From contig CP043547.1 of NCBI GenBank assembly GCA_009664345.1, positions 2,570,709-2,634,708 of the forward strand: DNA of 64,000 nucleotides. The letters are read 5' to 3'. The DNA comes from Planctomycetales bacterium 10988. Lineage in GTDB: Bacteria > Planctomycetota > Planctomycetia > Pirellulales > Pb10988. Position 1 is the first letter of the stretch. The number at the start of each line of letters is the position of its first letter. This document shows, one piece after another, positions 1 through 64,000 of this stretch. A program made the translations under genes and the position numbers. The notes under the pieces are model-generated. The model was not told where the DNA came from. It made no database searches and worked only from the letters and a program-made list of their open reading frames with translations.

Positions 1-1782
1 GTCTCTTTATTGACAGGACAATACTGTATCGCCGCGGGGGATGTGAAATTGAGCCATGCCGTGACGAGCGCGGAAGTATTGCAAAACGGTGGGTACTTTA
101 CCGCCATGACGGGGAAATGGCACCTCAGGGAACAGCCTACCGACTTTGGTTTTCAACGCTACTTCGGACATCTCAGCGGAGCTTGCAACTATTTTTACGG
201 CGACAATACCTTTCGACTGAATGGCGAACCATGGCAGGTTCCTCAGGAAGATTTTTATACCACCGTCGCGGATGTGGACTATGCCTTGGACTTTCTGCAG
301 GAAGCCCGCCAGACTCAACAGCCTTGGTATCTTTATGTCGCTTTCAATGCCCCTCATGCCCCGCTCCAGGCACTGCCGGAGGATTACGCGAAGTACAAGG
401 GAAAATACGATGTCGGTTGGGATGTGATTCGCAAAGCCAGGGTGAAAAGGCAAAAGCAACTAGGCCTCTTCGAGCAGGATTTCAAGGTCTCTCCACGCCC
501 TGAACATATTCCCGCTTGGGAAGAAGTGCCCCAAGAGCATCGCGACTTCGAAATCAAACGGATGACTGCCTTGGCCGCGATGATCGATCGTGTGGATCAA
601 GAAGTCGGTCGCTTAGTTAAAAATTTGAAAGAGACGGGGGAGTTCGAAAACACTCTAATTCTCTTTGTCTCGGATAACGGAGCCTGTCCTTATAACCGAC
701 GGAGCGATCATGTCGAAGCGATTCCGACGAGTGGAGATGTGCGGTGGAGCGATTCGACTGGCTGGGCCTGGGCGAGAAATACCCCTTTTCGCTACTATAA
801 ACAAAATCAATTTGAAGGAGGGGTCAGCACCCCGGGGATCGTACATTGGCCACAAGGCTTGAAAACAAAACCAGGGGCCATCGTGCATGAACCAGCTCAC
901 TTGATCGACGTCATGCCGACACTTGCGGATGTCTGCCAATGCGAGATCCCTCAGCAGTGGGAAGATCGGGAGCTTCGTCCAGTCTCTGGCCAATCGCTCC
1001 TTCCGATTTTTAAAGGGGAGAACCTGAAGCGAACCAGCCCGATCCATTTGCTCTTCGCTACGGACAGGGGGTTGCGTGATGGGGATTGGAAGTTGGTAAG
1101 CTTCCGTGGCGAAGCCTGGGAACTTTACAATCTGGCGAAAGATCGTGCGGAGTTGAACAATCTTGCCGAGTCTGAACCGGAACGCCTGAAGGCGATGTCC
1201 GAGCAATGGACCGACATGGCCAAGGAGGTACTTCACACTTCGAAGCAAACCTTTGCCCCCGTTCGTCCTGCGAAGTTACCGCATACACATCCTGAGTGGA
1301 CTAATTTTTCACTTCCACCAGGTACGCACGCCAGAAAAGGGGCCGGGAATCAACCAGCCAAAAAATCGGCAAGAACGATTCGTGCCCGCAAGAATACGCA
1401 TCTTTCCGCGAAAGGAAACGAACTCCATTTGATTTTCACTGGGGACGACCCTGGCCTGGCCTTTGATCATCTGGGAGAGCTTCCGCCAGGTCCGTACCAT
1501 CTCAGCTTTCGCGTCTTGCTCAATGGAGAGTCCGGTGGAGAGGTCTATTTCACAACCGACCCGAAAACGAAATTACCAAAAGGGGTTCATCTTCCCTTTG
1601 AGATCGGTCGAATGGGAAACTGGCAAACCATCAATCTACCTATTCAGACTGAGAAGCCACTTTATGCGCTTCGTCTTGATGTTTGTGATGGAGTAGGCAA
1701 AGCCGTCGTCGCGGACCTGAAATTATTATCGAAAGACGACAAAGTCTTGTGGCAGTGGCCTCCTCTAAAATCAAAGCAATAG
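1..1782 (+). CDS. Sulfatase, 5'-truncated by the window edge, with C-terminal beta-sandwich-like extension
   Basis: The frame is open from base 1, so the N-terminus is missing. The first residues (SLLTGQY) match the sulfatase segment that directly follows the C/S-x-P-x-R formylglycine site, so that site must lie just outside the window. Visible sulfatase motifs are GKWH at about residues 38-41 and the metal-binding DNG at about 225-227. The family hydrolyses sulfate esters, in planctomycetes usually on exported enzymes acting on sulfated polysaccharides. After the sulfatase fold ends near residue 430 there is an extra domain of about 135 residues rich in beta-strand pattern, which may bind carbohydrate (inference). 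The next gene starts about 140 bases downstream on the same strand. Confidence 0.9.
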   Translation, partial: VSLLTGQYCIAAGDVKLSHAVTSAEVLQNGGYFTAMTGKWHLREQPTDFGFQRYFGHLSGACNYFYGDNTFRLNGEPWQVPQEDFYTTVADVDYALDFLQEARQTQQPWYLYVAFNAPHAPLQALPEDYAKYKGKYDVGWDVIRKARVKRQKQLGLFEQDFKVSPRPEHIPAWEEVPQEHRDFEIKRMTALAAMIDRVDQEVGRLVKNLKETGEFENTLILFVSDNGACPYNRRSDHVEAIPTSGDVRWSDSTGWAWARNTPFRYYKQNQFEGGVSTPGIVHWPQGLKTKPGAIVHEPAHLIDVMPTLADVCQCEIPQQWEDRELRPVSGQSLLPIFKGENLKRTSPIHLLFATDRGLRDGDWKLVSFRGEAWELYNLAKDRAELNNLAESEPERLKAMSEQWTDMAKEVLHTSKQTFAPVRPAKLPHTHPEWTNFSLPPGTHARKGAGNQPAKKSARTIRARKNTHLSAKGNELHLIFTGDDPGLAFDHLGELPPGPYHLSFRVLLNGESGGEVYFTTDPKTKLPKGVHLPFEIGRMGNWQTINLPIQTEKPLYALRLDVCDGVGKAVVADLKLLSKDDKVLWQWPPLKSKQ

Positions 1783-1828
1783 TCCTGCCGTAAACGGCAA
1801 GCGGATGATCCTTCTCTTCTTTCTGATT

Positions 1829-1870
1829 CAAAAAGCACTTTTGAGATACAAAGTAAAAAACGCTTTTTGC
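1829..1870. repeat. Two copies of the dispersed AAAA-nYRC-TTTT near-palindrome
   Basis: CAAAAAGCACTTTTGA (1830-1845) is followed closely by TAAAAAACGCTTTTTGC (1854-1870). Both lie between the partial sulfatase stop and the chosen start of the next gene. They belong to the dispersed family described in the findings. Confidence 0.7.
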
Positions 1871-1924
1871 AAGCGCTCCCGAAAGTCTTCAAGAATAGGT
1901 AGCCACCTGACAAAGGTAACGAAT

Positions 1925-4900
1925 ATGAGTTCTCGCTTTCTCTCGATCCTTTTCCTCCTTTTTATCTTCCTCTTCTCCAATTCTCCAGAAGCGATTTCTG
2001 CGGAAAAAGAGAGTTCCGTACTTCGCCAAGAAAATCTCGTGGCGTGGTGCATTGTTCCGTTTGATGCGAAACAACGCACGCCCGAGCAGCGCGCGAAGAT
2101 GCTCAAAGACTTGGGCATTCATCGTGCTGCTTATGATTGGAGAGAGGAGCATATCCCGACGTTTGAGGAGGAAATTCTTGCCTATCAGAAAAATGAGATT
2201 GAGTTCTTCGCTTTTTGGAACGTTCACGAAGAGGCATTCAAGTTATTCGAAAAGTACCATTTACATCCTCAGATTTGGCAGACATTGCGAGACCCTCAAC
2301 AAGCCACGCAGGCAGAAAACGTCGAGGTTGCCGCCAAGCGTTTACGCCCCATTGCGGAACGCACTCAAGCGATGAACTGCAAGTATGGCCTCTACAATCA
2401 CGGAGGTTGGGGCGGCGAGCCTGAGAATCTTGTCGCGGTGTGTGAGAAGCTGCGTTCTTGGGGATATGATCATGTTGGAATCGTTTACAACTTTCACCAT
2501 GCCCACGAGCACTTGGAGAATTGGAGTGAGAAGTTCGCGTTGATGCAGCCTTATTTGCATTGTTTGAATCTCAACGGAATGAACTCGACCGGCTCCCCGA
2601 AAATTCTTGGCATCGGCAAAGGCCAGGATGAGTTGGAGATGATTCAGACCATCCTCAACAGTGGATACGATGGGCCGATAGGAATTCTCGACCATCGCAA
2701 TGAACTGGATGCCCGCGAATCCCTCTTGGAAAATATAGAAGGCTTAAAGCACGTTCGAAAGCAGCTTGAAAAAACTCACTCGATGCCGGATCAAGAGACT
2801 TCCCAACACCGGCACGCTGCACACTCAGGTGAAATGATGGCAGCCGCCGACAACACTCCAGTGGGAAAATACAGTGCAGCCCGCGTTTCAGAAATTCTCG
2901 CCGCAGCGAAAGCGGAAGGGGATGTTTTTCGTGGAGCGAAGGTGTTTGCCACTCCGAAACTCGCCTGTGTTTCTTGTCATAAAATCTCTACCCATGGCGG
3001 AGCGGTCGGACCGGAGCTGACAAAAATCGCCAAGGATCGAACTCCTCAAGAGATTGTGACCTCGCTCTATTGGCCGGATCGCGAAGTGAAACCGGAATAC
3101 GTCGTCTGGCAAATCTTGACGAGCGAAGGACAACTGCTCAGCGGATTTAAACAAGAAACAGAGGACAATCACGTTCAGATTCGTGATCCATCCAGTGGCA
3201 AAGTTACGACTATTTCGCAAGACGAAGTTGAAGCCGAAATCGCCGGGACTACCATCATGCCCGTCGAACTTACGGCGAGCATGAGTCGACAACAGCGGCT
3301 TGACTTGATTCAATTTCTACTGGCTTTGGGACAGTCGGACTCCCAGCAGATGGCAAAGATTGATCGAGTTCTTACCAACGCAATGAAGCATGGACCAACC
3401 GATTTCCCTTGGGAGTATGGTCCGCTCGTACCTGCCAACTGGCCACACGCGGGCCATCCCGTGAACCGGCAACGCGTCTATGATTTTTATACCAAACAGG
3501 CGGAATACTTTCGGAATGAAGAACTTCTTCCGATGTTGCTGACTCCCTATCCGGGTCTCGACGGTCCCGACACCGGGCACTGGGGCAATCAATCCGAAGA
3601 GGACTGGGCGGATCAACGCTGGAACGAGATGGACCTCGGCAATTTGCAAGCGGGTATCTTCCATGGAAAAAATGGAACCGTTCCGCGAGGCGTCTGCGTC
3701 CGATTGGGCGATCATGGCGAGGTCTCGGCTTGTTACAATCCGGAAGCTCTGACCTATCCAGAAATCTGGCAAGATACATTTTTGAGTTTCTCCGGGGTTC
3801 GACATGGATTTCTTTCGGGCCTGCGGCACCAGGGAAAGCTCATCAAGCAACCCCCGTCGGATTCGCCGACCGAGCCTTTTCAATATCTCGGGTTCTACCG
3901 TTTTGGAAATCGTGTGGCCTTCGCCTGCGAGATCAATGGAATTCCCTATCTTGATGCCCCTTGGGTGGAGAATGGAAAATTCACTAGGGAGTTTGCACCG
4001 CTAGAAGAGCATTCACTTAAGGATGTTGTCCACGGCGGACCTTCGCAATGGCCGCAAACGTTTGAAACCGAGATCATCCCCGGCGAAGGACATCCCTACG
4101 CATTGGATACGATCGAATTGCCTTTTGAAAATCCTTGGAATTCACTGCTTTTTCTCGGCGGACATGATTTTCTATCGGATGGAAGTGCAATGGTCTGCAC
4201 GATCCAAGGGGATGTCTGGCATGTTACCGGGTTGGATTCTGGGACAGATGAAAAGGGGAAAGCGACCTGGCGACGGTTCGCGGCTGGCCTCAATCTCGCG
4301 TTGGGGCTCGTGATTCATAATGATGAAATCTACGTCCTTGGCCGGGATCAAATCACGAAACTGAGGGACCTCAATGGTGATGGCGAAGCGGATTTCTATG
4401 AATGCTTCAGTAATGCTTTTGAAACTTCGCCCGCCGGTCATGATTTTATTTGCGGCCTCGAACGGGATAGCGAAGGAAATTTCTATATCGCTTCCGGAAA
4501 TCAAGGGGTGGTTCGCATCTCCGCGGACGGGAAGGAAGCGAAGGTCCTCGCCACGGGATTTCGTAATCCGGATGGCCTTGGCTTGCTGCCAGATGGCACG
4601 GTGACGGTCCCTTGTTCGGAGGGAAGTTGGACGCCATCGTCGATGATTTGTGCGGTTCCTTCCGAGAAAGAGCAACAGCAAAATGCCACCGATCACCCAC
4701 CGCACTTCGGCTACCAAGGCCCTCGCAATGGAGAAGTTCCTTATTTGCCATTGGCTTATCTTCCGCGTGGAATGGATAACTCAAGCGGCGGCCAAACCTA
4801 CATCAGCAGCGATGCTTGGGGTCCCTTTCAAGGGAAGCTCGCCCACTTGTCTTTCGGGATGGGGGCCTCCTTCATTGTGCTGCAAGATGAAGTGGAGGGG

Positions 4901-5932
4901 CAAGTCCAAGGAGCGGTTCTTCCTTTAGCGGGAGATTTTCTCTCCGGGGCACATCGCGGTCGATTCCGTCCTCAAGATGGTCAGCTCTACGTCAGCGGCA
5001 TGGCTGGCTGGGGGGCCTATATCACCGAGGATGGGTGCTTCCAAAGAGTTCGTTATTCCGGAGATTCCTTTCAAGCACCCACCGGATTTCATGTGCATGA
5101 GAATGGAATTCACCTGACATTCGCTGAGCCGGTCGATCCCTCGATTGCCGAAGAGGTGAAAAATCACTTTGCGCAATGTTGGAACTATCGATATAGCGGA
5201 AGTTATGGTTCCCCAGAATATTCTCCGTCGCATCCTGGAGTTCAAGGGCATGATCCTCTAGAGATCGCTTCCGCACACGTACTTTCGGATGAAAGAAGTC
5301 TCTTCTTGGAAATCCCGGACCTGCAACCGGTGAATGTTCTTCATTTACGGCTGAATGTCAATGAAAGGAGCGTTCCTACCCCAAGCCCAGCCGGCAAAGG
5401 GCATGACCTCTTCGTGACCGTTCACAAGCTCGATGCCCCTTTTACAGACTTCGAAGGCTATCATCCTACAGAGAAGATCATCGCCGCTCATCCGATGTTA
5501 AGCGATCTCGCACTCAATGAAAAAAGGGAACCGAATCCGTTTGAAAAACGAATCAAGACCGGTCGGCCCATCGAAATCGAAACGGGGAAGAACCTGACTT
5601 ATCTAACAACGGAGATCCGGGTGAAGGCCGGAGAGCCGATCGCCTTCACACTTGCAAATCCAGATGTTGTTCCTCACAACTGGGTGTTGGTGAAGCAAAA
5701 CGCCTTGCAGAGCGTCGGTGAATTGGCCAATCAACTGATTGCCCATCCCGATGCCTTCGCTCGCCAGTATATTCCTGAATCCAAGGAAATTTTGGCCTAT
5801 ACCGATATTGTCCCTCCTGGAGAGAAGAAGCTCATTTATTTCTACGCCCCAGAAGTTCCCGGACGATATCCTTATCTTTGCAGCTTCCCCGGTCACTGGA
5901 TGGTGATGAATGGAACCCTGATCGTAGAGTAA
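1925..5932 (+). CDS. Secreted multidomain protein: TIM barrel, c-type heme, DUF6797-like, beta-propeller, azurin-like cupredoxin
   Basis: The 1335-residue product starts at the ATG preceded by AAAGGTAAC and opens with a clear signal peptide (MSSRFLSIL then a hydrophobic run). The frame is open for 40 more codons upstream, but that segment is basic and overlaps repeat copies, so it was not used. Domains in order: xylose-isomerase-like TIM barrel (about 25-290); c-type heme domain with C348-V-S-C351-H352 and a possible Met ligand near 440; a planctomycete region resembling DUF6797 (about 475-700); an NHL/sorbosone-dehydrogenase-like propeller (about 700-1040); and a C-terminal cupredoxin. The cupredoxin has H1251 and the azurin spacing C1319-SFPG-H1324-xxx-M1328, a complete type 1 copper site. 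It is probably a periplasmic or surface sugar-oxidising electron-transfer protein (inference). Confidence 0.9.
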   Translation: MSSRFLSILFLLFIFLFSNSPEAISAEKESSVLRQENLVAWCIVPFDAKQRTPEQRAKMLKDLGIHRAAYDWREEHIPTFEEEILAYQKNEIEFFAFWNVHEEAFKLFEKYHLHPQIWQTLRDPQQATQAENVEVAAKRLRPIAERTQAMNCKYGLYNHGGWGGEPENLVAVCEKLRSWGYDHVGIVYNFHHAHEHLENWSEKFALMQPYLHCLNLNGMNSTGSPKILGIGKGQDELEMIQTILNSGYDGPIGILDHRNELDARESLLENIEGLKHVRKQLEKTHSMPDQETSQHRHAAHSGEMMAAADNTPVGKYSAARVSEILAAAKAEGDVFRGAKVFATPKLACVSCHKISTHGGAVGPELTKIAKDRTPQEIVTSLYWPDREVKPEYVVWQILTSEGQLLSGFKQETEDNHVQIRDPSSGKVTTISQDEVEAEIAGTTIMPVELTASMSRQQRLDLIQFLLALGQSDSQQMAKIDRVLTNAMKHGPTDFPWEYGPLVPANWPHAGHPVNRQRVYDFYTKQAEYFRNEELLPMLLTPYPGLDGPDTGHWGNQSEEDWADQRWNEMDLGNLQAGIFHGKNGTVPRGVCVRLGDHGEVSACYNPEALTYPEIWQDTFLSFSGVRHGFLSGLRHQGKLIKQPPSDSPTEPFQYLGFYRFGNRVAFACEINGIPYLDAPWVENGKFTREFAPLEEHSLKDVVHGGPSQWPQTFETEIIPGEGHPYALDTIELPFENPWNSLLFLGGHDFLSDGSAMVCTIQGDVWHVTGLDSGTDEKGKATWRRFAAGLNLALGLVIHNDEIYVLGRDQITKLRDLNGDGEADFYECFSNAFETSPAGHDFICGLERDSEGNFYIASGNQGVVRISADGKEAKVLATGFRNPDGLGLLPDGTVTVPCSEGSWTPSSMICAVPSEKEQQQNATDHPPHFGYQGPRNGEVPYLPLAYLPRGMDNSSGGQTYISSDAWGPFQGKLAHLSFGMGASFIVLQDEVEGQVQGAVLPLAGDFLSGAHRGRFRPQDGQLYVSGMAGWGAYITEDGCFQRVRYSGDSFQAPTGFHVHENGIHLTFAEPVDPSIAEEVKNHFAQCWNYRYSGSYGSPEYSPSHPGVQGHDPLEIASAHVLSDERSLFLEIPDLQPVNVLHLRLNVNERSVPTPSPAGKGHDLFVTVHKLDAPFTDFEGYHPTEKIIAAHPMLSDLALNEKREPNPFEKRIKTGRPIEIETGKNLTYLTTEIRVKAGEPIAFTLANPDVVPHNWVLVKQNALQSVGELANQLIAHPDAFARQYIPESKEILAYTDIVPPGEKKLIYFYAPEVPGRYPYLCSFPGHWMVMNGTLIVE

Positions 5933-5948
5933 CGGCGAATTCTATATT

Positions 5949-5965
5949 TAAAAACCACTTTTTGA
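5949..5965. repeat. Dispersed near-palindrome copy between convergent genes
   Basis: AAAAACCACTTTTTG lies in the 40-base gap between two convergent genes, 18 bases after the plus-strand stop. It has no GC stem, so it is not an obvious terminator. Confidence 0.6.
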
Positions 5966-5972
5966 ATCGAGG

Positions 5973-8900
5973 CTACGTTTCACTCATCTTGTGTTGTGGA
6001 ACGTAGCCTCGATACCAAAGATTGCTGAAGAGTTTGTCGATCTCCTCTGCGGATTGGTAGAATTCGTCGGCGTCTTCCCACCAGGATTTTTTCTTCGCCA
6101 GGTTATCTGGGATGAGATCTTCTGGTGTTTCTGAATTCTCGGAGGATGTAGAACTTACCAGAGCAGATGTTTCTGTTGGGGGATCAATCGGAATCGAGCT
6201 GATACCACCGGTAATGAAGAGGCCGTCGGGATTGGTCTCTGAGCCGGAGAAAAAGGTGGAAAGGATTTCGAGATCGATTCCACTGAAGGCTTTGACCTCT
6301 GGGCCTTCGATCGATCCCGGGACGGTTAAGATATCGGCGAAGCCATCTTGATTGACATCCGCTGACCCGACGCGAACGCCTCCGATGAAGGCGGGATCGT
6401 AGGCATAAAAGTTTTGCAACAGCGAGGCATCACCAGAGCTGAAGACCTTCACGTGCGGGCCGCCACCGGCATCGGGAGCGGTGATGATGTCATCGAGGCC
6501 ATCATCGTTGACATCGCCGGATGCCACAAACAGTCCGGTTGTCACATTGCTCGCATACGCATAGAAGTTCGTCGCCGCGCCGGACATCTGCATGCCGGTC
6601 GTTCCGCTAAAGACACGGACATGGGGTCCGCCACCCGGTCCGGGAGCGGTGATCACTTCGGCCGTTCCATCCCCATCGACGTCGCCGGCCGCGACCCGAA
6701 CCCCGACGGTAATGTTGGAAGCATAGGCATAAAACTCGGTGATCACGCTGCCGTCTTGCCCGCTGAAGACTTTGATATGCGGTCCGCCGCTGGCATCGGG
6801 CGACGTGATGATGTCATCGAAGCCGTCATCGTTGACATCGCCCACCGCCACGAAAACGCCCACGGTGATGTTGGCAGCATAGGCATAAAAATTGTTGGGA
6901 CCGCCGGTGATCAGTTCGCCGGTCTCGCTATCGAACACTTGAATGTGTGGTCCACCCGAGGGCCCTGCGGCCGTGACGATGTCAAGAATCCCATCACCGT
7001 TGATATCGCCGGTCGCGACACGGACGCCTCCGGTAAAGGCTTCCGTATAAGGATAGAAGTGGTAAAGCTCCGTTCCCGACTCGTCGAAGACCCGCACCAC
7101 GCCATCGCCGGAGTTCGAGCCGGTGACCATCCGCGACTGTTCCTCGAACGCATTGAACTCGATGCTCGCACTTGCTGCTTCGCTATCGTTTCCTAAGGCA
7201 TCTTGAGCAGCACCTTGAGCCACGCTCACCATGACGACGGCATCTTCCGCATCGGGAATCACTTCGAGAGTAAACGAATTGCCATCGATGACACTGAACG
7301 TTCCCGCCGTTCCGTTGGTGATCTCGATGTCGGATGCATCAAAATCCACGACGTCCTCGGAGAACTCGAACGAGAAAACGATGGGACTTTCGGGAGTGCT
7401 TCCCCCATCAGGGCTGATAACCAACGAAGGCCCGGTGCCGTCGAAGCTGATGGTTGCCTCCTCGGAAAGGTTCTCGTTTCCAGCGAGGTCTTGGGCCACG
7501 CCGCCGGCAACACTTACGGTGACCTCCCCATCCGCGACGGCTGTCACCTCCAGGGTGTAGGTGGCATCATCGATAGTTGTAAAGGCCCCCGCGGTCCCGT
7601 TGGTCACAAGGATATCGTCGGAAATAAAGCTGACGACATCTTCCGAAAACTCAAAAGTAAAGAGGAAAGTGGCCTCGTTGGTACTCTCGCCATCCGGCGT
7701 GATCGACAAGGTAGGTGCCGTGCCATCGTAGAGAACCGTCTTGCTGTCGCCGGTATTGCCGTTCGCGGCGGCATCCTGAGCGACCTCGTCGGTCACGGTC
7801 ACGATCACTTCGCCATCGGCGGTTGCCTCGACCGCTAAGGTGTAAGTATTCGCATCGATGACCGTGAAGGTACCCGCGGAGCCATTGGTGATCATGATGT
7901 CGGACGAATCAAAGCCGCTGACCTCCTCGGAAAACTCGAAGGTGAAGACGATCATTTGATTGTTGGTAATGTCTTCAGGAGCTGAGATTTCCAAGGATGG
8001 AGAGGTCCCATCATAGGTAACCGTCGCACTATCGCCGACCAGATCGTTCCCGGCTTCGTCTTGGGCTGCGGTTGAAAGGACGCTCACGGTGACGTCCCCA
8101 TCCGCGGATGGCGTAACTTCCAAGGTATAAGTGTTCCCATCAATGGTGGTGAAAGTCCCTTTGGTCCCCCCTGTTGCAGAAATGTCTGAGGAAACAAACC
8201 CGGTGACCTCTTCGCTAAATTCGAAGGTGAACAAAATCGGATTGTCATTCGTGACGATTCCCTCAGGAGTAATCTCCAAGGTAGGAGCCATGGTGTCGAA
8301 AGTAATCGCCACGCTATCGCCGAGAGTACCATTTCCTGCTTCATCCTGAGCAGCACCTTCTGCAACGGTAACAGTCACGAGTCCCTGAGAATTAGGAGTG
8401 ACTTCAAGCGTGTAGGTGGAAGCATCGATCGTCGTGAAGGTTCCCGCGGTGCCATTGTAGAGGACTATATCGCTCGATTCAAACCCTGTGACCTCTTCGG
8501 TAAAGGCAAAGGTAAAGAGAATCGGACTCGCATTGGTTGCCCCTTCTGCGGGAGTGATCGATAAGCTAGGGGCGATACTGTCGTAAGTGGCCGTCGCACT
8601 TGTGATATTCGAAGGGTTTCCAGCCGCGTCCTGGGCAATACCTATCGTAGAGACCTCCACTTCTCCCTCTGCGTTAGGTGTCACTTCAATGGTATAGGTA
8701 TTTCCATCAATCGCCGTGAAAGTGCCCTTGGTTCCTCCGAAGACGAAGATGTCCAAATCCTCGAAGCCTGTGACCTCTTCATCAAATTCGAAGGTGAACA
8801 AAATCGGATTGTCATTCGTGACGATTTCATCAGGTGTAATGACGAGCGTGGGATCGGTAACATCGTAGGTAATACTTGCCTCTCCATTGAGATTTCCATT

Positions 8901-11405
8901 TCCTGCAGCATCTTGGGCGACATCACTCGCAACCGAAATAGTTACCAATCCTTCCGAAGCGGCCTGAACAAATAACTTATAAGTATGGCTATTGGAAGCA
9001 CTTAAACCACCAATTACAGCCCCATTAGTCACTTCTATGTCGGAGAGAGTAAATCCGGTGACGCCTTCGGAAAACTGAATCGTAAATTGGGTGATTTGAG
9101 CAAAAGTTGAAGTCCCATCAGGAGTAATCACAACACTTGGGGAAGTGATATCATAATCGACCGAAGCGGAATCCCCGACGTTATCGTTTCCTACGGCATC
9201 CTGGGCAACTCCACCTGACACACTGACGGTCACAAACCCCTCGGCAGCAGCGGTGACAAGCAGAGTATAGGTATTCCCATCAACCGTACTGAAGGTTCCC
9301 TTGGTTCCGTTCGTGACGGTAATATCGTCGGAAACAAAACTGACGACCTCTTCCGAGAACTCAAAGGTGAAGAGAAGGGAGTCATTATTTGTAGAAGTGC
9401 CATCCGGGCTAATGGCCAACGTTGGACTGGTTCCATCGTAGGTAACCGTCGCACTATCGCCGACAATCTCGTTGCCAGCTTCGTCTTGGGCTGCGGTTGA
9501 AAGGACGCTCACGGTGACATCTCCATCAGCAGTCGGCGTGACCTCGAGCGTATACGTATTGCCATCGACCGCCGTAAAGCTTCCCGCACTGCCGTTCGTA
9601 ATCGAAATATCGCTGCTTTCGAATCCGGTGACGTCTTCATTGAATTCAAAGGTGAAAAGAAGGGAACTACTATTGGTCAATCCGCCATCCGGGGAAATCG
9701 AAAGGGTAGGAGCCGTTGCATCGTAGGTAATCGTCGCACTGCCCCCATCGACTGTACTGGCCGATCCGTCACTTGCGGAATCTTCAGCCACCACCACGAT
9801 CACATCACCCTCGGCGATCGCAGTGACTTCCAATGTGTAGGTGTTGCCATCGACCGCGGAGAAGGCCCCTGCCGTCGCATTGGTGAGCGTGATATCCGAG
9901 GAATCGAACCCGGTAACATCCGTGCTGAATTCGAACGTAAAGAGAGTTGTGCTAGAATTGGTACTCGTTCCGTCAGGAGTGATGGTCAGGGAGATTACCT
10001 TGGGAGCAACCCATAGCTCCCGTCCATGGACTCCATCATCTGCCGAAAAGAAGAGCGCCCCATTAACGTTGGTCAGATTAGAGGGATTGGAACTCGTGCT
10101 TCCGCTGCGAATGTCACTTACAAGCATCGTGCCGGCGGAAGTTCCATCCGTCACCCAAAGCTCCGTGCCATGGACTCCATCATTGGCGGAAAAATAGACA
10201 ACTGAGCCAGTACTCACAATCTCCGTGATTGACGAATCATTCATCCCAGCGTTGATATCCGCTACGAGCATCGTCCCGGCAGATGTCCCATCACTCATCC
10301 ACAGTTCATCGCCATGCGTTCCATCATTGGCAAGAAAGAAGAGGGTATCATGGTGAACCCTGAACAGATGCGGAATCGAACTTCCCGAGCCGGCTTGAAT
10401 ATCTTGAACCAAGATCGTCCCGGCAGACGTCCCGTCCGACCTCCACAGTTCATAGCCATGGACTTCATCATTTGCAATGAAGAACGCGGTGCCATTGACG
10501 TTAGCAATCTCTTGATAGGTAATTTCACTTGCCGCAGGTTTGATATCCTTCACCAGTTGCGTGCCGGCCGTAGTCCCATCACTCATCCATAATTCTCGCC
10601 CGTAGGTGCTCCCACCATCAAACGCATAGAAGAAAACAGTTCCATTTACATTCGTTAAATGGCGGGGTTGAGAGCCGGAACCACCAGGGCGAATATCTGT
10701 GATTCTTTGCGTGCCTGCCCCTGTTCCATCACTGATATAGAGTTCACCCCCACTCGGGCCTCTATCAACGGTAAAGAACAAAGTGCCATTAACCTCCGTT
10801 AGTTCAAGCGGCGAACTGCTTTTGCTTCCTGGGCGAATATCCTTAACTAGCCCGGTCCCGCCGGAAGTTCCATCGCTTTTAAATAACTCTTTTCCTATAT
10901 CAGAATTATTAGACGCTGCAAAGAAAAGCGTGCTGCCTACATTGGCGAAATGACTTGGGGTCGAGTTACCAGGACCAGGCGATAGGTCATAAGTCATCAC
11001 GGTGCCGGCAACCGTTCCATCGGTGAAAAAGACTTCGATACCGATCGGATCACTGTAGCCTCGAAAGTAAACCGTTCCATCAGCGTTAGTCAATTGTTCT
11101 GGGTTATAAATACTAAGGTCCGGGTCTTCATCGGCGAGTCCTTCTGTTCCTGCGGAAGTTCCATCACTGATCCACAAAACTCGTCCGTTCTCTCCATCAT
11201 CCGCGGAAAAGAAGGCCGTTCCATTCGCTTCGATGATTTCGTCGATATTCGAACCACTGGAGCCAGAACGTATCTCGATTAGATAAGGATCGGCGGCCAA
11301 GAGCTGACGGCTTTCCAATTTCTCTAAGTGAAGCTTTGTGTTTTTATTTTCTTTTAGGAGAGCTTGTTGATTTTGTTCACGAAGGCCGGAGCCAAACCAA
11401 TACAT
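5973..11405 (-). CDS. Giant surface protein with ELW/SDGT repeats, ten Ig-like units and FG-GAP calcium repeats
   Basis: The 1810-residue product starts at an ATG preceded by AAGGATTAGGT. Near the N-terminus is LEKLESRQLLAA (about 27-38), a motif typical of planctomycete exported proteins. Next come about nine 48-residue units with the pattern FFxADDGxHGxELWxSDGTSAGT (to about 470). Ten Ig-like units of 85-95 residues follow, each beginning like ITPDGxSTN and ending in a QDAAGN-like loop, typical of bacterial adhesins. Five FG-GAP/VCBS-type repeats follow, with Dx[ND]xDG calcium loops such as GDINGDGILD. The last 80 residues are acidic and lack repeats. Its likely role is an extracellular adhesin or matrix protein (inference). 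No membrane anchor or sorting domain was recognised. Confidence 0.92.
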   Translation of the reverse strand: MYWFGSGLREQNQQALLKENKNTKLHLEKLESRQLLAADPYLIEIRSGSSGSNIDEIIEANGTAFFSADDGENGRVLWISDGTSAGTEGLADEDPDLSIYNPEQLTNADGTVYFRGYSDPIGIEVFFTDGTVAGTVMTYDLSPGPGNSTPSHFANVGSTLFFAASNNSDIGKELFKSDGTSGGTGLVKDIRPGSKSSSPLELTEVNGTLFFTVDRGPSGGELYISDGTGAGTQRITDIRPGGSGSQPRHLTNVNGTVFFYAFDGGSTYGRELWMSDGTTAGTQLVKDIKPAASEITYQEIANVNGTAFFIANDEVHGYELWRSDGTSAGTILVQDIQAGSGSSIPHLFRVHHDTLFFLANDGTHGDELWMSDGTSAGTMLVADINAGMNDSSITEIVSTGSVVYFSANDGVHGTELWVTDGTSAGTMLVSDIRSGSTSSNPSNLTNVNGALFFSADDGVHGRELWVAPKVISLTITPDGTSTNSSTTLFTFEFSTDVTGFDSSDITLTNATAGAFSAVDGNTYTLEVTAIAEGDVIVVVAEDSASDGSASTVDGGSATITYDATAPTLSISPDGGLTNSSSLLFTFEFNEDVTGFESSDISITNGSAGSFTAVDGNTYTLEVTPTADGDVTVSVLSTAAQDEAGNEIVGDSATVTYDGTSPTLAISPDGTSTNNDSLLFTFEFSEEVVSFVSDDITVTNGTKGTFSTVDGNTYTLLVTAAAEGFVTVSVSGGVAQDAVGNDNVGDSASVDYDITSPSVVITPDGTSTFAQITQFTIQFSEGVTGFTLSDIEVTNGAVIGGLSASNSHTYKLFVQAASEGLVTISVASDVAQDAAGNGNLNGEASITYDVTDPTLVITPDEIVTNDNPILFTFEFDEEVTGFEDLDIFVFGGTKGTFTAIDGNTYTIEVTPNAEGEVEVSTIGIAQDAAGNPSNITSATATYDSIAPSLSITPAEGATNASPILFTFAFTEEVTGFESSDIVLYNGTAGTFTTIDASTYTLEVTPNSQGLVTVTVAEGAAQDEAGNGTLGDSVAITFDTMAPTLEITPEGIVTNDNPILFTFEFSEEVTGFVSSDISATGGTKGTFTTIDGNTYTLEVTPSADGDVTVSVLSTAAQDEAGNDLVGDSATVTYDGTSPSLEISAPEDITNNQMIVFTFEFSEEVSGFDSSDIMITNGSAGTFTVIDANTYTLAVEATADGEVIVTVTDEVAQDAAANGNTGDSKTVLYDGTAPTLSITPDGESTNEATFLFTFEFSEDVVSFISDDILVTNGTAGAFTTIDDATYTLEVTAVADGEVTVSVAGGVAQDLAGNENLSEEATISFDGTGPSLVISPDGGSTPESPIVFSFEFSEDVVDFDASDIEITNGTAGTFSVIDGNSFTLEVIPDAEDAVVMVSVAQGAAQDALGNDSEAASASIEFNAFEEQSRMVTGSNSGDGVVRVFDESGTELYHFYPYTEAFTGGVRVATGDINGDGILDIVTAAGPSGGPHIQVFDSETGELITGGPNNFYAYAANITVGVFVAVGDVNDDGFDDIITSPDASGGPHIKVFSGQDGSVITEFYAYASNITVGVRVAAGDVDGDGTAEVITAPGPGGGPHVRVFSGTTGMQMSGAATNFYAYASNVTTGLFVASGDVNDDGLDDIITAPDAGGGPHVKVFSSGDASLLQNFYAYDPAFIGGVRVGSADVNQDGFADILTVPGSIEGPEVKAFSGIDLEILSTFFSGSETNPDGLFITGGISSIPIDPPTETSALVSSTSSENSETPEDLIPDNLAKKKSWWEDADEFYQSAEEIDKLFSNLWYRGYVPQHKMSET
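8008..8102 (-). repeat. Intragenic duplication, copy A
   Basis: About 95 bases are nearly identical to 9433-9527 inside the same gene, including a long identical stretch around TTGGGCTGCGGTTGAAAGGA. The two copies encode the end of two non-adjacent Ig-like units, which points to recent unit duplication or gene conversion. Confidence 0.8.
9433..9527 (-). repeat. Intragenic duplication, copy B
   Basis: Partner of 8008-8102, with only scattered differences. Other Ig-like units of this gene share protein-level similarity but less DNA identity, so this pair seems the youngest. Confidence 0.8.
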
Positions 11406-11805
11406 ACCTAATCCTTAGTGGAAATGATGGATTGCATAAGATCGAGAGGAGAAAGTTCGAAAACGAGGGATCGGAAACCCCCATGATGAATAACGAAAGA
11501 AGTGGAGATGATTCCACGATTAGTCTAAAAAATAGAAGAGATAATTTACTTTTCTTAACTCTCTTTTCCTAAGTGCTTCATTACAAAAAGCTTAGATTTA
11601 GAGACAGAAAAGTGATCTATTAAACAACAATAAAAGTAGAAAAGGAGTCTTCAGAAAATCATCTAGACTTTAAATCAAGCTGATTCGTTTTGAACTGATG
11701 TGTGATGTGAGGTGCTCCTTATTTAGATGAGATGGCCTGACCTTTCCCAGAAAGAGTAGACCGAGGGTTTTTAATGGTCGTCCTTTTTTGAAGGAGGAGT
11801 GGATC
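11406..11805. other. AT-rich intergenic region and left flank of the IS remnant
   Basis: This holds the upstream region of the giant surface-protein gene, with a long AT-rich stretch around 11520-11650, and then the leader of the transposase remnant. TGAGGTGCTCC near 11707 could be the left inverted repeat of an IS3-type element. No matching right end was found downstream, so the element boundary is not established. Confidence 0.4.
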
Positions 11806-12186
11806 ATGAAAGGGCGTCAAAAGTTTAGCCGTGAATTTAAGTTGGCGGCGGTAAAGAAAATCGTTGAGCAAGGACTGGCTGTGACGGAGGTCGCTCGGGA
11901 CCTTGGTATCGCGGAGAGTTTGCTGCATTCTTGGAAGCGAACTTTTTTGGAGGAAGGCGTGGTGCAACAGTCCCCGGCCTCGTCGTTGGAGGAAGAGATC
12001 AAGCGGCTGAGGGCGGAGAACCGGCAACTTCAGCTGAAGCGGGACCACTTAAAAAAAGCAACGGTCTTCTTCGCCAACAGTGTTCATGATGTGATTGGTG
12101 CCCGAAAAACTCCGGACCTCGCTCCGCTTGCCCAACGAGATGCAGCGAGACACCCCGCGGGCTCCATACTTCTGGCGATTTTCTAA
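11806..12186 (+). pseudogene. IS3-family transposase orfA remnant (helix-turn-helix protein), truncated
   Basis: The start ATG follows AAGGAGGAGTGGATC. The first 85 or so residues are a normal IS3-type OrfA: FSREFKLAAVKKIVEQG, then a helix-turn-helix ending in ESLLHSWKR, then a leucine-rich coiled coil (LEEEIKRLRAENRQL). The family motif LKKATVFFA is reached at about residue 87. From there the sequence departs from the family and ends in an unrelated tail, and the orfB integrase gene with its DDE residues is absent. The element is therefore dead by itself. It may instead encode a DNA-binding fragment, but decay is more likely. It sits in the same patch as a broken MORN gene. Confidence 0.8.
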
Positions 12187-12290
12187 TGCCAAGCAATCGA
12201 CGCAGAACCGTTCGATCCTCTTCCGGGAGTTCTTCCTCTGAGAGGATCATGAAGCGGTAGCCTCTGCTGAAAAGAAAACGAAACGAGTTC

Positions 12291-12449
12291 TTAAGCCAGA
12301 TGTTCCTTCTGTAGGATCTGGGAGAGGTTTTTAAGCTCTTTGTGAACAGGATGAATTTTACCTTGAGCTTTTGCTACTGAAAGCTTTCCAACCTCTTTTG
12401 CTTCTTTGGAGATCTCAGCCATACGTTTTGCTGGATTTATGACCTTCAT
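12291..12449 (-). CDS. Small basic helical protein, 52 residues, unknown function
   Basis: The 52-residue product begins MKVINPAKRMAEISKEAKEV and ends in KEHLA. Its start ATG is preceded by AAGGAATAAAGAACA, an acceptable ribosome binding site. It is rich in Lys, Glu and Ala with a heptad-like helical pattern and has no signal peptide or membrane segment. It lies 56 bases after the coiled-coil gene at 12506-12958 on the same strand, so the two may be co-transcribed. A similar arrangement of a coiled-coil gene next to a tiny Lys-rich gene occurs at 47971-48723. No family was recognised. Confidence 0.6.
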   Translation of the reverse strand: MKVINPAKRMAEISKEAKEVGKLSVAKAQGKIHPVHKELKNLSQILQKEHLA

Positions 12450-12505
12450 TGTTCTTTATTCCTTATAAGTGAATTGATAAGCGGTCTTTTGAAGTCCGAA
12501 AAATT

Positions 12506-12958
12506 CTACAACCTAACTTCTTTAAGCAAAGCATCTATCTTTTTAGTAAGGTTATTGAGGCTCCCAGTACAAACACCTGACAGCTCTTTGCCTTCCGATT
12601 TCTTCTCCTTCATGACTTTTGTGGTATGCCGGTTGAGTAGTTGATAATGGTTTTCCAGCGATTTCTTTGCGTCGAGAATGGACTTTTTCTGAGTTTCGAG
12701 ATGCCTTTTCAATTCGTCAAGCTTTACCGCCTTCTCATTGGAATCTTTTGAAAGGTCGATAAATTCTTTATCCTTTTTTAGCTCATCTTTATTGTTACTA
12801 TGCTTTTCAGCAAGGGCATGTCGGTCCTTCTCGATCTTCATTGCCAGCTTGGAAACTTCGACGAATTCATCTCGATAGGAATTCAATAAATCCATCTCGG
12901 TGTTTAATGCTGCAAGATCTTGCTTAATCTGAGACAAGTAAAGTTTGAATCCGGCCAT
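12506..12958 (-). CDS. Coiled-coil protein, 150 residues, unknown function
   Basis: The predicted product is almost entirely helical and charged, with long heptad stretches (for example KLDELKRHLETQKKSI near residues 79-94). It has one cysteine, near residue 130, and no signal peptide or membrane helix. The start ATG at 12958 lacks a clear Shine-Dalgarno sequence; no better start is visible. Local base composition is more AT-rich than in neighbouring metabolic genes. It could be a structural or scaffold protein, or an accessory gene brought in with the mobile patch (inference). It is comparable in size and character to the gene at 47971-48429, though homology between them is not evident by eye. 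Confidence 0.65.
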   Translation of the reverse strand: MAGFKLYLSQIKQDLAALNTEMDLLNSYRDEFVEVSKLAMKIEKDRHALAEKHSNNKDELKKDKEFIDLSKDSNEKAVKLDELKRHLETQKKSILDAKKSLENHYQLLNRHTTKVMKEKKSEGKELSGVCTGSLNNLTKKIDALLKEVRL

Positions 12959-13210
12959 AAAAGTTAAAAACTTTCATTCTTGTATGAGTAAACCTAGAAA
13001 AAACTCACATGTTTAGAATCCATTCAATTCAATGCGCCCTCTACACGGAGGGAGAGCAGGGGGGAAATCTCCCGTCATTCAAAACCACCATAAATTACAT
13101 AAAGTATAAAATATGTCAATATTTTTTCTCGTTTTTTTGATTTGGTCGTAGAATCGTCGAGCGATTCGTCTTTCAGAGGAAGAAAAATGATTCACGAAGA
13201 GGAGTGACTG
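12959..13210. other. AT-rich spacer, no gene seen
   Basis: This 252-base divergent spacer contains poly-T and poly-A stretches around 13110-13140 and GAAGAGGAG just before the MORN-type start. It probably contains promoters for both sides; none can be placed with confidence. Confidence 0.3.
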
Positions 13211-13530
13211 GTGGAGAAAAGGAAAGTTCCGCACACAGAGCTAGACTACCCCGGTGATGACGGGCTCTATTACTACGAAGGTGTACCTTTCACCGGCATC
13301 GGGGTGCAGCCAGAGAAGTTTATAATAGGGGAGCTTTGCACGGAACTGCGAATTATTGGTATGAACACGGTCAGCCTAAGCTCGAAGGCGAATACGAATT
13401 GGGCATTTGCATATAGCGAAAGAAGTGGGACGAAAATGGAAAGCTGGTCGAGGAATATACTCTTGAGGAGGGATCGCTCGATCATAAACTTTTAATTTCA
13501 TTTCGAAAAGCTTACTATAACCATTCCTGA
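13211..13530 (+). pseudogene. MORN-repeat (YwqK-type antitoxin-like) pseudogene
   Basis: From a GTG start preceded by AGAGGAG, the first frame reads YYYEGVPFTGIGV, the typical opening of MORN-repeat YwqK-like proteins. Near 13305-13325 the reading must shift to another frame, which continues ALHGTANYWYEHGQPKLEGEY. An in-frame TAG at 13414-13416 then interrupts it before RKKWDENGKLVEEYTLEEG. Those segments together make one ordinary MORN-type protein of about 105 residues, so the gene carries one frameshift and one nonsense codon. Proteins of this family are annotated as antitoxins of putative toxin-antitoxin pairs, but no partner was seen here. The single open frame of 94 residues (to 13495) is unlikely to be functional. 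Confidence 0.8.
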
Positions 13531-13603
13531 GAAGAACGTAGCGATGTAGACGAGAGAGTAACGGAAGAAGAGGCTTGAAGTGTTGAGTTAACGCAGGATT
13601 GGT

Positions 13604-14431
13604 TTAAAGGTTTTGATTCCATTGAAAACTGCGGCCCCAGCCTCGTTTGATCCAGCGGGCCATCAGTTCATTTCGGCTGTTGACTTGAAAGAAGCGAAAG
13701 AGGGTTTTGACATATTGCTTCACCGTGTGAGGGCTGATTTCAAGGCGGGCAGCGATTTGTTTATCACCATCCCCTTCGAGTATGCATTGCAAGACTTGGC
13801 GAACTCGCGGCGGTAAATCACTGGGTTTTGGCTCTTCGACCGAGGCCAAGGCCCCGCCTATCAGCGGAGCGGTTTCTTCTTGAATCAACTGAATGAGATT
13901 CAACTCAAAAGCCCCGTATTTCTGCTTCCCGATTTGTCTGGCGATCAGCGCGGTGTGATAGGCATCGTTGGTTTGGCTTTGCATTTCTTGAATCGTGACC
14001 AGAATATTGTCCACTTCAAGCTGACGGTGGATCTCTTGAAATTCAAAACTGCGATACCAGGTCTTGTCATCCATCAGGCGTTGGCGTTCGGTAGTGATGG
14101 AAGGCTGGCCTTGAAAGGATTCCGCGAAGGTCGGCAAGAGCACCTGATAATCTATACCACCTTCGTCCCACAGCTCCAAGGAGCGAAACCAAGGCGTTAA
14201 GTCCAAGTTCGGATTGGAACTCCAAAAGGAATCCTCCATTCGTTCCAGCCGTCCGGTTCTCCAACCTGTTAGCCCCCCGGACATGATCATGTCGGCATCA
14301 ACCAACTTGGCGACTCCTTTTGCCCAGTGAGCCTTCCAAAGAGTGTGATCGTCTCCCATCTCACGGCATTCTCCCAGCAACTGATAGATCGCACGGAGGT
14401 CTTTTAAACGGATTCGTTTTGATTTTTTCAT
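13604..14431 (-). CDS. LuxR-type transcriptional regulator with unrecognised N-terminal domain
   Basis: The 275-residue product has a C-terminal LuxR/GerE helix-turn-helix at about 206-268: LPPRVRQVLQCILEGDGDKQ, then AARLEISPHTVKQYVKTLFR. The N-terminal 200 residues have no phosphoacceptor-type receiver pattern and no recognisable autoinducer domain; they could be a diverged GAF/PAS-like sensor. The start ATG is well supported by AGAGGGAAGGT. The gene stands alone, flanked by the MORN pseudogene and a 434-base gap. Targets cannot be inferred. Confidence 0.85.
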   Translation of the reverse strand: MKKSKRIRLKDLRAIYQLLGECREMGDDHTLWKAHWAKGVAKLVDADMIMSGGLTGWRTGRLERMEDSFWSSNPNLDLTPWFRSLELWDEGGIDYQVLLPTFAESFQGQPSITTERQRLMDDKTWYRSFEFQEIHRQLEVDNILVTIQEMQSQTNDAYHTALIARQIGKQKYGAFELNLIQLIQEETAPLIGGALASVEEPKPSDLPPRVRQVLQCILEGDGDKQIAARLEISPHTVKQYVKTLFRFFQVNSRNELMARWIKRGWGRSFQWNQNL

Positions 14432-14865
14432 ACCTTCCCTCTCCGAAGAAGCTCTGAGAAAACGAATTGAATGGATGGAGTGGAATAAATGATTTGTTTA
14501 AGGAATGGAAGTGAAGACGGAGAGAGATCGATTCAGGATGGAAGAATAATTAATATACATAAAAACACTGACTCATATTAGGGAATTGCCGCAGATTAGG
14601 ATAAGATTCATAGTTTAAGTAATTAGATGAGGGATAACTAGAGGTTTTTACGGGAGACTCTCGGAGAAGCGTTAGAATCTCTAGGATATCAATGATCTAA
14701 TGAAGAGCCCTTAGGGATAACATCCAGAGGGGCTTTGGGGCAGGTCGAGGGAGGGCGTCTTTACAAGATTGCAAGTGGTTCACCTCTCCATCATAACGAT
14801 GCTATCTTGGGCGTCTTTCCATCGACCGACATAAGGCAAAAAACACTTTTTACATTTCTCCGCCA
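14432..14865. other. Intergenic region, no gene seen
   Basis: This 434-base region lies between the LuxR-type gene's start and the 3' end of the next minus-strand gene. It contains AT-rich sequence (14545-14660) suitable for the regulator's promoter, and one dispersed-motif copy at 14837-14853. No convincing tRNA, small RNA or terminator hairpin was found by eye. Confidence 0.3.
14837..14853. repeat. Dispersed near-palindrome copy
   Basis: CAAAAAACACTTTTTAC lies 13 bases beyond the 3' end of the minus-strand dehydrogenase-like gene. Confidence 0.6.
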
Positions 14866-17766
14866 TCAATCCTCGTTCTCTTCAGTTGAAGGCTGGAGTA
14901 AATAGGCGAGGAGGTTGCGGAATTCTTGGGTGGTCATGGTCTCAATTAAGCCGTTGGGCATGATGGAAGTTGTGCTGGGCATCATCTCTTCAATTTCTTC
15001 TACCGGGTAAGACTCTATCTCCCCTTTCGAATTGATGATCTGGTGAATGTTGCGGCTATGTTTATAAAAGATTCCAGTTCCGATTTTTCCTTCGGTCGTC
15101 AAGATCATGACAGGCAGATAACCTGGATCGACTTCGCGGCTCGGTTCTAAAATAGCTTCGATCATCCTTTCGCGTGACAATGCAATTCGTCCGCCCACCC
15201 GAACGAGACTCGGACCGATGGCCATGCCTCGACCTTCCAGACGATGACACTTTGCACAGCCCGGCCCCTGTGGATGAAAGAAAATTCGCTGCCCCGCAGC
15301 CGCATCGGCAGGACCTTCCAAGAGTTCCAGCCAAGCGGAGATGTCTTCACTTGCCGGACGCGTCGGCTGTGGAACATCAAGCAATCGGGCGACTAAGTCC
15401 GCCGCAAAGGGACGATCCAACAACGCTTGAAGCTGTTCCTTTTCCTCTTTCTCAAAAAGTACTTTTCGTAAGCTGCGGAGCGATTCGCGGACAATCGCGG
15501 AATCGGTATCCTGCAAGAGTTCGAAGAGAAGTGCCCGCTGGGCTGGGTCGGTTGCATCCAGTCCGATAATTGCCTCTGCCCGTACATTGGTCGGTAATGC
15601 TAGATTCTTCGCGAGGCTGGTTAGCAATGCTTGGGGCTTTTCTCCCTCCATCTCCCGCACTCGCTGAATACTTGCCATCGCTATTTGATTACTAGAAGAG
15701 TGCGTCAAAGGTTCGAGGGTTTCCAGGGAAAGGCCCGCGGCTTTAGCAGGCAGAAAGTGCAGGACCTGTTCAACCACCGCCGGGGAAACCTCGGGGTCTT
15801 GCAACAAAGGCAAGGCGTATTGATAGGATTCCGCCGCGCTTACCCACCAGTCGCCGACCTTCCCTTTGGCCCACCGCTCCATCACGCCATCGAGTTGGGC
15901 CAAGGCTGCCAAATAGGCCCGCAGTAACTCGGCGGTAGTTGCCTGCTCCGCCAGGTCTCCGATCAGACTTTCCCGAAAAGTTCGCAACTCATCGCGGCCG
16001 ATCCACTCAACGGTTAGATATCGAATGGCCTCCGAATTGTCTTGCAGACCTGCTCGAAGGACTTCGTTTCGCTGCTCTGGGGTGGTGAGCAAGGAACTCT
16101 CTGCTCCCTTGAGAATAAGGAACGCCGCCAAGCGAACTTCCTTCCGGCTATCCTTCGTAAGCTCGATTAATTGCATATTTGACAACGATTGTTCCAAGCC
16201 AAGACGAGCAGCTTGCCGTAAGAATGCATCATCGCTCGATACCTTCGTAAGCATTAATCCTTTCGCGACCGGATCGGATAAACGGCGAAGTGCTGCGGCT
16301 TGAACGGCAAGGCTTTGATCTTCCTCAACGATTTTCTTCAGATCAATGACCTCAAAAGGCAACGTGCGGGCGGCTTGTTCGCGAAGGGCCGGTTCGCTGT
16401 CTTGCAAAACTTGATCCGCCGAGGCCTGGTCGATGGCATCGGCTTCGATCAATGCCGAGAGGGCAACAGACCGAGCACGAGGGTCCGTGTTGGAAAGGAG
16501 ATTCTCTTTCAATGACTCTTTGCCGGACTCCCCTGCTTGCAGTAAAGCACGGGCAGCCAGCTTTCTTTGGGAAAAATCTGCGTGTTCGAGCGTCGGTTCA
16601 ATGGGTTGACGTGAGGGAGGATTCTTCGCCCGAATGTGCCAGATGCGACCTTTGCCATGCAAGGGATAAGAACGATCCGCCCAATCTCCAACAAAGAGCG
16701 AACCATCCGGCGCGATGGCGATACCGGCAGGGCGAAAGTGTTCTCCTCCGGCGATCATCGGTTGCGTGGTCGTGCGAAAGCCTGCTCCATCTCGCTCCAG
16801 CCGATAGCGGTCAATGCGGTGTTCTCCCCAACTAGCAACGAGCAGCTCGCCGCGGTATTCGGCCGGCAGATGATCTGATTCATAAGCGACGATTCCCGTC
16901 GGAGATTCGCCAGTGGAAGAAGTCATCGGCAGCGTGCCGGGAAGTTCCCCATCGACCGCGATGAAAGGTTCCAAGGTTCGCCGCCGATAGCCATAATCTC
17001 CCGCTTCTACGATCGACAGAAAGCGGCAAGGCGGGCGATTGCCCGGATCATTATCTCCCAAGAACAAACGGCCATAAGTATCGAAACAAAGATGAAAAGG
17101 ATTCCAAAAACCAATCGCAACCCGCTCAAGCTCGGCACCATCTTCCTGACAACGGAAGACTCCCCCACAGCCGCGCGGCGATGGGAGGGATTTGTCGGGA
17201 GAGATCAACGTTGCGTCTTCGCCCATATTTTCACCCAGGCCGAAATAGAGGGTCCCATCAAAGTCGATCGCAAAACCAGAGAGCCCGTTGTGCGGATAGT
17301 CCGCTTCGGTCTCTAGCTTGATGAGGTCCTCACGCCGATCAGCCTTGCCATCTTGATTGTGATCAAACAGCCGAAAGATCGAAGCACGCGTCGCCACATA
17401 AACCCACCCATTCGGATGCACGGCGATATTCATCGTCGACGTCGAGCCAGCAAAAAAAGTCTCGATGCGATCCGCTCGCCCATCGTGATCGGTATCTTCC
17501 AACAAGCGAATCCTATCCGCCGGCGGACCTTGATAGCCTTCGGGTCGAAAATGTGTATGGCTTTCAACAACGAAGACTCTTCCCTCAGGATCAACGCTCA
17601 ACCCGGTCACGGTGACAGTGTCAGGTTCCGCAGCGAACAACTCGACCGTCAAACGATCATCAAGCGACCGCGGAATTTCAATCTCGTTTGCATCCACCAA
17701 ACCGCTGACACATCCGCCTAGAATTCCTATACTAATCATTGTCGAACGCATGAGCTTGCTGAACAT
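14866..17766 (-). CDS. Secreted sorbosone/glucose-dehydrogenase-like propeller with HEAT repeats and c-type heme
   Basis: The start chosen is the ATG at 17766, which gives a signal peptide (MFSKLMRSTM then a hydrophobic stretch to VDA); 64 further upstream codons are open but look untranslated. The 966-residue product has the common planctomycete architecture. A propeller (about 30-390) includes VDPEGRVFVVESHTHFRPEG and ends near LFVGDWADRSY. HEAT-like repeats (about 420-810) follow, and a C-terminal heme domain contains CAKCH within GPGCAKCHRLEGRG. The final segment carries the IMPNG Met-ligand motif. It is probably a periplasmic sugar or alcohol oxidising protein passing electrons to its heme; the substrate is unknown. 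It is transcribed divergently from the arsR-type gene with 168 bases between. Confidence 0.9.
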   Translation of the reverse strand: MFSKLMRSTMISIGILGGCVSGLVDANEIEIPRSLDDRLTVELFAAEPDTVTVTGLSVDPEGRVFVVESHTHFRPEGYQGPPADRIRLLEDTDHDGRADRIETFFAGSTSTMNIAVHPNGWVYVATRASIFRLFDHNQDGKADRREDLIKLETEADYPHNGLSGFAIDFDGTLYFGLGENMGEDATLISPDKSLPSPRGCGGVFRCQEDGAELERVAIGFWNPFHLCFDTYGRLFLGDNDPGNRPPCRFLSIVEAGDYGYRRRTLEPFIAVDGELPGTLPMTSSTGESPTGIVAYESDHLPAEYRGELLVASWGEHRIDRYRLERDGAGFRTTTQPMIAGGEHFRPAGIAIAPDGSLFVGDWADRSYPLHGKGRIWHIRAKNPPSRQPIEPTLEHADFSQRKLAARALLQAGESGKESLKENLLSNTDPRARSVALSALIEADAIDQASADQVLQDSEPALREQAARTLPFEVIDLKKIVEEDQSLAVQAAALRRLSDPVAKGLMLTKVSSDDAFLRQAARLGLEQSLSNMQLIELTKDSRKEVRLAAFLILKGAESSLLTTPEQRNEVLRAGLQDNSEAIRYLTVEWIGRDELRTFRESLIGDLAEQATTAELLRAYLAALAQLDGVMERWAKGKVGDWWVSAAESYQYALPLLQDPEVSPAVVEQVLHFLPAKAAGLSLETLEPLTHSSSNQIAMASIQRVREMEGEKPQALLTSLAKNLALPTNVRAEAIIGLDATDPAQRALLFELLQDTDSAIVRESLRSLRKVLFEKEEKEQLQALLDRPFAADLVARLLDVPQPTRPASEDISAWLELLEGPADAAAGQRIFFHPQGPGCAKCHRLEGRGMAIGPSLVRVGGRIALSRERMIEAILEPSREVDPGYLPVMILTTEGKIGTGIFYKHSRNIHQIINSKGEIESYPVEEIEEMMPSTTSIMPNGLIETMTTQEFRNLLAYLLQPSTEENED

Positions 17767-17901
17767 AGCCTGAAGCCGCCTTATCACGAAGAAATTGACT
17801 GGTCTTGAAAGCGAAACTTCGATTCTAGCGAGAATCAACGCAGGAAACCAGAAATGGCCGTTCGAGCAAAAATTCAAAGAGAATATAGATTGATACATCG
17901 T

Positions 17902-17917
17902 AACATTCCGATATAAT
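17902..17917 (+). promoter_or_regulatory. Candidate ArsR operator or promoter element, copy 1
   Basis: AACATTCCGATATAAT just upstream of the ArsR-type gene resembles AACATTTAGATATATT at 18283-18298 upstream of the rhodanese gene. Repetition in front of two genes of one pathway suggests autoregulation by the ArsR protein. The AT-rich part may simply be a -10 element. Confidence 0.35.
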
Positions 17918-17934
17918 AAACCAGAGAGGAAATC

Positions 17935-18252
17935 ATGAATGCCAAAGCAAACAATCACCGACTAACCCCACTTGACGCCCTGGAGCAGGCGGCGGAATGC
18001 CTTAAGACCATCGCGCATCCTCACCGCTTACGAATTCTCCAGATGCTGTTGCGGGGACGATATACCGTGGGGGAACTCGCGGAGGCTTGCGGCATTCCTA
18101 GTCACATGGCCTCCGAACATTTGCGGTTGATGCAACGCAGTGGCTTTCTTACCAGTCAAAAAGAAGGACGGAAGGCCTATTATGAAGTTGCCGAACCGCA
18201 CTTGGCGAAGATCATGCAATGTGTCGAGGCAAAATTCGACAATCAACGTTAA
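17935..18252 (+). CDS. ArsR/SmtB-family transcriptional regulator of the sulfur/thiol operon
   Basis: The 105-residue winged-helix repressor is full length for the family. The helix-turn-helix is around 44-70 (VGELAEACGIPSHMASEHLR) followed by the wing (FLTSQKEGRKAYYEV). Three cysteines (C22, C52, C96) are present, but the two-cysteine spacing of the persulfide sensors BigR/SqrR is not clearly matched. The start ATG follows AGAGAGGAAATC. The gene is directly upstream of two rhodanese-containing genes, so sensing of sulfane sulfur or thiol stress is the most likely role (inference from context). Confidence 0.88.
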   Translation: MNAKANNHRLTPLDALEQAAECLKTIAHPHRLRILQMLLRGRYTVGELAEACGIPSHMASEHLRLMQRSGFLTSQKEGRKAYYEVAEPHLAKIMQCVEAKFDNQR

Positions 18253-18282
18253 AAATTTTCACTCTAAATATCGTATTATCAC

Positions 18283-18298
18283 AACATTTAGATATATT
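18283..18298 (+). promoter_or_regulatory. Candidate ArsR operator or promoter element, copy 2
   Basis: AACATTTAGATATATT lies 27 bases before the rhodanese start codon and matches the element at 17902-17917. AAATATC at 18267-18273 forms a loose inverted pair with GATATATT here. Confidence 0.35.
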
Positions 18299-18324
18299 TT
18301 AACCTCGGTTCTAAGGAGAGGAAA

Positions 18325-18888
18325 ATGAGTCAGCCTGATACCATTTCCCCACAACAATTGGCGAAGCTTCGTGAGGAAGGAAAGTCTGTCGAATTGATCG
18401 ATGTTCGCACGCCTGTTGAATATCGTGAGGTGCATGTCGATTTTGCGAAGAACATTCCGCTTGATCAGTTGAAACCTGAATCGGTGATGGAGGGTCGAAA
18501 TGGGTCCCGAGAGGAGCCGCTTTATCTGATTTGTCGTTCCGGCAGTCGTGGTGCCAAGGCTTGCGAAAAGTTCCAAAAAGCAGGTTTTGAGAATGTGGTC
18601 AACGTCGAAGGCGGGACCATGGCGTGCGAGGGAACCGAGTTGCCACTCAAGCGAGGAAAGAAGACGATCTCCCTGGAACGGCAAGTTCGGATTGTAGCCG
18701 GTTCCCTTGTTGTAGTCGGTGCCGCACTCGGCTGGTTCGTGCATCCCGCTTGGGTTGGGCTTTCGGCTTTTATCGGAGCAGGTTTGGTTTTTGCAGGTAT
18801 CACCGACACTTGTGGCATGGGAATGATGCTGGCCAAGATGCCGTGGAATCAATGTCAAAGTGATTCTGAAACGTGTCCCGCGAAATGA
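18325..18888 (+). CDS. Membrane-anchored rhodanese (sulfurtransferase) with DUF2892-type C-terminus
   Basis: The 187-residue product has a rhodanese domain (about 6-108) with VELIDVRTPVEY and the active-site loop C70-RSGSR. A two-helix membrane domain follows (about 112-175), with GITDTCGMGMMLAKMPWN at its end, the layout of YgaP-like inner-membrane rhodaneses. Such proteins transfer sulfane sulfur to a thiol acceptor. The start ATG has a strong site (AAGGAGAGGAAA). It lies 72 bases after the ArsR gene and 28 bases before the reductase gene, so the three form an operon. The exact sulfur acceptor is unknown. Confidence 0.92.
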   Translation: MSQPDTISPQQLAKLREEGKSVELIDVRTPVEYREVHVDFAKNIPLDQLKPESVMEGRNGSREEPLYLICRSGSRGAKACEKFQKAGFENVVNVEGGTMACEGTELPLKRGKKTISLERQVRIVAGSLVVVGAALGWFVHPAWVGLSAFIGAGLVFAGITDTCGMGMMLAKMPWNQCQSDSETCPAK

Positions 18889-18916
18889 TCCCATTGCGAA
18901 GGAAAGGCAATTTACG

Positions 18917-20566
18917 ATGAAACTTGTCATCATCGGCGGAGTGGCAGGCGGTGCCTCCGCGGCCGCTCGCGCTCGTCGGCTTTCGGAAGATGCAGAGATC
19001 GTCCTGATCGAGCGAGGCCCCGAGGTCTCCTTTGCGAACTGTGGCTTGCCCTATCATATCGGGGGGAAAATTGAGAAAAGGTCAAAACTACTTTTAGTAT
19101 CTCCGGAACGGATGAAGTCTCGCTTCAACCTGGATGTGCGATTGCGGTCTTCTGTAGAGTCGATCGATCGCGAGAAGAAAACGGTCCTCATTCATGATTT
19201 GGATTCCGGAAGGAAGTACGAAGAATCCTACGAAAAGCTCATCCTGGCTCCCGGTGCAGCGCCCCTTCGTCCGCCTTTGAACGGGATTGATTCCCCAGGG
19301 ATTTACACGCTTAGAAATCTTCAAGATATGGACCGAATCAAGTCGGCCTTGGATCACGGAGTCCGCGAGGCCGTCGTGGTTGGGGCAGGATACATCGGCA
19401 TCGAGCTGGCCGAGAATCTTCTGCAACGAGGGATTAAAACAACGATTGTGGAATTGCAAGATCAAATCCTTCCCCCTTTCGATCGAGAGATCACGACCCC
19501 GATCTTGAAGAAACTCCACTCTGAAGGGGTTGAAGTGATCTTGGGCGACTCCGCGGAGTCTTTCGAGCAAACAGAGGATGGACTGATCGTTCATCTTCAA
19601 TCTGGCAGGCAACTCCCTGCCCAGCTCGTTTCCCTAAGTATTGGCGTTCGACCTGAAAACCAACTTGCCAAAGATGCTGGTCTCAAGGTCGGTCAGCGCG
19701 GAGGCATCTGCGTTGATGAATCCTTACAAACGAGTGATCCGAATATTTATGCCGTTGGCGATGCGATCCAAGTGAAGGATTTTGTCCTCGACATTCCTAC
19801 TCAAATTCCGCTTGCCGGTCCAGCCAACCGCCAGGGGAGAATCGCCGCGGATCATGTCTTTGGCCGAAGTTCTACCTATCGAGGCACCCAAGGAACTGCG
19901 ATTCTCGGCTTTCAAGGACTCACTGCCGCGATGACCGGGCCTTCGGAAAAGGTGCTTCAGCGAGAGGATCGTGCCTATCGAAAAGTTTACGTACATCCAA
20001 ACAACCATGCCGGATACTACCCCGGTGCGGAGTCGATGACTCTAAAAGTACTTTTTGATTCTGAATCCGGAAAGCTCCTGGGAGCGCAAGCGGTCGGCGG
20101 TCAAGGGGTCGATAAAAGAATCGATGTACTGGCCGTTGCCATTCAAGCGGGAATGACCGTTTACGATTTGGAAGAGATGGAACTCGCCTATGCTCCGCAG
20201 TTCGGTTCCGCGAAAGACCCGATTAATATGGCGGGTTTCGTGGCGGCGGGGTTGCTTCGTGGAGATCATCCTCAGATCGACGTCGCCGCCTGGTCCGCGT
20301 TCTCGGAAGACAAACGCCCTTGGCTGTTGGATGTTCGCACTCCTGAGGAATTTTCCGCCGGTCACATTCCGGGTGCCGTGAATATCCCGATTGATGAGTT
20401 ACGCCCTCGGCTAGAGGAACTTCCGCAAGATCAAGAAATCGTTACCTATTGCAAAGTCGGGCAACGCGGTTATCTCGCCACCCGAATCCTGATGCAGTCC
20501 GGCTTCTCCGTTCGAAATCTCAGCGGAGGATATACTTCTTACCTCCAATGGACGGGAGAAATCTAA
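18917..20566 (+). CDS. CoA-disulfide reductase / NADH-type oxidoreductase fused to rhodanese (CoADR-RHD type)
   Basis: The 549-residue product starts at the ATG preceded by GGAAAGGC; an open extension of 19 codons upstream overlaps the previous gene and was rejected. Residues 1-445 are an FAD/NAD(P) disulfide reductase: GGVAGGASAAARARR for FAD and SFANCGLPYHIGG with the single redox cysteine C42 of CoA-disulfide reductases. The second nucleotide fold is near AVVVGAGYIGIELAE. A rhodanese domain follows (about 465-547) with LLDVRTPEEFSAGHIPGAVN and active C512 in YCKVGQRGY. CoADR-RHD enzymes reduce CoA disulfide or persulfide and polysulfide using NAD(P)H. With the membrane rhodanese it probably handles sulfane sulfur. 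Confidence 0.93.
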   Translation: MKLVIIGGVAGGASAAARARRLSEDAEIVLIERGPEVSFANCGLPYHIGGKIEKRSKLLLVSPERMKSRFNLDVRLRSSVESIDREKKTVLIHDLDSGRKYEESYEKLILAPGAAPLRPPLNGIDSPGIYTLRNLQDMDRIKSALDHGVREAVVVGAGYIGIELAENLLQRGIKTTIVELQDQILPPFDREITTPILKKLHSEGVEVILGDSAESFEQTEDGLIVHLQSGRQLPAQLVSLSIGVRPENQLAKDAGLKVGQRGGICVDESLQTSDPNIYAVGDAIQVKDFVLDIPTQIPLAGPANRQGRIAADHVFGRSSTYRGTQGTAILGFQGLTAAMTGPSEKVLQREDRAYRKVYVHPNNHAGYYPGAESMTLKVLFDSESGKLLGAQAVGGQGVDKRIDVLAVAIQAGMTVYDLEEMELAYAPQFGSAKDPINMAGFVAAGLLRGDHPQIDVAAWSAFSEDKRPWLLDVRTPEEFSAGHIPGAVNIPIDELRPRLEELPQDQEIVTYCKVGQRGYLATRILMQSGFSVRNLSGGYTSYLQWTGEI

Positions 20567-20597
20567 ACATCAATCAAACATAATGAATCTCATTTCT

Positions 20598-20640
20598 GCT
20601 GAAGGCCCCGGCTTCCGAGGTCTTCAGCTTTTATCTTTTC
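20598..20640 (+). terminator. Rho-independent terminator of the sulfur operon
   Basis: GCTGAAG (20598-20604) pairs with CTTCAGC (20622-20628), with further CC/GG pairing inside, followed by TTTTATCTTTTC. It lies 32 bases after the reductase stop. Confidence 0.8.
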
Positions 20641-20712
20641 AACTTTTTCAAATTTTTTTGTAACGGAACTCCGCTTCATGTGTTGAAGTCAATAGAGCCA
20701 AAATCGGTTACA

Positions 20713-21285
20713 ATGGACCCAATCGTTCCCTTTGAACTTTCTGAGAACCTTTGGATTCAATCGATAGCGCTCTATATGAAGGATGAACAAACAGCGTGGG
20801 TGCAGCAAACGGCTCCCCGTGCTTTGGCCTATGCAATCAGCTTGGTGCGAGATCGGACCATCGCGGAAGATTTGGTCCAGGATTGCTACCAGCGTCTGCT
20901 ATCACGCGCGGATCGCTACGATCTTCGGAAGGATGGAACGAAACTTCTCTTCAAGTCGATCACCAACGCCTGCATCAATTGGACACAACGGAAACAGCCG
21001 ACGATTTCCTTTGAGGATCTTCCTTCTCAAGAAATGCCGGAGGCCGCTTCCCATGAGGGTCCCCCGGAGCATGCAATCAAAAACGAGCTTGCCGGTGCGG
21101 TACATCAGGCCCTCGGCAAACTCCCGGTTGACCAACGGGCCGCGATGGAATTACATGTGCTGGGTTATGCGGCAAACGAAATCGCGGGGATCTTGGAAAC
21201 AACCGCTGGAAACGCCCGCGTTCTCCTTCATCGAGCGAGGCAACAACTTGCCTCAGAGCTTGAAACCTTTTTAAAAGAAGTCTGA
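20713..21285 (+). CDS. ECF-type RNA polymerase sigma factor
   Basis: Region 2 is at about 34-100: RALAYAISLVRDRTIAEDLV, then QDCYQRLL. Region 4 is at about 140-190, with LPVDQRAAMELHVLGYAANE and ARVLLHRARQQL. The product is 190 residues from the ATG at 20713; a GTG at 20680 is also in frame, and neither has a clear ribosome binding site. The next gene, an anti-sigma-like membrane protein, begins 2 bases after the stop, and two exported proteins follow in the same operon. That supports a dedicated sigma/anti-sigma switch. Confidence 0.88.
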   Translation: MDPIVPFELSENLWIQSIALYMKDEQTAWVQQTAPRALAYAISLVRDRTIAEDLVQDCYQRLLSRADRYDLRKDGTKLLFKSITNACINWTQRKQPTISFEDLPSQEMPEAASHEGPPEHAIKNELAGAVHQALGKLPVDQRAAMELHVLGYAANEIAGILETTAGNARVLLHRARQQLASELETFLKEV

Positions 21286-21287
21286 CG

Positions 21288-22313
21288 ATGGACAACGAAA
21301 AACAACATGAACAACCTGTTGATCGTCTTGTCGGAGAGTACCTCGAGCGGCTGGCAGATGAGCTTGATGCCTCGTCGCTCATCTCTCGGATTTGCGATCC
21401 GGTTCAGCCTGTAGTCGCGGACGAGATAGTAGAGGAACAAGCCTCTCTTTCGACAGAAAAGAAAACATCCAGCTGGACATTGCCTTTTTCTCTGAACGCT
21501 GCGGCTTGGACCCTTTCGACCGCTGCCGCGTTGGTGGTTGCCTTCTTTTGGGGTCGGTCGTTTGATCTCTCCTCTGCCGATGCCGCTACGGTACTGCACG
21601 AGGTTTCTTTAGCGCATTCGCAACCAATCGATCGCCAGTACTTAGTGAACTTTACTCCAACTCCCGAGTTCTGGAAGAAAAACAGACCGTTTACCGGACC
21701 TGCCCAGACGATTCTCTGGACACGAGGCGATCAGTTCTGGGGAGATGCGAAGTTGGGCAGTTATCAACTCGTTTATGGACGTGACGACGAGGGACTTCTG
21801 TGGTTGAGCACTTCCTCCTCCAAAGGCATCGAATTGGCTCGCCCTGGCGATCCCCTTCCTGAGGAAATTGCGGTCGCATGTGTCATCAACTCAATGTCGA
21901 TTCCCACCTTGGTCGACGAAGTGTTAAAGGACTTCGACCTCACGGTCATCGGCCCTTCCAACGGTCATTACCATTTCGATGCCCCGTTTGGCCAGTCCTC
22001 GTTTCAGCAAAGCCCCGGTAATTCTCTAGTTCATGCCAAGTTAAAATTAGGACACCATCACGCGCTCATCCATTCCGCCCTGATGGAAATCGACCCTTCG
22101 GATACGCTTGTTTGCCTAATTCTCTGGACGGTCTCGGATGGGGAACCTCGCGGCACGACTTCCTTTAATTTGGTAAAAACCGCCAACATCGGGGAAGAAC
22201 AGTATCGCCTCCCTTTCCATCTCGATGAAGGGGCAACCATTAAAAAACATCAGTACAAGACCTCTTCCCAAGTCGGCGAAGCCTCTGAGACGGATCGCGA
22301 GGTTGCCCCATGA
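21288..22313 (+). CDS. Probable anti-sigma factor, single-pass membrane protein
   Basis: The 341-residue product has a charged cytoplasmic N-terminus of about 60 residues, one transmembrane helix (about 66-87, AAAWTLSTAAALVVAFFWG) and a large extracytoplasmic C-terminal domain of unknown fold. No zinc-binding HxxxCxxC motif was seen. The gene begins directly after the ECF sigma gene and overlaps the next start by 4 bases (ATGA). Role assigned from position and topology; the sequence itself does not match a named anti-sigma family that I recognise. Confidence 0.7.
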   Translation: MDNEKQHEQPVDRLVGEYLERLADELDASSLISRICDPVQPVVADEIVEEQASLSTEKKTSSWTLPFSLNAAAWTLSTAAALVVAFFWGRSFDLSSADAATVLHEVSLAHSQPIDRQYLVNFTPTPEFWKKNRPFTGPAQTILWTRGDQFWGDAKLGSYQLVYGRDDEGLLWLSTSSSKGIELARPGDPLPEEIAVACVINSMSIPTLVDEVLKDFDLTVIGPSNGHYHFDAPFGQSSFQQSPGNSLVHAKLKLGHHHALIHSALMEIDPSDTLVCLILWTVSDGEPRGTTSFNLVKTANIGEEQYRLPFHLDEGATIKKHQYKTSSQVGEASETDREVAP

Positions 22314-24805
22314 GTCAAAAAGTACTTTTCTTATTGCTCCTTTCCTTCTTCACGATCTGCTTTCCGGTCTTCTCGGACGAAGCCAACGATCGTGCTGGAA
22401 TCGCGTTCTTTGAAAAGAAGATTCGCCCCGTACTCGTGAACCATTGCTATCAATGCCACTCGGTCGATGCAGGGGCAGCCGAGGGCGGTTTGCGACTGGA
22501 CGACCGGACTGCTATACGGTCCGGTGGAACACAAGGCCCCGGCGTTGTGCCCGGTCGTCCAGAAGCAAGCCTTCTTTATCTGGCCCTCTCCCATGCCGAT
22601 AGCAATCTCGAAATGCCCCCCGGAGAGCCTCGACTTTCAAAGACCATTCTTCATGACTTTCGCCGTTGGATTGAAATGGGGGCTCCCGATCCGCGCGAAA
22701 GTAATCTTGAAACGAAAAGCGAACGTTGGCCCACGCTTGAAGAGGCGAAATCCTTCTGGGCTTTCCAAGCTCCGCAAGCGACTGCCCTCCCTGAGATTCA
22801 GAACGCCACGTGGCCGCGCGATGAACTCGATCACTTCATCCATGCCCGGTTCGCAGAGCATCAACTCGAACCGTCTCCGGATGCGGAACCAAGAGGATTG
22901 CTGCGACGTCTCAGTTTCGATCTCATCGGACTGCCGCCATCGCCGCAAGAGCTGAATCGGTTTCTGAAGGCTTGTGAAAAGTCCGGTCTCGATACCGCGT
23001 TGGAAGCCGAGGTGGATCGACTCTTGGCATCCCCACGCTTCGGAGAACGCTGGGGCCGGCATTGGCTCGACGTGGCTCGTTTTGGGGAATCGAGCGGCAA
23101 TGAAGCAAACATCCCCTTCCCTTATGCTTGGCGTTACCGAGATTATGTCATCGATGCGGTCAATGAAGACCTTCCCATCGATCGCTTTCTCACGGAACAA
23201 ATCGCTGGCGACCTCCTTCCGTCATCTTCCAACCGCGAACGTGCGAGACTACTCGTTGCCACAGGTTTTTTGGCTGTTGGGACGAAGAACTTGGCCGAAG
23301 CCAACGATCTACAGTTTCAGGCCGATCTTGTAGACGAACAGATTGATACCCTTAGCCGTGCGGTGATGGGGAGTTCCCTGGCTTGTGCCCGGTGCCATGA
23401 TCACAAATTCGACCCGTTCACGATGCAGGACTATTACGCCCTCGCTGGGATTTTTCATAGTACGAAAACTTACTTTGGCACGTTTGTTTCTCCGGCAAGC
23501 CAACAAGGCGGAGACCTCTTGCAACTCCCCCGTGTTGAAGGTGACGTTGTTCTGCACTCGTCGGTCTCTTCCAAACGGGCTCAAGAGATGAGGGAACAGC
23601 TCGCCGCGCTGAGAGAAGAGATGGCGGAGATTCAGGATTCCCAAAAAGCGCTATTTGCAGGAAAGGAGCCGGAGAAGACTTTTACTCTGCGAGAAGTTCT
23701 GGCAAATATTTGGAGAACCGGTCCTCTCGAAGGAAAGCTGCAAACAATCGACAATGAAGGTCAGGCAATTCCCGTCGCGATGGGAACCATGGATCAAGAG
23801 TCGATCGTCAATGCTCCATTGCTCCGTCGAGGGCAGATCAACCATCCCGGCGAGCGTGTGCCGCGTGCGTTTCCGCAGGTACTTCGAACGGCTGGATCTC
23901 CTCCGCTCCCCAAAGAACAAAGTGGCCGTTTGGAGTTGGCACAATGGTTAACTAACCCCGAACACCCCTTGACTGGTCGAGTCTTTGTGAATCGGGTTTG
24001 GCACCATCTATTCGGAGCGGGGCTGGTCAGTACGGTTGATAACTTTGGTACTTCAGGAGAACTGCCGAGCCATCCAAGGCTGCTCGATACTCTGACCGTT
24101 CAATTTCAGCAAGATGGCTGGTCGCTCAAACGCCTGATTCGTCGGCTGGTCCTCTCGCGGACGTATCGACAGGCTTCTACCTTTCGTCAAGCTGCCTTCT
24201 TGGTCGATCCCGAAAACCGCTTTTTATGGCGAATGCCGAAACAACGCCTAGAGGCAGAAGCCATTCGCGATGCGATGCTCTTCGTTTCTGGCGAGCTGGA
24301 GACCTCGCGGCCCACCGGCTCACTCGTCGGCACTCGAATCCTTGATAAACCGATCTCCTTAATTGGGCTCGATGCAAAATTGCCTGACGACCTTGACGGG
24401 GCATTGACCCGTTCCGTCTACTTGCCGGTCATTCGTGATAGGCTGCCCGATGTGCTGGACCTCTTCGATTTTGCCGAACCAAGCCTTGTCACCGGCCATC
24501 GCGATACAACGAATGTTCCTTTGCAGGCCCTCTATCTCTTGAATAGTTCCTTCGTCCAAGACCGCGCGAAGGGACTTGCAACCAGACTTGCAAAAGAAGC
24601 ACCCGACTCCGAAGCTCAAGTTCTTCTGGCTTTCGAGCTTTGTTTTAGCCGCCTTCCTACCGATGATGAGCTTGACCGTTCGCTCTCATTTTTAGAAGCA
24701 GTTCCGACAGAGGAGTCAACAGCCCCAACCAGCGACGCCACGGATCAATTAACCAGTTTTGCCCAGGCGCTTCTTTCGACTGCGGAATTCCGCAACCTCG
24801 ATTGA
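22310..24805 (+). CDS. Exported planctomycete heme protein with PSCyt1, DUF1549 and DUF1553 domains
   Basis: The 831-residue product has a signal peptide (1-22). The PSCyt1 heme domain carries C46-YQ-C49-H50. A DUF1549 domain (about 160-360) includes LLRRLSFDLIGLPPSPQEL and the FGERWGRHWLDVARFGES motif. A DUF1553 domain follows (about 530-800) with NRVWHHLFGAGLVSTVDNFG. The linker between the last two is shorter than in many relatives. These proteins are almost always encoded directly before a DUF1501 gene, as here. Their biochemistry is unknown; an extracytoplasmic redox role is inferred from the heme site. The start codon region contains a dispersed-motif copy. Confidence 0.93.
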   Translation: MSQKVLFLLLLSFFTICFPVFSDEANDRAGIAFFEKKIRPVLVNHCYQCHSVDAGAAEGGLRLDDRTAIRSGGTQGPGVVPGRPEASLLYLALSHADSNLEMPPGEPRLSKTILHDFRRWIEMGAPDPRESNLETKSERWPTLEEAKSFWAFQAPQATALPEIQNATWPRDELDHFIHARFAEHQLEPSPDAEPRGLLRRLSFDLIGLPPSPQELNRFLKACEKSGLDTALEAEVDRLLASPRFGERWGRHWLDVARFGESSGNEANIPFPYAWRYRDYVIDAVNEDLPIDRFLTEQIAGDLLPSSSNRERARLLVATGFLAVGTKNLAEANDLQFQADLVDEQIDTLSRAVMGSSLACARCHDHKFDPFTMQDYYALAGIFHSTKTYFGTFVSPASQQGGDLLQLPRVEGDVVLHSSVSSKRAQEMREQLAALREEMAEIQDSQKALFAGKEPEKTFTLREVLANIWRTGPLEGKLQTIDNEGQAIPVAMGTMDQESIVNAPLLRRGQINHPGERVPRAFPQVLRTAGSPPLPKEQSGRLELAQWLTNPEHPLTGRVFVNRVWHHLFGAGLVSTVDNFGTSGELPSHPRLLDTLTVQFQQDGWSLKRLIRRLVLSRTYRQASTFRQAAFLVDPENRFLWRMPKQRLEAEAIRDAMLFVSGELETSRPTGSLVGTRILDKPISLIGLDAKLPDDLDGALTRSVYLPVIRDRLPDVLDLFDFAEPSLVTGHRDTTNVPLQALYLLNSSFVQDRAKGLATRLAKEAPDSEAQVLLAFELCFSRLPTDDELDRSLSFLEAVPTEESTAPTSDATDQLTSFAQALLSTAEFRNLD
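22316..22331. repeat. Dispersed near-palindrome copy inside a start region
   Basis: CAAAAAGTACTTTTCT begins 6 bases after the A of the ATG at 22310 and encodes the QKVLF part of the signal peptide. Confidence 0.6.
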
Positions 24806-24829
24806 TGATATTCGCCTTGGAGGAAAGAA

Positions 24830-26290
24830 ATGCATCCTGAGACAAAAAACGGTGCCTTGCCCTTTTTGCTTTCCAGGCGAGGACTATTGAAGTCGATGGC
24901 CTCTGGATTTGGCTATCTCGCCTTCGCCGGCTTGGCCCAACAGCAAGCCGCCCGAGCTGCAACCTCCGGAGGCGACTCCGCGGGCCTCTCTCCAAAAGCC
25001 ACTCACTTTCCGGCCAAAGCAAAGCGGATCATTTTTCTCTGCATGAATGGCGGCCCTTCGCATGTCGATCTCTTTGATCACAAACCTTCCTTGCAAAAGA
25101 ACACTGGTCAAAGCACAGGAGACCATATCCTCCAAGGTCGGGCGAAGCTTCTTGCCTCCCCTTTCAGCTTTTCTCAGCATGGGCAGTCCGGCCAATGGGT
25201 GTCAGAGCTGATGCCGCACTTGGCAACCATGGCCGATGATCTTTGTTTCATCAAGAGCATGTACACCGACCTGCCCAACCATGCCCAAGCGTTTTTGCAG
25301 ATGCACACCGGCAGTTTTCAATTCACGCGGCCTTCGCTCGGTGGCTGGACGCTCTATGGCCTCGGTACGGAAAATGAAAACCTTCCCGGCTTCGTGACCA
25401 TCAATCCTCCTTCGGACAATGGCGGCGTTCGCAATTATGGAAGTGCTTTTTTACCGGCCATTTATCAAGGGACGAAAATCGGAACCAATCAAATCCCCGG
25501 TTTTTATGCAGCACTATTGGGAATCGATCGCGAGCCGGGGCCTCCGCTTCGCAACATGGAAAATCCCCATCTAACGAAACGCGAGCAACGGCAGCAACTC
25601 GACTTCATCGGGGATCTTAATCGGATGAAGCTGAAACGCGATCAATATCACCCTGAAATCGAAGGGGCGATCGAATCGTTTGAGCTGGCCTTCCGAATGC
25701 AAGATGAAGTGCCGGAGTTGCTCGATCTATCCAATGAATCGAAGCAAACCTTTGAACAATACGGCATCGGCGCCGGGCAGCCAACGGATCTCTTCGGACG
25801 CCAATGTCTCCTTGCCCGACGTATGGCAGAGGCCGGGGTCCGATTTATTGAGATTACTTCCCCGCTTGAGTGGGATCATCACTTCCTCCTTCAGAAGGCC
25901 CTTGCTGAAAGTTGCCAAGCGACCGATCAACCCGTCGCGGCCTTGCTAAAAGACTTAAAATCTCGGGGAATGCTCGAAGATACGCTCGTCATTTGGGCCG
26001 GCGAATTCGGTCGAACCCCCTATGCTCAAAGCGGCACCGGTCGTGATCATAACAACAAAGGCTATACCCTGTGGATGGCCGGAGGCGGCGTTCGCGGCGG
26101 AACCAGCTACGGAGCCACCGACGAAATCGGGTATCAAGCGGTTGAAAACCCCGTGCATATTCATGATTGGCACGCGACGATCCTTCACCTCCTCGGGCTG
26201 GATCATACCAAGCTCACCTATAATTACGCAGGGCGCAACTTCCGCCTGACCGATGTGCATGGCAATGTCGTGCATGATATCATCGGCTAA
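24830..26290 (+). CDS. DUF1501 protein, Tat-exported, alkaline-phosphatase/sulfatase-like fold
   Basis: The 486-residue product has a twin-arginine signal (SRRGLLKSMASGF) and the start ATG follows GGAGGAAAGAA. DUF1501 hallmarks include RIIFLCMNGGPSHVDLFDHK (about 65-84), the H-containing segment FIKSMYTDLPNHAQAF, and near the end VIWAGEFGRTPYAQSGTGRDH. The DUF1501 family is structurally related to arylsulfatases, but the formylglycine motif is absent. It is the last gene of the ECF/anti-sigma/DUF1553/DUF1501 operon. Its substrate is unknown. Confidence 0.93.
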   Translation: MHPETKNGALPFLLSRRGLLKSMASGFGYLAFAGLAQQQAARAATSGGDSAGLSPKATHFPAKAKRIIFLCMNGGPSHVDLFDHKPSLQKNTGQSTGDHILQGRAKLLASPFSFSQHGQSGQWVSELMPHLATMADDLCFIKSMYTDLPNHAQAFLQMHTGSFQFTRPSLGGWTLYGLGTENENLPGFVTINPPSDNGGVRNYGSAFLPAIYQGTKIGTNQIPGFYAALLGIDREPGPPLRNMENPHLTKREQRQQLDFIGDLNRMKLKRDQYHPEIEGAIESFELAFRMQDEVPELLDLSNESKQTFEQYGIGAGQPTDLFGRQCLLARRMAEAGVRFIEITSPLEWDHHFLLQKALAESCQATDQPVAALLKDLKSRGMLEDTLVIWAGEFGRTPYAQSGTGRDHNNKGYTLWMAGGGVRGGTSYGATDEIGYQAVENPVHIHDWHATILHLLGLDHTKLTYNYAGRNFRLTDVHGNVVHDIIG

Positions 26291-26293
26291 AAA

Positions 26294-26309
26294 CAAAAAG
26301 CGTTTTTAG
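26294..26309. repeat. Dispersed near-palindrome copy, reverse orientation
   Basis: CAAAAAGCGTTTTTAG starts 4 bases after the DUF1501 stop codon, between convergent genes. It is one of the few copies whose asymmetric core is on the other strand. Confidence 0.55.
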
Positions 26310-26318
26310 GATTATTGA

Positions 26319-26963
26319 CTAGTCAGTAGTTCGCTTTTGTCGAGTCTTCGTTTTTTGTTGCAAATCAAGGATTTGTTCAGAGGCTTCTTCAAACCGCTCC
26401 CGGAGGCTCTTCGTTAGTAATTCAAGCCCGGAATTATTCTCGGTACTTGTATTCACTTGAATTTCGGCAGCGAATCGCGTCCAGCCATGGCACATCTGAG
26501 CCAGTTCGTCGAGAATTTCCGCTTCATCTGTCCAATCGACCTTGCGTTTGCGACCGACGCGAGAGGAAACACTCCCCGGGCCAATCATCAAACGAATCTG
26601 CCGCTTGAACTCGATCAATCCCCAACCTTCTCGAATAGCGTTTTTTGCAAGTTGACGACGATCCTTCGAAGTTCGCAGGCGACTAAGTTCCACCAGGAAG
26701 GTCGGTCCCCAGATTTTGTTCTCTTTCTCACACATCTTACATATCGCTTCGAGTTCTTTCTCGGTGATGCGATTGGCCATACTTCGATACTTACGATATT
26801 TTTCCGCAGTGGAAATCTCCCCGGAAGCGGCCGACTTCATGGCACCGTAATTCGCTTTCATGCCGAGCTGATCGAGCAAGTCACGGCCCAGCTCCCAGGC
26901 TTCTTTCATCTTTTCGTTGGCTTCTTTCACTTCCGGTGAAACGGCGGTAGCAGAACTGGCCAT
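26319..26963 (-). CDS. Cytoplasmic protein of unknown function, 214 residues
   Basis: No signal peptide or membrane helix. Mostly charged helices. The N-terminus (EVKEANEKMKEAWELGRDLL) and C-terminus (SLRERFEEASEQILDLQ) look like coiled coils. In the middle are CKMCEKE (about 75-81) and IREGWGLIEFKRQIRLMIG (about 109-127), which faintly resembles the GWS-type motif of DUF1016-like or ParB-related proteins; this is not a firm assignment. The start ATG follows AGAGGGAGAAGAAG. It is convergent with the DUF1501 gene. Its position by itself says nothing about a function. Confidence 0.75.
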   Translation of the reverse strand: MASSATAVSPEVKEANEKMKEAWELGRDLLDQLGMKANYGAMKSAASGEISTAEKYRKYRSMANRITEKELEAICKMCEKENKIWGPTFLVELSRLRTSKDRRQLAKNAIREGWGLIEFKRQIRLMIGPGSVSSRVGRKRKVDWTDEAEILDELAQMCHGWTRFAAEIQVNTSTENNSGLELLTKSLRERFEEASEQILDLQQKTKTRQKRTTD

Positions 26964-27033
26964 CTTCTTCTCCCTCTAAAAAAACTTGACTTAGAAATTG
27001 ATAAGCTCAAACGCGACTGACACGATCGAAAAC

Positions 27034-27270
27034 GAAAATCACTTTTCGAAACTTTCGCCTGAGCTATTCCAATAGTACTTTTTAGATTTAAGGAATGCCA
27101 CTTAGAATCTAAAAAGCAATTTTGATATCTATTTCTATTTTGAAGCAGAAAGAAGATTTGTCGAGTGGACAAACTTACATAGAATGTTTCCCCCATAAAG
27201 AAAAATAGCCCGGTAGTTACTCGCCGAGTAACTACCGGGCATCAGAATCAAACAAAAAACTACTTTTTAA
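27034..27270. repeat. Cluster of three dispersed near-palindrome copies
   Basis: GAAAATCACTTTTCG (27034-27048), CAATAGTACTTTTTAG (27070-27085) and CAAAAAACTACTTTTTAA (27253-27270) flank the terminator hairpin. Confidence 0.55.
27200..27240 (-). terminator. Rho-independent terminator of the two-sulfatase operon
   Basis: GCCCGGTAGTTACTCG (27208-27223) and CGAGTAACTACCGGGC (27225-27240) are perfect reverse complements separated by one base, effectively a 14-bp stem with a small loop. Read on the minus strand it is followed by TATTTTTCTTT. It lies 47 bases after the stop of the minus-strand sulfatase. Confidence 0.85.
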
Positions 27271-27286
27271 GTTTTGACCAATAACT

Positions 27287-28726
27287 CTACGGATTGAGTT
27301 CCGTGTCTGGGGCTTCCTCCAATCCGACCGAACGCCATTGCTCCTCAAGCTTCAGCCCATGGCCGGTGAAATGTTGGGGAGGTAATTCTTTTGACCAAGT
27401 TTCAGCCTTTTGCTTCAGTTGGTTAAAGCGGTCCTCTTGGCGAGTTGAAAGACTTTTCGATTCACTGACATCGCGATTCAAATTGAACAGCCGATCCGAG
27501 ACGCCATGAACATGAAAGTATTTGAATTTTCCCTGACGAATCGCCAATTGAAATCCCAACCCGGTTCGCCAGTAGAGCATTTCATGTGGCGGCTGATCGA
27601 TTTTTCCCGTCAAATACGGAATTAAATCAACACTATCGAGCTGAATGTCCTTGCGTGTGGGTTTTGCATCCGCGACTGCGACCGAAGTTGCAAAGGCATC
27701 AAACGACATCACTGGATGAGGATATTCTTGTCCCGCCGGGATGACGCCAGGCCAAGTGACGACATAGGGCACGCGGATGCCACCTTCCATGAGGGTTCCT
27801 TTCATCCCGCTGAGCGGCGTGTTGTCCGCTTCATTCGCAGGCGGAATGCCTCCGTTGTCGCTGAAAAAGAAGATCAATGTTTCCCGCTCGATCCCTTGAT
27901 CCTTCAGTGCTTGCCGGACCTTCCCGATACCATCATCCATCGCGACCACCATGGCGGCATACGTTTGACGGCGTTTGTTCTCAATCTTCGAGACTTTCGC
28001 CATCCATTTACCCGTCGCCTGCAAGGGTCCATGCGGAGCATTGTAAGCCAAGTACATAAAGAACGGTTCTTCGTGGTTTGCCTCAATAAATTCGATGGCT
28101 TCATCCGTGAGATAATCCGTGATGTAATCGCTCCGACTCTTTGGGGAAGCCTTTCGCTCGGTTCGCTCCCCTTCAGCATTTTGCTCAAGCCACTTGAGAT
28201 CGTTTGTCTTGTAGTAACTTCGCGAGCCTTCAAGAAAACCAAAGAACGATTGAAAACCCCGCTCAAGCGGATGATGCATTTTTCCCTCACCCAAGTGCCA
28301 TTTCCCTAGAGCCGTCGTATGATAACCAGCGGTAGAAAGGATGTCCGCGATTGTCTCTTCCTCGGGCGGTAAGCCTTCGGTGGTACTTCCGCGTTTTGGA
28401 TTGCCTTCAAAACCGAAACGACCCTGATAACGCCCAGTCATCAGTCCCGCCCGGGTGGGGCCACAAAAGGCATGCGATGCATAACCTGATCGACAGATCG
28501 TTCCATCGCTGGCCAACTTGTCGAGATGCGGAGTTTTATACTGGGTTAAGCCATTGAACCCCACATCGTTATAGCCCAGGTCGTCGGCAACGATGACTAG
28601 AATATTGGGTTTGGCCGGGAGTATTGTTTCCGCGAATAAGGCTCGAATCCCAAAAGCGCTATTTACAAGAAGTCCAAAGAGAAGGAAGTAAAAACCGCTT
28701 TTTGTATTGTTCACGCTAATAATCAT
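27287..28726 (-). CDS. Exported sulfatase (arylsulfatase family)
   Basis: The start is placed at the ATG preceded by AAAAAGGACTTTT, a good ribosome binding site; an ATG 24 bases earlier overlaps the upstream gene. The 479-residue product has a signal peptide (1-32). It has metal-binding D48-D49 in VIVADDLGYND, the formylglycine site C88-GPT-R92 within FCGPTRAGLMTGR, GKWHLGEG, and SDNGG. C rather than S at the modified site implies activation by a formylglycine-generating enzyme, not encoded in this window. It is second in an operon with the sulfatase at 28743-30332. The substrate is unknown, presumably a sulfated glycan. Confidence 0.94.
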   Translation of the reverse strand: MIISVNNTKSGFYFLLFGLLVNSAFGIRALFAETILPAKPNILVIVADDLGYNDVGFNGLTQYKTPHLDKLASDGTICRSGYASHAFCGPTRAGLMTGRYQGRFGFEGNPKRGSTTEGLPPEEETIADILSTAGYHTTALGKWHLGEGKMHHPLERGFQSFFGFLEGSRSYYKTNDLKWLEQNAEGERTERKASPKSRSDYITDYLTDEAIEFIEANHEEPFFMYLAYNAPHGPLQATGKWMAKVSKIENKRRQTYAAMVVAMDDGIGKVRQALKDQGIERETLIFFFSDNGGIPPANEADNTPLSGMKGTLMEGGIRVPYVVTWPGVIPAGQEYPHPVMSFDAFATSVAVADAKPTRKDIQLDSVDLIPYLTGKIDQPPHEMLYWRTGLGFQLAIRQGKFKYFHVHGVSDRLFNLNRDVSESKSLSTRQEDRFNQLKQKAETWSKELPPQHFTGHGLKLEEQWRSVGLEEAPDTELNP

Positions 28727-28741
28727 AAAAGTCCTTTTTGG
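28651..28741. repeat. Three dispersed near-palindrome copies at a gene junction
   Basis: CAAAAGCGCTATTTAC (28651-28666), TAAAAACCGCTTTTTGT (28689-28705) and TAAAAGTCCTTTTTGG (28727-28742). On the minus strand the last supplies the AAAAAGGA ribosome binding site of the downstream sulfatase. Confidence 0.55.
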
Positions 28742-28742
28742 A

Positions 28743-30332
28743 TTAACCATTAGGAGTTACAAATTCGGGTTGGCTGAGTTTGCCATCGTGATTGTCGTCA
28801 AACCGTTCAAATATCTCTTTTGCTTTCTTCTGATCTTTCGATCTACCGAGGTACTCTTCAAAGGAAAGAACCCCGTCTCCATCGACATCTTTTGTCTGGA
28901 AAATTTTGACCCGGTTAGGATTGATTTTCTTGGGTGGACCGGAAAGCCCTACGGCTGTATGCGGAGGGCTCGGTGGCAAAGTCGCCTTCCAGGCTCGAAT
29001 CTGATCGACCATCTGATTGACCAAGTCGGGCTTGCGATCCGCGAGATTGTTCTGTTGAAGGAGGTCTTTGCTCATATCATACAGTTCGATCCGCTCGCCA
29101 TGAGGGTCCATCAGCAATTGCCAATCGCCTTTTCGCATCCCGTAAACAGGCCAATTTCCTTCCTTCGTATGATTGCCTTGCCATTCCCAAAAGAGCGGCT
29201 TGGAACGTTCAAAGGATTCGCCTTGCCAGGCAGCCAGAATGTTTTCGCCATCTCCTTGATAACCTTCCGGCAAGTCAATCCCCGCTGCATTTAACAAAGT
29301 GGGGTACATATCCACTCCAGAAACAACGGTCGAATCGTCTACTCGTCCGGCTGGAATCTTTGCCGGCCAACGCACAATAAACGGCGTTCCGACCCCGCCC
29401 ATAAAAAGCGATCGCTTGCGACCTTTCCGGCCTCCGGTGGTACCGACACTATAATATAGTTTGTCGCCGAGATTGGGATGGCTATTCTCAGGGCCATTGT
29501 CACTGGAAAAGACAACGATCGTGTTCTCCGTCTTGCCCAACTCTTCAAGCAAGGCGAGAACGCGACCGATTTGCTTATCGGCTCGGGTCACGGCCGAGTA
29601 GTACGTTCGCTGTGGCTCTGGAGTATCGGGATAGGCGGCCTTGTCAGCTTCCGTTGCCGAAACAAGGTGGTGCGTTTCATGTAGCCAAAGATTGATGAAA
29701 AAAGGTTGATTCCCGGCATTTTTGATGAATCGCAAGGTATGTTCCACGGCAGCCGTACTCAGATAGGATGCCGCCTCTTCATCGTGAGGGGCTCCATCTT
29801 GATCAAAGTCTGGAAGCTTGACCCCATTGAAAACATGCTTACCAGGCCCAGTCCAGACGGCCGATTCATCATAGCCGTATTGAGTGGGAAGCGGGGCGTC
29901 TTCAATCCCACCGCCGCAAAGATGCCACTTGCCGAAATGCCCAGTGGTATAACCGGCTTGCTGAAACATTTTTGGAAGATGAGGAAGTTCTGGATCAAGC
30001 CAATCGGGCATCCCACGAGATTTATTTTTCTCTGGACCAGAGATTGCTTGATGAATACGGTGCCGGGCGGGAAAATGTCCGGTCATGATCGCCGTCCGAC
30101 TGGGTGAACAGACCGGATTGCAAACCGTGAACTGCTGGTAATCAACCCCTTCTTTGGCTAATTGATCGAGATTGGGTGTTTTAATTCCAGGATGGCCGTG
30201 ACAGCTTAAATCTCCATAGCCCCAGTCGTCTGCATAAATAAAGACAACATTCGGGCGGGCTGCCTCTGCCTGAAAACTACACACGTTACTTAACAGTAAC
30301 AATGCACTCCATAAATAGATGAGAATCTTCAC
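28743..30332 (-). CDS. Exported sulfatase with C-terminal EF-hand pair
   Basis: The 529-residue product has a signal peptide (1-24). It has D35-D36 in IYADDWGYGDLSCHG, the formylglycine site C75-SPS-R79 in CSPSRTAIMTGH, GKWHLCGGG and FSSDNGPEN. The last 55 residues form two EF-hand-like calcium loops (DVDGDGVLSFEEY and DDNHDGKLSQPEF), a common addition in planctomycete secreted enzymes, though rarer on sulfatases. It is the first gene of the operon with the downstream sulfatase; the junction is 16 bases. It probably acts on a sulfated polysaccharide outside the cytoplasm. Confidence 0.94.
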   Translation of the reverse strand: MKILIYLWSALLLLSNVCSFQAEAARPNVVFIYADDWGYGDLSCHGHPGIKTPNLDQLAKEGVDYQQFTVCNPVCSPSRTAIMTGHFPARHRIHQAISGPEKNKSRGMPDWLDPELPHLPKMFQQAGYTTGHFGKWHLCGGGIEDAPLPTQYGYDESAVWTGPGKHVFNGVKLPDFDQDGAPHDEEAASYLSTAAVEHTLRFIKNAGNQPFFINLWLHETHHLVSATEADKAAYPDTPEPQRTYYSAVTRADKQIGRVLALLEELGKTENTIVVFSSDNGPENSHPNLGDKLYYSVGTTGGRKGRKRSLFMGGVGTPFIVRWPAKIPAGRVDDSTVVSGVDMYPTLLNAAGIDLPEGYQGDGENILAAWQGESFERSKPLFWEWQGNHTKEGNWPVYGMRKGDWQLLMDPHGERIELYDMSKDLLQQNNLADRKPDLVNQMVDQIRAWKATLPPSPPHTAVGLSGPPKKINPNRVKIFQTKDVDGDGVLSFEEYLGRSKDQKKAKEIFERFDDNHDGKLSQPEFVTPNG

Positions 30333-30671
30333 CTAAGCTCCTTGATGCTAAACAACATTTCGAGACCTTATATAACGTTAAAAAGAACTTCTTCTTTGTA
30401 ACAAGGGCGAAACGTGGAAGCAACAAGGAGCAAATGTAAAGGAAAGGAGTGAAAAGGTAAGTTTTACAAACAGGAAGAACAAGTTCTATTTAAATACAAT
30501 GCAACTTTATTAACACCAATATTTAAATAAAGTCTTTCGACTATTGTATAATCTATAAAATCTGACAGTAGAATTTTTAGTGGCTCTAACAAAACCTCAA
30601 AATTTGAAACAAAGGCAGTCGCGTTTAAGTGGTTTAGACATTCTTCGATCAGTTTTGACAGAGCTTCTTAT
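30333..30671. other. AT-rich intergenic region with a short direct repeat
   Basis: The 339 bases hold the promoter side of the sulfatase operon and the 3' side of the oxidoreductase operon. TATTTAAATACAAT occurs at 30488-30501 and again at 30669-30682, with a related ATATTTAAATAAAG near 30520. No gene or hairpin terminator was seen. Confidence 0.4.
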
Positions 30672-32093
30672 TTAAATACAATATTCAATAATGTATTGTT
30701 TTTCCGGTTGAATGGGTTTTTGTTCCAGCATAATTTGGGCCACCCGCATCGCTTGTCCGCGGAGTTCCGGCACGGCGGTGGTTTCCCACAAGCTTCCTTT
30801 TAACAAAGGACCGATGGCATAGAGAAAGGAAGAAGTTTCCCCTTCACCATCAATCGCGGCAAAGTCTTCATTCACTTGAATTCCCATATCTAGCTCATCG
30901 CAAGAGACCAGCCCTCGATTAAGTAGCTTTTGGAAGAGTGGAATTTTACTCGCTGAGAAACTCGCTTGTGGCCCGGTGCAGTTGATGACAAGGTCTCCAG
31001 AGATGCTTTGCATCTTGCCATTACTTTCTTGAAAATGAACGGAGATTCCTTCTTCTTGCGGAGCCAGCGAATCAATACAACCCGCGATGACCTGCAACTG
31101 TCCGGAGTCGAGGGCATCGGTCACGCGGTGATGAATCGATTGGGCAATGCGGTGCCGAGAAACATTCCAACGGGTACCATAGCGTTTGAGAAATTCGCGT
31201 TTCTCTTCAACGGTCAGATTTTGCCAAAGCTGTTGCGTATGCGGTCGGAGCTTGTCGATCGCGATGGCAGGGTTTTGGCTCATCTGACGAAGCTTTTCGC
31301 AGTGCCGCTCGATGAGGGCGACCAACTGTCCCAGATTCAAATCGGAACTATTCTCCGGCAAATAGTCCGGATACGCGATGCCGCGGAAGTGCGAACGTGG
31401 CAACATCCCATTCCGGGAAATGGCGACAATCTTCCCTTTCCAATTGAGTTCAGAAAGGGTGATGACCACATCCACCATCGTCAGTCCGGTGCCCAGCAAA
31501 ACGATGGTGCCGTCGTCATTCGGCAAGCGTTCAAGCCAATTTTCCCAAGGATCAGCACAAAAACGGCGGTCGTGAGCCAAAGGAGATTGCGATTGAAAGG
31601 AACCGGGAGGTTGATTGCCGGTCGCAAGTAAAACCGAATCGGCTTTAACCGAAGCCCCTTTCTTCAACTCCAGCGTGGCCCCTTCTTCTTCGGGAAGAAT
31701 ATCGATCACGGTGTCGTCGATGACTTTCAAAACCACTTCCGAGTCTGGATGAACTGGATGCAAGTAGATCGAAGCCAGCCCGCGAATGTAATCTCCATAG
31801 ATGCGGCGAGGAATGAACATCTCACGAAGTTCGTTATCCGGCAGATGATCGAACTCACTACGAGAGCGGAGCCATTCGAAAAAGTGATTCGGATGATCGG
31901 GGAAGGCCGACATATTCCGCGCGGCAACATTGAGCAAATGTTCGGACCTCGTGGTACCGTAAGCCGTGCCCCGACCAAATGGCCGCTTGGCATTGACCAC
32001 GACAATTTCCATCGGGTCTTTGCTATAGCGTGCCAAGTTCACCGCCGTCATGGTGCCGCTGAATCCGCCGCCGACAATCGCGATTTTTCTCAT
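30672..32093 (-). CDS. FAD/NAD(P)-binding oxidoreductase (PF13454-like)
   Basis: The 473-residue product begins with an FAD fold (IAIVGGGFSGTMTAVNLAR). It continues with FGRGTAYGTTRSEHLLNVAARNMSAFPD-type sequence split over residues 39-67, characteristic of the FAD_NAD_binding_9 group. A second dinucleotide motif is near IVLLGTGLTMVDV. The start ATG follows GAAGGGAAAGCAA. It is the last gene of a minus-strand run with an MFS transporter, a TauD-type dioxygenase and an aldo/keto reductase, at spacings of 62, 69 and 23 bases. Proteins of this group are sometimes found with amino-acid or siderophore modification genes; the reaction here is unknown. Confidence 0.85.
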   Translation of the reverse strand: MRKIAIVGGGFSGTMTAVNLARYSKDPMEIVVVNAKRPFGRGTAYGTTRSEHLLNVAARNMSAFPDHPNHFFEWLRSRSEFDHLPDNELREMFIPRRIYGDYIRGLASIYLHPVHPDSEVVLKVIDDTVIDILPEEEGATLELKKGASVKADSVLLATGNQPPGSFQSQSPLAHDRRFCADPWENWLERLPNDDGTIVLLGTGLTMVDVVITLSELNWKGKIVAISRNGMLPRSHFRGIAYPDYLPENSSDLNLGQLVALIERHCEKLRQMSQNPAIAIDKLRPHTQQLWQNLTVEEKREFLKRYGTRWNVSRHRIAQSIHHRVTDALDSGQLQVIAGCIDSLAPQEEGISVHFQESNGKMQSISGDLVINCTGPQASFSASKIPLFQKLLNRGLVSCDELDMGIQVNEDFAAIDGEGETSSFLYAIGPLLKGSLWETTAVPELRGQAMRVAQIMLEQKPIQPEKQYIIEYCI

Positions 32094-32155
32094 TTGCTTT
32101 CCCTTCGTTTGTTCGACTCTATCCGTATTTAACTAATGGAAGCTGGACAAACTTG

Positions 32156-33439
32156 CTATTTATCGATAAGTTCCTGACCCTTGGTCTCCGGCAGCATGAG
32201 CACAATCACCACTCCGAGGGCAAAGAGGAGTGATAGTCCGGTGACCGCCCAACGGAGGTCCATTCCCTCCATCGCTTTGAGCCAACCAGAAGCAAGCAGC
32301 ACCGGAACGGCGAGCAGACGGCCGCCATTGAAACAGAAGCTTGTGCCGGTCGCCCGCAAGTGGGTGGGAAAAAGTTCGGGAAAATAAATCGCATATCCGG
32401 CATGCATTCCTAAAGTAATAAAGCCAAAGATCGGCAAGATCATCAGCAATTGATTATAGGTCTGCGGAGCAAAGCACGTGATCGGCACAATGATCAAAGA
32501 GAGGACGTGGAAGAGAATAAAGGTCTTCCTACGACCAAGCCGCGCGCAGAGGGGGCCGAAACTCAGCAGTCCCAATCCTCCACCAAAGGTTTGCACAAGA
32601 CCGTAAGCGAACTTCGAAGCCGTTGCTGCTTCTTCCGAAGATACCCCGGCATTGAGGAGTTGTTCGCGTGCGAGGTCCTGCCCCGCAACGGTAACCGCCC
32701 AAAAGGTCCCCAAGCCCACCGCCGCGAGGGTCATCCCCAATAAGGCCCGGCTTGACCAGCGGCTATTGAAAAGCAAATCGTAAAAACTCCCCATCGGCTC
32801 TTTTTCAACGGCTGTTTTTTGCTCTTCCCATTTTTCAGGCTCTTTAATGTTCGCCCGAATCCAGAAGATCAACAGCGCCGGAATCAAGCCGACTAGATAA
32901 GCATAACGCCACTGAGTGCCGACAAGAATCCCGGCAATCGCGGCCATCCACGTCCCCAACACACTAGAAGCATGAAAGATGCCCGAGGCATGAGCGCGGG
33001 CTCGTTTGGGAAAGACCTCGGAGACCAGGCTCGCCGCGACAGCCCATTCCCCGCCAACTCCGACGGCCACCAGAAACCGTAAGATGGCGACTTGCCAGAG
33101 CGAATCGGCAAAGAAGGTGAGGCCGGAAAAGATCGAGTAAAAAAGAATCGTGATCGCCATGATCAAACGTCGGCCATAGCGATCCGCGAGCGAACCGAAC
33201 AGAAGTCCCCCAAAGGTTCCTCCCAACAAAAAGACACCCAGGAAGAAGTCCCCGTATTTGATCACCTCGGCTTCTTCGCCTCCGAGGATATCGCCGAGCA
33301 TTTGATTTCGGGTGATATTAAAAATCTGCCCTTCATAGACATCAAACACCCAACCCGCCGAGGCGATCAGCAAGACGAGCCACTGGTACTTGGTCACTTC
33401 GTGCCACCAAGGCGTTTGTTCATTCTCCTGGGTTTCCAT
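32156..33439 (-). CDS. MFS transporter, sugar/aromatic-acid porter type
   Basis: The 427-residue product has 12 predicted membrane helices. Family motifs include GSLADRYGRRL (about 81-91) between helices 2 and 3, RFLVAVGVGGEW in helix 4, CARLGRRKTF in the second half, and PETKGQEL at the C-terminus. The overall pattern matches the major facilitator SV2/aromatic-acid and sugar porter groups, which are proton symporters. The start follows AGGGAAAGTATCG. It is probably the uptake or export component for the substrate of the neighbouring reductase and dioxygenase; the solute is unknown. Confidence 0.9.
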   Translation of the reverse strand: METQENEQTPWWHEVTKYQWLVLLIASAGWVFDVYEGQIFNITRNQMLGDILGGEEAEVIKYGDFFLGVFLLGGTFGGLLFGSLADRYGRRLIMAITILFYSIFSGLTFFADSLWQVAILRFLVAVGVGGEWAVAASLVSEVFPKRARAHASGIFHASSVLGTWMAAIAGILVGTQWRYAYLVGLIPALLIFWIRANIKEPEKWEEQKTAVEKEPMGSFYDLLFNSRWSSRALLGMTLAAVGLGTFWAVTVAGQDLAREQLLNAGVSSEEAATASKFAYGLVQTFGGGLGLLSFGPLCARLGRRKTFILFHVLSLIIVPITCFAPQTYNQLLMILPIFGFITLGMHAGYAIYFPELFPTHLRATGTSFCFNGGRLLAVPVLLASGWLKAMEGMDLRWAVTGLSLLFALGVVIVLMLPETKGQELIDK

Positions 33440-33463
33440 CGATACTTTCCCTGCGTCTGGAGC

Positions 33464-33481
33464 TAAAAGGTACTTTTTGGG
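33464..33481. repeat. Dispersed near-palindrome copy, long-core variant
   Basis: TAAAAGGTACTTTTTGGG lies between the dioxygenase and transporter genes and has one extra base in the core. Confidence 0.45.
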
Positions 33482-33508
33482 GGATGGGGGAAGGTTGAAG
33501 TTAGCCGT

Positions 33509-34552
33509 TTAGGCCGATTCGCCTTCTGACTGAAAACTTTGCGTTTGCATACAAGCCAAGGAAGCGACGACTTTGCGAGTGCCTTCGAACGATCGGCGGG
33601 CGTGCATCACAATGGTATTGTCGATCAACACCGCATCGCCAGCTTGCCAAGCAACATCAAAGGCCAATTCCTCGGCCAACTTAATCGCAGTCGCGACGGC
33701 ATCGGCATCGAGCTTCGATCCATCCCCGTGTCGAATGGCTTCGGAGGGATCGTTTCGACTATCTTTCCAGCCGCTGTAAGCAGCGATCAATTGATTGAAG
33801 AAGGTTTTGCGACCGGGATCAACTTCCATCACCGCCGGAAGTTTCGGGGTCGTCACCTTCAAGCAGCCGTCCTCTTGCCAAATCCAGGAATAACCCAACG
33901 CGAGCAGGCGGGCTTCGGCATCTTCCTTCGTATCAACGCCGAGGGTGCTCTTCCAACTTCGCCCCATACCGGACTTAGGATCATCTTCATCGGGCATGAC
34001 ATTGGTGTAAAGCAGCCCCTTCGTTTCGCAATCTTCAATGAACTTCGGACAAGCTTCTTTCAACCGATCGTAAAGCACATCGGAACGGCAAAGCGGCGTG
34101 GCTCCGCCTTTTTCCGGGGCAATTTCGCAATAGAACATAATCCATCGCGGAAAGAGCGGAGTTTGTGCCATCTCGTGATGGAAGAAAATTTGCACTTCCG
34201 GGGGGGCTTCGTTCGCGGAGAAGACACGCTCGGTTCGATTTACGCGGACCGCGTTGGATAGCGATTTTTTATAAGGGAAGTTCGGCAGCGAGAGGGCTTG
34301 AATATAAGCGTCGAAATCCTCAACCGTGGGGAAAGGGAAATCCCGCAGGAGAACCGCTCCGTGCTTGGTCGCCTCTTCGAGCAAGGCATCTCGTTTCCCT
34401 TCCACCCATGCAAGGGCCGTATCGAGCGAGGCGTTTTCGGCCTGACACTGATAAACATAGGGAAAATCAGACTCTTTGTAATGCTGTTGGCCTTCGACTT
34501 CGATCGGTTGGATTTTCGAAGCCAAGTCTTCAAGGCTGGCGTGATTGCTCAT
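33509..34552 (-). CDS. TauD/TfdA-family Fe(II)/2-oxoglutarate-dependent dioxygenase
   Basis: The 347-residue product has the Fe-binding H125-x-E127 within FFHHEMAQTP and the distal histidine in VMHARRSFEGTRKV near residue 315, whose arginine would bind 2-oxoglutarate. The HxE variant and the surrounding sequence resemble the SyrP/clavaminate-synthase-like branch rather than taurine dioxygenase itself. The reaction would be hydroxylation of a small molecule. The start ATG has a good site (GAAGGAGAACGAC). It lies 23 bases after the aldo/keto reductase stop, indicating co-transcription. The substrate cannot be told from sequence. Confidence 0.88.
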   Translation of the reverse strand: MSNHASLEDLASKIQPIEVEGQQHYKESDFPYVYQCQAENASLDTALAWVEGKRDALLEEATKHGAVLLRDFPFPTVEDFDAYIQALSLPNFPYKKSLSNAVRVNRTERVFSANEAPPEVQIFFHHEMAQTPLFPRWIMFYCEIAPEKGGATPLCRSDVLYDRLKEACPKFIEDCETKGLLYTNVMPDEDDPKSGMGRSWKSTLGVDTKEDAEARLLALGYSWIWQEDGCLKVTTPKLPAVMEVDPGRKTFFNQLIAAYSGWKDSRNDPSEAIRHGDGSKLDADAVATAIKLAEELAFDVAWQAGDAVLIDNTIVMHARRSFEGTRKVVASLACMQTQSFQSEGESA

Positions 34553-34575
34553 GTCGTTCTCCTTCGGAAAAACGT

Positions 34576-35553
34576 TTATTCATAAATCGGAAAGAAGGTA
34601 TTAAAAGCGGCTTCGCAGAAATGCCCTGGATCATTGAAGCGTCGATCGCGATTCAACGCACTGATCGTCTCCATCTCCGCCTCGGAAAGTTCGAAGTCGA
34701 AGAGGGCAAGGTTTTCTTTGAGCCGTTCAGTTTTCGTCGTCTTCGGTACAATCGCGGTGCCACGTTGCACGCCCCAGCGGAGGACCACTTGGGCCGGCGT
34801 GCGGTCGTGTTTCTTGGCGATCTCGACAACGACAGGTTGTTGAATCACCGCCTCATCAGCCTCGGCCATATTCAAAGAGAAATACGACTGTGCCCCCAGC
34901 GGCGAGAAACCCGTCACCGCGATGTCGGATTCTTTACAAAAACGGACCAGTTTTTCTTGGGTCAGATAAGGATGCAACTCGACTTGCAGCATGGCGGGCT
35001 TGAGCTTGGCCGAGTTCATCAGGTCGCGTAAAAGTGAGATATTGAAGTTGCAAACGCCGATCTCTCGCACAAGCCCCTCTTCAACCAACTCCTCCATCGC
35101 TTGCCAAGTTTCCAAAATCGGAACGTTGTCCGCTTCCATGTGGGGATTGGAAGAGTGGGGATCGTAGAACCATTCCGGCGGATACCGTTCCTCAAAAGGA
35201 ACAAATCGCAAGGAAATCGGGAAGTGAATTAAGTACAGATCGAGATAATCGAGCCGCAAATCTTTGAGCGTTTTCAAGAGTGCCGGGCGAACATGCTCTT
35301 TGCGATGATAGGTATTCCATAGTTTGGACGTCACCCACAGGTCTTCTCGCGAAACGGTTCCGGATTGCATCGCTTGAGAAAGTCCGTCACCGGCCTCGAC
35401 TTCATTGCCGTAATCACAGGCAGAATCAAAGTGGCGGTATCCAACGTCGATCGCTGACTTCACGACTTCCGCCGTTTTCTCTTTTTCGATCTTCCACAGA
35501 CCAAGCCCAACCGAGGGCATTTCACTTCCGCTAGCGAGTTTAATCTTTTCCAT
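34576..35553 (-). CDS. Aldo/keto reductase resembling eukaryotic xylose/aldose reductases
   Basis: The 325-residue product carries the full AKR tetrad at the same numbers as human aldose reductase: D43, Y48, K77 and H110. The sequence around it is strikingly like yeast xylose reductase: DYGNE, LWNTYH, DLYLIHFPISLRFVP, EERYPP, VPILETWQAMEELV, QVELHPYLTQ, GFSPLGAQSYF, and FNDPGHF at the end. NADP(H) binding is suggested by VPKTTKTERL. Such enzymes reduce aldoses such as xylose to alditols. It is the first gene of the reductase/dioxygenase/transporter/FAD protein operon, 130 bases after the ROK regulator, which may control it. Confidence 0.92.
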   Translation of the reverse strand: MEKIKLASGSEMPSVGLGLWKIEKEKTAEVVKSAIDVGYRHFDSACDYGNEVEAGDGLSQAMQSGTVSREDLWVTSKLWNTYHRKEHVRPALLKTLKDLRLDYLDLYLIHFPISLRFVPFEERYPPEWFYDPHSSNPHMEADNVPILETWQAMEELVEEGLVREIGVCNFNISLLRDLMNSAKLKPAMLQVELHPYLTQEKLVRFCKESDIAVTGFSPLGAQSYFSLNMAEADEAVIQQPVVVEIAKKHDRTPAQVVLRWGVQRGTAIVPKTTKTERLKENLALFDFELSEAEMETISALNRDRRFNDPGHFCEAAFNTFFPIYE

Positions 35554-35683
35554 CTTGTCGAAGAGCCTTTTCTAGGGGGCAAAAATATTCAGAACGCGAC
35601 CATCAAGATAACGAGATGCAGGGAGTCGCAAAACTAGCTGTGATTTCAAACTTGGCCGGACTTCGAACCGACCGCACGCCCTG

Positions 35684-36826
35684 CTAGGGTTGCCAGGCAT
35701 GAACCGCGAGGGCTGCCGCACCGAGGGCACCTACGAGATCGCCCAATTCCGAAACCACCACTTTCGGCATCTGGGCATGCATCGGCGGGAGTAAATGTTC
35801 AATCGTGTCGCGTAGCGGAGCAAGGAAGGCGTCGTTCGTATTAGCAATCGGCCCGGCCACAATGATCATCTCTGGATCGATCAACAGCGTCATTTGGGCG
35901 ACCGCTCGACCGACTGCGACGGCGGCTTCGCGCAGAACTTTTTTCACGAGAGGATCGTTCTCTTCCGCAGCGGCCAACATGGCGTCGATCGTCACTCGAT
36001 TGCGTCGCAAGGTCAGAGAAGTGGCATTTCCTGCCCGAACGGATTTCGTTAACTGACGCAGCATGGCACGGAGCGAAGCCACTTCTTCCAGGGTTTTCGA
36101 TTCCGTTCCGCAGGCCGAACGACACGGCCAAGCCCCGATTTCCCCAGCAAAATTATGCGGTCCGCGGAAAAGCTCCCCGCCCAAGACCATCCCGGATCCG
36201 ATCCCGCTGCGAATCCCTAAGCAGAGATAATCATCGACCGTTTTGCCTTGCCCAAACCACCGCTCGGCCATCGCCATGGCACGAATATTGTTTTCTAACG
36301 AGACCGGCACGCCGAAGCGATCTTGCAAACGCTCGGCCAAAGGAAGATTCTGCCATCCCCGAATATAACGGTAATGCAAAGCCATCCCCTTCGCCCCATC
36401 GACCGTTCCCGGCACCGCAATTCCAATCCCCAAGAGATTACGAGAGCGATCCTTGACATCGTTGATCACTTCTTCAATGATCTTCAAGACGCCTTCAGCG
36501 GACTCATTCGACTTGACGGAAACCGTGCGATCCCGCAACAAGCGCTGGGCAAAATCGACACTTGCCCCATAAACTTGCCGCGAATCCAAGTCGATCCCGA
36601 TAAACTGCCCTGCCTCGGGATTGAGTTCGATGAGTGTCGGCGGGCGACCTGCCGTTGATTCCGGACGTTCCCCATTTCGCAAATACCCTTGATCGACCAA
36701 ACGGTCAACATGAATCCCCACCGTCGACGGGGCAATCGACAACTGCCGGGCGAGTTCGACCCGAGAGACGCCTTGCAACAGGCGAATCTGCTGCACCACA
36801 GAGGATTCAATATTCGGCTTCATCAT
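35684..36826 (-). CDS. ROK-family transcriptional repressor
   Basis: About 380 residues from the ATG at 36826 (28 open codons upstream overlap a palindromic operator and were rejected). The N-terminal winged helix-turn-helix spans about 10-55 (VSRVELARQLSIAPSTVGIH). The ROK sugar-kinase-like fold follows, with GIGIAVPGTVDG and SLENNIRAMAMAERW. In ROK kinases the second N of LENN is the catalytic Asp, so this protein should bind sugar but not phosphorylate it. The usual CxCGxxGCxE zinc motif is degenerate (PCRSACGTES). It is divergent from the Gfo/Idh sugar operon and upstream of the aldo/keto reductase operon. Confidence 0.9.
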   Translation of the reverse strand: MMKPNIESSVVQQIRLLQGVSRVELARQLSIAPSTVGIHVDRLVDQGYLRNGERPESTAGRPPTLIELNPEAGQFIGIDLDSRQVYGASVDFAQRLLRDRTVSVKSNESAEGVLKIIEEVINDVKDRSRNLLGIGIAVPGTVDGAKGMALHYRYIRGWQNLPLAERLQDRFGVPVSLENNIRAMAMAERWFGQGKTVDDYLCLGIRSGIGSGMVLGGELFRGPHNFAGEIGAWPCRSACGTESKTLEEVASLRAMLRQLTKSVRAGNATSLTLRRNRVTIDAMLAAAEENDPLVKKVLREAAVAVGRAVAQMTLLIDPEMIIVAGPIANTNDAFLAPLRDTIEHLLPPMHAQMPKVVVSELGDLVGALGAAALAVHAWQP

Positions 36827-36882
36827 CTTTTTTGAGCTACGCAAGGGTTTTCTCCAGGCAAAGGGAAGTTGCCATGGATTAT

Positions 36883-36900
36883 TATTTCGATATCGAAATA
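36883..36900. promoter_or_regulatory. Perfect 18-bp palindrome, candidate ROK operator 1
   Basis: TATTTCGATATCGAAATA is a perfect palindrome 57 bases upstream of the ROK start. Its first 13 bases recur at 36991. Location between divergent genes strongly suggests an operator for the ROK protein. Confidence 0.65.
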
Positions 36901-36990
36901 TGTCAAGCAAATCATCAAAAAAATCGAAAGAAATTAAAATACTGAATATTTTTTAGTTTTGCTTGCGTCGTCCACAGGAGGCCAGTACAT

Positions 36991-37009
36991 TATTTCGATA
37001 TCGTAATTA
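36991..37009. promoter_or_regulatory. Partial palindrome, candidate ROK operator 2
   Basis: TATTTCGATATCGTAATTA shares its first 13 bases with operator 1 and lies 97 bases before the Gfo/Idh start. Centres of the two sites are 108 bases apart, close to ten helical turns, compatible with DNA looping. Confidence 0.55.
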
Positions 37010-37105
37010 ATCGGCGAATTCTCTGAGCGAGCGATTGTTTGCCGCGTGCGAATTCCAGCCTCGGAGAATTTCCGGCCCTACTCCCCCACCACGAAAGGCA
37101 ATCCC

Positions 37106-38482
37106 ATGACCGAATCCCATTCTCAAAATGGAAGTTCCATGAATCGGCGTGAATGTCTCGCGACCGGCTCTCTCGCGGCTGGCAGCTTGTTGCTTCCGGC
37201 AACTGTTGCCTCGGCACAATCGTCTTCTGGACCTAAGCCTTTGAAAGTTGCCCTCATCGGCTGCGGCAATCGCGGCACCGGAGCCGCTGCTCAAATGCTT
37301 TCCGCTGGGGAAAATGTCATCCTGTGGGCCATGGCCGATGCGTTTGCGGACCGCATCGAAAGCAGCCTTCGCGCCCTCTCGCGTGGTCGCGCCGGAAGGT
37401 ATGGCGTTTCGCAAGGAAAAGGCTTCGGCGATGCCGTCGACGTCCCCGAATCGCGGCAGTTCGTCGGCCTCGATGCTTTTCAAAAAGTCATGGAGATGGA
37501 CGAGATCGACCTGGTGATCTTGACCACCCCACCAGGCTTCCGACCTCAACAATTTGAAGCAGCGGTCGAAGCGGACAAGCATGTTTTCATGGAAAAACCG
37601 CTCGCTACCGATGCCGTCGGCGTTCGTCGAATGTTGGCGACTTCCGAGAAAGCCAAGAAGAAAAACTTGAAAGTCGGCGTCGGGCTGCAACGTCATCATC
37701 AACCTTCTTATCAAGAGGCCATCAAGCGCATTCAAGATGGGCAAATCGGTCAAGTCGTCGCCTTGCGTTGCTTCTGGAATAGTGGTCCTCCCGCGAAGAC
37801 GGCGATCTTCCCCGATGACAGCATGACCGAACTCGAATACCAAGTTCGCAATTGGTACTTTTTCGATTGGCTCAGCGGCGATCATATTTGCGAGCAACAC
37901 ATTCACAACATCGACGTCTGCAATTGGGTCAAAGGCGATCATCCCGTCACTGCCGAAGGCATGGGGGGACGACAAGTTCGCACCGGCAAAAACGAAGGGA
38001 ACATCTTTGATCATCATGCGGTTATCTTTACCTATGCCGACGGTACCAAGATGTATAGCTATTGCCGACAAATCCCCGGCTGTTCCCGTAGCGTTGCGGA
38101 ATTTGTTGACGGCTCCAATGGTCGTGCCGAACTCGGGACCAGCGAATGTGCCCTCTTCGATGGCGAAAAAGAACTGTGGAAGTCCAACCGTCGAAATGCA
38201 GATCGCGAAAGCCCCTATCAGGTCGAACTCGATGTACTCGTCGACGCGATTCGCAACGACAAGGAACATAACGAAGTCGAATACGGGGCCATGAGCACCA
38301 TGACCGCTATTCTCGGGCGTCTTGCAACGTACTCCGGAAAAGAGATTTCTTGGGAAGAGGCTTACAACGCCAAGGACTCCATCACAACGGATGCCCTTAG
38401 CTGGGATGCGGAAGCCCCTGTCAAACCTCTGGAAGAAGGTGGCTATCGCATCGCCGTCCCAGGTCGAACCGAAGTAGTCTAA
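37106..38482 (+). CDS. Gfo/Idh/MocA-family oxidoreductase, Tat-exported
   Basis: The 458-residue product starts at the ATG after AAAGGCAATCCC. A twin-arginine signal (MNRRECLATGSLAAGS) lies at about 13-40. The Rossmann motif is ALIGCGNRGTGAAAQM, with the catalytic-lysine region HVFMEKPLATDAVG. The planctomycete long-form C-terminal domain includes DWLSGDHICEQHIHNIDVCNW-type sequence around residues 272-290. Such proteins carry their NAD(P) cofactor through the Tat route and oxidise or isomerise sugars in the periplasm. It is the first gene of the set divergent from the ROK repressor. Confidence 0.93.
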   Translation: MTESHSQNGSSMNRRECLATGSLAAGSLLLPATVASAQSSSGPKPLKVALIGCGNRGTGAAAQMLSAGENVILWAMADAFADRIESSLRALSRGRAGRYGVSQGKGFGDAVDVPESRQFVGLDAFQKVMEMDEIDLVILTTPPGFRPQQFEAAVEADKHVFMEKPLATDAVGVRRMLATSEKAKKKNLKVGVGLQRHHQPSYQEAIKRIQDGQIGQVVALRCFWNSGPPAKTAIFPDDSMTELEYQVRNWYFFDWLSGDHICEQHIHNIDVCNWVKGDHPVTAEGMGGRQVRTGKNEGNIFDHHAVIFTYADGTKMYSYCRQIPGCSRSVAEFVDGSNGRAELGTSECALFDGEKELWKSNRRNADRESPYQVELDVLVDAIRNDKEHNEVEYGAMSTMTAILGRLATYSGKEISWEEAYNAKDSITTDALSWDAEAPVKPLEEGGYRIAVPGRTEVV

Positions 38483-38633
38483 AAAGTACTCTTTGGATTC
38501 ATAGCTTAGCAAAAGGGAAGTCTGCTTTCTAAAAAGCAGTTTTTGTAAAGATGACTCATCATGCTTTCAAGAAACAGACTTCCCTTTTCTCTTCGTTTTT
38601 ATAAGTCACTCTCTTTCAAAAACTACTTTTTAT
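38479..38633. repeat. Three dispersed near-palindrome copies downstream of the Gfo/Idh gene
   Basis: TAAAAAGTACTCTTTGG (38480-38496) contains the TAA stop codon itself. TAAAAAGCAGTTTTTGT (38530-38546) is in reverse orientation. CAAAAACTACTTTTTAT is at 38617-38633. Confidence 0.6.
38511..38594 (+). terminator. Composite hairpin, probable terminator
   Basis: AAAAGGGAAGTCTG (38511-38524) and CAGACTTCCCTTTT (38575-38588) are a perfect 14-bp inverted repeat enclosing 50 bases. Inside, CTGCTTT and AAAGCAG form a second stem followed by TTTTTG. It lies after the Gfo/Idh stop and is followed by T-rich sequence. Confidence 0.6.
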
Positions 38634-38702
38634 AATTCAAGCCGAATTTTCCTTCAGTACCCATCCACGATTCCCAGCTTTAACCCCAACTAGGAACCTG
38701 TT

Positions 38703-39650
38703 ATGGATCGACGCCAATTTTTGTCTTCCGCCTCGGCGAGTGCCCTCGGCGCTGCCGGAATGCTCGGGCTTTCATCGTTCAGTAAAGCAGATGCAATCGA
38801 GGAATCGAGCAATCGCTTCACGATGAACTTCGCTCCGCACTTCGGCATGTTCCGCAATAGTGCAGGCAGAGATTTATTGAGCCAACTTCGCTTCGCCGCC
38901 GAACATGGTTTCACCGCTTGGGAAGATAACGGCATGAAGAGCCGTTCCGTGGAAGAGCAAAAGCAAATCGCCCGCGAGATGGAAAAGCTCGACATGAAAA
39001 TGGGCGTGATTTCCGCGTTGCGAGGCACTTGGAGTGGCGTCACTTTCGCTGGAACTGATAAGGCGGCCCACGATGCTGTCTTGAACGCCATGAAAGAATC
39101 CATCGAAGTCGCCAAGCGGGTGAATACGAAATATCTCACCGTGGTCCCCGGCCTTGCCGACCCGAAACTTCCCGAAGGTTATCAAACCGCCAATTGCATC
39201 GAACTGCTAAAACGCTGCTGTGACATCTTGGAACCGCATGGATTGATGATGGTCCTCGAACCGCTCAATCACAAAACAAATCACCCCGGCACCTTCCTCG
39301 TTGGCTCGCCGCAGGCCTATCAAATCTGTCGGGCCGTCGATCATCCTTCCTGCAAAATCCTCTTCGATATTTATCATCAACAGATCACCGAAGGCAATTT
39401 GATTGTCAACATCGACTCGTGTTGGGAAGAGATTGGGTACTTCCAATGCGGTGACAATCCGGGACGCAAAGAGCCTGGAACCGGCGAAATTCACTATAAA
39501 AACGTCTTTCAACATATTCAAAACAAAGGCTTCACCGGCATCATGGGCATGGAACACGGCAATGCCCAAAAAGGGATTGAAGGGGAAGAGGCCCTGATTC
39601 AAGCCTACCGCGAACACGATCCCAGCCCTGCCGCACAACAAACTTCCTAA
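38703..39650 (+). CDS. Sugar-phosphate isomerase/epimerase-like TIM barrel (hydroxypyruvate-isomerase-like), Tat-exported
   Basis: The 315-residue product has a Tat signal (MDRRQFLSSASASALGAAG). The rest is an AP-endonuclease-2/xylose-isomerase-like TIM barrel with metal-ligand candidates in LMMVLEPLNHKTNHPGTF (Glu), KILFDIYHQQITEGN (Asp, His), GEIHYKNVF and GIMGMEHGN. The sequence is most like hydroxypyruvate isomerase (Hyi) relatives common in planctomycetes. The start follows AGGAACCTGTT. The stop codon is part of a dispersed-motif copy. Function is probably isomerisation or epimerisation of a sugar derivative supplied by the neighbouring oxidoreductases. Confidence 0.9.
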   Translation: MDRRQFLSSASASALGAAGMLGLSSFSKADAIEESSNRFTMNFAPHFGMFRNSAGRDLLSQLRFAAEHGFTAWEDNGMKSRSVEEQKQIAREMEKLDMKMGVISALRGTWSGVTFAGTDKAAHDAVLNAMKESIEVAKRVNTKYLTVVPGLADPKLPEGYQTANCIELLKRCCDILEPHGLMMVLEPLNHKTNHPGTFLVGSPQAYQICRAVDHPSCKILFDIYHQQITEGNLIVNIDSCWEEIGYFQCGDNPGRKEPGTGEIHYKNVFQHIQNKGFTGIMGMEHGNAQKGIEGEEALIQAYREHDPSPAAQQTS

Positions 39651-39664
39651 AACCACTTTTTGAT
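39648..39664. repeat. Dispersed near-palindrome copy spanning a stop codon
   Basis: TAAAACCACTTTTTGAT begins with the TAA stop of the isomerase-like gene. Confidence 0.6.
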
Positions 39665-39704
39665 TTAATACGTTTTCGATTTCCGACGAGGTAAGGAATT
39701 TTAG

Positions 39705-40775
39705 ATGAGTAAAGAACCGATCCGTTTTGGACTGATTGGCTTCGGTGCTTGGGGAAAGCATCATGCCGACTCGATTCATAAAACTGAAGGGGCCGAACTG
39801 GTCGCGATCTCCGCCCGGAGCGAAAGTTCCGCGGCAGCCGCTCGCGAGGCATATCCCAACGCCCGCGTCTTTACGGACTATCGTGAACTCGTGGCTTGCG
39901 ACGATTTGGATGTGGTCGATGTCGTCGTGCCGAGCCATTTGCACCATGAAATTGCTTCGGCAGTCCTCAACGGAGGCCACCATCTTTTGCTCGAAAAACC
40001 GATGGGCGTCTCGGTTGCGGAATGCAATAGCCTTATTTCTTTGGCAAAAGAGAAAAATCGCCTGCTGGCGGTTGGCCATGAACTGCGTCTTTCTTCGCTC
40101 TGGGGCAAAGTCAAAGAGTTAGTGGAAGAAGGCTTCATTGGTGACCCGCATTATGTTTTGGTGGAGCTTTCGCGAAATCCCTATCGCCAAGGTGCCGATG
40201 GCTGGCGTTACGACATCTCCCGCGTAGGCAATTGGATTTTGGAAGAACCGATCCACTTCTTTGATATGGCTCGTTGGTACTTGGAACAAAGTGGCGATCC
40301 GGTGAGTGTCTTCGCCGCCGCCAATTCCCGCCAAGCGGACCATCCTGAATTGCAAGACAATTTCAGTGCCATCGTCAAGTTTGAAAAAGGTGGCTATGCC
40401 GTTGTTTCGCAAACGCTGAGTGCCTTCGAACATCATCAAACGGTCAAGGTCACCGGCTCAAAAGGGGCACTATGGGCTTCTTGGAGTGGAGCTTTGGACC
40501 GCACTCGGCATCCGACCTTTTCTCTCCGTGCCTTTGATGGGGAAGAAGTTAAAACGCTTCCGATTGAAAAAATCACCGGGGAGCTGTTCGAGTTGGAAGA
40601 TCAAATCGCCATGCTCGTCAAGGCCCTCAATGAAGACAAGCCGCTCTCTTGTTCCGCCGAAGATGGCCGCTGGTCGGTGCTGATGTGCTTGGCTGCCCAA
40701 GAGTCCGTCGATACCGGACAGCCGGTCGAGATCGAAGAATTCCTGGCCAAGGAATCCGCCCCCGCCACGACGTAA
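39705..40775 (+). CDS. Gfo/Idh/MocA-family oxidoreductase, cytoplasmic
   Basis: The 356-residue product starts after GTAAGGAATTTTAG. It has no signal peptide, unlike its paralogue at 37106. The Rossmann motif is FGLIGFGAWGKHHADS; the dehydrogenase motif LLLEKPMGVSVAEC holds the usual lysine; and IHFFDMARWYLEQSG holds the candidate catalytic histidine near residue 183. It would oxidise or interconvert a sugar or inositol derivative with NAD(P). It lies between two TIM-barrel isomerase-like genes on the same strand, suggesting one sugar pathway partly outside and partly inside the cytoplasm. Confidence 0.93.
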   Translation: MSKEPIRFGLIGFGAWGKHHADSIHKTEGAELVAISARSESSAAAAREAYPNARVFTDYRELVACDDLDVVDVVVPSHLHHEIASAVLNGGHHLLLEKPMGVSVAECNSLISLAKEKNRLLAVGHELRLSSLWGKVKELVEEGFIGDPHYVLVELSRNPYRQGADGWRYDISRVGNWILEEPIHFFDMARWYLEQSGDPVSVFAAANSRQADHPELQDNFSAIVKFEKGGYAVVSQTLSAFEHHQTVKVTGSKGALWASWSGALDRTRHPTFSLRAFDGEEVKTLPIEKITGELFELEDQIAMLVKALNEDKPLSCSAEDGRWSVLMCLAAQESVDTGQPVEIEEFLAKESAPATT

Positions 40776-40925
40776 TCAAATTAACAAGTATCAAAGAAGG
40801 CGAGTTCACGCGGCTCTCTCTTCACACCTACTTGCCGGAAGGGCCTCCCTCTGGCTATTGTAAAGTGTGACGTTGAGCGTCATTGTGCTCGCCTTCCTTT
40901 TATTTCTAGAACGGGTCATCTTCCC

Positions 40926-41906
40926 ATGTCGGATACTCAACAAAACAACTGCTGGTCGCGTCGCCGATTCTTGCAAACCACCGCCACCCTCGCCGCCGGG
41001 GCAACCCTCGGTCTGGGTGCTTCTCCAAGTTGGGCGGCCCCGTCCGCGAAAAAGATGTGGTTTAAAATTTCTCTCGCCCAGTGGTCGCTTCATCGTATGT
41101 TAAAAGGTGGGGAACTCGATGCCCTCGACTTTGCCCCTTATACAAAGAAAGAATTCGGCATCGAGGCGGTTGAATATGTCAATCAATTCTTTATGGATCA
41201 TGCCCAAGATCAATCGTATCTCAGCCAACTGAAGCAACGGGCCGAAGACTCCGGCGTGAAAAGCCTGATCATCATGATTGACCGCGAAGGCGATCTCGGC
41301 AATCCCGACGAACAAGCCAGAACCACCGCGGTTGAAAATCATTACAAATGGGTCGAAGCGGCGAAGTTTCTGGGCTGTCATTCGATTCGTGTGAATGCCC
41401 GCAGTAAGGGGACCTATGATGAACAACTCAACTATGCAGCCGATGGTTTACGTCGCTTGACCGAATTCGCCCAGGATTTTGATATCAACGTCATTGTCGA
41501 AAACCATGGCGGTCTCAGCTCAAATGGCGAGTGGCTCGCCAGTGTGATTCAAAAGGTCGATCTGCCCCAATGCGGTACGCTACCTGACTTCGGCAACTTC
41601 TATATCGATCGCAAGAAAAACGAAATGTACGATCGCTATAAAGGCGTTCGCGAACTGATGCCTTTCGCTAAAGCGGTCAGTGCCAAGACGTATGACTTTG
41701 ACGAAAAAGGAAATGAAGCCACGATCAATTATCGCCGGATGCTCAAGCTTGTCGCCGATGCCGGCTATCGCGGCTACCTGGGGATTGAATATGAAGGAAA
41801 GAACCTCAGCGAACCGGAAGGGATTAAAGCTTCCAAAAAACTGTTAGAAAAAATCGGCCCCAAGATTCAACTTTCTAAACAAGCCGAACCCGCCACTACC
41901 GGCTAA
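40926..41906 (+). CDS. Sugar-phosphate isomerase/epimerase-like TIM barrel, Tat-exported
   Basis: The 326-residue product has a twin-arginine signal ([20 protein letters not shown]). The TIM barrel shows metal-ligand candidates in [16 protein letters not shown] (Glu), [10 protein letters not shown] (Asp) and [15 protein letters not shown] near the C-terminus. The ribosome binding site is weak. It differs clearly from the gene at 38703, so it is not a recent duplicate. It is the last of the four sugar genes, and a strong hairpin terminator follows 30 bases after the stop. Confidence 0.9.
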
Positions 41907-41935
41907 GCTTCTCTATTTATTTTGTTTACAAATCA

Positions 41936-41979
41936 GAAAAACCGTTGAAGTCATTGTGTTTACTTCAACGGTTTTCTTT
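41936..41979. terminator. Bidirectional terminator between convergent genes
   Basis: AAAACCGTTGAAGT (41937-41950 region) pairs with ACTTCAACGGTTTT (41962-41975) around an 11-base loop, followed by CTTTATTT. The A-run on the left lets it also serve the minus-strand gene ending at 41985. Confidence 0.85.
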
Positions 41980-41984
41980 ATTTA

Positions 41985-42590
41985 CTATCCAAAAACATTT
42001 TCTTTTACAAACTCTGTCCAAAAGGGAATTTTTCTATATTCCTCGCTGTAGACCGGGCAGCGTTTTTCATAATCATCTTCAACTTCTTCCGTTTCATCGT
42101 GCCGTATCCAAAATAGATAATCGACGAGCGTTCCTCGAAAAATGGCATCCATTTGACAGATAGAGATGACAGGATTATCACTTAAACAGGGATCACTCGG
42201 TAGATAAGTATGCCCTGCAATCGGAATTAATTTTGGGGCGTTTAAATAATGTTGATAGGCAATCGATACTGCTTCTTCTCTGGTTTCCGGCTTTTTTCCC
42301 CAATCCGAATGCCACAGATGACTTTTTTCAATATCAAATAAAATTCCTTCCCAAACTTTATCAAAAAAATCTTGCAGCAAAGCATCTTGCTTTCGCCAAT
42401 TTGGAAACCATTTGTCTTTTGGTAAACCTTGCTGCAAAAACCAGCGAAGGTCGGGAGGAAAAGAAAATCGGTAAGAGGATTCAATGTCTTCAATTTCTTG
42501 ATCTGTCAGCCCTTTTTCAAAAGCAATACCTTTCTCCTTGAGGTGTTGCTGAGCTTTTCGCAATTGAATCTTCCGAGTTTCCAGAATCAT
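41985..42590 (-). CDS. SMI1/KNR4-like protein
   Basis: The 201-residue product has no signal peptide. GLTDQEIEDIESSYRFSFPP followed by DLRWFL (about 22-48) is the opening of the SMI1/KNR4 (SUKH) fold, and later motifs such as LIPIAGHTYLPSD and NPVISICQ fit the same family. SUKH proteins are often immunity proteins against toxins, but many stand alone. No toxin gene was seen beside it. Its start codon abuts a dispersed-motif copy, and the upstream dehydrogenase gene ends 13 bases before it. Confidence 0.82.
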   Translation of the reverse strand: MILETRKIQLRKAQQHLKEKGIAFEKGLTDQEIEDIESSYRFSFPPDLRWFLQQGLPKDKWFPNWRKQDALLQDFFDKVWEGILFDIEKSHLWHSDWGKKPETREEAVSIAYQHYLNAPKLIPIAGHTYLPSDPCLSDNPVISICQMDAIFRGTLVDYLFWIRHDETEEVEDDYEKRCPVYSEEYRKIPFWTEFVKENVFG

Positions 42591-42607
42591 TAAAAACTAC
42601 TTTTTAC
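42591..42607. repeat. Dispersed near-palindrome copy filling a gene junction
   Basis: TAAAAACTACTTTTTAC exactly fills the space between the start codon of the SMI1-like gene and the stop codon of the dehydrogenase gene, and includes that stop codon on the minus strand. Confidence 0.65.
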
Positions 42608-44436
42608 ATTGAACCTGCGTATAGAAAAAAGTATTCATCGGAACTGTAGAGAGCGACTGCCAGAAAAGTATAAGTATTACCGACCGCGAGTTGATTGGCC
42701 CAACTCGCCAGTCCGCCGGGGTCAGGATTGCGTTTGAGAATACTTTGATAAAATTCGGTGACGACTTTTTCGCGACTTTCTTGACTAAAGAGCAAGGCTT
42801 GACCGATCGCATCCGGCGAACGCCCCGATTCCAACTCACTCACCCAATAATTCAAGCCGGCCTCTTCGACCTCACGGCCAAGCAAGTCATTATATAATCC
42901 TCGGACATAATCGGCATTCAGCGGGTTCAGTGTGCGATACTCTTGCGAATTGACCAGGGCGAGAATGAGATTCTCCTCCGTCAACCCTTGTTGCATTTGA
43001 TTGACCCAATAATTGACGCCTGCCTGTTCCGCCGCACGATTCAAGAGCATTTGATAATACTCTTGCACCTGAGTCGCTCGATGTTCCGCCGAGTTCCAGA
43101 ACGAATTAGCCACCACGGCACGACCTTGGGTGACCATGATTTCAGCCCAATAATCCAAGGCCCCGTCTTCGGCTTCGCGACCTAGAATCTCTAAATAATA
43201 CTGACTAACCACCCCTCGGGCTTGGGCACGTTCGGAGGTGGAAATAATCTTGTACACTTCCCCATCGATATCCACGATGTACAGATTCGCGAAGGCATCC
43301 TCCCCGAAAGAGACGATCGAATTGATCGAGCCTTCCGCCGGTTGCAACTGCGTGGTCCAGTCGGTGAGATTCGAAATGGTAGTCCCATCGAACTCTAACG
43401 ACTCGATCGTTCCCGCTACGAAATCGGCAAAGAAATATTTCCCTTGCAAGCTGACGATCTCGCCGCGATAGACATAGCCTCCGGTGATCGATCGCCCGCC
43501 GGTGTTGGGATGGGCATATTCATAAATCGGATTGACTAACTCCGGGGAAAACGGGTCCGGGTTGCCGGGGATATCGGAAAAGGCGGTCGCTCCTTCCATT
43601 ACTTTCCAACCAAAGTTCAGCCCGCCTGCACTGCCAGCTGGAACGAAATCAATCTCCTCGCGGGCACCTTGACCGACATCGCCGATGTAGAGGTCACCGG
43701 TCGTTCGATCGAAACTCGCTCGCCAAGGATTCCGCAAACCGAAGACAAAAATCTCATCGGCTCCCGCCTGTCCGACAAACGGATTCGTCGGCGGGATGGC
43801 ATAGTTTCGCGAATTATCAGCAGGGAAAGCGTCGCTGGTAACATCAATTCGCAGGATATTCCCGAACAGATTCGAGGTATTTTGAGCATTGTTATCCGGA
43901 TCGCCCCCGCCGCCGCCATCGCCGGAAGCAATATATAAATAATTGTCGGGACCGAATCCAAGCCAACCACCATTGTGATTCGTCTCCGGTTGCACAAAAC
44001 TCAAAAGCTGAAATTCGCTCCCGGCATTGGCCGCATTCGGATCGCCAGAAACTTGATACCGTGAAATCACCGTACTTCCCGATGCGTTGACATAATTCAC
44101 ATAAAAATAACCATTGCTTTGATAATTCGGATCGAAGGCCAATCCGAGCAGTCCTTGCTCCCCGACGGTGCTGACGTTGTTGACCGTCAAAAATGGCTGA
44201 ACGTTTTGTGACCCGGTCTCCGCATTGAGGATTTCAATATCGCCCCCTTTCTCGACCACAAACAGGCGGGAAGTATCCCCCGGGGCGTAAGTCAGATAAA
44301 GCGGCTGATTCAACCCGGCGGCGATCCGTTCCGTCGTGACATCGGGATCAACATCGCCTGCCAGCAAGTCCCTGCTTTCGAGAGACTCAAGTTGCAAGAC
44401 CGTTTCTTCAGGACGAGCGTCGCGAGGGATGCGCAT
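42604..44436 (-). CDS. PQQ/sorbosone-type sugar dehydrogenase with four DUF4214 repeats, exported
   Basis: About 610 residues from the ATG at 44436; a TTG 48 bases upstream is also in frame. LESLESRDLLAGD near the N-terminus is the same planctomycete LExLExRxLLA motif as in the giant protein at 5973. Residues about 35-400 are a soluble glucose/sorbosone dehydrogenase-like propeller: GLLGLAFDPNYQSNGYFYV, ETNHNGGWLGFGPDNYLY and FGLRNPWRASFDRTTGDLYI. Then come four DUF4214 units of about 48 residues (for example YYLEILGREAEDGALDYWAE). DUF4214 is thought to be extracellular. The protein probably oxidises sugars at the cell surface. Confidence 0.9.
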   Translation of the reverse strand: MRIPRDARPEETVLQLESLESRDLLAGDVDPDVTTERIAAGLNQPLYLTYAPGDTSRLFVVEKGGDIEILNAETGSQNVQPFLTVNNVSTVGEQGLLGLAFDPNYQSNGYFYVNYVNASGSTVISRYQVSGDPNAANAGSEFQLLSFVQPETNHNGGWLGFGPDNYLYIASGDGGGGGDPDNNAQNTSNLFGNILRIDVTSDAFPADNSRNYAIPPTNPFVGQAGADEIFVFGLRNPWRASFDRTTGDLYIGDVGQGAREEIDFVPAGSAGGLNFGWKVMEGATAFSDIPGNPDPFSPELVNPIYEYAHPNTGGRSITGGYVYRGEIVSLQGKYFFADFVAGTIESLEFDGTTISNLTDWTTQLQPAEGSINSIVSFGEDAFANLYIVDIDGEVYKIISTSERAQARGVVSQYYLEILGREAEDGALDYWAEIMVTQGRAVVANSFWNSAEHRATQVQEYYQMLLNRAAEQAGVNYWVNQMQQGLTEENLILALVNSQEYRTLNPLNADYVRGLYNDLLGREVEEAGLNYWVSELESGRSPDAIGQALLFSQESREKVVTEFYQSILKRNPDPGGLASWANQLAVGNTYTFLAVALYSSDEYFFLYAGSM

Positions 44437-44795
44437 GGGAGTTCTCGATGGGAAAAGAGAAGGTAAGAATAACTTTTTTATCAATTATAGGCCCTTGTTT
44501 TTACAAACCCAACTTTTCATCGCCGTTAAAAATCCGAAAGAATGGCGGGGTTTCTCCTCTGTTAAGGTCTGCCGCTTGTTTGAAGAGGTCGCTAAGGAGA
44601 AGGTTGACCTTGGCAATCTGCCGGAAATGCGATATTCCTGAGGAGAGAAAAATCGTCTGGTGAAGGATTCCGGCGAGCAAGTCTTTTTAGAGTTTGTAGT
44701 CAATCATCCTCCGGAAGTTACCTCTTCTAGGTTTCATCTGGCTCGGAAGATTTTGACCACTGGCTCTTCGTTTTGCAGGAAGCGAAGGATCAAAT
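44437..44795. other. Intergenic region between divergent genes, no gene seen
   Basis: The 359 bases between the dehydrogenase start and the next plus-strand start contain AT-rich stretches near 44470-44530 and 44640. They probably hold both promoters. No hairpin or RNA gene was recognised. Confidence 0.3.
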
Positions 44796-46367
44796 ATGGG
44801 ATGGAATTCCCGCTGTGCTTGGTTGATGGTGGCGTGCCTGTTGTTCAACTCCCTGGGAGTGCAAACCGGATGGGCTTGCCCATTCTGCTCGGCTCAAGGC
44901 CCGACCCTCACCGAGGAAATGGCGGAATGCAGCGTCGCGTTACTGGCGAAACCCATCCCCCGCCCGGCAGACTTCCGCTCCTCGATGCCCAAGCCACCAG
45001 GGTTACCTCAGCTTCCTCCTTCGATTCAAAGTGCAGAAGATACACGACCTCAACTTCCCGGCGAACCGGAAAACCTCGCGGAAACCGTCTATCAACCGAC
45101 CGAAGTACTCAAAGGTGAAAGTGAAATCGATCCCACGCAACCCATCGAAGCGTACTACTTGGGAGAAATTCACCCTGAGCATGTGTTCTTGTTGATGGCC
45201 TTTGAAGCTCCCGATTTAGTGTGGTCGACCGCCCTGCCGCTGATGCCGAAGGCTCAAGAATATCTTGACCAACTCCCACAGGTGCCAGAAGAGGGTGCCG
45301 AGCGTTTGGCATTCTTCCTTCAATATCTGGAAGATGAAGACGAAGTCGTGCGGGCGGATGCCTACGATGAATTCGCAAAGACGCCCTACGAAACCGTCCG
45401 GGCATTGAAGCCTTGGATGGATCGCGAGACGATTCTCTCTTGGATCGAAAATGAATCGATTGAGCAAGATCGGAAGCGGCTCTACCTGACGATGCTCGGC
45501 ATTTGCGGCGAAAAAGCGGACGTAGCTCGCTTGGAAACCATGCTGAAAACGATTGACCTTGATAACATTCAACTCCTGGACGCTTTGATCGCCTGCTACC
45601 TGACCCTTTCTGGGGAAGAAGGATTGCCTCTTATCGAAAAACGCTTTTTGCATCATCCACAGGTGGAATATACCGAAGTCTTCTCCGCAGTGACGGCGAT
45701 TCGCTTTCATGTGGAAGAAGGGAACGTCATTCAAAAACCACTTTTGGTTCAATCGCTTTGGCCGCTGCTACAGAAACCCGACTTGGCCGACTTGATCATC
45801 CCGGACCTTGCCCGCTGGCAAGAATGGTCAGCCATCGATCCACTTGTTCAGCTCTTTCATGAAGCCGAAGGAGATGAACAGTGGGTCCGCGTCCCCATCA
45901 TCAAGTATTTAAAAGCCTGCCCGCTTGCCAAAGCGAAAAAATCAATCACCGACTTGGCTCAGATTGACCCTGAAAGTGTTGAATACGCGGAGCTGGAATT
46001 TCTGCCCTTTGCTCCTCAGACTGATGAAGGGAAAACCCCCAAGGATCAAGAGCCACTGACCGCGACGACGTCGGCTGCTCCCGAACAAACACCGACGATC
46101 GTGACGACTTCATACACAGAAGAAGTTGCCGCAACCGAAGAAGCCACTTCCAGCATAGTTCCTGCATCTCCCGCATCAATCGAAGTAACACCCTCGATTC
46201 GCCCCACTACGAAGAATGGGCAATCCGGCGTGAGTCTTGAACTTGCCGTCAAAGGGGGGGCAGACAGTTCCGCCCTGCTCTGGATCGTGGGGGCCTTGCT
46301 CCTCCTGGGCGGTGCCATCGCCGGAGGATTCTGGTATCGCACTAAATTGCTTTCCGCCCGGTGTTAA
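44796..46367 (+). CDS. Exported CPFC-type protein of unknown function with C-terminal membrane anchor
   Basis: The 523-residue product has a signal peptide (1-27) ending at WACPFCSAQGPTLTEEM. That CPFC start after signal cleavage is a recurring feature of an uncharacterised planctomycete family and might bind metal or form a disulfide. Helical, HEAT-like sequence follows (about 150-400). A Pro/Thr/Ser/Ala-rich linker (about 405-475) leads to a single transmembrane helix near the C-terminus (LLWIVGALLLLGGAIAGGFW). It probably sits in a membrane facing outward. It is followed 33 bases later by the methyltransferase fusion gene. Function unknown. Confidence 0.85.
   Translation: MGWNSRCAWLMVACLLFNSLGVQTGWACPFCSAQGPTLTEEMAECSVALLAKPIPRPADFRSSMPKPPGLPQLPPSIQSAEDTRPQLPGEPENLAETVYQPTEVLKGESEIDPTQPIEAYYLGEIHPEHVFLLMAFEAPDLVWSTALPLMPKAQEYLDQLPQVPEEGAERLAFFLQYLEDEDEVVRADAYDEFAKTPYETVRALKPWMDRETILSWIENESIEQDRKRLYLTMLGICGEKADVARLETMLKTIDLDNIQLLDALIACYLTLSGEEGLPLIEKRFLHHPQVEYTEVFSAVTAIRFHVEEGNVIQKPLLVQSLWPLLQKPDLADLIIPDLARWQEWSAIDPLVQLFHEAEGDEQWVRVPIIKYLKACPLAKAKKSITDLAQIDPESVEYAELEFLPFAPQTDEGKTPKDQEPLTATTSAAPEQTPTIVTTSYTEEVAATEEATSSIVPASPASIEVTPSIRPTTKNGQSGVSLELAVKGGADSSALLWIVGALLLLGGAIAGGFWYRTKLLSARC
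45636..45747. repeat. Two dispersed near-palindrome copies inside a gene
   Basis: GAAAAACGCTTTTTGCA (45636-45652) and CAAAAACCACTTTTGG (45732-45747). They encode EKRFLH and QKPLLV, so different peptides come from the same DNA motif. Confidence 0.6.
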
Positions 46368-46400
46368 TGCAATTCACATAAAGACAAGAAGGTTGCCCTG

Positions 46401-47960
46401 ATGGATTCCGAGGCCGAATTTTCCTCAGAGCTATCGCTTCCCTCTCGTATTACTGGCGGAATTTGGCGGCGTGGTCGGTGGTTGCTTCGAACGGTTCGGG
46501 ATCGCAACCGCCCTCGCTGGCCGCTGGAAGCCTGCTGGTTCTGGATTCAAGCAAATGCTGCCTCAAACGGCTTTCCTCAAAAACCACTTTTTGATATTTC
46601 CCCAAATAACACTCAAAAAGCACTTTTAGAAAATAATGAGATCGACTGGTCGGCAACGGGCAGCCTCATTGAGCTACTCTGGAAATTCGGCAATCGCGCC
46701 CAGGCCAAACAGTGGGCCGATGCCATTTGCGAACAGGTTCAGCACTGGAACGCTCTCAAAGACCCAGCGATTACCAACTCGCTCTCGAAGTCCGACCTTA
46801 GCGGGATGTTTCAAGGGCTGATTTTTCTAGAGCCCCACCATCCTCAAGTCAAGCGACCTGCGGAGGCCATTGGCAACCACTTGCTGAGTTGGTTGAATCA
46901 AGGGGAAGCGGTGGTCCCCGATTGCCTTCCGGCACTGGCTCAAGCAACGAAGCGGTGGAAGAAGAAAAAGTGGCGGACCCAGCTCGATCGTGTCTTGCTC
47001 GATTATCGTCGCATGCGGAATTGGAAGCAATGGCAAAATCATCCTAGTCGGTACGCCGGGCTGATCGCGACGTTCCTCGATTTGGGAGAGCCAAACATTG
47101 CCGAGGAAGGGTTGCAACTGCTTTACCCTCACCCCCGCTGGGACGGAGCCGTGAATCCGGTCGAAGGCCGAGGTCCGGTCAATACCGCTGAGGTTGCGCA
47201 GTTGATCGCTTGTTGGTTACGATTGGGTGAAACCAAGAAAGCCTTCCATGCCTGGAAATATCTCTTAGCTCGCCAACAGACCAGCGGGGCCTTTCCCGAA
47301 ACTTGGTCTTGGCGGCAAGGCGGTTCTCGGAATCCTTCGGTGTGGACAAGTCTTCATTTTTTGTTAAGCACCCAAGAACTTGTCAAAACTACTTTTGATC
47401 TTTCCACGGATCTCCTACCCGATACGATCCTTGAGATCGATGGACGATGGCAAGCGATTCAAGCCTGGATCGCCCCTCATGTTCGACCAGGACTGCGGGT
47501 GGCGGAGTTAGGTTGTGGGTCGGGAAGATACCTCACTCGGCTCCAAGAAGCATTTCCCAAACTTCGCCTCTTAGGCATAGATCCTGCGGTGAAAATGCTG
47601 GAGAAACTCCCCCGCGGAGTAAAATCGCAAAAAGGAAATCTTCTAGAAATTCCATTGCCAGACAATCATCTCGATGCGATTTTTACTGTAGAAGCGTTGG
47701 AACATGCTTTGGTTCCGCAACAAGCGATCCGCGAGATGTGCCGGGTTCTTCGCCCCGGTGGACAGCTTTGCATTTTGGATAAGAACCAAAAAAAACAACC
47801 GCTCTCAGAGTGTGAACCCTGGGAGCGGTGGTTCGGCGATGAGGAGGTTTGTCAGTGGCTTCAGCAAGATTGCAAATCTATTGAGGTTCAAGCCATCGCT
47901 CACGGTAGGCATCAAGTAGCGACAGGTTTGTTTCTTCAGTGGACCGCCGTGAAACAATAA
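46401..47960 (+). CDS. Alpha/alpha-toroid domain fused to SAM-dependent methyltransferase
   Basis: The 519-residue product has two parts. Residues about 40-330 look like an alpha/alpha toroid of the prenyltransferase/squalene-cyclase type: WLRLGETKKAFHAWKYLL, QQTSGAFPETWSW and NPSVWTSLHFLL. Residues about 350-515 form a class I methyltransferase: RVAELGCGSGRYLTRLQE for SAM binding, GIDPAVKMLEK, and FTVEALEHALVPQQAIREM. No signal peptide. The methyl acceptor is unknown; toroid-methyltransferase pairs can act on carbohydrate or lipid precursors (inference). It may share a transcript with the upstream membrane protein. Confidence 0.88.
   Translation: MDSEAEFSSELSLPSRITGGIWRRGRWLLRTVRDRNRPRWPLEACWFWIQANAASNGFPQKPLFDISPNNTQKALLENNEIDWSATGSLIELLWKFGNRAQAKQWADAICEQVQHWNALKDPAITNSLSKSDLSGMFQGLIFLEPHHPQVKRPAEAIGNHLLSWLNQGEAVVPDCLPALAQATKRWKKKKWRTQLDRVLLDYRRMRNWKQWQNHPSRYAGLIATFLDLGEPNIAEEGLQLLYPHPRWDGAVNPVEGRGPVNTAEVAQLIACWLRLGETKKAFHAWKYLLARQQTSGAFPETWSWRQGGSRNPSVWTSLHFLLSTQELVKTTFDLSTDLLPDTILEIDGRWQAIQAWIAPHVRPGLRVAELGCGSGRYLTRLQEAFPKLRLLGIDPAVKMLEKLPRGVKSQKGNLLEIPLPDNHLDAIFTVEALEHALVPQQAIREMCRVLRPGGQLCILDKNQKKQPLSECEPWERWFGDEEVCQWLQQDCKSIEVQAIAHGRHQVATGLFLQWTAVKQ
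46578..46629. repeat. Two dispersed near-palindrome copies inside a gene
   Basis: CAAAAACCACTTTTTGA (46578-46594) and CAAAAAGCACTTTTAG (46614-46629), 36 bases apart and in the same orientation and codon phase, encoding QKPLFD and QKALLE. Confidence 0.6.
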
Positions 47961-47970
47961 ACAGTTTTGG

Positions 47971-48429
47971 TTATGGAAGCTCTTTATAAAACTTCACTCC
48001 CTCTTCAATAAATTTTTCTGCCATTGGCACTGACTTCTTACTTTTCCAACTACTCTTCTTCTTCCCAATATAAGTATTAAAGGCTAAAAGCTCTTTACGA
48101 AGGGCTTCCGACTTCGTGTTTAAGCTTTGTCGTAACTGCCTAACTTTTTCAGAAATCTTAGCAATACTATTCTTCAGCTCATCAAGTTGTTTATTCAACT
48201 TTTGAATTTCGGGGTCTCGATCGATGACCGGCTCATATTTGCCTGCAACATTATCGTGCTCATTTTGAATTTGCAGCGTACGTTTGTCATGAGCCTCTAC
48301 CAAAGGCCCGGTTTGTTGAAACATTTTTGACTTAGTGGCATAGTTAACCGCATAAAGCTCTGATAGCTGTGTGCAATCGTCCATTAACACTTGTATTTTA
48401 CTGATATATTTCGTGGTTGTCTTACCCAT
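47971..48429 (-). CDS. Coiled-coil protein, about 152 residues, unknown function
   Basis: Highly helical and charged, with heptads in EIQKLNKQLDELKNSIAKIS (about 73-92) and LRQSLNTKSEALRKELLAF. No signal peptide or membrane helix. An ATG at 48429 is preceded almost directly by GAGAGAGGA; a GTG at 48441 is an alternative start. It lies tail to tail with the methyltransferase fusion gene, 10 bases apart, and downstream of the tiny Lys-rich gene at 48553. It is similar in size and type to the coiled-coil gene at 12506, but residue-level homology is not evident. Confidence 0.65.
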   Translation of the reverse strand: MGKTTTKYISKIQVLMDDCTQLSELYAVNYATKSKMFQQTGPLVEAHDKRTLQIQNEHDNVAGKYEPVIDRDPEIQKLNKQLDELKNSIAKISEKVRQLRQSLNTKSEALRKELLAFNTYIGKKKSSWKSKKSVPMAEKFIEEGVKFYKELP

Positions 48430-48552
48430 TCCTCTCTCCACTTCTACTGTCTACTGATGACAGTTTTTTAATGACTATTATTCAATATGAATGTTAAATC
48501 GCTTAGATATTTAACTTGGGGATATTTGAAATTTTATAGGACTTGTGAAGGC

Positions 48553-48723
48553 TTAATCATCTTCGCTTTCAAGCTCTTTTTTAACTTTACCTGCTTGCGA
48601 AGAGATTTTCTTTCCTACCTTTGAGGCTTTCCCGGCTTTTTTCGCTGAAGTTGAATCCTTTTTATGTTCTTTCTCTTCCTTGCTCATCTCTTTTTTAAAT
48701 TTTTCCATGTCAAATTTAGGCAT
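48553..48723 (-). CDS. Small lysine-rich protein, 56 residues, unknown function
   Basis: The product begins MPKFDMEKFKKEMSKEEKEH and ends in KKELESEDD. About a third of its residues are lysine, and the middle has AKKAGKASKVGKK-like basic repeats. The start ATG has an excellent site, AAAGGAGTTAACGC, which argues for real translation. It lies 123 bases upstream of the coiled-coil gene on the same strand. The basic composition could allow nucleic-acid binding (inference only). Confidence 0.65.
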   Translation of the reverse strand: MPKFDMEKFKKEMSKEEKEHKKDSTSAKKAGKASKVGKKISSQAGKVKKELESEDD

Positions 48724-49026
48724 GCGTTAACTCCTTTGAAGTAGGCGATTAAAAAGGCCTCTGTCAGCCATTCACTTTCAGACAGCCACAAAAAGTTTTA
48801 ATAGACAACAGGATATCTGTTTGTGAACCCTATTGTTCATACTCCCTCTTATCTTTCAAGAAAACAGTCTTTCCGAGAATTTTTTCCTTTCTTAGGAGTG
48901 ATTTTCCGATCTCTTGTGACCTTTGTTGCAATCTAACGGTCGTGAAGCCATAGTAACGGAGGTCTCTTTGCCTTATGTGAAAGACGGGGCGAGGGGAAAT
49001 CTGTTGCGTAATTTGAAAGGGAAACA
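48724..49026. other. Divergent promoter region, no gene seen
   Basis: The 303 bases separate the small Lys-rich gene from the sulfatase start. The AGGGAAACA just before 49027 is the sulfatase ribosome binding site. Nothing else was recognised. Confidence 0.3.
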
Positions 49027-50511
49027 ATGCGAATCAATAGAAATTTTACTCCCAGCATGGTTTGGCTGGGCTGCTTTGGTTTGGTGCTTTTGAACGTTTT
49101 TTCTGCTGCAAGTTTCGCCGAGGAAAAGTCACAAGATTCGGCCTCGGAGAAACCGACAAATATTCTTTTCTTTTTGGTGGATGATCTTGGCTGGACCGAT
49201 TTGGGATGCTACGGGAGTACCTTTTATGAAACTCCCCATATCGATGCATTGGCCGCAAGTGGCATGAAATTCATCAATGGCCACACGGCCTGCCAAGTCT
49301 GTTCACCAACGAGGGCCAGTATTCTGACAGGGAAATATCCTCAACGAACAGGCATCACCGATTACATCAATCCCGCCGGCAGAAATCAGCCGGAGAAATG
49401 GAATCGTGACACGTTGCTCTTGCCGGCTCCTTATCAAGATCATTTGGCTTTGGAAGAGACCACGCTGGCGGAGGCCTTGAAAGCCGAAGGATATGCCACG
49501 TTTTTTGCCGGAAAATGGCACCTAGGCGGCGAAGGCTTTTATCCAGAGGATCAAGGTTTCGACATCAATAAAGGGGGGATCGAACAAGGCGGGCCGTATG
49601 GAGGCAAAAAGTACTTTTCGCCTTACGGGAATCCCCGCTTGGAAGACGGTCCCGACGGGGAGCATTTACCCGATCGATTGGCAAAAGAAACCGTTGCGTT
49701 TATGAAAGCAAATCAAGAAGGGCCTTTCCTGGCTTATTTGAGCTTTTATTCTGTCCATACTCCTCTGATCGCTCGTGAGGACCTGAAACAGAAGTATGAA
49801 AAGCGAAGGAAACAGCTTCCCGATTCGTTGGAAATTTGGGGGAAGGAAGGAAAGAACAAACACCGTCTCGTGCAGGAACATGCTGTTTATGCAGGCATGG
49901 TCGAAGCGATGGATCAAGCGGTCGGCAAGGTTCTGAAGGGACTCACCGATTTGGGATTGGAGGAGAATACCATCGTCGTCCTGACTTCCGACAACGGCGG
50001 GCTTGCCACTTCGGAAGGGCACCCTACTTCCAATCTTCCACTTCGTGCAGGAAAGGGTTGGATCTATGAAGGCGGGGTTCGCGTGCCGCTGTTGGTCCGA
50101 GTGCCAGGGATGACGGAAGCGGGGAAGGTCTGCGAGACCCCTGTGACGAGTCCTGATTTTTATCCAACACTATTGGAACTTGCCAAACTCCCGCCACTTG
50201 AGGAACAACATGTCGATGGGGAAAGTTTTGTGGCTTCACTCCAAGGCAAGCCCCAGCGGCGAGGGCCGATCTATTGGCATTATCCTCATTATGGAAATCA
50301 AGGAGGTTCGCCAAGCGGGGCCATTCGCGATGGCGATTGGAAGCTCGTAGAGCATTTCGAAAGCGGGGAACTTGCTCTTTATCACTTGAAGGATGACCTA
50401 AGCGAGACGCAGGACTTGGCCAAGGAGTATCCAAATCGTGTGGAGAAAATGCACCGTCAATTACTTCAATGGCGAAAGAACGTCGGGGCGAAGATGCCTC
50501 AATCCCGTTAA
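49027..50511 (+). CDS. Exported sulfatase (arylsulfatase family)
   Basis: The 494-residue product has a signal peptide (1-32). It has metal-binding D52-D53 in FLVDDLGWTDLGCYG, the formylglycine site C92-SPT-R96 in CSPTRASILTGK, GKWHLGGEG, LTSDNGG, and the C-terminal RDGDWKLVEHFE typical of the family. It is monocistronic: a hairpin terminator follows 20 bases after the stop. It contains a dispersed-motif copy at 49605-49620 encoding GKKYFS. The substrate is presumably a sulfated glycan. Confidence 0.95.
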   Translation: MRINRNFTPSMVWLGCFGLVLLNVFSAASFAEEKSQDSASEKPTNILFFLVDDLGWTDLGCYGSTFYETPHIDALAASGMKFINGHTACQVCSPTRASILTGKYPQRTGITDYINPAGRNQPEKWNRDTLLLPAPYQDHLALEETTLAEALKAEGYATFFAGKWHLGGEGFYPEDQGFDINKGGIEQGGPYGGKKYFSPYGNPRLEDGPDGEHLPDRLAKETVAFMKANQEGPFLAYLSFYSVHTPLIAREDLKQKYEKRRKQLPDSLEIWGKEGKNKHRLVQEHAVYAGMVEAMDQAVGKVLKGLTDLGLEENTIVVLTSDNGGLATSEGHPTSNLPLRAGKGWIYEGGVRVPLLVRVPGMTEAGKVCETPVTSPDFYPTLLELAKLPPLEEQHVDGESFVASLQGKPQRRGPIYWHYPHYGNQGGSPSGAIRDGDWKLVEHFESGELALYHLKDDLSETQDLAKEYPNRVEKMHRQLLQWRKNVGAKMPQSR

Positions 50512-50530
50512 CGGGTCTTTTGCATGAATT

Positions 50531-50574
50531 AAAAAAGGAGTGGCCTTTCGATAGGTTCACTCCTTTTTGTTTTA
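50531..50574. terminator. Bidirectional terminator between convergent genes
   Basis: AAAAAGGAGTG (50532-50542) pairs with CACTCCTTTTT (50558-50568), followed by GTTTTATC. The left A-run also gives a U-tract for the minus-strand kinase gene ending at 50600. Confidence 0.85.
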
Positions 50575-50599
50575 TCATTTGGCAGGGATCGATGGAGTC

Positions 50600-53500
50600 T
50601 TAACCATTAGGGCGTTGGCGAGCTGGCGGACCACGTCGAGTTTGCTCAGGAAGTAAAAAATCTGAATCCGTTCCTAATAGGTCGGGAAAACGTTCTTGAA
50701 TGTTTCGAATATCCTCTTCTCCACCATCGATCTGCAGCCGATTGATCAGAGATCGTCCCGCCCGGGCAATACACTGATCAACATAGCTTTCTTCTACCAT
50801 ATTGAACTCCCCTTCTTCCGCTAACTTTTCCACGGTATCGAAGAGTTCATAGGCGAGAAATTCTCCTTCATAAGCATCGAGGTCCGAACCATTCCGGAGT
50901 AAGTGTTGGGCTAGATTGGATTCGTGGTGAAGAACCAGAAGATTCGCGAGCCGTTCATTCGGATAAATTTCAATATACTTGTGTTGATTTTCAACCGCCT
51001 TGGTGAAATATTCGCGTGTACGTTGATAATATTCCTCACGCTCCTCCGGGTCCTCCGCAGATCTGAAAAGTTGGTTGTGATAGGCCCCTAAGGCGTGAAA
51101 CACGCTAGTTTTCATGGCCCAATACTTAGGAACCTTGGGATTTGCCTTCAAGAGAATATCGACATTTTTCAACGACAATTCCTGACGATCCTTCAATAAA
51201 TCCCCGTAAGAGCTGCTCGACATCAACTCATCAAGTCGGAACCCACCGAATGCTTCACAAAGAGCAAAGCGATATTTTTCCACGGTCGGGAATTCTTGCA
51301 CCAACTCATTCAAGATTTCAATCGAAGAAGAGAGGTCATCTCCATAGTATCCTACCGAACTTTCGCGTAGACACAGAGCATATAGATAGCGGATATCAAC
51401 ATCATCCGGATAGTCTTTGAGTAGCTCCTCCAAGATTTCTACAGCAGAAACAATCTTCTCTCGCTTCAAGAGACGGCTCGCAGGAACACCTTGAGGGGCG
51501 CCCGGAGTCTCATTTCCTCCTGGCCCAGGTCGAAATTCGCCGGGACGGAACGGGCGATTGCCGCCCCCCCCTGGATGTTGATTAGGGCCGCCCAGGGGAC
51601 GTCTCGACTCCGATGTCGCGAACCTATATGGATCGTTTTGTTCATTATTGGGATGAGAAGGGGGAGCATTTGGGCCAGAACCGCCCCTTTCCCCTTCATA
51701 GTAATCCTCCGCGTACCATTCTTCCGCGCTGGGATAATCGTCTTGATTATCCTCTCCCGATTCTCTTCTAGGCGGAGGCCCGCCGAAGTTCTCCTGCCGA
51801 CGCGGGGGTGGATAGCCTTGGCGGGGTCCATAGCCCCCGGGTCCTTGATTGCCGGCCATCTCCCGCGGTCGCGGAGGCAGCCTACGAAAACCTCCCGGAC
51901 CTTGGCCTCGAGGCCCTTGCCCCGGAGGTCCTTGTCCGAACTCTCCCTGAGCTAACGGCCCCTGACCCGGAGGGCCTTGACCAGGCAAACCTTGCCGCCC
52001 CCCTTGACCTAACTGTCCTATCTTTCCTTCAGAGAGGTCTGTTCCATCCAAAAGATGATGAACTCCCGGCAAGATATGCGGATTCTGAGGGGAGTAGCGA
52101 CGGCCTTGAAAATAGAATGTCTTCGCAAGATGAAACTGAATTTCTTTAAAGAGTTCGCGATCTTCTTCGGAGATTTCATCTTTCAGTGAAATCAAAATAT
52201 CACTGGCCTCCGTGAACTTCGCACTTGCTTTGCTGGCGTTATATTGATTCCAATTCAACATCCCCAGCGAGCTTTCGATGGAGGCCAAGGCAAGCTGATT
52301 TTCAGGATTCGGAGGCAAGGATTGGTACTTGGAAATGGCTTCCCTGTAAGCTTCCTCCGCCTTTGGAATATTTCCAAGCTGTTGATAGATGTCTCCTACT
52401 TTTCGCTGGGACAAGGCCGAAAGCGTTTGAAGTTCTTCGTCATCGAGTTCCAGCTTGGCGAACTCCTCAAAACGGGGCAATAACTCCGTGAGAAGGCTGG
52501 CCGTTTCCGAACTCAAGGTTGCCTCGGTCGGCTTGACGATTTTGTTCCCCTCTTCATCAAAGGTGACTTCTTGCGGAATTTCTTCCAAGTTGTCTGGAGC
52601 AAATCGCTTGAGCAAGTTGTTGATCGTTGAATAGGAGATTTGGGCGGCTTTGGATAACCGCATGGCATTATAATTGGCGGTCTGAAGGTTCTTCTTGGCT
52701 TCGCGTTCACTCGCTTCCGCTTCTTCCTGCAAGACTTCCGCTTTTTGACGTAAGATGAGTTCTTCTTCCAACCTTGCCATGGTGTCAAGGTTCGATTTCA
52801 CCCCCAGACCTACAAGACCGAAGGCCAACAAGATCGTAGCAGCCGAGAGAACCGCCAATGCGGGGTGACGCACACTCCAACGCCACAGCCGCTCGGGCAC
52901 ACTCGACCGACGGGCTCGAATGGGACGCCCATCTTTGTACCGCTCTAAATCATCCTGCATCTCCGCCGCAGTCGCGTAACGTTGCTTAGGCTCTCGGGCG
53001 ATCGATTTAAGGATAATCGTTTCCAGGTCTCGGGGGAGATCGGGAGCGAGCTTCCGAGGAGCGATCGGTTCGCCATCGGTGATCTTTTGGATCAGTTGCG
53101 AATGGCTACTTCCTTCAAATGCCGGCTTGAGGGTAATCAATTCATAAAGTGACAAGCCAAGAGCATAGATATCCGCGTGAATACCCGCGACACCGGAAAA
53201 CCGCTCGGGAGCCATATACCGCAGGGTTCCCACAACATCCCCGGTGAAGGTTAGCCCCTCTTGTTCAAGTGCCTTGGCCAAACCAAAGTCGGTGATCCAG
53301 AGCACTCCTTGATCATCAAGCAGCAAGTTGGCTGGTTTGATATCACGGTGCAAAACCCCCTGTTCGTGAGCATAAGCGAGCGCGGAAGCTGCTTGGATTC
53401 CCAAATCGGCAACCTGCCGATAATAGGTTTTTCCTCGGGTTCCTTTGGACGAGTCCCCTTTTGAAGAAGAAAAGACTCGCTTCAAAGCGTTTTGCGGAAC

Positions 53501-54598
53501 CTTCTTCGTGGCGGCTTGTTCAAACTCGGAATCGAACCCCGGCGCACGGAGAGTGGTCTTTTCCCCATTGACGATAGGTTTGTTGGAGCCTGCATTTTCA
53601 TAACTAAGCGAAATCAACCGACCGCGGGCGGAAGTGACATCCTGCTCGTCGGAGGGCAGCTGGGATTGAAATTGCTCCGTCTTATCGGATTCATAAAGAG
53701 GAATGACCTGATCAGGATTGGGCTTGCTGTCGCTGGATTGAACTCCGGTTGCTTGCCCGGTGAGATCATTATCAGAAAGTTGAACCTCTTGGTCTGCCTC
53801 GCCTTCGGGCTCTACCGTGGTGACGGCGGTTTGGGAGCCTTCCGCAGGCGTTCTATTTTTGGATTTCGGGAAGAGTCGATCATGCGTATCGGTCGGTGTT
53901 TCCGATTGAATCCGCGTATGCGTGTCGTCTGCCTTTGTGAGATCGCTCGGCTCCAGCAATTTTTGCACAAGCCGAGTCAGCGAAGCGGGATGGTTTTCGG
54001 AATAGTCTTCCTTTGCTAGAGCAGAGACCAGACAATTCAAGCCCACACCGGGAATATACCGCATGACGTAATAGTGCCAGCCGTCTTGCTCTCCCACCCC
54101 GTAAACAGGGACGATATGCGGATGCTGGAGTTTCCCAGCCATCTGGGCTTCCCGGCGGAAGCGTTCCAAATTTTGCCCATCGAGGGTGGACTGACGAGGA
54201 AGTAATTTCAAGGCAACACGGCGATTGAGTGTCGTTTGTTCTGCTTCATAAACGATCCCCATCCCCCCACGGCCAAGTTCGCGGAGCAGATGAAAGTCAC
54301 CGAGTTGCTTGAGTTTTTTTTGAGAGTTTGTGATTTGTTTTTGCAACTTCTCCTCTTCATCGATCTGAACCTTGAAGCCTTCCAAGGCAGCGACGACGGG
54401 GAAGAGTTCGCGAATCTCCGAGGCACATTCTGGATATCGTTTTTCATAGTCCAGAATTCGGGCAGGGGCTCCTGCGCGTAATTGCTCTAAGAAAGCCTCG
54501 GCCAAAACTTCAACGGGCACTCTTCGTTTCTGGGGGTCCGAACCGGTTGATTGAGTCTTCGAGGGCATTCCTTGCACTCGGCTACGATTCTCTTTCAT
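50600..54598 (-). CDS. Giant Ser/Thr protein kinase with interrupted kinase domain, membrane helix, TPRs and Gly/Pro/Gln-rich segment
   Basis: The 1332-residue product has the glycine loop GRGGMG (109-114), K131, HRD (417-419) and DFG (437-439), so the kinase should be active. An insertion of roughly 200 acidic, Ser/Thr-rich residues (about 190-395) sits after the hinge, between the lobes. A transmembrane helix near 595-620 (ALAVLSAATILLAFGLVGLG) is followed by a coiled coil, TPR-like helices (about 720-860), and a low-complexity stretch rich in GQGPPGQGP and PPRR (about 880-1040). More TPR-like helices end the protein. The sigma factor gene lies 20 bases upstream. Such pairs occur in planctomycetes. 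Confidence 0.92.
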   Translation of the reverse strand: MKENRSRVQGMPSKTQSTGSDPQKRRVPVEVLAEAFLEQLRAGAPARILDYEKRYPECASEIRELFPVVAALEGFKVQIDEEEKLQKQITNSQKKLKQLGDFHLLRELGRGGMGIVYEAEQTTLNRRVALKLLPRQSTLDGQNLERFRREAQMAGKLQHPHIVPVYGVGEQDGWHYYVMRYIPGVGLNCLVSALAKEDYSENHPASLTRLVQKLLEPSDLTKADDTHTRIQSETPTDTHDRLFPKSKNRTPAEGSQTAVTTVEPEGEADQEVQLSDNDLTGQATGVQSSDSKPNPDQVIPLYESDKTEQFQSQLPSDEQDVTSARGRLISLSYENAGSNKPIVNGEKTTLRAPGFDSEFEQAATKKVPQNALKRVFSSSKGDSSKGTRGKTYYRQVADLGIQAASALAYAHEQGVLHRDIKPANLLLDDQGVLWITDFGLAKALEQEGLTFTGDVVGTLRYMAPERFSGVAGIHADIYALGLSLYELITLKPAFEGSSHSQLIQKITDGEPIAPRKLAPDLPRDLETIILKSIAREPKQRYATAAEMQDDLERYKDGRPIRARRSSVPERLWRWSVRHPALAVLSAATILLAFGLVGLGVKSNLDTMARLEEELILRQKAEVLQEEAEASEREAKKNLQTANYNAMRLSKAAQISYSTINNLLKRFAPDNLEEIPQEVTFDEEGNKIVKPTEATLSSETASLLTELLPRFEEFAKLELDDEELQTLSALSQRKVGDIYQQLGNIPKAEEAYREAISKYQSLPPNPENQLALASIESSLGMLNWNQYNASKASAKFTEASDILISLKDEISEEDRELFKEIQFHLAKTFYFQGRRYSPQNPHILPGVHHLLDGTDLSEGKIGQLGQGGRQGLPGQGPPGQGPLAQGEFGQGPPGQGPRGQGPGGFRRLPPRPREMAGNQGPGGYGPRQGYPPPRRQENFGGPPPRRESGEDNQDDYPSAEEWYAEDYYEGERGGSGPNAPPSHPNNEQNDPYRFATSESRRPLGGPNQHPGGGGNRPFRPGEFRPGPGGNETPGAPQGVPASRLLKREKIVSAVEILEELLKDYPDDVDIRYLYALCLRESSVGYYGDDLSSSIEILNELVQEFPTVEKYRFALCEAFGGFRLDELMSSSSYGDLLKDRQELSLKNVDILLKANPKVPKYWAMKTSVFHALGAYHNQLFRSAEDPEEREEYYQRTREYFTKAVENQHKYIEIYPNERLANLLVLHHESNLAQHLLRNGSDLDAYEGEFLAYELFDTVEKLAEEGEFNMVEESYVDQCIARAGRSLINRLQIDGGEEDIRNIQERFPDLLGTDSDFLLPEQTRRGPPARQRPNG

Positions 54599-54618
54599 GA
54601 TATCGCAAGCCCTAACAG

Positions 54619-55269
54619 TTAGGAGGTTCCCTTGAGAGGGAGAGGAAACGAAAGGTCGGAGAATACTGTTTTCATACGTTTGATTGCTCGAATGTATCGC
54701 ATGCTAGCCGCCTTCTGGGAGATTCCCAAAACTTCGGCTACCTCACTGTTGGATAATTCCTCAAAGTGCCGCAAGGAAAGCACTTCACGGTCTAACGGAT
54801 CAAGTTGTTCCAAGGTCTCAAGAAGATGCTGGCGAAGTTCTTTTCGCATAGCAGCACCACTAGGGGTAGATATCTTTCCAGCCAAGTGATCGCATAAGGA
54901 AAGAGAACTTGATTCAGGGCAAGTTCCTTCCGAAAAGGAACGATCACGGCGAGCGTCACGGATTTGGGCACCCAGATGACGACGATGCACATCGATCATC
55001 GTTTGCCCAACAATCAACCGTAACCAATAAAGGACCGATTTCTCTTTATGAAGAGTTAAATAGTGGTCTAAACGGTTCGAGGCGGCGAGGAAGGATTCTT
55101 GGAGTAAATCCTCAGGGTCTACCCTTCCATTGAGCCTAGGATCTAAACGAAACTTGATCATCCGGAGTAACCGCTCACGCTCTAAAGAAAAGAGGGCGGC
55201 TAGGGCTTCTTCCTCTCCATTTTGCAAGCGAGTTACCCAGGATTTGTGCAACTCTGAATGACTATCCAC
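54619..55269 (-). CDS. ECF-type RNA polymerase sigma factor paired with the kinase
   Basis: The 216-residue product has region 2 at about 37-105 (GRVDPEDLLQESFLAASNRL, then the DH..RHLG part) and region 4 at about 150-205 (LDPLDREVLSLRHFEELSNS, then EVAEVLGISQKAASMRYIRA). It belongs to the planctomycete ECF groups encoded next to Ser/Thr kinases. It is the first gene of a two-gene operon with the kinase. Regulation by phosphorylation through the kinase instead of a classical anti-sigma factor is likely from the family's known context, but is inferred here. Confidence 0.9.
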   Translation of the reverse strand: MDSHSELHKSWVTRLQNGEEEALAALFSLERERLLRMIKFRLDPRLNGRVDPEDLLQESFLAASNRLDHYLTLHKEKSVLYWLRLIVGQTMIDVHRRHLGAQIRDARRDRSFSEGTCPESSSLSLCDHLAGKISTPSGAAMRKELRQHLLETLEQLDPLDREVLSLRHFEELSNSEVAEVLGISQKAASMRYIRAIKRMKTVFSDLSFPLPLKGTS

Positions 55270-55800
55270 AAGTTCCTCCCGGTGACAAAACCTCGACTCT
55301 CCTCACGAAGTCGTTGTTTAGTAATAACTTAGAACAATCCCATAAGCCAAGCATCGGGTGCAAGGGTATCCTTAAACTTGGGAGAGGAACAGGTATCGAG
55401 AAAGCCAAAAAAGGGACAAAAAAATGTTCGATTTCTCGAAATTCTTCGCCAAGGAGACGGAAAGATAGAACAATAAAGACGATTACACCAATCCAATTGA
55501 TCCCAATATCTTACCAATACGGTTCTCGATACCGAATAGATTGGGGCAGATTCAACTAAACTTATTTTAACGCACATTTTCTTGAGAGATAGTAAGAATT
55601 TGAAAGAACCAATTTAAAAATTTTGGGAAACCAAACTTCTTCCTACCTCTTTCAGGGGTAAAGTCCCGGCCTGTCCGAAAATTGGGGTTGCCAGCTGGGT
55701 GCAATTCGAGCATCTTACTCGGATTGAATGCGGGAGAGTCCAAAGAGACGCTCTATTCCTCTCATTGATCCTCACTTCTCTAAAATAAAAAGGGCGTAAG
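55270..55800. other. Long intergenic region between divergent genes, no gene seen
   Basis: The 531 bases are AT-rich in the middle (about 55540-55630) and have no convincing coding frame in either direction. They probably contain the promoters of the sigma-kinase operon and of the GT2 gene. No hairpin terminator or RNA gene was recognised. Confidence 0.35.
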
Positions 55801-56700
55801 ATGTCCGCCCCAGTATCGCCCTCAGGCCCATCGTCCCTCGATCGTTCCAAGCTCGATTTGGAAATCGGAGTGATTTATACCTACGAACGTTCGTGGATGG
55901 ACCCGCTCTTGGCGACGATGCGGGATTCGTTGGGAGACCATCGGGCGGGACTGCTCCTGGTAGATAATCGCTCAGGAGAAGATGTCCGGGAGTGGGAAAC
56001 ATACTTTCCTTCCACTAAAGTCATTCAGAATGCCTCTCGATTAGGCTACGCCGAGAATTTAAATCGTATTCTCGCCGCTTCGAAGGCCCCTTTAATATTA
56101 CTTTTGAACACGGATATCTATTTTCAGCCCGAAAATCAATGCCTTGCCAAGATGATCCGCTTTATGCATGAGCATCCAACCTGTGGATTGAGTACCTGCC
56201 GGGCGTATCATCCTGACGGAACCTATGGCTATCCCGCGCGAAAATTTCAATCACTGCGGGCAATCGCCGGACGCCGATTGGGCCTGGAGTTCTTATTTCG
56301 CGGTGATGTCGATGATTACCTTTTCCGCCATCGTGACCCGGAGGATACTTTCGAATGTGATTGGGTTTCGGGCTGTTGGATGTTGGTCCGTCGTGAGACC
56401 TTCGAAACGATCGGCGGCTTCGATACGATCTTCGGGAAGTACTTCGAAGATGTCGATTACTGTTTACGCGTGCGTCAGGCCGGTTGGCGAGTCATGATGC
56501 ACGGCCAAGGATTCTTCTATCATTACGAGCAGCGTGCCAGCACCAACTTGTTCACCAAGGATGCTTGGCAGCACGGCAAGAGCTATCTGAAATGGTTACG
56601 CAAATGGGGACCGAATCCACAGAAGGTCATTGATCGTGCCCCCAACAAGCCTCCCGTCGCCCCCCTTGCTACTTCCAAGAAAAAACGAAAAGCTGCCTAG
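55801..56700 (+). CDS. Family 2 glycosyltransferase
   Basis: The 299-residue product has the GT2 (GT-A) fold: LLLVDNRSGED with nucleotide-sugar contacts, RLGYAENLNRIL, the DxD-type LLNTDIYF near residue 102, VSGCWMLVRRETFETIGGFD, and the acceptor-side FGKYFEDVDYCLRVRQAGW. This is the rhamnosyltransferase-like subgroup that builds polysaccharide or O-antigen. No membrane helix. It is tail to tail with the rhomboid-like gene, sharing the CTAG at 56697-56700 as both stop codons. Confidence 0.93.
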   Translation: MSAPVSPSGPSSLDRSKLDLEIGVIYTYERSWMDPLLATMRDSLGDHRAGLLLVDNRSGEDVREWETYFPSTKVIQNASRLGYAENLNRILAASKAPLILLLNTDIYFQPENQCLAKMIRFMHEHPTCGLSTCRAYHPDGTYGYPARKFQSLRAIAGRRLGLEFLFRGDVDDYLFRHRDPEDTFECDWVSGCWMLVRRETFETIGGFDTIFGKYFEDVDYCLRVRQAGWRVMMHGQGFFYHYEQRASTNLFTKDAWQHGKSYLKWLRKWGPNPQKVIDRAPNKPPVAPLATSKKKRKAA

Positions 56701-57773
56701 TTGGTCCTCTCTTCTGTACCCGTTGAATCTTCCGTCGTGTCGGATTCCTCCGCGTTGGACTCTTCGGGCGATTCTTCCATACTTTCCTGCGAACCCGATT
56801 CGTCCGAGTCTGGCTTCGTACTCTGCTTGAGTTCGGCCTCTTGCTCTTTTTCCATTTCTTTCAACATGTCATGGAACTGCGATTTGGATTCATCGAGAGA
56901 AACCGCCCGCTCGAAGGCCGCTTTCGCCTGTTGAGGCTCTCCCGATTTACGATAGGCCAAGCCTAAATTATAGTGCCAGATCGCCTTTTCAGGCTGAAGC
57001 TCTACGGCTTTCGAAAAGAACTTAACCGCCGCCGGATACTCTTCTCGATCGTAGGCTCGCCGTCCCAGGGTGTTATAGTCATTGTCCGCCCCGCCACCGA
57101 CTTTGAGAAAAGGACGCCCATAGGTCGCTCCCATGAAGATCCCCAGATGCAGAACCATCGCAATAAACGCAATGATTGCTTGCTGACGAGATCCAAAAAG
57201 AACGGCCCAACCGAGCAGCCCACCACTTAAAAAACCAACCAGATGAGCAACATTCGGGGCCAGCAAACTTCCCGTAACCGTCAAAAAGATTGAAGCTAGA
57301 AACCAAATCCCTAGCACCATCGCCAAGCTTCGATCGACCAATAGGCTATACGCTGGCCTGGCCATTCCCATCAAACCAATGAAAGCAAACTGTCCATAAA
57401 CGACTCCGCCCAATCCAATCGATCGGGTCGCAATCGCGTCTTGCCCTGCCGCGGATAAAGTCGCCAGCCACAGCATCATTGCCAACGTACGCAGCGCTCC
57501 AATCTGCTTTTCCAAAAAGGTTCCAAACATCCACCAGAAAAACAGATTGATGACCAGCGGAACGGCCCCTTCATGAAAAAACATCGAAGTGACAAATCGC
57601 CACGGCTCACCGTACCAAGCCAAAATATTCATCTCGAAGAGCTTCGGTGAGATTGGAAACTCCACCAACTGCTGGTTGATCTTCCACAAAGTCGCCAGTA
57701 GTGAAAGGATGACAACACTCCATGTGAGTGGATATTCCCGAATGGTTTGAAAACGTGGCAAAGGGGTCGACAT
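56697..57773 (-). CDS. Rhomboid-family membrane protein lacking the catalytic serine, with TPRs and acidic tail
   Basis: The start is placed at the ATG at 57773; a TTG at 57818 is also in frame. The 358-residue product has about six membrane helices and rhomboid landmarks: FHEGAVPLVINLFFWWMFG with conserved N76, and APNVAHLVGFLSGGLLG with catalytic H177. At the GxSx position the sequence is GLGGVVYG, so the nucleophilic serine is glycine (G122; codon GGC). It is therefore expected to be protease-dead. Residues about 240-310 form TPR-like helices, and the last 50 are very acidic (SDESGSQESMEE and similar). A role as a scaffold or client-binding pseudoprotease is inferred. Confidence 0.88.
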   Translation of the reverse strand: MSTPLPRFQTIREYPLTWSVVILSLLATLWKINQQLVEFPISPKLFEMNILAWYGEPWRFVTSMFFHEGAVPLVINLFFWWMFGTFLEKQIGALRTLAMMLWLATLSAAGQDAIATRSIGLGGVVYGQFAFIGLMGMARPAYSLLVDRSLAMVLGIWFLASIFLTVTGSLLAPNVAHLVGFLSGGLLGWAVLFGSRQQAIIAFIAMVLHLGIFMGATYGRPFLKVGGGADNDYNTLGRRAYDREEYPAAVKFFSKAVELQPEKAIWHYNLGLAYRKSGEPQQAKAAFERAVSLDESKSQFHDMLKEMEKEQEAELKQSTKPDSDESGSQESMEESPEESNAEESDTTEDSTGTEERTN

Positions 57774-57958
57774 GAAAGGGATCACTTTCTTCCAAAATGT
57801 TAAAAGTCTGGCCAACAAGAATGACCACTCATGTTATATTACAATATTTTATTCCACATTCATATTTAGTACTTCTCTTACTTATACTGTAAACGTAGAA
57901 TGCGAATACGTTTTTAATTTTCTCAGCTTAGTCTATCAACAGAAAGGACGATTGAACA

Positions 57959-58174
57959 ATGTGGGACAAATTAAAAAAAGCGGCAACGGATTATGTTAAA
58001 AAAGAAGTAGAGATCATGGAAGAAACCCGCCGGATGGCAGAGGATGATCCTACCTTCGGTCAAGATTATGACATGGGTCGTTACACTGATCGAGCGTACT
58101 ACAACCAAAAGAAGTCAGAGGAGAAATTAAAAGAAATTTATACAGCTGTCGTAAAAAAACGTACCGATAACTAA
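57959..58174 (+). CDS. Small charged helical protein, 71 residues, unknown function
   Basis: The product begins MWDKLKKAATDYVKKEVEIM and ends in KKRTDN. It is amphipathic and charged, with a central DPTFGQDYDMGRYTDRAYY segment. No signal peptide or membrane segment. The start ATG follows AGAAAGGACGATTGAACA, a good ribosome binding site. The upstream 140 bases are strongly AT-rich. Together with the gene at 58603 it forms the third pair of small charged proteins in this window. No family was recognised. Confidence 0.65.
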   Translation: MWDKLKKAATDYVKKEVEIMEETRRMAEDDPTFGQDYDMGRYTDRAYYNQKKSEEKLKEIYTAVVKKRTDN

Positions 58175-58602
58175 TAACGAACTTGATCTCAACCTGCGGG
58201 TTGAATGAAGAATAGTTTAAGAGCCAGTGGTCAAAGCTATTCAAAACCAGGTAAGAACCTGGAAAAAGTGACACCCAATTTACTTTGGCCACAAACTCTA
58301 AAAAATGAAGTGTCCAGAATGTTTTGCTAGGACTTCTTTATTGATGTCTATTAGAAAAGCTTCTTAGGACAGTGAAAAGAACTCTATTCAGAAGTACATT
58401 CTCAAGCAGTCTTGCCTCTCATTGCACTTTATCTTTCTCTTTGATTGAGATGGTTTGATTCTTCAACCTCTTGATTCTATTTTCGTAAGAGGGTTCTAAA
58501 TCTGACACTCTCCACTGACATACATTTGAACCCTCTGCCTAGTGATCCAATTAGATATTCGCTAATCTTCTTCGTTAAACTTTTCCTTTGAAGGATATCA
58601 CT
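58175..58602. other. Intergenic region, no gene seen
   Basis: The 428 bases include a small hairpin around CCAGGTAAGAACCTGG (58247-58262) but no coding frame or clear terminator. The CTTTGAAGGATATCACT just before 58603 is the next gene's ribosome binding site. Confidence 0.3.
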
Positions 58603-58821
58603 ATGCCTGTCGATCCCAACAAGTTTAAAAAACACTTGGAAAAGCTCTTGGATGAGAAATATGGGAAAGGGAATCCTATCCCTAAAAAAGATGCCGCTGC
58701 GATGACAAAAGAATTCTCAAGCTTTATTAAAAAAGCTTTTGTTGTTGGACGAAAAACAGAAGAGAAAAAGATTAAAAAAGAACTGGATAAATTGGCTAAG
58801 AAAAAAGAGAAAAGTAAATAA
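58603..58821 (+). CDS. Small lysine-rich protein, 72 residues, unknown function
   Basis: The product begins MPVDPNKFKKHLEKLLDEKY and ends in KKKEKSK. About a third of the residues are lysine, with an invariant-looking NPIPKKDAAAMTKEFSSF centre. No signal peptide or membrane helix. The start ATG is supported by GAAGGATATCACT. A hairpin terminator follows about 65 bases after the stop, which supports a real transcription unit. The opening MPxxxxKFKK resembles that of the small protein at 48553, perhaps by composition only. Confidence 0.68.
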   Translation: MPVDPNKFKKHLEKLLDEKYGKGNPIPKKDAAAMTKEFSSFIKKAFVVGRKTEEKKIKKELDKLAKKKEKSK

Positions 58822-58883
58822 GGCTCTACTTTTTCTCTTTAGAGAACGTATCTCCTACTTTTCACCTTCCATCTGTTAAAACT

Positions 58884-58920
58884 AAAAAGCCACCTTATTA
58901 AATATAGGGTGGCTTTGTTC
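58884..58920. terminator. Bidirectional terminator
   Basis: AAAGCCACC (58886-58894) pairs with GGTGGCTTT (58908-58916) around an AT-rich loop. The flanking A-run and TGTT allow use from both directions, for the small protein gene and the alpha-E gene. Confidence 0.8.
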
Positions 58921-58945
58921 AATTCGCGGGAATGTTTTTATTCGT

Positions 58946-59971
58946 TTAGGAAGATTGCGTTTGTGTTTGGGATTGTTTTCCAGTGTCTTGTCGCTGGACC
59001 ATCGGTGCGGTCGAAGTGGAAACTTTTCGTAAGGCAAAGAAATTATCGTAGATCGATTGCCCGACTTGATTCAATTTCATTTGGAAATCATCAATAAACT
59101 CATGTAGCCCCCGAGCGATGATGTCATCGATCAAGGTATAATCCAATTCCGCCCTCAAGCGACCAATCAACTGTTCCGAACGATTGCTGAAAGTCCCAAT
59201 CGGTGTTTCGGTGATATTGTGCAAAGAGTTTTCTGCATGAATTAAACAGAACCGCATCGACCGAGGAAAGGCCCGATCAAGAATCAAAAAGTCAGCGACT
59301 TTACTTGGAACCAAGCGCCCATGCGATTTACGATACATCTCCAAGGCACTCGCGGATTGCAACAATGCCGACCACTGCACGATATCCAAGGGTGTTCCAA
59401 CATCTTGAATCTTCGGCAGGAGCAAATAATACTTCACATCGAGAATCCGCGAGGTTTTGTCCGCACGTTCCAGCAAGCGACCCAGGCGGGCAAAGTGCCA
59501 ACCTTCACTATGTGACATCGTCGTATCGGTCACCCCAATCAAGAGGTGACTACGGCTTTTGACCGAATCATAAAACGTCACAAAGTCCGCGGTATGATCC
59601 GTTCCCCGCTTCGCTCCATCTAATACAAAGAGATGAAATTTATTGATTTCTTCCCACATTGCGGAAGAAATATTTTCACGCACGGTTCGGGCATTTTCGC
59701 GGGCTCTGGCGACACAACTCAAAATCGAATTCGGGTTTTCTTCGTCAAAAGTCAAAAAGTGTAAGACGTTGTGGCGAGTCGCCTTGTCATAGCGAGCACT
59801 GAAATCTTCTTGATCTCCCGCGGTAAAGACCAACGGTTCCCACTGCTCTCGCATGGCATTGTCGAGATCGAGCATAAGATTTTGATTCACATCGATAAAC
59901 CGGGCGACGTTCTCGGCCCGTTCGATATAACGACTCATCCAGAAGATACATTCTGCCACACGGCTTAACAT
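58946..59971 (-). CDS. Alpha-E domain protein
   Basis: The 341-residue product is helical throughout. It opens with MLSRVAECIFWMSRYIERAE (1-20), the signature start of alpha-E proteins, and includes ARFIDVNQNLMLDL and SHSEGWHFARLGRLLERADK (about 160-190). Alpha-E proteins are encoded beside circularly permuted ATP-grasp enzymes and are thought to take part in a peptide or amino-acid ligation system. The ATP-grasp partner lies 186 bases upstream on the same strand. The transglutaminase-like third gene of many such loci is absent here. The C-terminal 25 residues are Gln/Ser/Thr-rich and probably disordered. Confidence 0.92.
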   Translation of the reverse strand: MLSRVAECIFWMSRYIERAENVARFIDVNQNLMLDLDNAMREQWEPLVFTAGDQEDFSARYDKATRHNVLHFLTFDEENPNSILSCVARARENARTVRENISSAMWEEINKFHLFVLDGAKRGTDHTADFVTFYDSVKSRSHLLIGVTDTTMSHSEGWHFARLGRLLERADKTSRILDVKYYLLLPKIQDVGTPLDIVQWSALLQSASALEMYRKSHGRLVPSKVADFLILDRAFPRSMRFCLIHAENSLHNITETPIGTFSNRSEQLIGRLRAELDYTLIDDIIARGLHEFIDDFQMKLNQVGQSIYDNFFALRKVSTSTAPMVQRQDTGKQSQTQTQSS

Positions 59972-60157
59972 AACCCGATGCCTTTATCTTGAAGTGTTCT
60001 AATGTAGGATCAATTTTATAGGGGAACCGTTTCCTGGTATTTGTCAAAGTGGGAAACGTTTGACCACAAGCACCAAAAATTCTCCGAGTTTTTGATTGCC
60101 TATTATAATCAATACTCTTTAACCAGACGATGAGCTATCCCCAAGAAATTGGCAAAG

Positions 60158-61591
60158 TTAGGAAGCAAGCACCCAGGTGTCTTTACTTCCACCACCTTGG
60201 GAGGAATTCACGACCATCGAACCTTTTTCCATCGCGACTCGCGTCAGCCCGCCGGGCAAGACATAAATATCTTTGCCGAAGAGGACGAACGGTCGCAGGT
60301 CCACATGCCGGGCTTCCAAGGCTCCGCCGCACAAGGTTGGAACCGTCGAGAGCGAGAGCATCGGCTGGGCGACATAATTTCGCGGATTCGCTTCGATTTT
60401 CTTACGATACTCTTCAATCTGTTCCTTGGTGGCTCGCGGACCAAACATAATCCCATAGCCTCCGGATTCGCTGGTCGGTTTGATCACTAGGTCTTCCATA
60501 TTTTCCAAAATGTACTTTTTGCCTTCATCCGTCCCGGCCAAGTGCGTCGGCACGTTGGAAAGAATCGCGTCTTCGCTGAGATAGTATTTGATCATGTCGG
60601 GAACAAAGGCATAGACCGCTTTGTCGTCGGCAATTCCAGTCCCCGGCGCATTGGCCAAAGAAACATTCCCCGCGAGATAAGCATCGATCAATCCCGGCAC
60701 TCCCAACACCGAATCACTGCGGAAATGATGCGGATCGAGGAAGTCATCATCCACCCGGCGGTAGATCACATCCACACGCTGCAAGCCGCGGGTGCTTCGC
60801 ATATAAACATGTTTGTTTTGCGTGATCAAGTCGCTTCCTTGCACCAACTCGACGCCCATTTGTTGGGCCAAGAAGGAATGTTCAAAGTAAGCAGAGTTAT
60901 AAATACCCGGCGTCAGCACGACGACATTCGGATGAGCGACATGTTCGGGAGCGATGTCTTGCAGGGTTTCCAGAAGTCGTTCGGGGTAATCTTCCACCGG
61001 CAAAACGGTCAAGCCTTGGAAGACCTGCGGGAAGGATCGCTTCATCACTTCGCGATTTTCCAGCACATAGGAAACGCCTGAGGGCACCCGCATGTTATCT
61101 TCAAGAACGTAGATTTCCCCCTTTTGATCGCGGACCAGGTCGACTCCGGAAATGTGGGTCCAAACACCTTGCGGCGGGGTAAAACCTTTGAGGGGTTTGC
61201 GAAAGGCAGGCGAAGAAGCCATCAACCACTCGGGCACGACATCGTCTTGAATGATCTTCCGGTCGCCATACATGTCATGGATAAAGGCATTAATCGCTCG
61301 CACCCGCTGTTTGAGGCCGGCTTCGATATCTTGCCATTCAGAAAGGGGCAAAATACGCGGCACAACATCAAGCGGCCAAATCCGTTCGATCCCGGCATCC
61401 TGGCCGTAAACATTAAACGTGATGCCCATATTTCGCAGGGTGACTTGGGCATTCGATTGGCAGCGTTCGAGTTCGCCCTCGACAAGCCGTTCGAGCCGAT
61501 CCACAACGGGCTTCGTTTTGGTACGAGGCAGCCCTCCATTTTGGAACATCTCATCAAAGACTTTTTCGCACTGATAGGTGTCAAACTTCAT
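60158..61591 (-). CDS. Circularly permuted ATP-grasp enzyme
   Basis: About 477 residues from the ATG at 61591; a TTG 36 bases upstream is also in frame. Hallmarks of the circularly permuted ATP-grasp type 2 family are PLDVVPRILPLSEWQDIEAG, ISGVDLVRDQKGEIYVLEDN, VVVLTPGIYNSAYFEHSFLA, YRRVDDDFLDP, and the Lys-containing LVIKPTSESGGYGIMFGP near residue 385. The fold forms carboxylate-amine bonds using ATP through an acyl-phosphate. It is the partner of the alpha-E gene downstream. The acceptor and donor are unknown. A dispersed-motif copy lies inside the gene at 60506-60521. Confidence 0.93.
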   Translation of the reverse strand: MKFDTYQCEKVFDEMFQNGGLPRTKTKPVVDRLERLVEGELERCQSNAQVTLRNMGITFNVYGQDAGIERIWPLDVVPRILPLSEWQDIEAGLKQRVRAINAFIHDMYGDRKIIQDDVVPEWLMASSPAFRKPLKGFTPPQGVWTHISGVDLVRDQKGEIYVLEDNMRVPSGVSYVLENREVMKRSFPQVFQGLTVLPVEDYPERLLETLQDIAPEHVAHPNVVVLTPGIYNSAYFEHSFLAQQMGVELVQGSDLITQNKHVYMRSTRGLQRVDVIYRRVDDDFLDPHHFRSDSVLGVPGLIDAYLAGNVSLANAPGTGIADDKAVYAFVPDMIKYYLSEDAILSNVPTHLAGTDEGKKYILENMEDLVIKPTSESGGYGIMFGPRATKEQIEEYRKKIEANPRNYVAQPMLSLSTVPTLCGGALEARHVDLRPFVLFGKDIYVLPGGLTRVAMEKGSMVVNSSQGGGSKDTWVLAS

Positions 61592-62435
61592 GACCTGATC
61601 TCTTGTGAGTTTTATGGTGCAGGACAAATACTCAAGTCAATTTCCTATGGATTCTTCAGGATGACGTAGAGATGTCCCTCGCTTGTAGGATTCCGTTGAA
61701 CACATGTTTGGTGAGTCGAGATAGGAGAGGTTTCGCATTCAATACTTCAGATTAAGAAGGAAGCTGTCTCTATATCCCCCCTTTACTTCGCTTTCATTTC
61801 TCCGCCGTTCTAGGGGGGATTAGGTAGATATTCCAACTTGGTTATAAGAAGAAAAAAGAGGAATAGATAGGTAACTCCTTCTACTTGCGAAGAATTCCTC
61901 GGAAAATGATGATGAATAACAACGATCCTTGAAGTGATTCCGCCTAGGCTCTCTAAACCAAACATTGTTTGCAACACAGTTAAACCTGCAATCTTTATGC
62001 CACATATCTAAACGTATCTGCCCAGTTCCTCACCAATAAATCAAAAAACCCGCTGCACAGTGAACAACAAGCTCTTCCTTGGATGGAAACTTACTCAGAT
62101 TTCCCTTTCCAATGCGTCTTGAAGTGGCAACCTTGCCCAATTTCCAAGCACATTTCCACCGTTCGTTCCCTCCACAACTTCAAGCGTTGAACCTTTCGAT
62201 CTCTGCCTCATCAAAGGTTTGATAAATTCACATCAAATCATCGTACAAATATCTAAAGAGACACATTTTCTTTTCACGGAAGCTTCATTGGATTCGCTCA
62301 CATTAAGGACAAGGTTAATATTCTACTGAACACTGCATGAAGCTTTGATCAACAAACGGGGTCGAGTGTCTCCATTCCCGTCTCTTTCAAATCGAGCAGT
62401 CGTTCTCCTCTTCCTCTTTTGATCGAGGAAAGTCG
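61592..62435. other. Longest gene-free stretch, 844 bases
   Basis: This lies between the divergent ATP-grasp and GT4 genes. Short frames of up to about 60 codons exist but have no ribosome binding site or family resemblance. ATCAAAGGTTTGAT at 62210-62223 is a short inverted repeat, with another ATCAAAT nearby. No tRNA or clear terminator was recognised. The region could hold a long leader or an unrecognised small RNA. Confidence 0.35.
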
Positions 62436-63482
62436 ATGCGAATTCTCTTAGCAACGGATGCGTGGGAGCCTCAAGTCTGCGGCGTGGTTCGTACCTTGAA
62501 AACAACCCTCCAAGAACTTCACCGCCAAGGTCATCAAACCACCCTCATTCACCCCGGCCATTTCTCGCAATTCCCGGTTCCTTTTTATCCTGAGATCCCT
62601 TTTAGTTACGGCATTCGCCAAAACTATCTGCATGACATTGTGCAATCCGTTCGGCCTGACGCGATTCACCTCATGACCGAAGGCCCCGTCGGTTGGGCGG
62701 TTCGCCGCTATTGTTTAGCCCACCGATTGCCGTTTACGACTTGCTTTCTGACAAAGTTCCCGGATTACCTGAATCAAATGATTTGGGTTCCCAAGCGTTG
62801 GGTCTGGGGATTGATGCGGCTCTTTCATCGCCCGGCGGAACAAGTCATGGTCGCGACGCCCACCATGCAAAATTACTTGCGAGAGAATCAATTCGCACAA
62901 TCCCTCGCGATTTGGCCAAAAGGGGTAGACATCGATCTCTTCCAACCTCAAGCGAACAAAAGCACAAGAGATAAAAAAAGACTGCTTTATGTAGGCAGGG
63001 TCTCGGTCGAGAAAAATATCGAAGCCTTTTTGAACTTGCCGAATACGTATGAAAAGGTCGTCGTCGGCGATGGCCCTTCTCGGGGAACCTTTGAGAAGAA
63101 ATTCCCTGAAGTGAAATTCCTCGGCTATCGGCATGGCGAGGCATTAGCCAAAGAATATGGTGAAGCGGATGTGATGGTTTTCCCCAGCCGGACGGATACT
63201 TTCGGCATGGTGATCTTGGAATCGCTTGCGTGTGGCACTCCAGTGGCAGCCCATCCGGTGCCGGGTCCGCAAGATATTTTGGCGGGGCATGCCCACGTTG
63301 GTGGGATTGATGAGAGCCTAGAAAAAGCCGTAGAGCAGGCATTAACGGATTCGCATCCTCATGCCTGCCGGGGATTGGCTCAAGAATATTGCTGGGAACA
63401 AGCAACGCACAAGTTCATTCAAAACTTGGCAATTATCCCTTGGAAGGAACCGCTTGCCCCTTCGGTACCTTCGAACACTTAG
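62436..63482 (+). CDS. Family 4 glycosyltransferase
   Basis: The 348-residue product has a GT-B fold: N-terminal MRILLATDAWEPQVCGVVRT and GGxxR-like acceptor loop; then RLLYVGRVSVEKNIEAFL (about 185-205) and FPSRTDTFGMVILESLACGT (about 248-267) carrying the family E-x7-E-type motif. The sequence is close to SqdX/MgtA-like glycolipid glycosyltransferases. Start ATG follows GAGGAAAGTCG. The QueD-like gene is convergent, 12 bases away. The donor and acceptor are not determinable; a lipid-linked sugar is likely. Confidence 0.92.
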   Translation: MRILLATDAWEPQVCGVVRTLKTTLQELHRQGHQTTLIHPGHFSQFPVPFYPEIPFSYGIRQNYLHDIVQSVRPDAIHLMTEGPVGWAVRRYCLAHRLPFTTCFLTKFPDYLNQMIWVPKRWVWGLMRLFHRPAEQVMVATPTMQNYLRENQFAQSLAIWPKGVDIDLFQPQANKSTRDKKRLLYVGRVSVEKNIEAFLNLPNTYEKVVVGDGPSRGTFEKKFPEVKFLGYRHGEALAKEYGEADVMVFPSRTDTFGMVILESLACGTPVAAHPVPGPQDILAGHAHVGGIDESLEKAVEQALTDSHPHACRGLAQEYCWEQATHKFIQNLAIIPWKEPLAPSVPSNT

Positions 63483-63494
63483 AAAACAGTTTGC

Positions 63495-63980
63495 TTAGAA
63501 CTCGGCAGGAACGACCCCATCCTCGGAAGTGGCGTCCGCGTGAGAATTCGTGGAATCCAAGGCGACTTCAGCACAAGTATCTTCTGATTCCCAGATGCCA
63601 ACGCGAATCGCCTTGCCGCCGGTTCCTTCGAGGAGATCGGGGCAAACTTCTTCCAACAGATAACGGGCCATGTTCTCCGCCGTCGGATTGTAAGGCATGA
63701 GATAAAGGCGATGCGGCTCCACGGAACGGATCGCCTTGATGGCCATATCGTCTTCTTCGGCCAAGAGAAACGCATGATCCCAATGCTCATCAAGCCACCC
63801 TTTGAGCAGCCTTTTCAATTCGCTGAAATCCACAATTCGCCCGACGTCGTCCGTTTTTTCGCCGGAGACGTAAAAATCTGCAATGTAATTGTGTCCGTGC
63901 AGATTCTCACATTTACCTCCGTGCCGGAGTAAGCGATGACCTGCACAGAAACGAATACGTCGTTTAACGGTCATCTTCAT
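63495..63980 (-). CDS. queD: 6-pyruvoyl-tetrahydropterin synthase / QueD-family protein
   Basis: The 161-residue product has zinc ligands H15 (CAGHRL) and H28/H30 (NLHGHNY), catalytic C24 in KCENLHGHN, FSELKRLLKGWLDEHWDHAFL, NPTAENMARYL, and the ligand-binding Glu in WESEDTCAEV. QueD converts 7,8-dihydroneopterin triphosphate to 6-carboxytetrahydropterin, the first queuosine-specific step. Related enzymes serve folate or biopterin routes, so the symbol is tentative. It has a C-terminal extension of about 20 residues (SHADATSEDG and so on). The start ATG follows AAGGAGAGACAATCCG. No other queuosine gene is in the window. Confidence 0.85.
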   Translation of the reverse strand: MKMTVKRRIRFCAGHRLLRHGGKCENLHGHNYIADFYVSGEKTDDVGRIVDFSELKRLLKGWLDEHWDHAFLLAEEDDMAIKAIRSVEPHRLYLMPYNPTAENMARYLLEEVCPDLLEGTGGKAIRVGIWESEDTCAEVALDSTNSHADATSEDGVVPAEF

Positions 63981-64000
63981 CGGATTGTCTCTCCTTGATC

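What the first reader, a model, noticed from the sequence alone, without database searches (positions are those of the whole stretch)
56697..57773. Bacterial rhomboid pseudoprotease with TPRs
The catalytic serine position reads GLGG (GGC codon) while the histidine and other rhomboid landmarks remain. TPR-like helices and a very acidic tail follow. Inactive rhomboids (iRhoms, derlins) are well studied in eukaryotes; a bacterial rhomboid-TPR protein without the serine would be worth describing, perhaps as a membrane chaperone or client receptor.
Basis: partly seen in the sequence, partly recalled or inferred. Interest (0 to 1): 0.58.

Follow-up and report, generated by a model that had tools for sequence, protein, structure and literature searches.

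The report
Bacterial rhomboid missing its catalytic serine
One bacterium carries an intact gene for a membrane protease of the rhomboid family that has lost two of its cutting-site residues but kept its fold and a protein-binding tail, so it probably holds or delivers membrane proteins rather than cutting them.

Summary
The minus-strand gene at 56697-57773 encodes 358 aa: rhomboid domain, seventh transmembrane helix, two TPRs, acidic tail. Aligned to GlpG, catalytic Ser201 is Gly122 and oxyanion-site His150 is Pro72; His145, Asn154 and catalytic His254 are kept. Among 63 distinct rhomboid ORFs examined from this organism and other Planctomycetota, all 62 others keep both Ser and His150. The nearest relatives (27-34% identity, same rhomboid-TPR architecture) are intact, so this is a lineage-specific loss inside an otherwise intact group. 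Of 22 highly conserved columns the protein keeps 17; three of the five lost lie at the active site. The frame is open; the branch is about three times the median length.

Best reading: a catalytically dead rhomboid-TPR acting as a client-binding adaptor, as dead B. subtilis YqgP does for FtsH. Loss of serine proteolysis is close to certain; the adaptor role is inferred. Limits: a singleton (no other genome of its family is held), a low-confidence model of the rhomboid part, and no counterpart of YqgP's essential N-terminal domain. New variant of a known kind.

The parts
56697..57773 (-). rhomboid-TPR pseudoprotease gene (358 aa); an upstream TTG at 57818 would give 373 aa
   Evidence: Pfam Rhomboid and TPR
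57201..57611 (-). rhomboid domain, residues 55-191
   Evidence: Pfam PF01694, 62.6 bits; GlpG E 2.3e-9; Foldseek top hits of a low-confidence model are GlpG and iRhom
57573..57575 (-). His67 (GlpG His145), codon CAT, retained
57558..57560 (-). Pro72 (CCG) in place of the oxyanion-site His150
   Evidence: His in 62 of 62 other rhomboid ORFs
57546..57548 (-). Asn76 (GlpG Asn154), codon AAT, retained
57408..57410 (-). Gly122 (GGC) in place of catalytic Ser201
   Evidence: Ser in 62 of 62 other rhomboid ORFs
57243..57245 (-). His177 (GlpG His254, catalytic), codon CAT, retained
57120..57188 (-). seventh transmembrane helix, residues 196-218 (6+1 topology)
   Evidence: helix in both AlphaFold2 models, low confidence; mean hydropathy 1.26
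56859..57071 (-). two TPRs, residues 235-305
   Evidence: Pfam TPR families; block pLDDT 78-96 over residues 231-320
56700..56858 (-). acidic tail, residues 306-358 (20 D/E, 4 K/R)

Best explanation
It is a rhomboid-TPR membrane protein that descends from rhomboid proteases with an intact active site and has lost serine proteolysis by replacing the nucleophile (Ser201 to Gly) and an oxyanion-site His (His150 to Pro). It most likely keeps the rhomboid client-binding function: the TM bundle captures transmembrane segments of client proteins, and the TPR domain, predicted to lie on the periplasmic side after the seventh helix, holds a partner or a client domain. The client is then stabilised or passed to a processive protease such as one of the genome's FtsH-type proteases. 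Shown by sequence: the domain content, both substitutions, retention of the structural landmarks, an open reading frame. Inferred: topology, client binding, and hand-over.
For: Both substitutions are unique among 63 distinct rhomboid ORFs inspected; in the other 62 the Ser and His150 columns are invariant, and His254 is kept in all 63. 17 of 22 columns conserved in at least 85% of the others are kept; the five lost are residues 72, 75, 122, 130 and 161, three of them at the active site. The frame is open, with codon usage at the low end of its neighbours' range (0.703 against 0.702-0.802, the neighbours being their own reference) and above its five other frames (0.619-0.684). The TPR domain is intact. 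Five tested relatives (L026, L027, L006, L060, L061) all have rhomboid + TPR, so the architecture predates the loss. The long end branch (1.52 against a median of 0.48) fits changed constraint. The genome has three loci with an FtsH-type M41 domain and three further rhomboids with Ser and His in place. Precedent: YqgP S288A, with C-terminal extracellular TPRs, still presents MgtE to FtsH and needs an unobstructed active site (PMC7231995, passages read).
Against: Singleton: no second genome of the family is held, so conservation of the dead state cannot be shown. YqgP's adaptor role needs its N-terminal domain, which is absent here (about 14 residues precede TM1). Deleting YqgP's TPR domain raised its activity and did not affect Mn activation, so a TPR role in adaptor work is not established even there. 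No shared neighbours with L026-L028 that would suggest a partner, and none of the six neighbouring ORFs tested with Pfam is a protease. The long branch also fits relaxation.
Confidence: 0.55

Rival explanations
1. A gene in early decay: catalysis was lost because it was no longer needed, and the rest is drifting towards a pseudogene.
For: End branch about three times the median; patchy presence of the subfamily; no relative with the same state.
Against: Open frame of 358 codons, intact TPRs, 17 of 22 conserved columns kept, three of the five losses at the active site; codon usage within the range of neighbouring genes.
Confidence: 0.2
2. A decoy or regulator of the genome's other rhomboids: it binds the same substrates without cutting them, or associates with the proteases, and the TPRs only localise it.
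For: Three further rhomboids with Ser and His in place in the same genome; the rhomboid fold is kept. iRhoms inhibit rhomboid-dependent signalling (start of the abstract of PMC3149277, listing).
Against: L001 and L002 lie on another branch of the tree; no evidence of shared substrates.
Confidence: 0.17
3. It still cleaves, using another nucleophile (for example Ser118) with His177.
For: His177, Asn76 and the glycines around the nucleophile position are kept.
Against: Ser118 lies four residues upstream of the nucleophile position in an alignment to GlpG that has no gap from there to beyond the motif; His150 is lost as well. YqgP S288A is described as proteolytically completely inactive (PMC7231995).
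Confidence: 0.04
4. Sequencing or assembly error at the active site.
For: AGC to GGC is a single transition; no reads could be checked.
Against: Pro72 is CCG, two changes from either His codon, at a second active-site position, and Ile75 is a third substitution. The genome is one contig.
Confidence: 0.04

Closest known systems
Bacillus subtilis YqgP (GluP)
   Same: Bacterial rhomboid with C-terminal TPR domain; dead S288A mutant is an FtsH adaptor (PMC7231995, passages read)
   Different: YqgP is a working protease with Ser288 and a cytosolic metal-binding N-terminal domain needed for the adaptor role; the window protein lacks the Ser, His150 and that domain. The two sequences were not compared directly here.
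Rhomboid-TPR proteins of other Planctomycetota (L026/L017, L027/L018, L028/L019, L006, L060, L061)
   Same: Rhomboid domain followed by TPRs; 27-34% identity for the four aligned
   Different: All keep GLSG and His150
E. coli GlpG
   Same: Same fold family by sequence and by Foldseek hits
   Different: Ser201-His254 dyad present; no TPRs
iRhoms
   Same: Rhomboid fold without protease activity; iRhom1 and iRhom2 structures appear among the Foldseek hits
   Different: iRhoms have GPx in place of GxS and a luminal iRhom homology domain (PMC6451368, passage read); the window protein has GLG and no room for such a domain in loop 1
Derlins
   Same: Rhomboid-like pseudoproteases in membrane-protein quality control
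   Different: No Der1 family among the Pfam hits at E up to 1; derlins work in eukaryotic ERAD

Membership tests
Rhomboid superfamily (fold) | Rhomboid domain profile and six-helix bundle | tested here: met
   PF01694 62.6 bits; GlpG by sequence; the top 35 Foldseek hits are rhomboids, but the model is poor (pLDDT 54.7, pTM 0.57, rmsd mostly around 10 A)
Rhomboid protease (Ser-His dyad) | GxSG catalytic serine | tested here: not met
   GLGG, codon GGC; Ser in 62 of 62 others
Rhomboid protease (Ser-His dyad) | Catalytic His in TM6 | tested here: met
   His177
Rhomboid protease (Ser-His dyad) | His150 at the oxyanion site | tested here: not met
   Pro72
YqgP-like rhomboid-TPR | 6+1 TM helices followed by TPRs | tested here: met
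   (helix assignment of low confidence)
YqgP-like rhomboid-TPR | Cytosolic metal-binding N-terminal domain | tested here: not met
   About 14 residues before TM1
YqgP-like rhomboid-TPR | FtsH interaction and adaptor activity | not testable with these tools
   Three M41 loci exist in the genome; interaction unknown
iRhom | GPx motif and iRhom homology domain | tested here: not met
   GLG motif; about 33 residues between TM1 and TM2
Derlin | Der1 family profile | tested here: not met
   No Der1 family in the Pfam list at E up to 1

The most novel reading that the evidence does not exclude
A dedicated bacterial rhomboid pseudoprotease, derived from rhomboid-TPR proteases, that carries out only the adaptor half of a YqgP-like role: a naturally occurring bacterial parallel of the protease-to-derlin transition, independent of iRhoms and derlins.
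Probability: 0.35. Interest if true: 0.65.

Novelty: new variant of a known kind. Interest (0 to 1): 0.42.

Why it matters
The YqgP work showed that one bacterial rhomboid combines protease and adaptor roles and proposed that pseudoproteases arise when the adaptor half becomes the key one (PMC7231995, passages read). A bacterial protein of that architecture that has naturally lost the nucleophile and an oxyanion residue would be a test case for that proposal outside eukaryotes.

Tried and rejected
Close relatives: no other genome of the family is held. A first scan of named genomes found none; the second, with alignment A2, gave 33 loci, of which three (L026-L028) align along most of the protein and the other 30 through the TPR part. 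By RpoB the best full-length match is 76% identical and most of the 56 matched genomes lie between 69% and 78%, so no family stands out as near. Five of 7 genomes of family f2 gave rhomboids, all with Ser and His in place.

Other Ser-less rhomboids: a DNA pattern for Gx[A/D/E/G/V]G...Y[GA] plus AHxxG at this protein's spacing hit 5 of 396 genomes of the order. One is the window. The other four translate to non-rhomboid sequence, three of them with stops, and their loci have no rhomboid ORF. With Ser at that position the same pattern fits 36 of the 62 other ORFs, so it would miss about two in five, and any change to other residues or spacing.

Structure: two AlphaFold2 runs with only four sequences gave low confidence for the rhomboid part (pLDDT 59.2/pTM 0.39 for the whole protein and 54.7/0.57 for residues 1-226). 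Active-site distances were not measured.

Synteny: no window neighbour is shared with L026 or L028; L027 shares only a weak hit to the kinase-like ORF.

Literature: the listings of the searches showed no paper on a planctomycete rhomboid or on a naturally Ser-less bacterial rhomboid. The library is partial. Kinch and Grishin 2013 was not looked for by id; Koonin 2003 is not held. That inactive bacterial rhomboids may be noted in such surveys is recalled, not checked. PMC2989971 (passages) reports all mycobacterial rhomboids with catalytic residues; PMC4467639 (passages) describes no inactive ones in the passages seen; PMC12615303 (passages) treats iRhoms and derlins.

Rows dropped before counts: TPR-only hits and ORFs without the Ser and His columns; identical proteins were collapsed. 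One search found 69 of 392 genomes with matches but gave loci for only 30 places, so the motifs of the other matches were not read. The genome's own rhomboid L003 is not among the 63; its GASG motif and His were read by eye.

Full report
What is there. The gene at 56697-57773 on the minus strand encodes 358 aa from an ATG; a TTG start at 57818 would add 15 residues. It has a Rhomboid domain (62.6 bits, cut-off 22.6) and two TPR stretches. AlphaFold2 gives seven long hydrophobic helices before the TPRs, of low confidence, and a confident TPR part (blocks of 78-96 pLDDT between residues 231 and 320). The last 53 residues hold 20 acidic and 4 basic residues.

Active site. phmmer aligns the protein to E. 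coli GlpG with E 2.3e-9 (the best chain, 4qnz, is the F146I mutant by its title). GLGGVVYG lies opposite GLSGVVYA, so the catalytic Ser201 is Gly122. The TM2 stretch HEGAVPLVIN lies opposite HISLMHILFN, so His150 is Pro72 while His145 and Asn154 are kept. NVAH lies opposite NGAH, so His254 is kept as His177. The codons are GGC and CCG. The oxyanion role of His150 and Asn154 is from general knowledge; PMC2989971 (passages) lists Ser201, His254, His145, His150 and Asn154 as rhomboid landmarks and says the last three are not essential for catalysis, so the Ser loss is the decisive one.

Relatives. The window's genome (G000, one contig of 6.65 Mb) is the only one held of its family. Protein searches of 57 relatives and 396 genomes of the order, and alignment searches of 392 genomes of the phylum and of three families (7, 2 and 119 genomes), had matches in 12, 16, 69, 5, 1 and 15 genomes; a scan of named genomes added L026-L028, titled Pirellulales or Planctomycetota MAGs. 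From all loci, 63 distinct rhomboid ORFs cover both active-site columns. At the Ser column 62 have Ser and one, the window, has Gly. At the His150 column 62 have His and the window has Pro. His145, Gly199 and His254 are present in all 63; Asn154 in 62, the window included. The four relatives aligned share 27-34% identity with it. Five relatives tested with Pfam have rhomboid plus TPR. In a quick maximum-likelihood tree the window falls in a set of 12 rows of this type (SH-aLRT 89, not starred) with an end branch of 1.52 against a median of 0.48; the place of so long a branch is unsure.

Loss pattern. Of 22 columns conserved in at least 85% of the other ORFs, the window keeps 17. The five lost are His150, the Phe three residues on (Ile75), Ser201, a TM4 Gly (Ala130) and a TM5 Cys (Ser161). 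Two other ORFs, L001 and L002 of the same genome, also miss five, but they belong to another branch and keep the catalytic residues. The open frame, intact TPRs and codon usage within the range of the neighbours speak against advanced decay, though without a close relative selection cannot be measured.

Is it a wider class? A pattern search for this active-site form with Ala, Asp, Glu, Gly or Val in place of Ser found only the window among 396 genomes of the order once four chance hits were read. With Ser at that position the same pattern fits 36 of 62 relatives. The finding is therefore a singleton at limited sensitivity.

Mechanism. The best guide is B. subtilis YqgP, a rhomboid with C-terminal extracellular TPRs. 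Its dead S288A form still presents MgtE to FtsH, and its active site must be unobstructed (PMC7231995; passages read, not the whole paper). The window protein has the same 6+1 plus TPR layout, and its genome has three FtsH-type M41 loci. I therefore favour a client-binding adaptor. Three things weaken this: YqgP's adaptor role needs an N-terminal domain that is absent here; deletion of YqgP's TPR domain raised its activity; and no partner gene is evident nearby. Neighbours with Pfam matches are a family-2 glycosyltransferase (convergent, overlapping by 4 bases), an ECF-type sigma factor, an Alpha-E protein and a circularly permuted ATP-grasp.

Verdict. Observation confirmed and extended; interpretation partly supported. 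It is a new variant of a known kind: an apparent rhomboid pseudoprotease inside an otherwise intact bacterial rhomboid-TPR group. The missing serine catalysis is near certain from sequence; function is inferred.

Noticed in passing
G000:C1:1939545, 5845913, 5373565 (L001, L002, L003): Three further rhomboids in the same genome with Ser and His motifs in place.
   Followed up: partly
56697-56700: The rhomboid gene and the convergent glycosyltransferase gene (55801-56700, +) overlap by four bases at their stop codons.
   Followed up: no
57959-58174 and 58588-58821 (+): Two small lysine-rich ORFs (71 and 77 aa) without Pfam match in the gap upstream of the rhomboid gene.
   Followed up: no
50600-54598 (-): Ser/Thr kinase-like protein by eye (1332 aa) with a long Gly/Gln/Pro-rich low-complexity stretch in its C-terminal half, beside an ECF-type sigma factor gene (54619-55269, -).
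   Followed up: no
58946-61627 (-): Alpha-E protein and circularly permuted ATP-grasp protein side by side.
   Followed up: no
L060, L062, L063: Intact rhomboid-TPR relatives of other families carry additional TPR stretches, so repeat number varies in this group.
   Followed up: no
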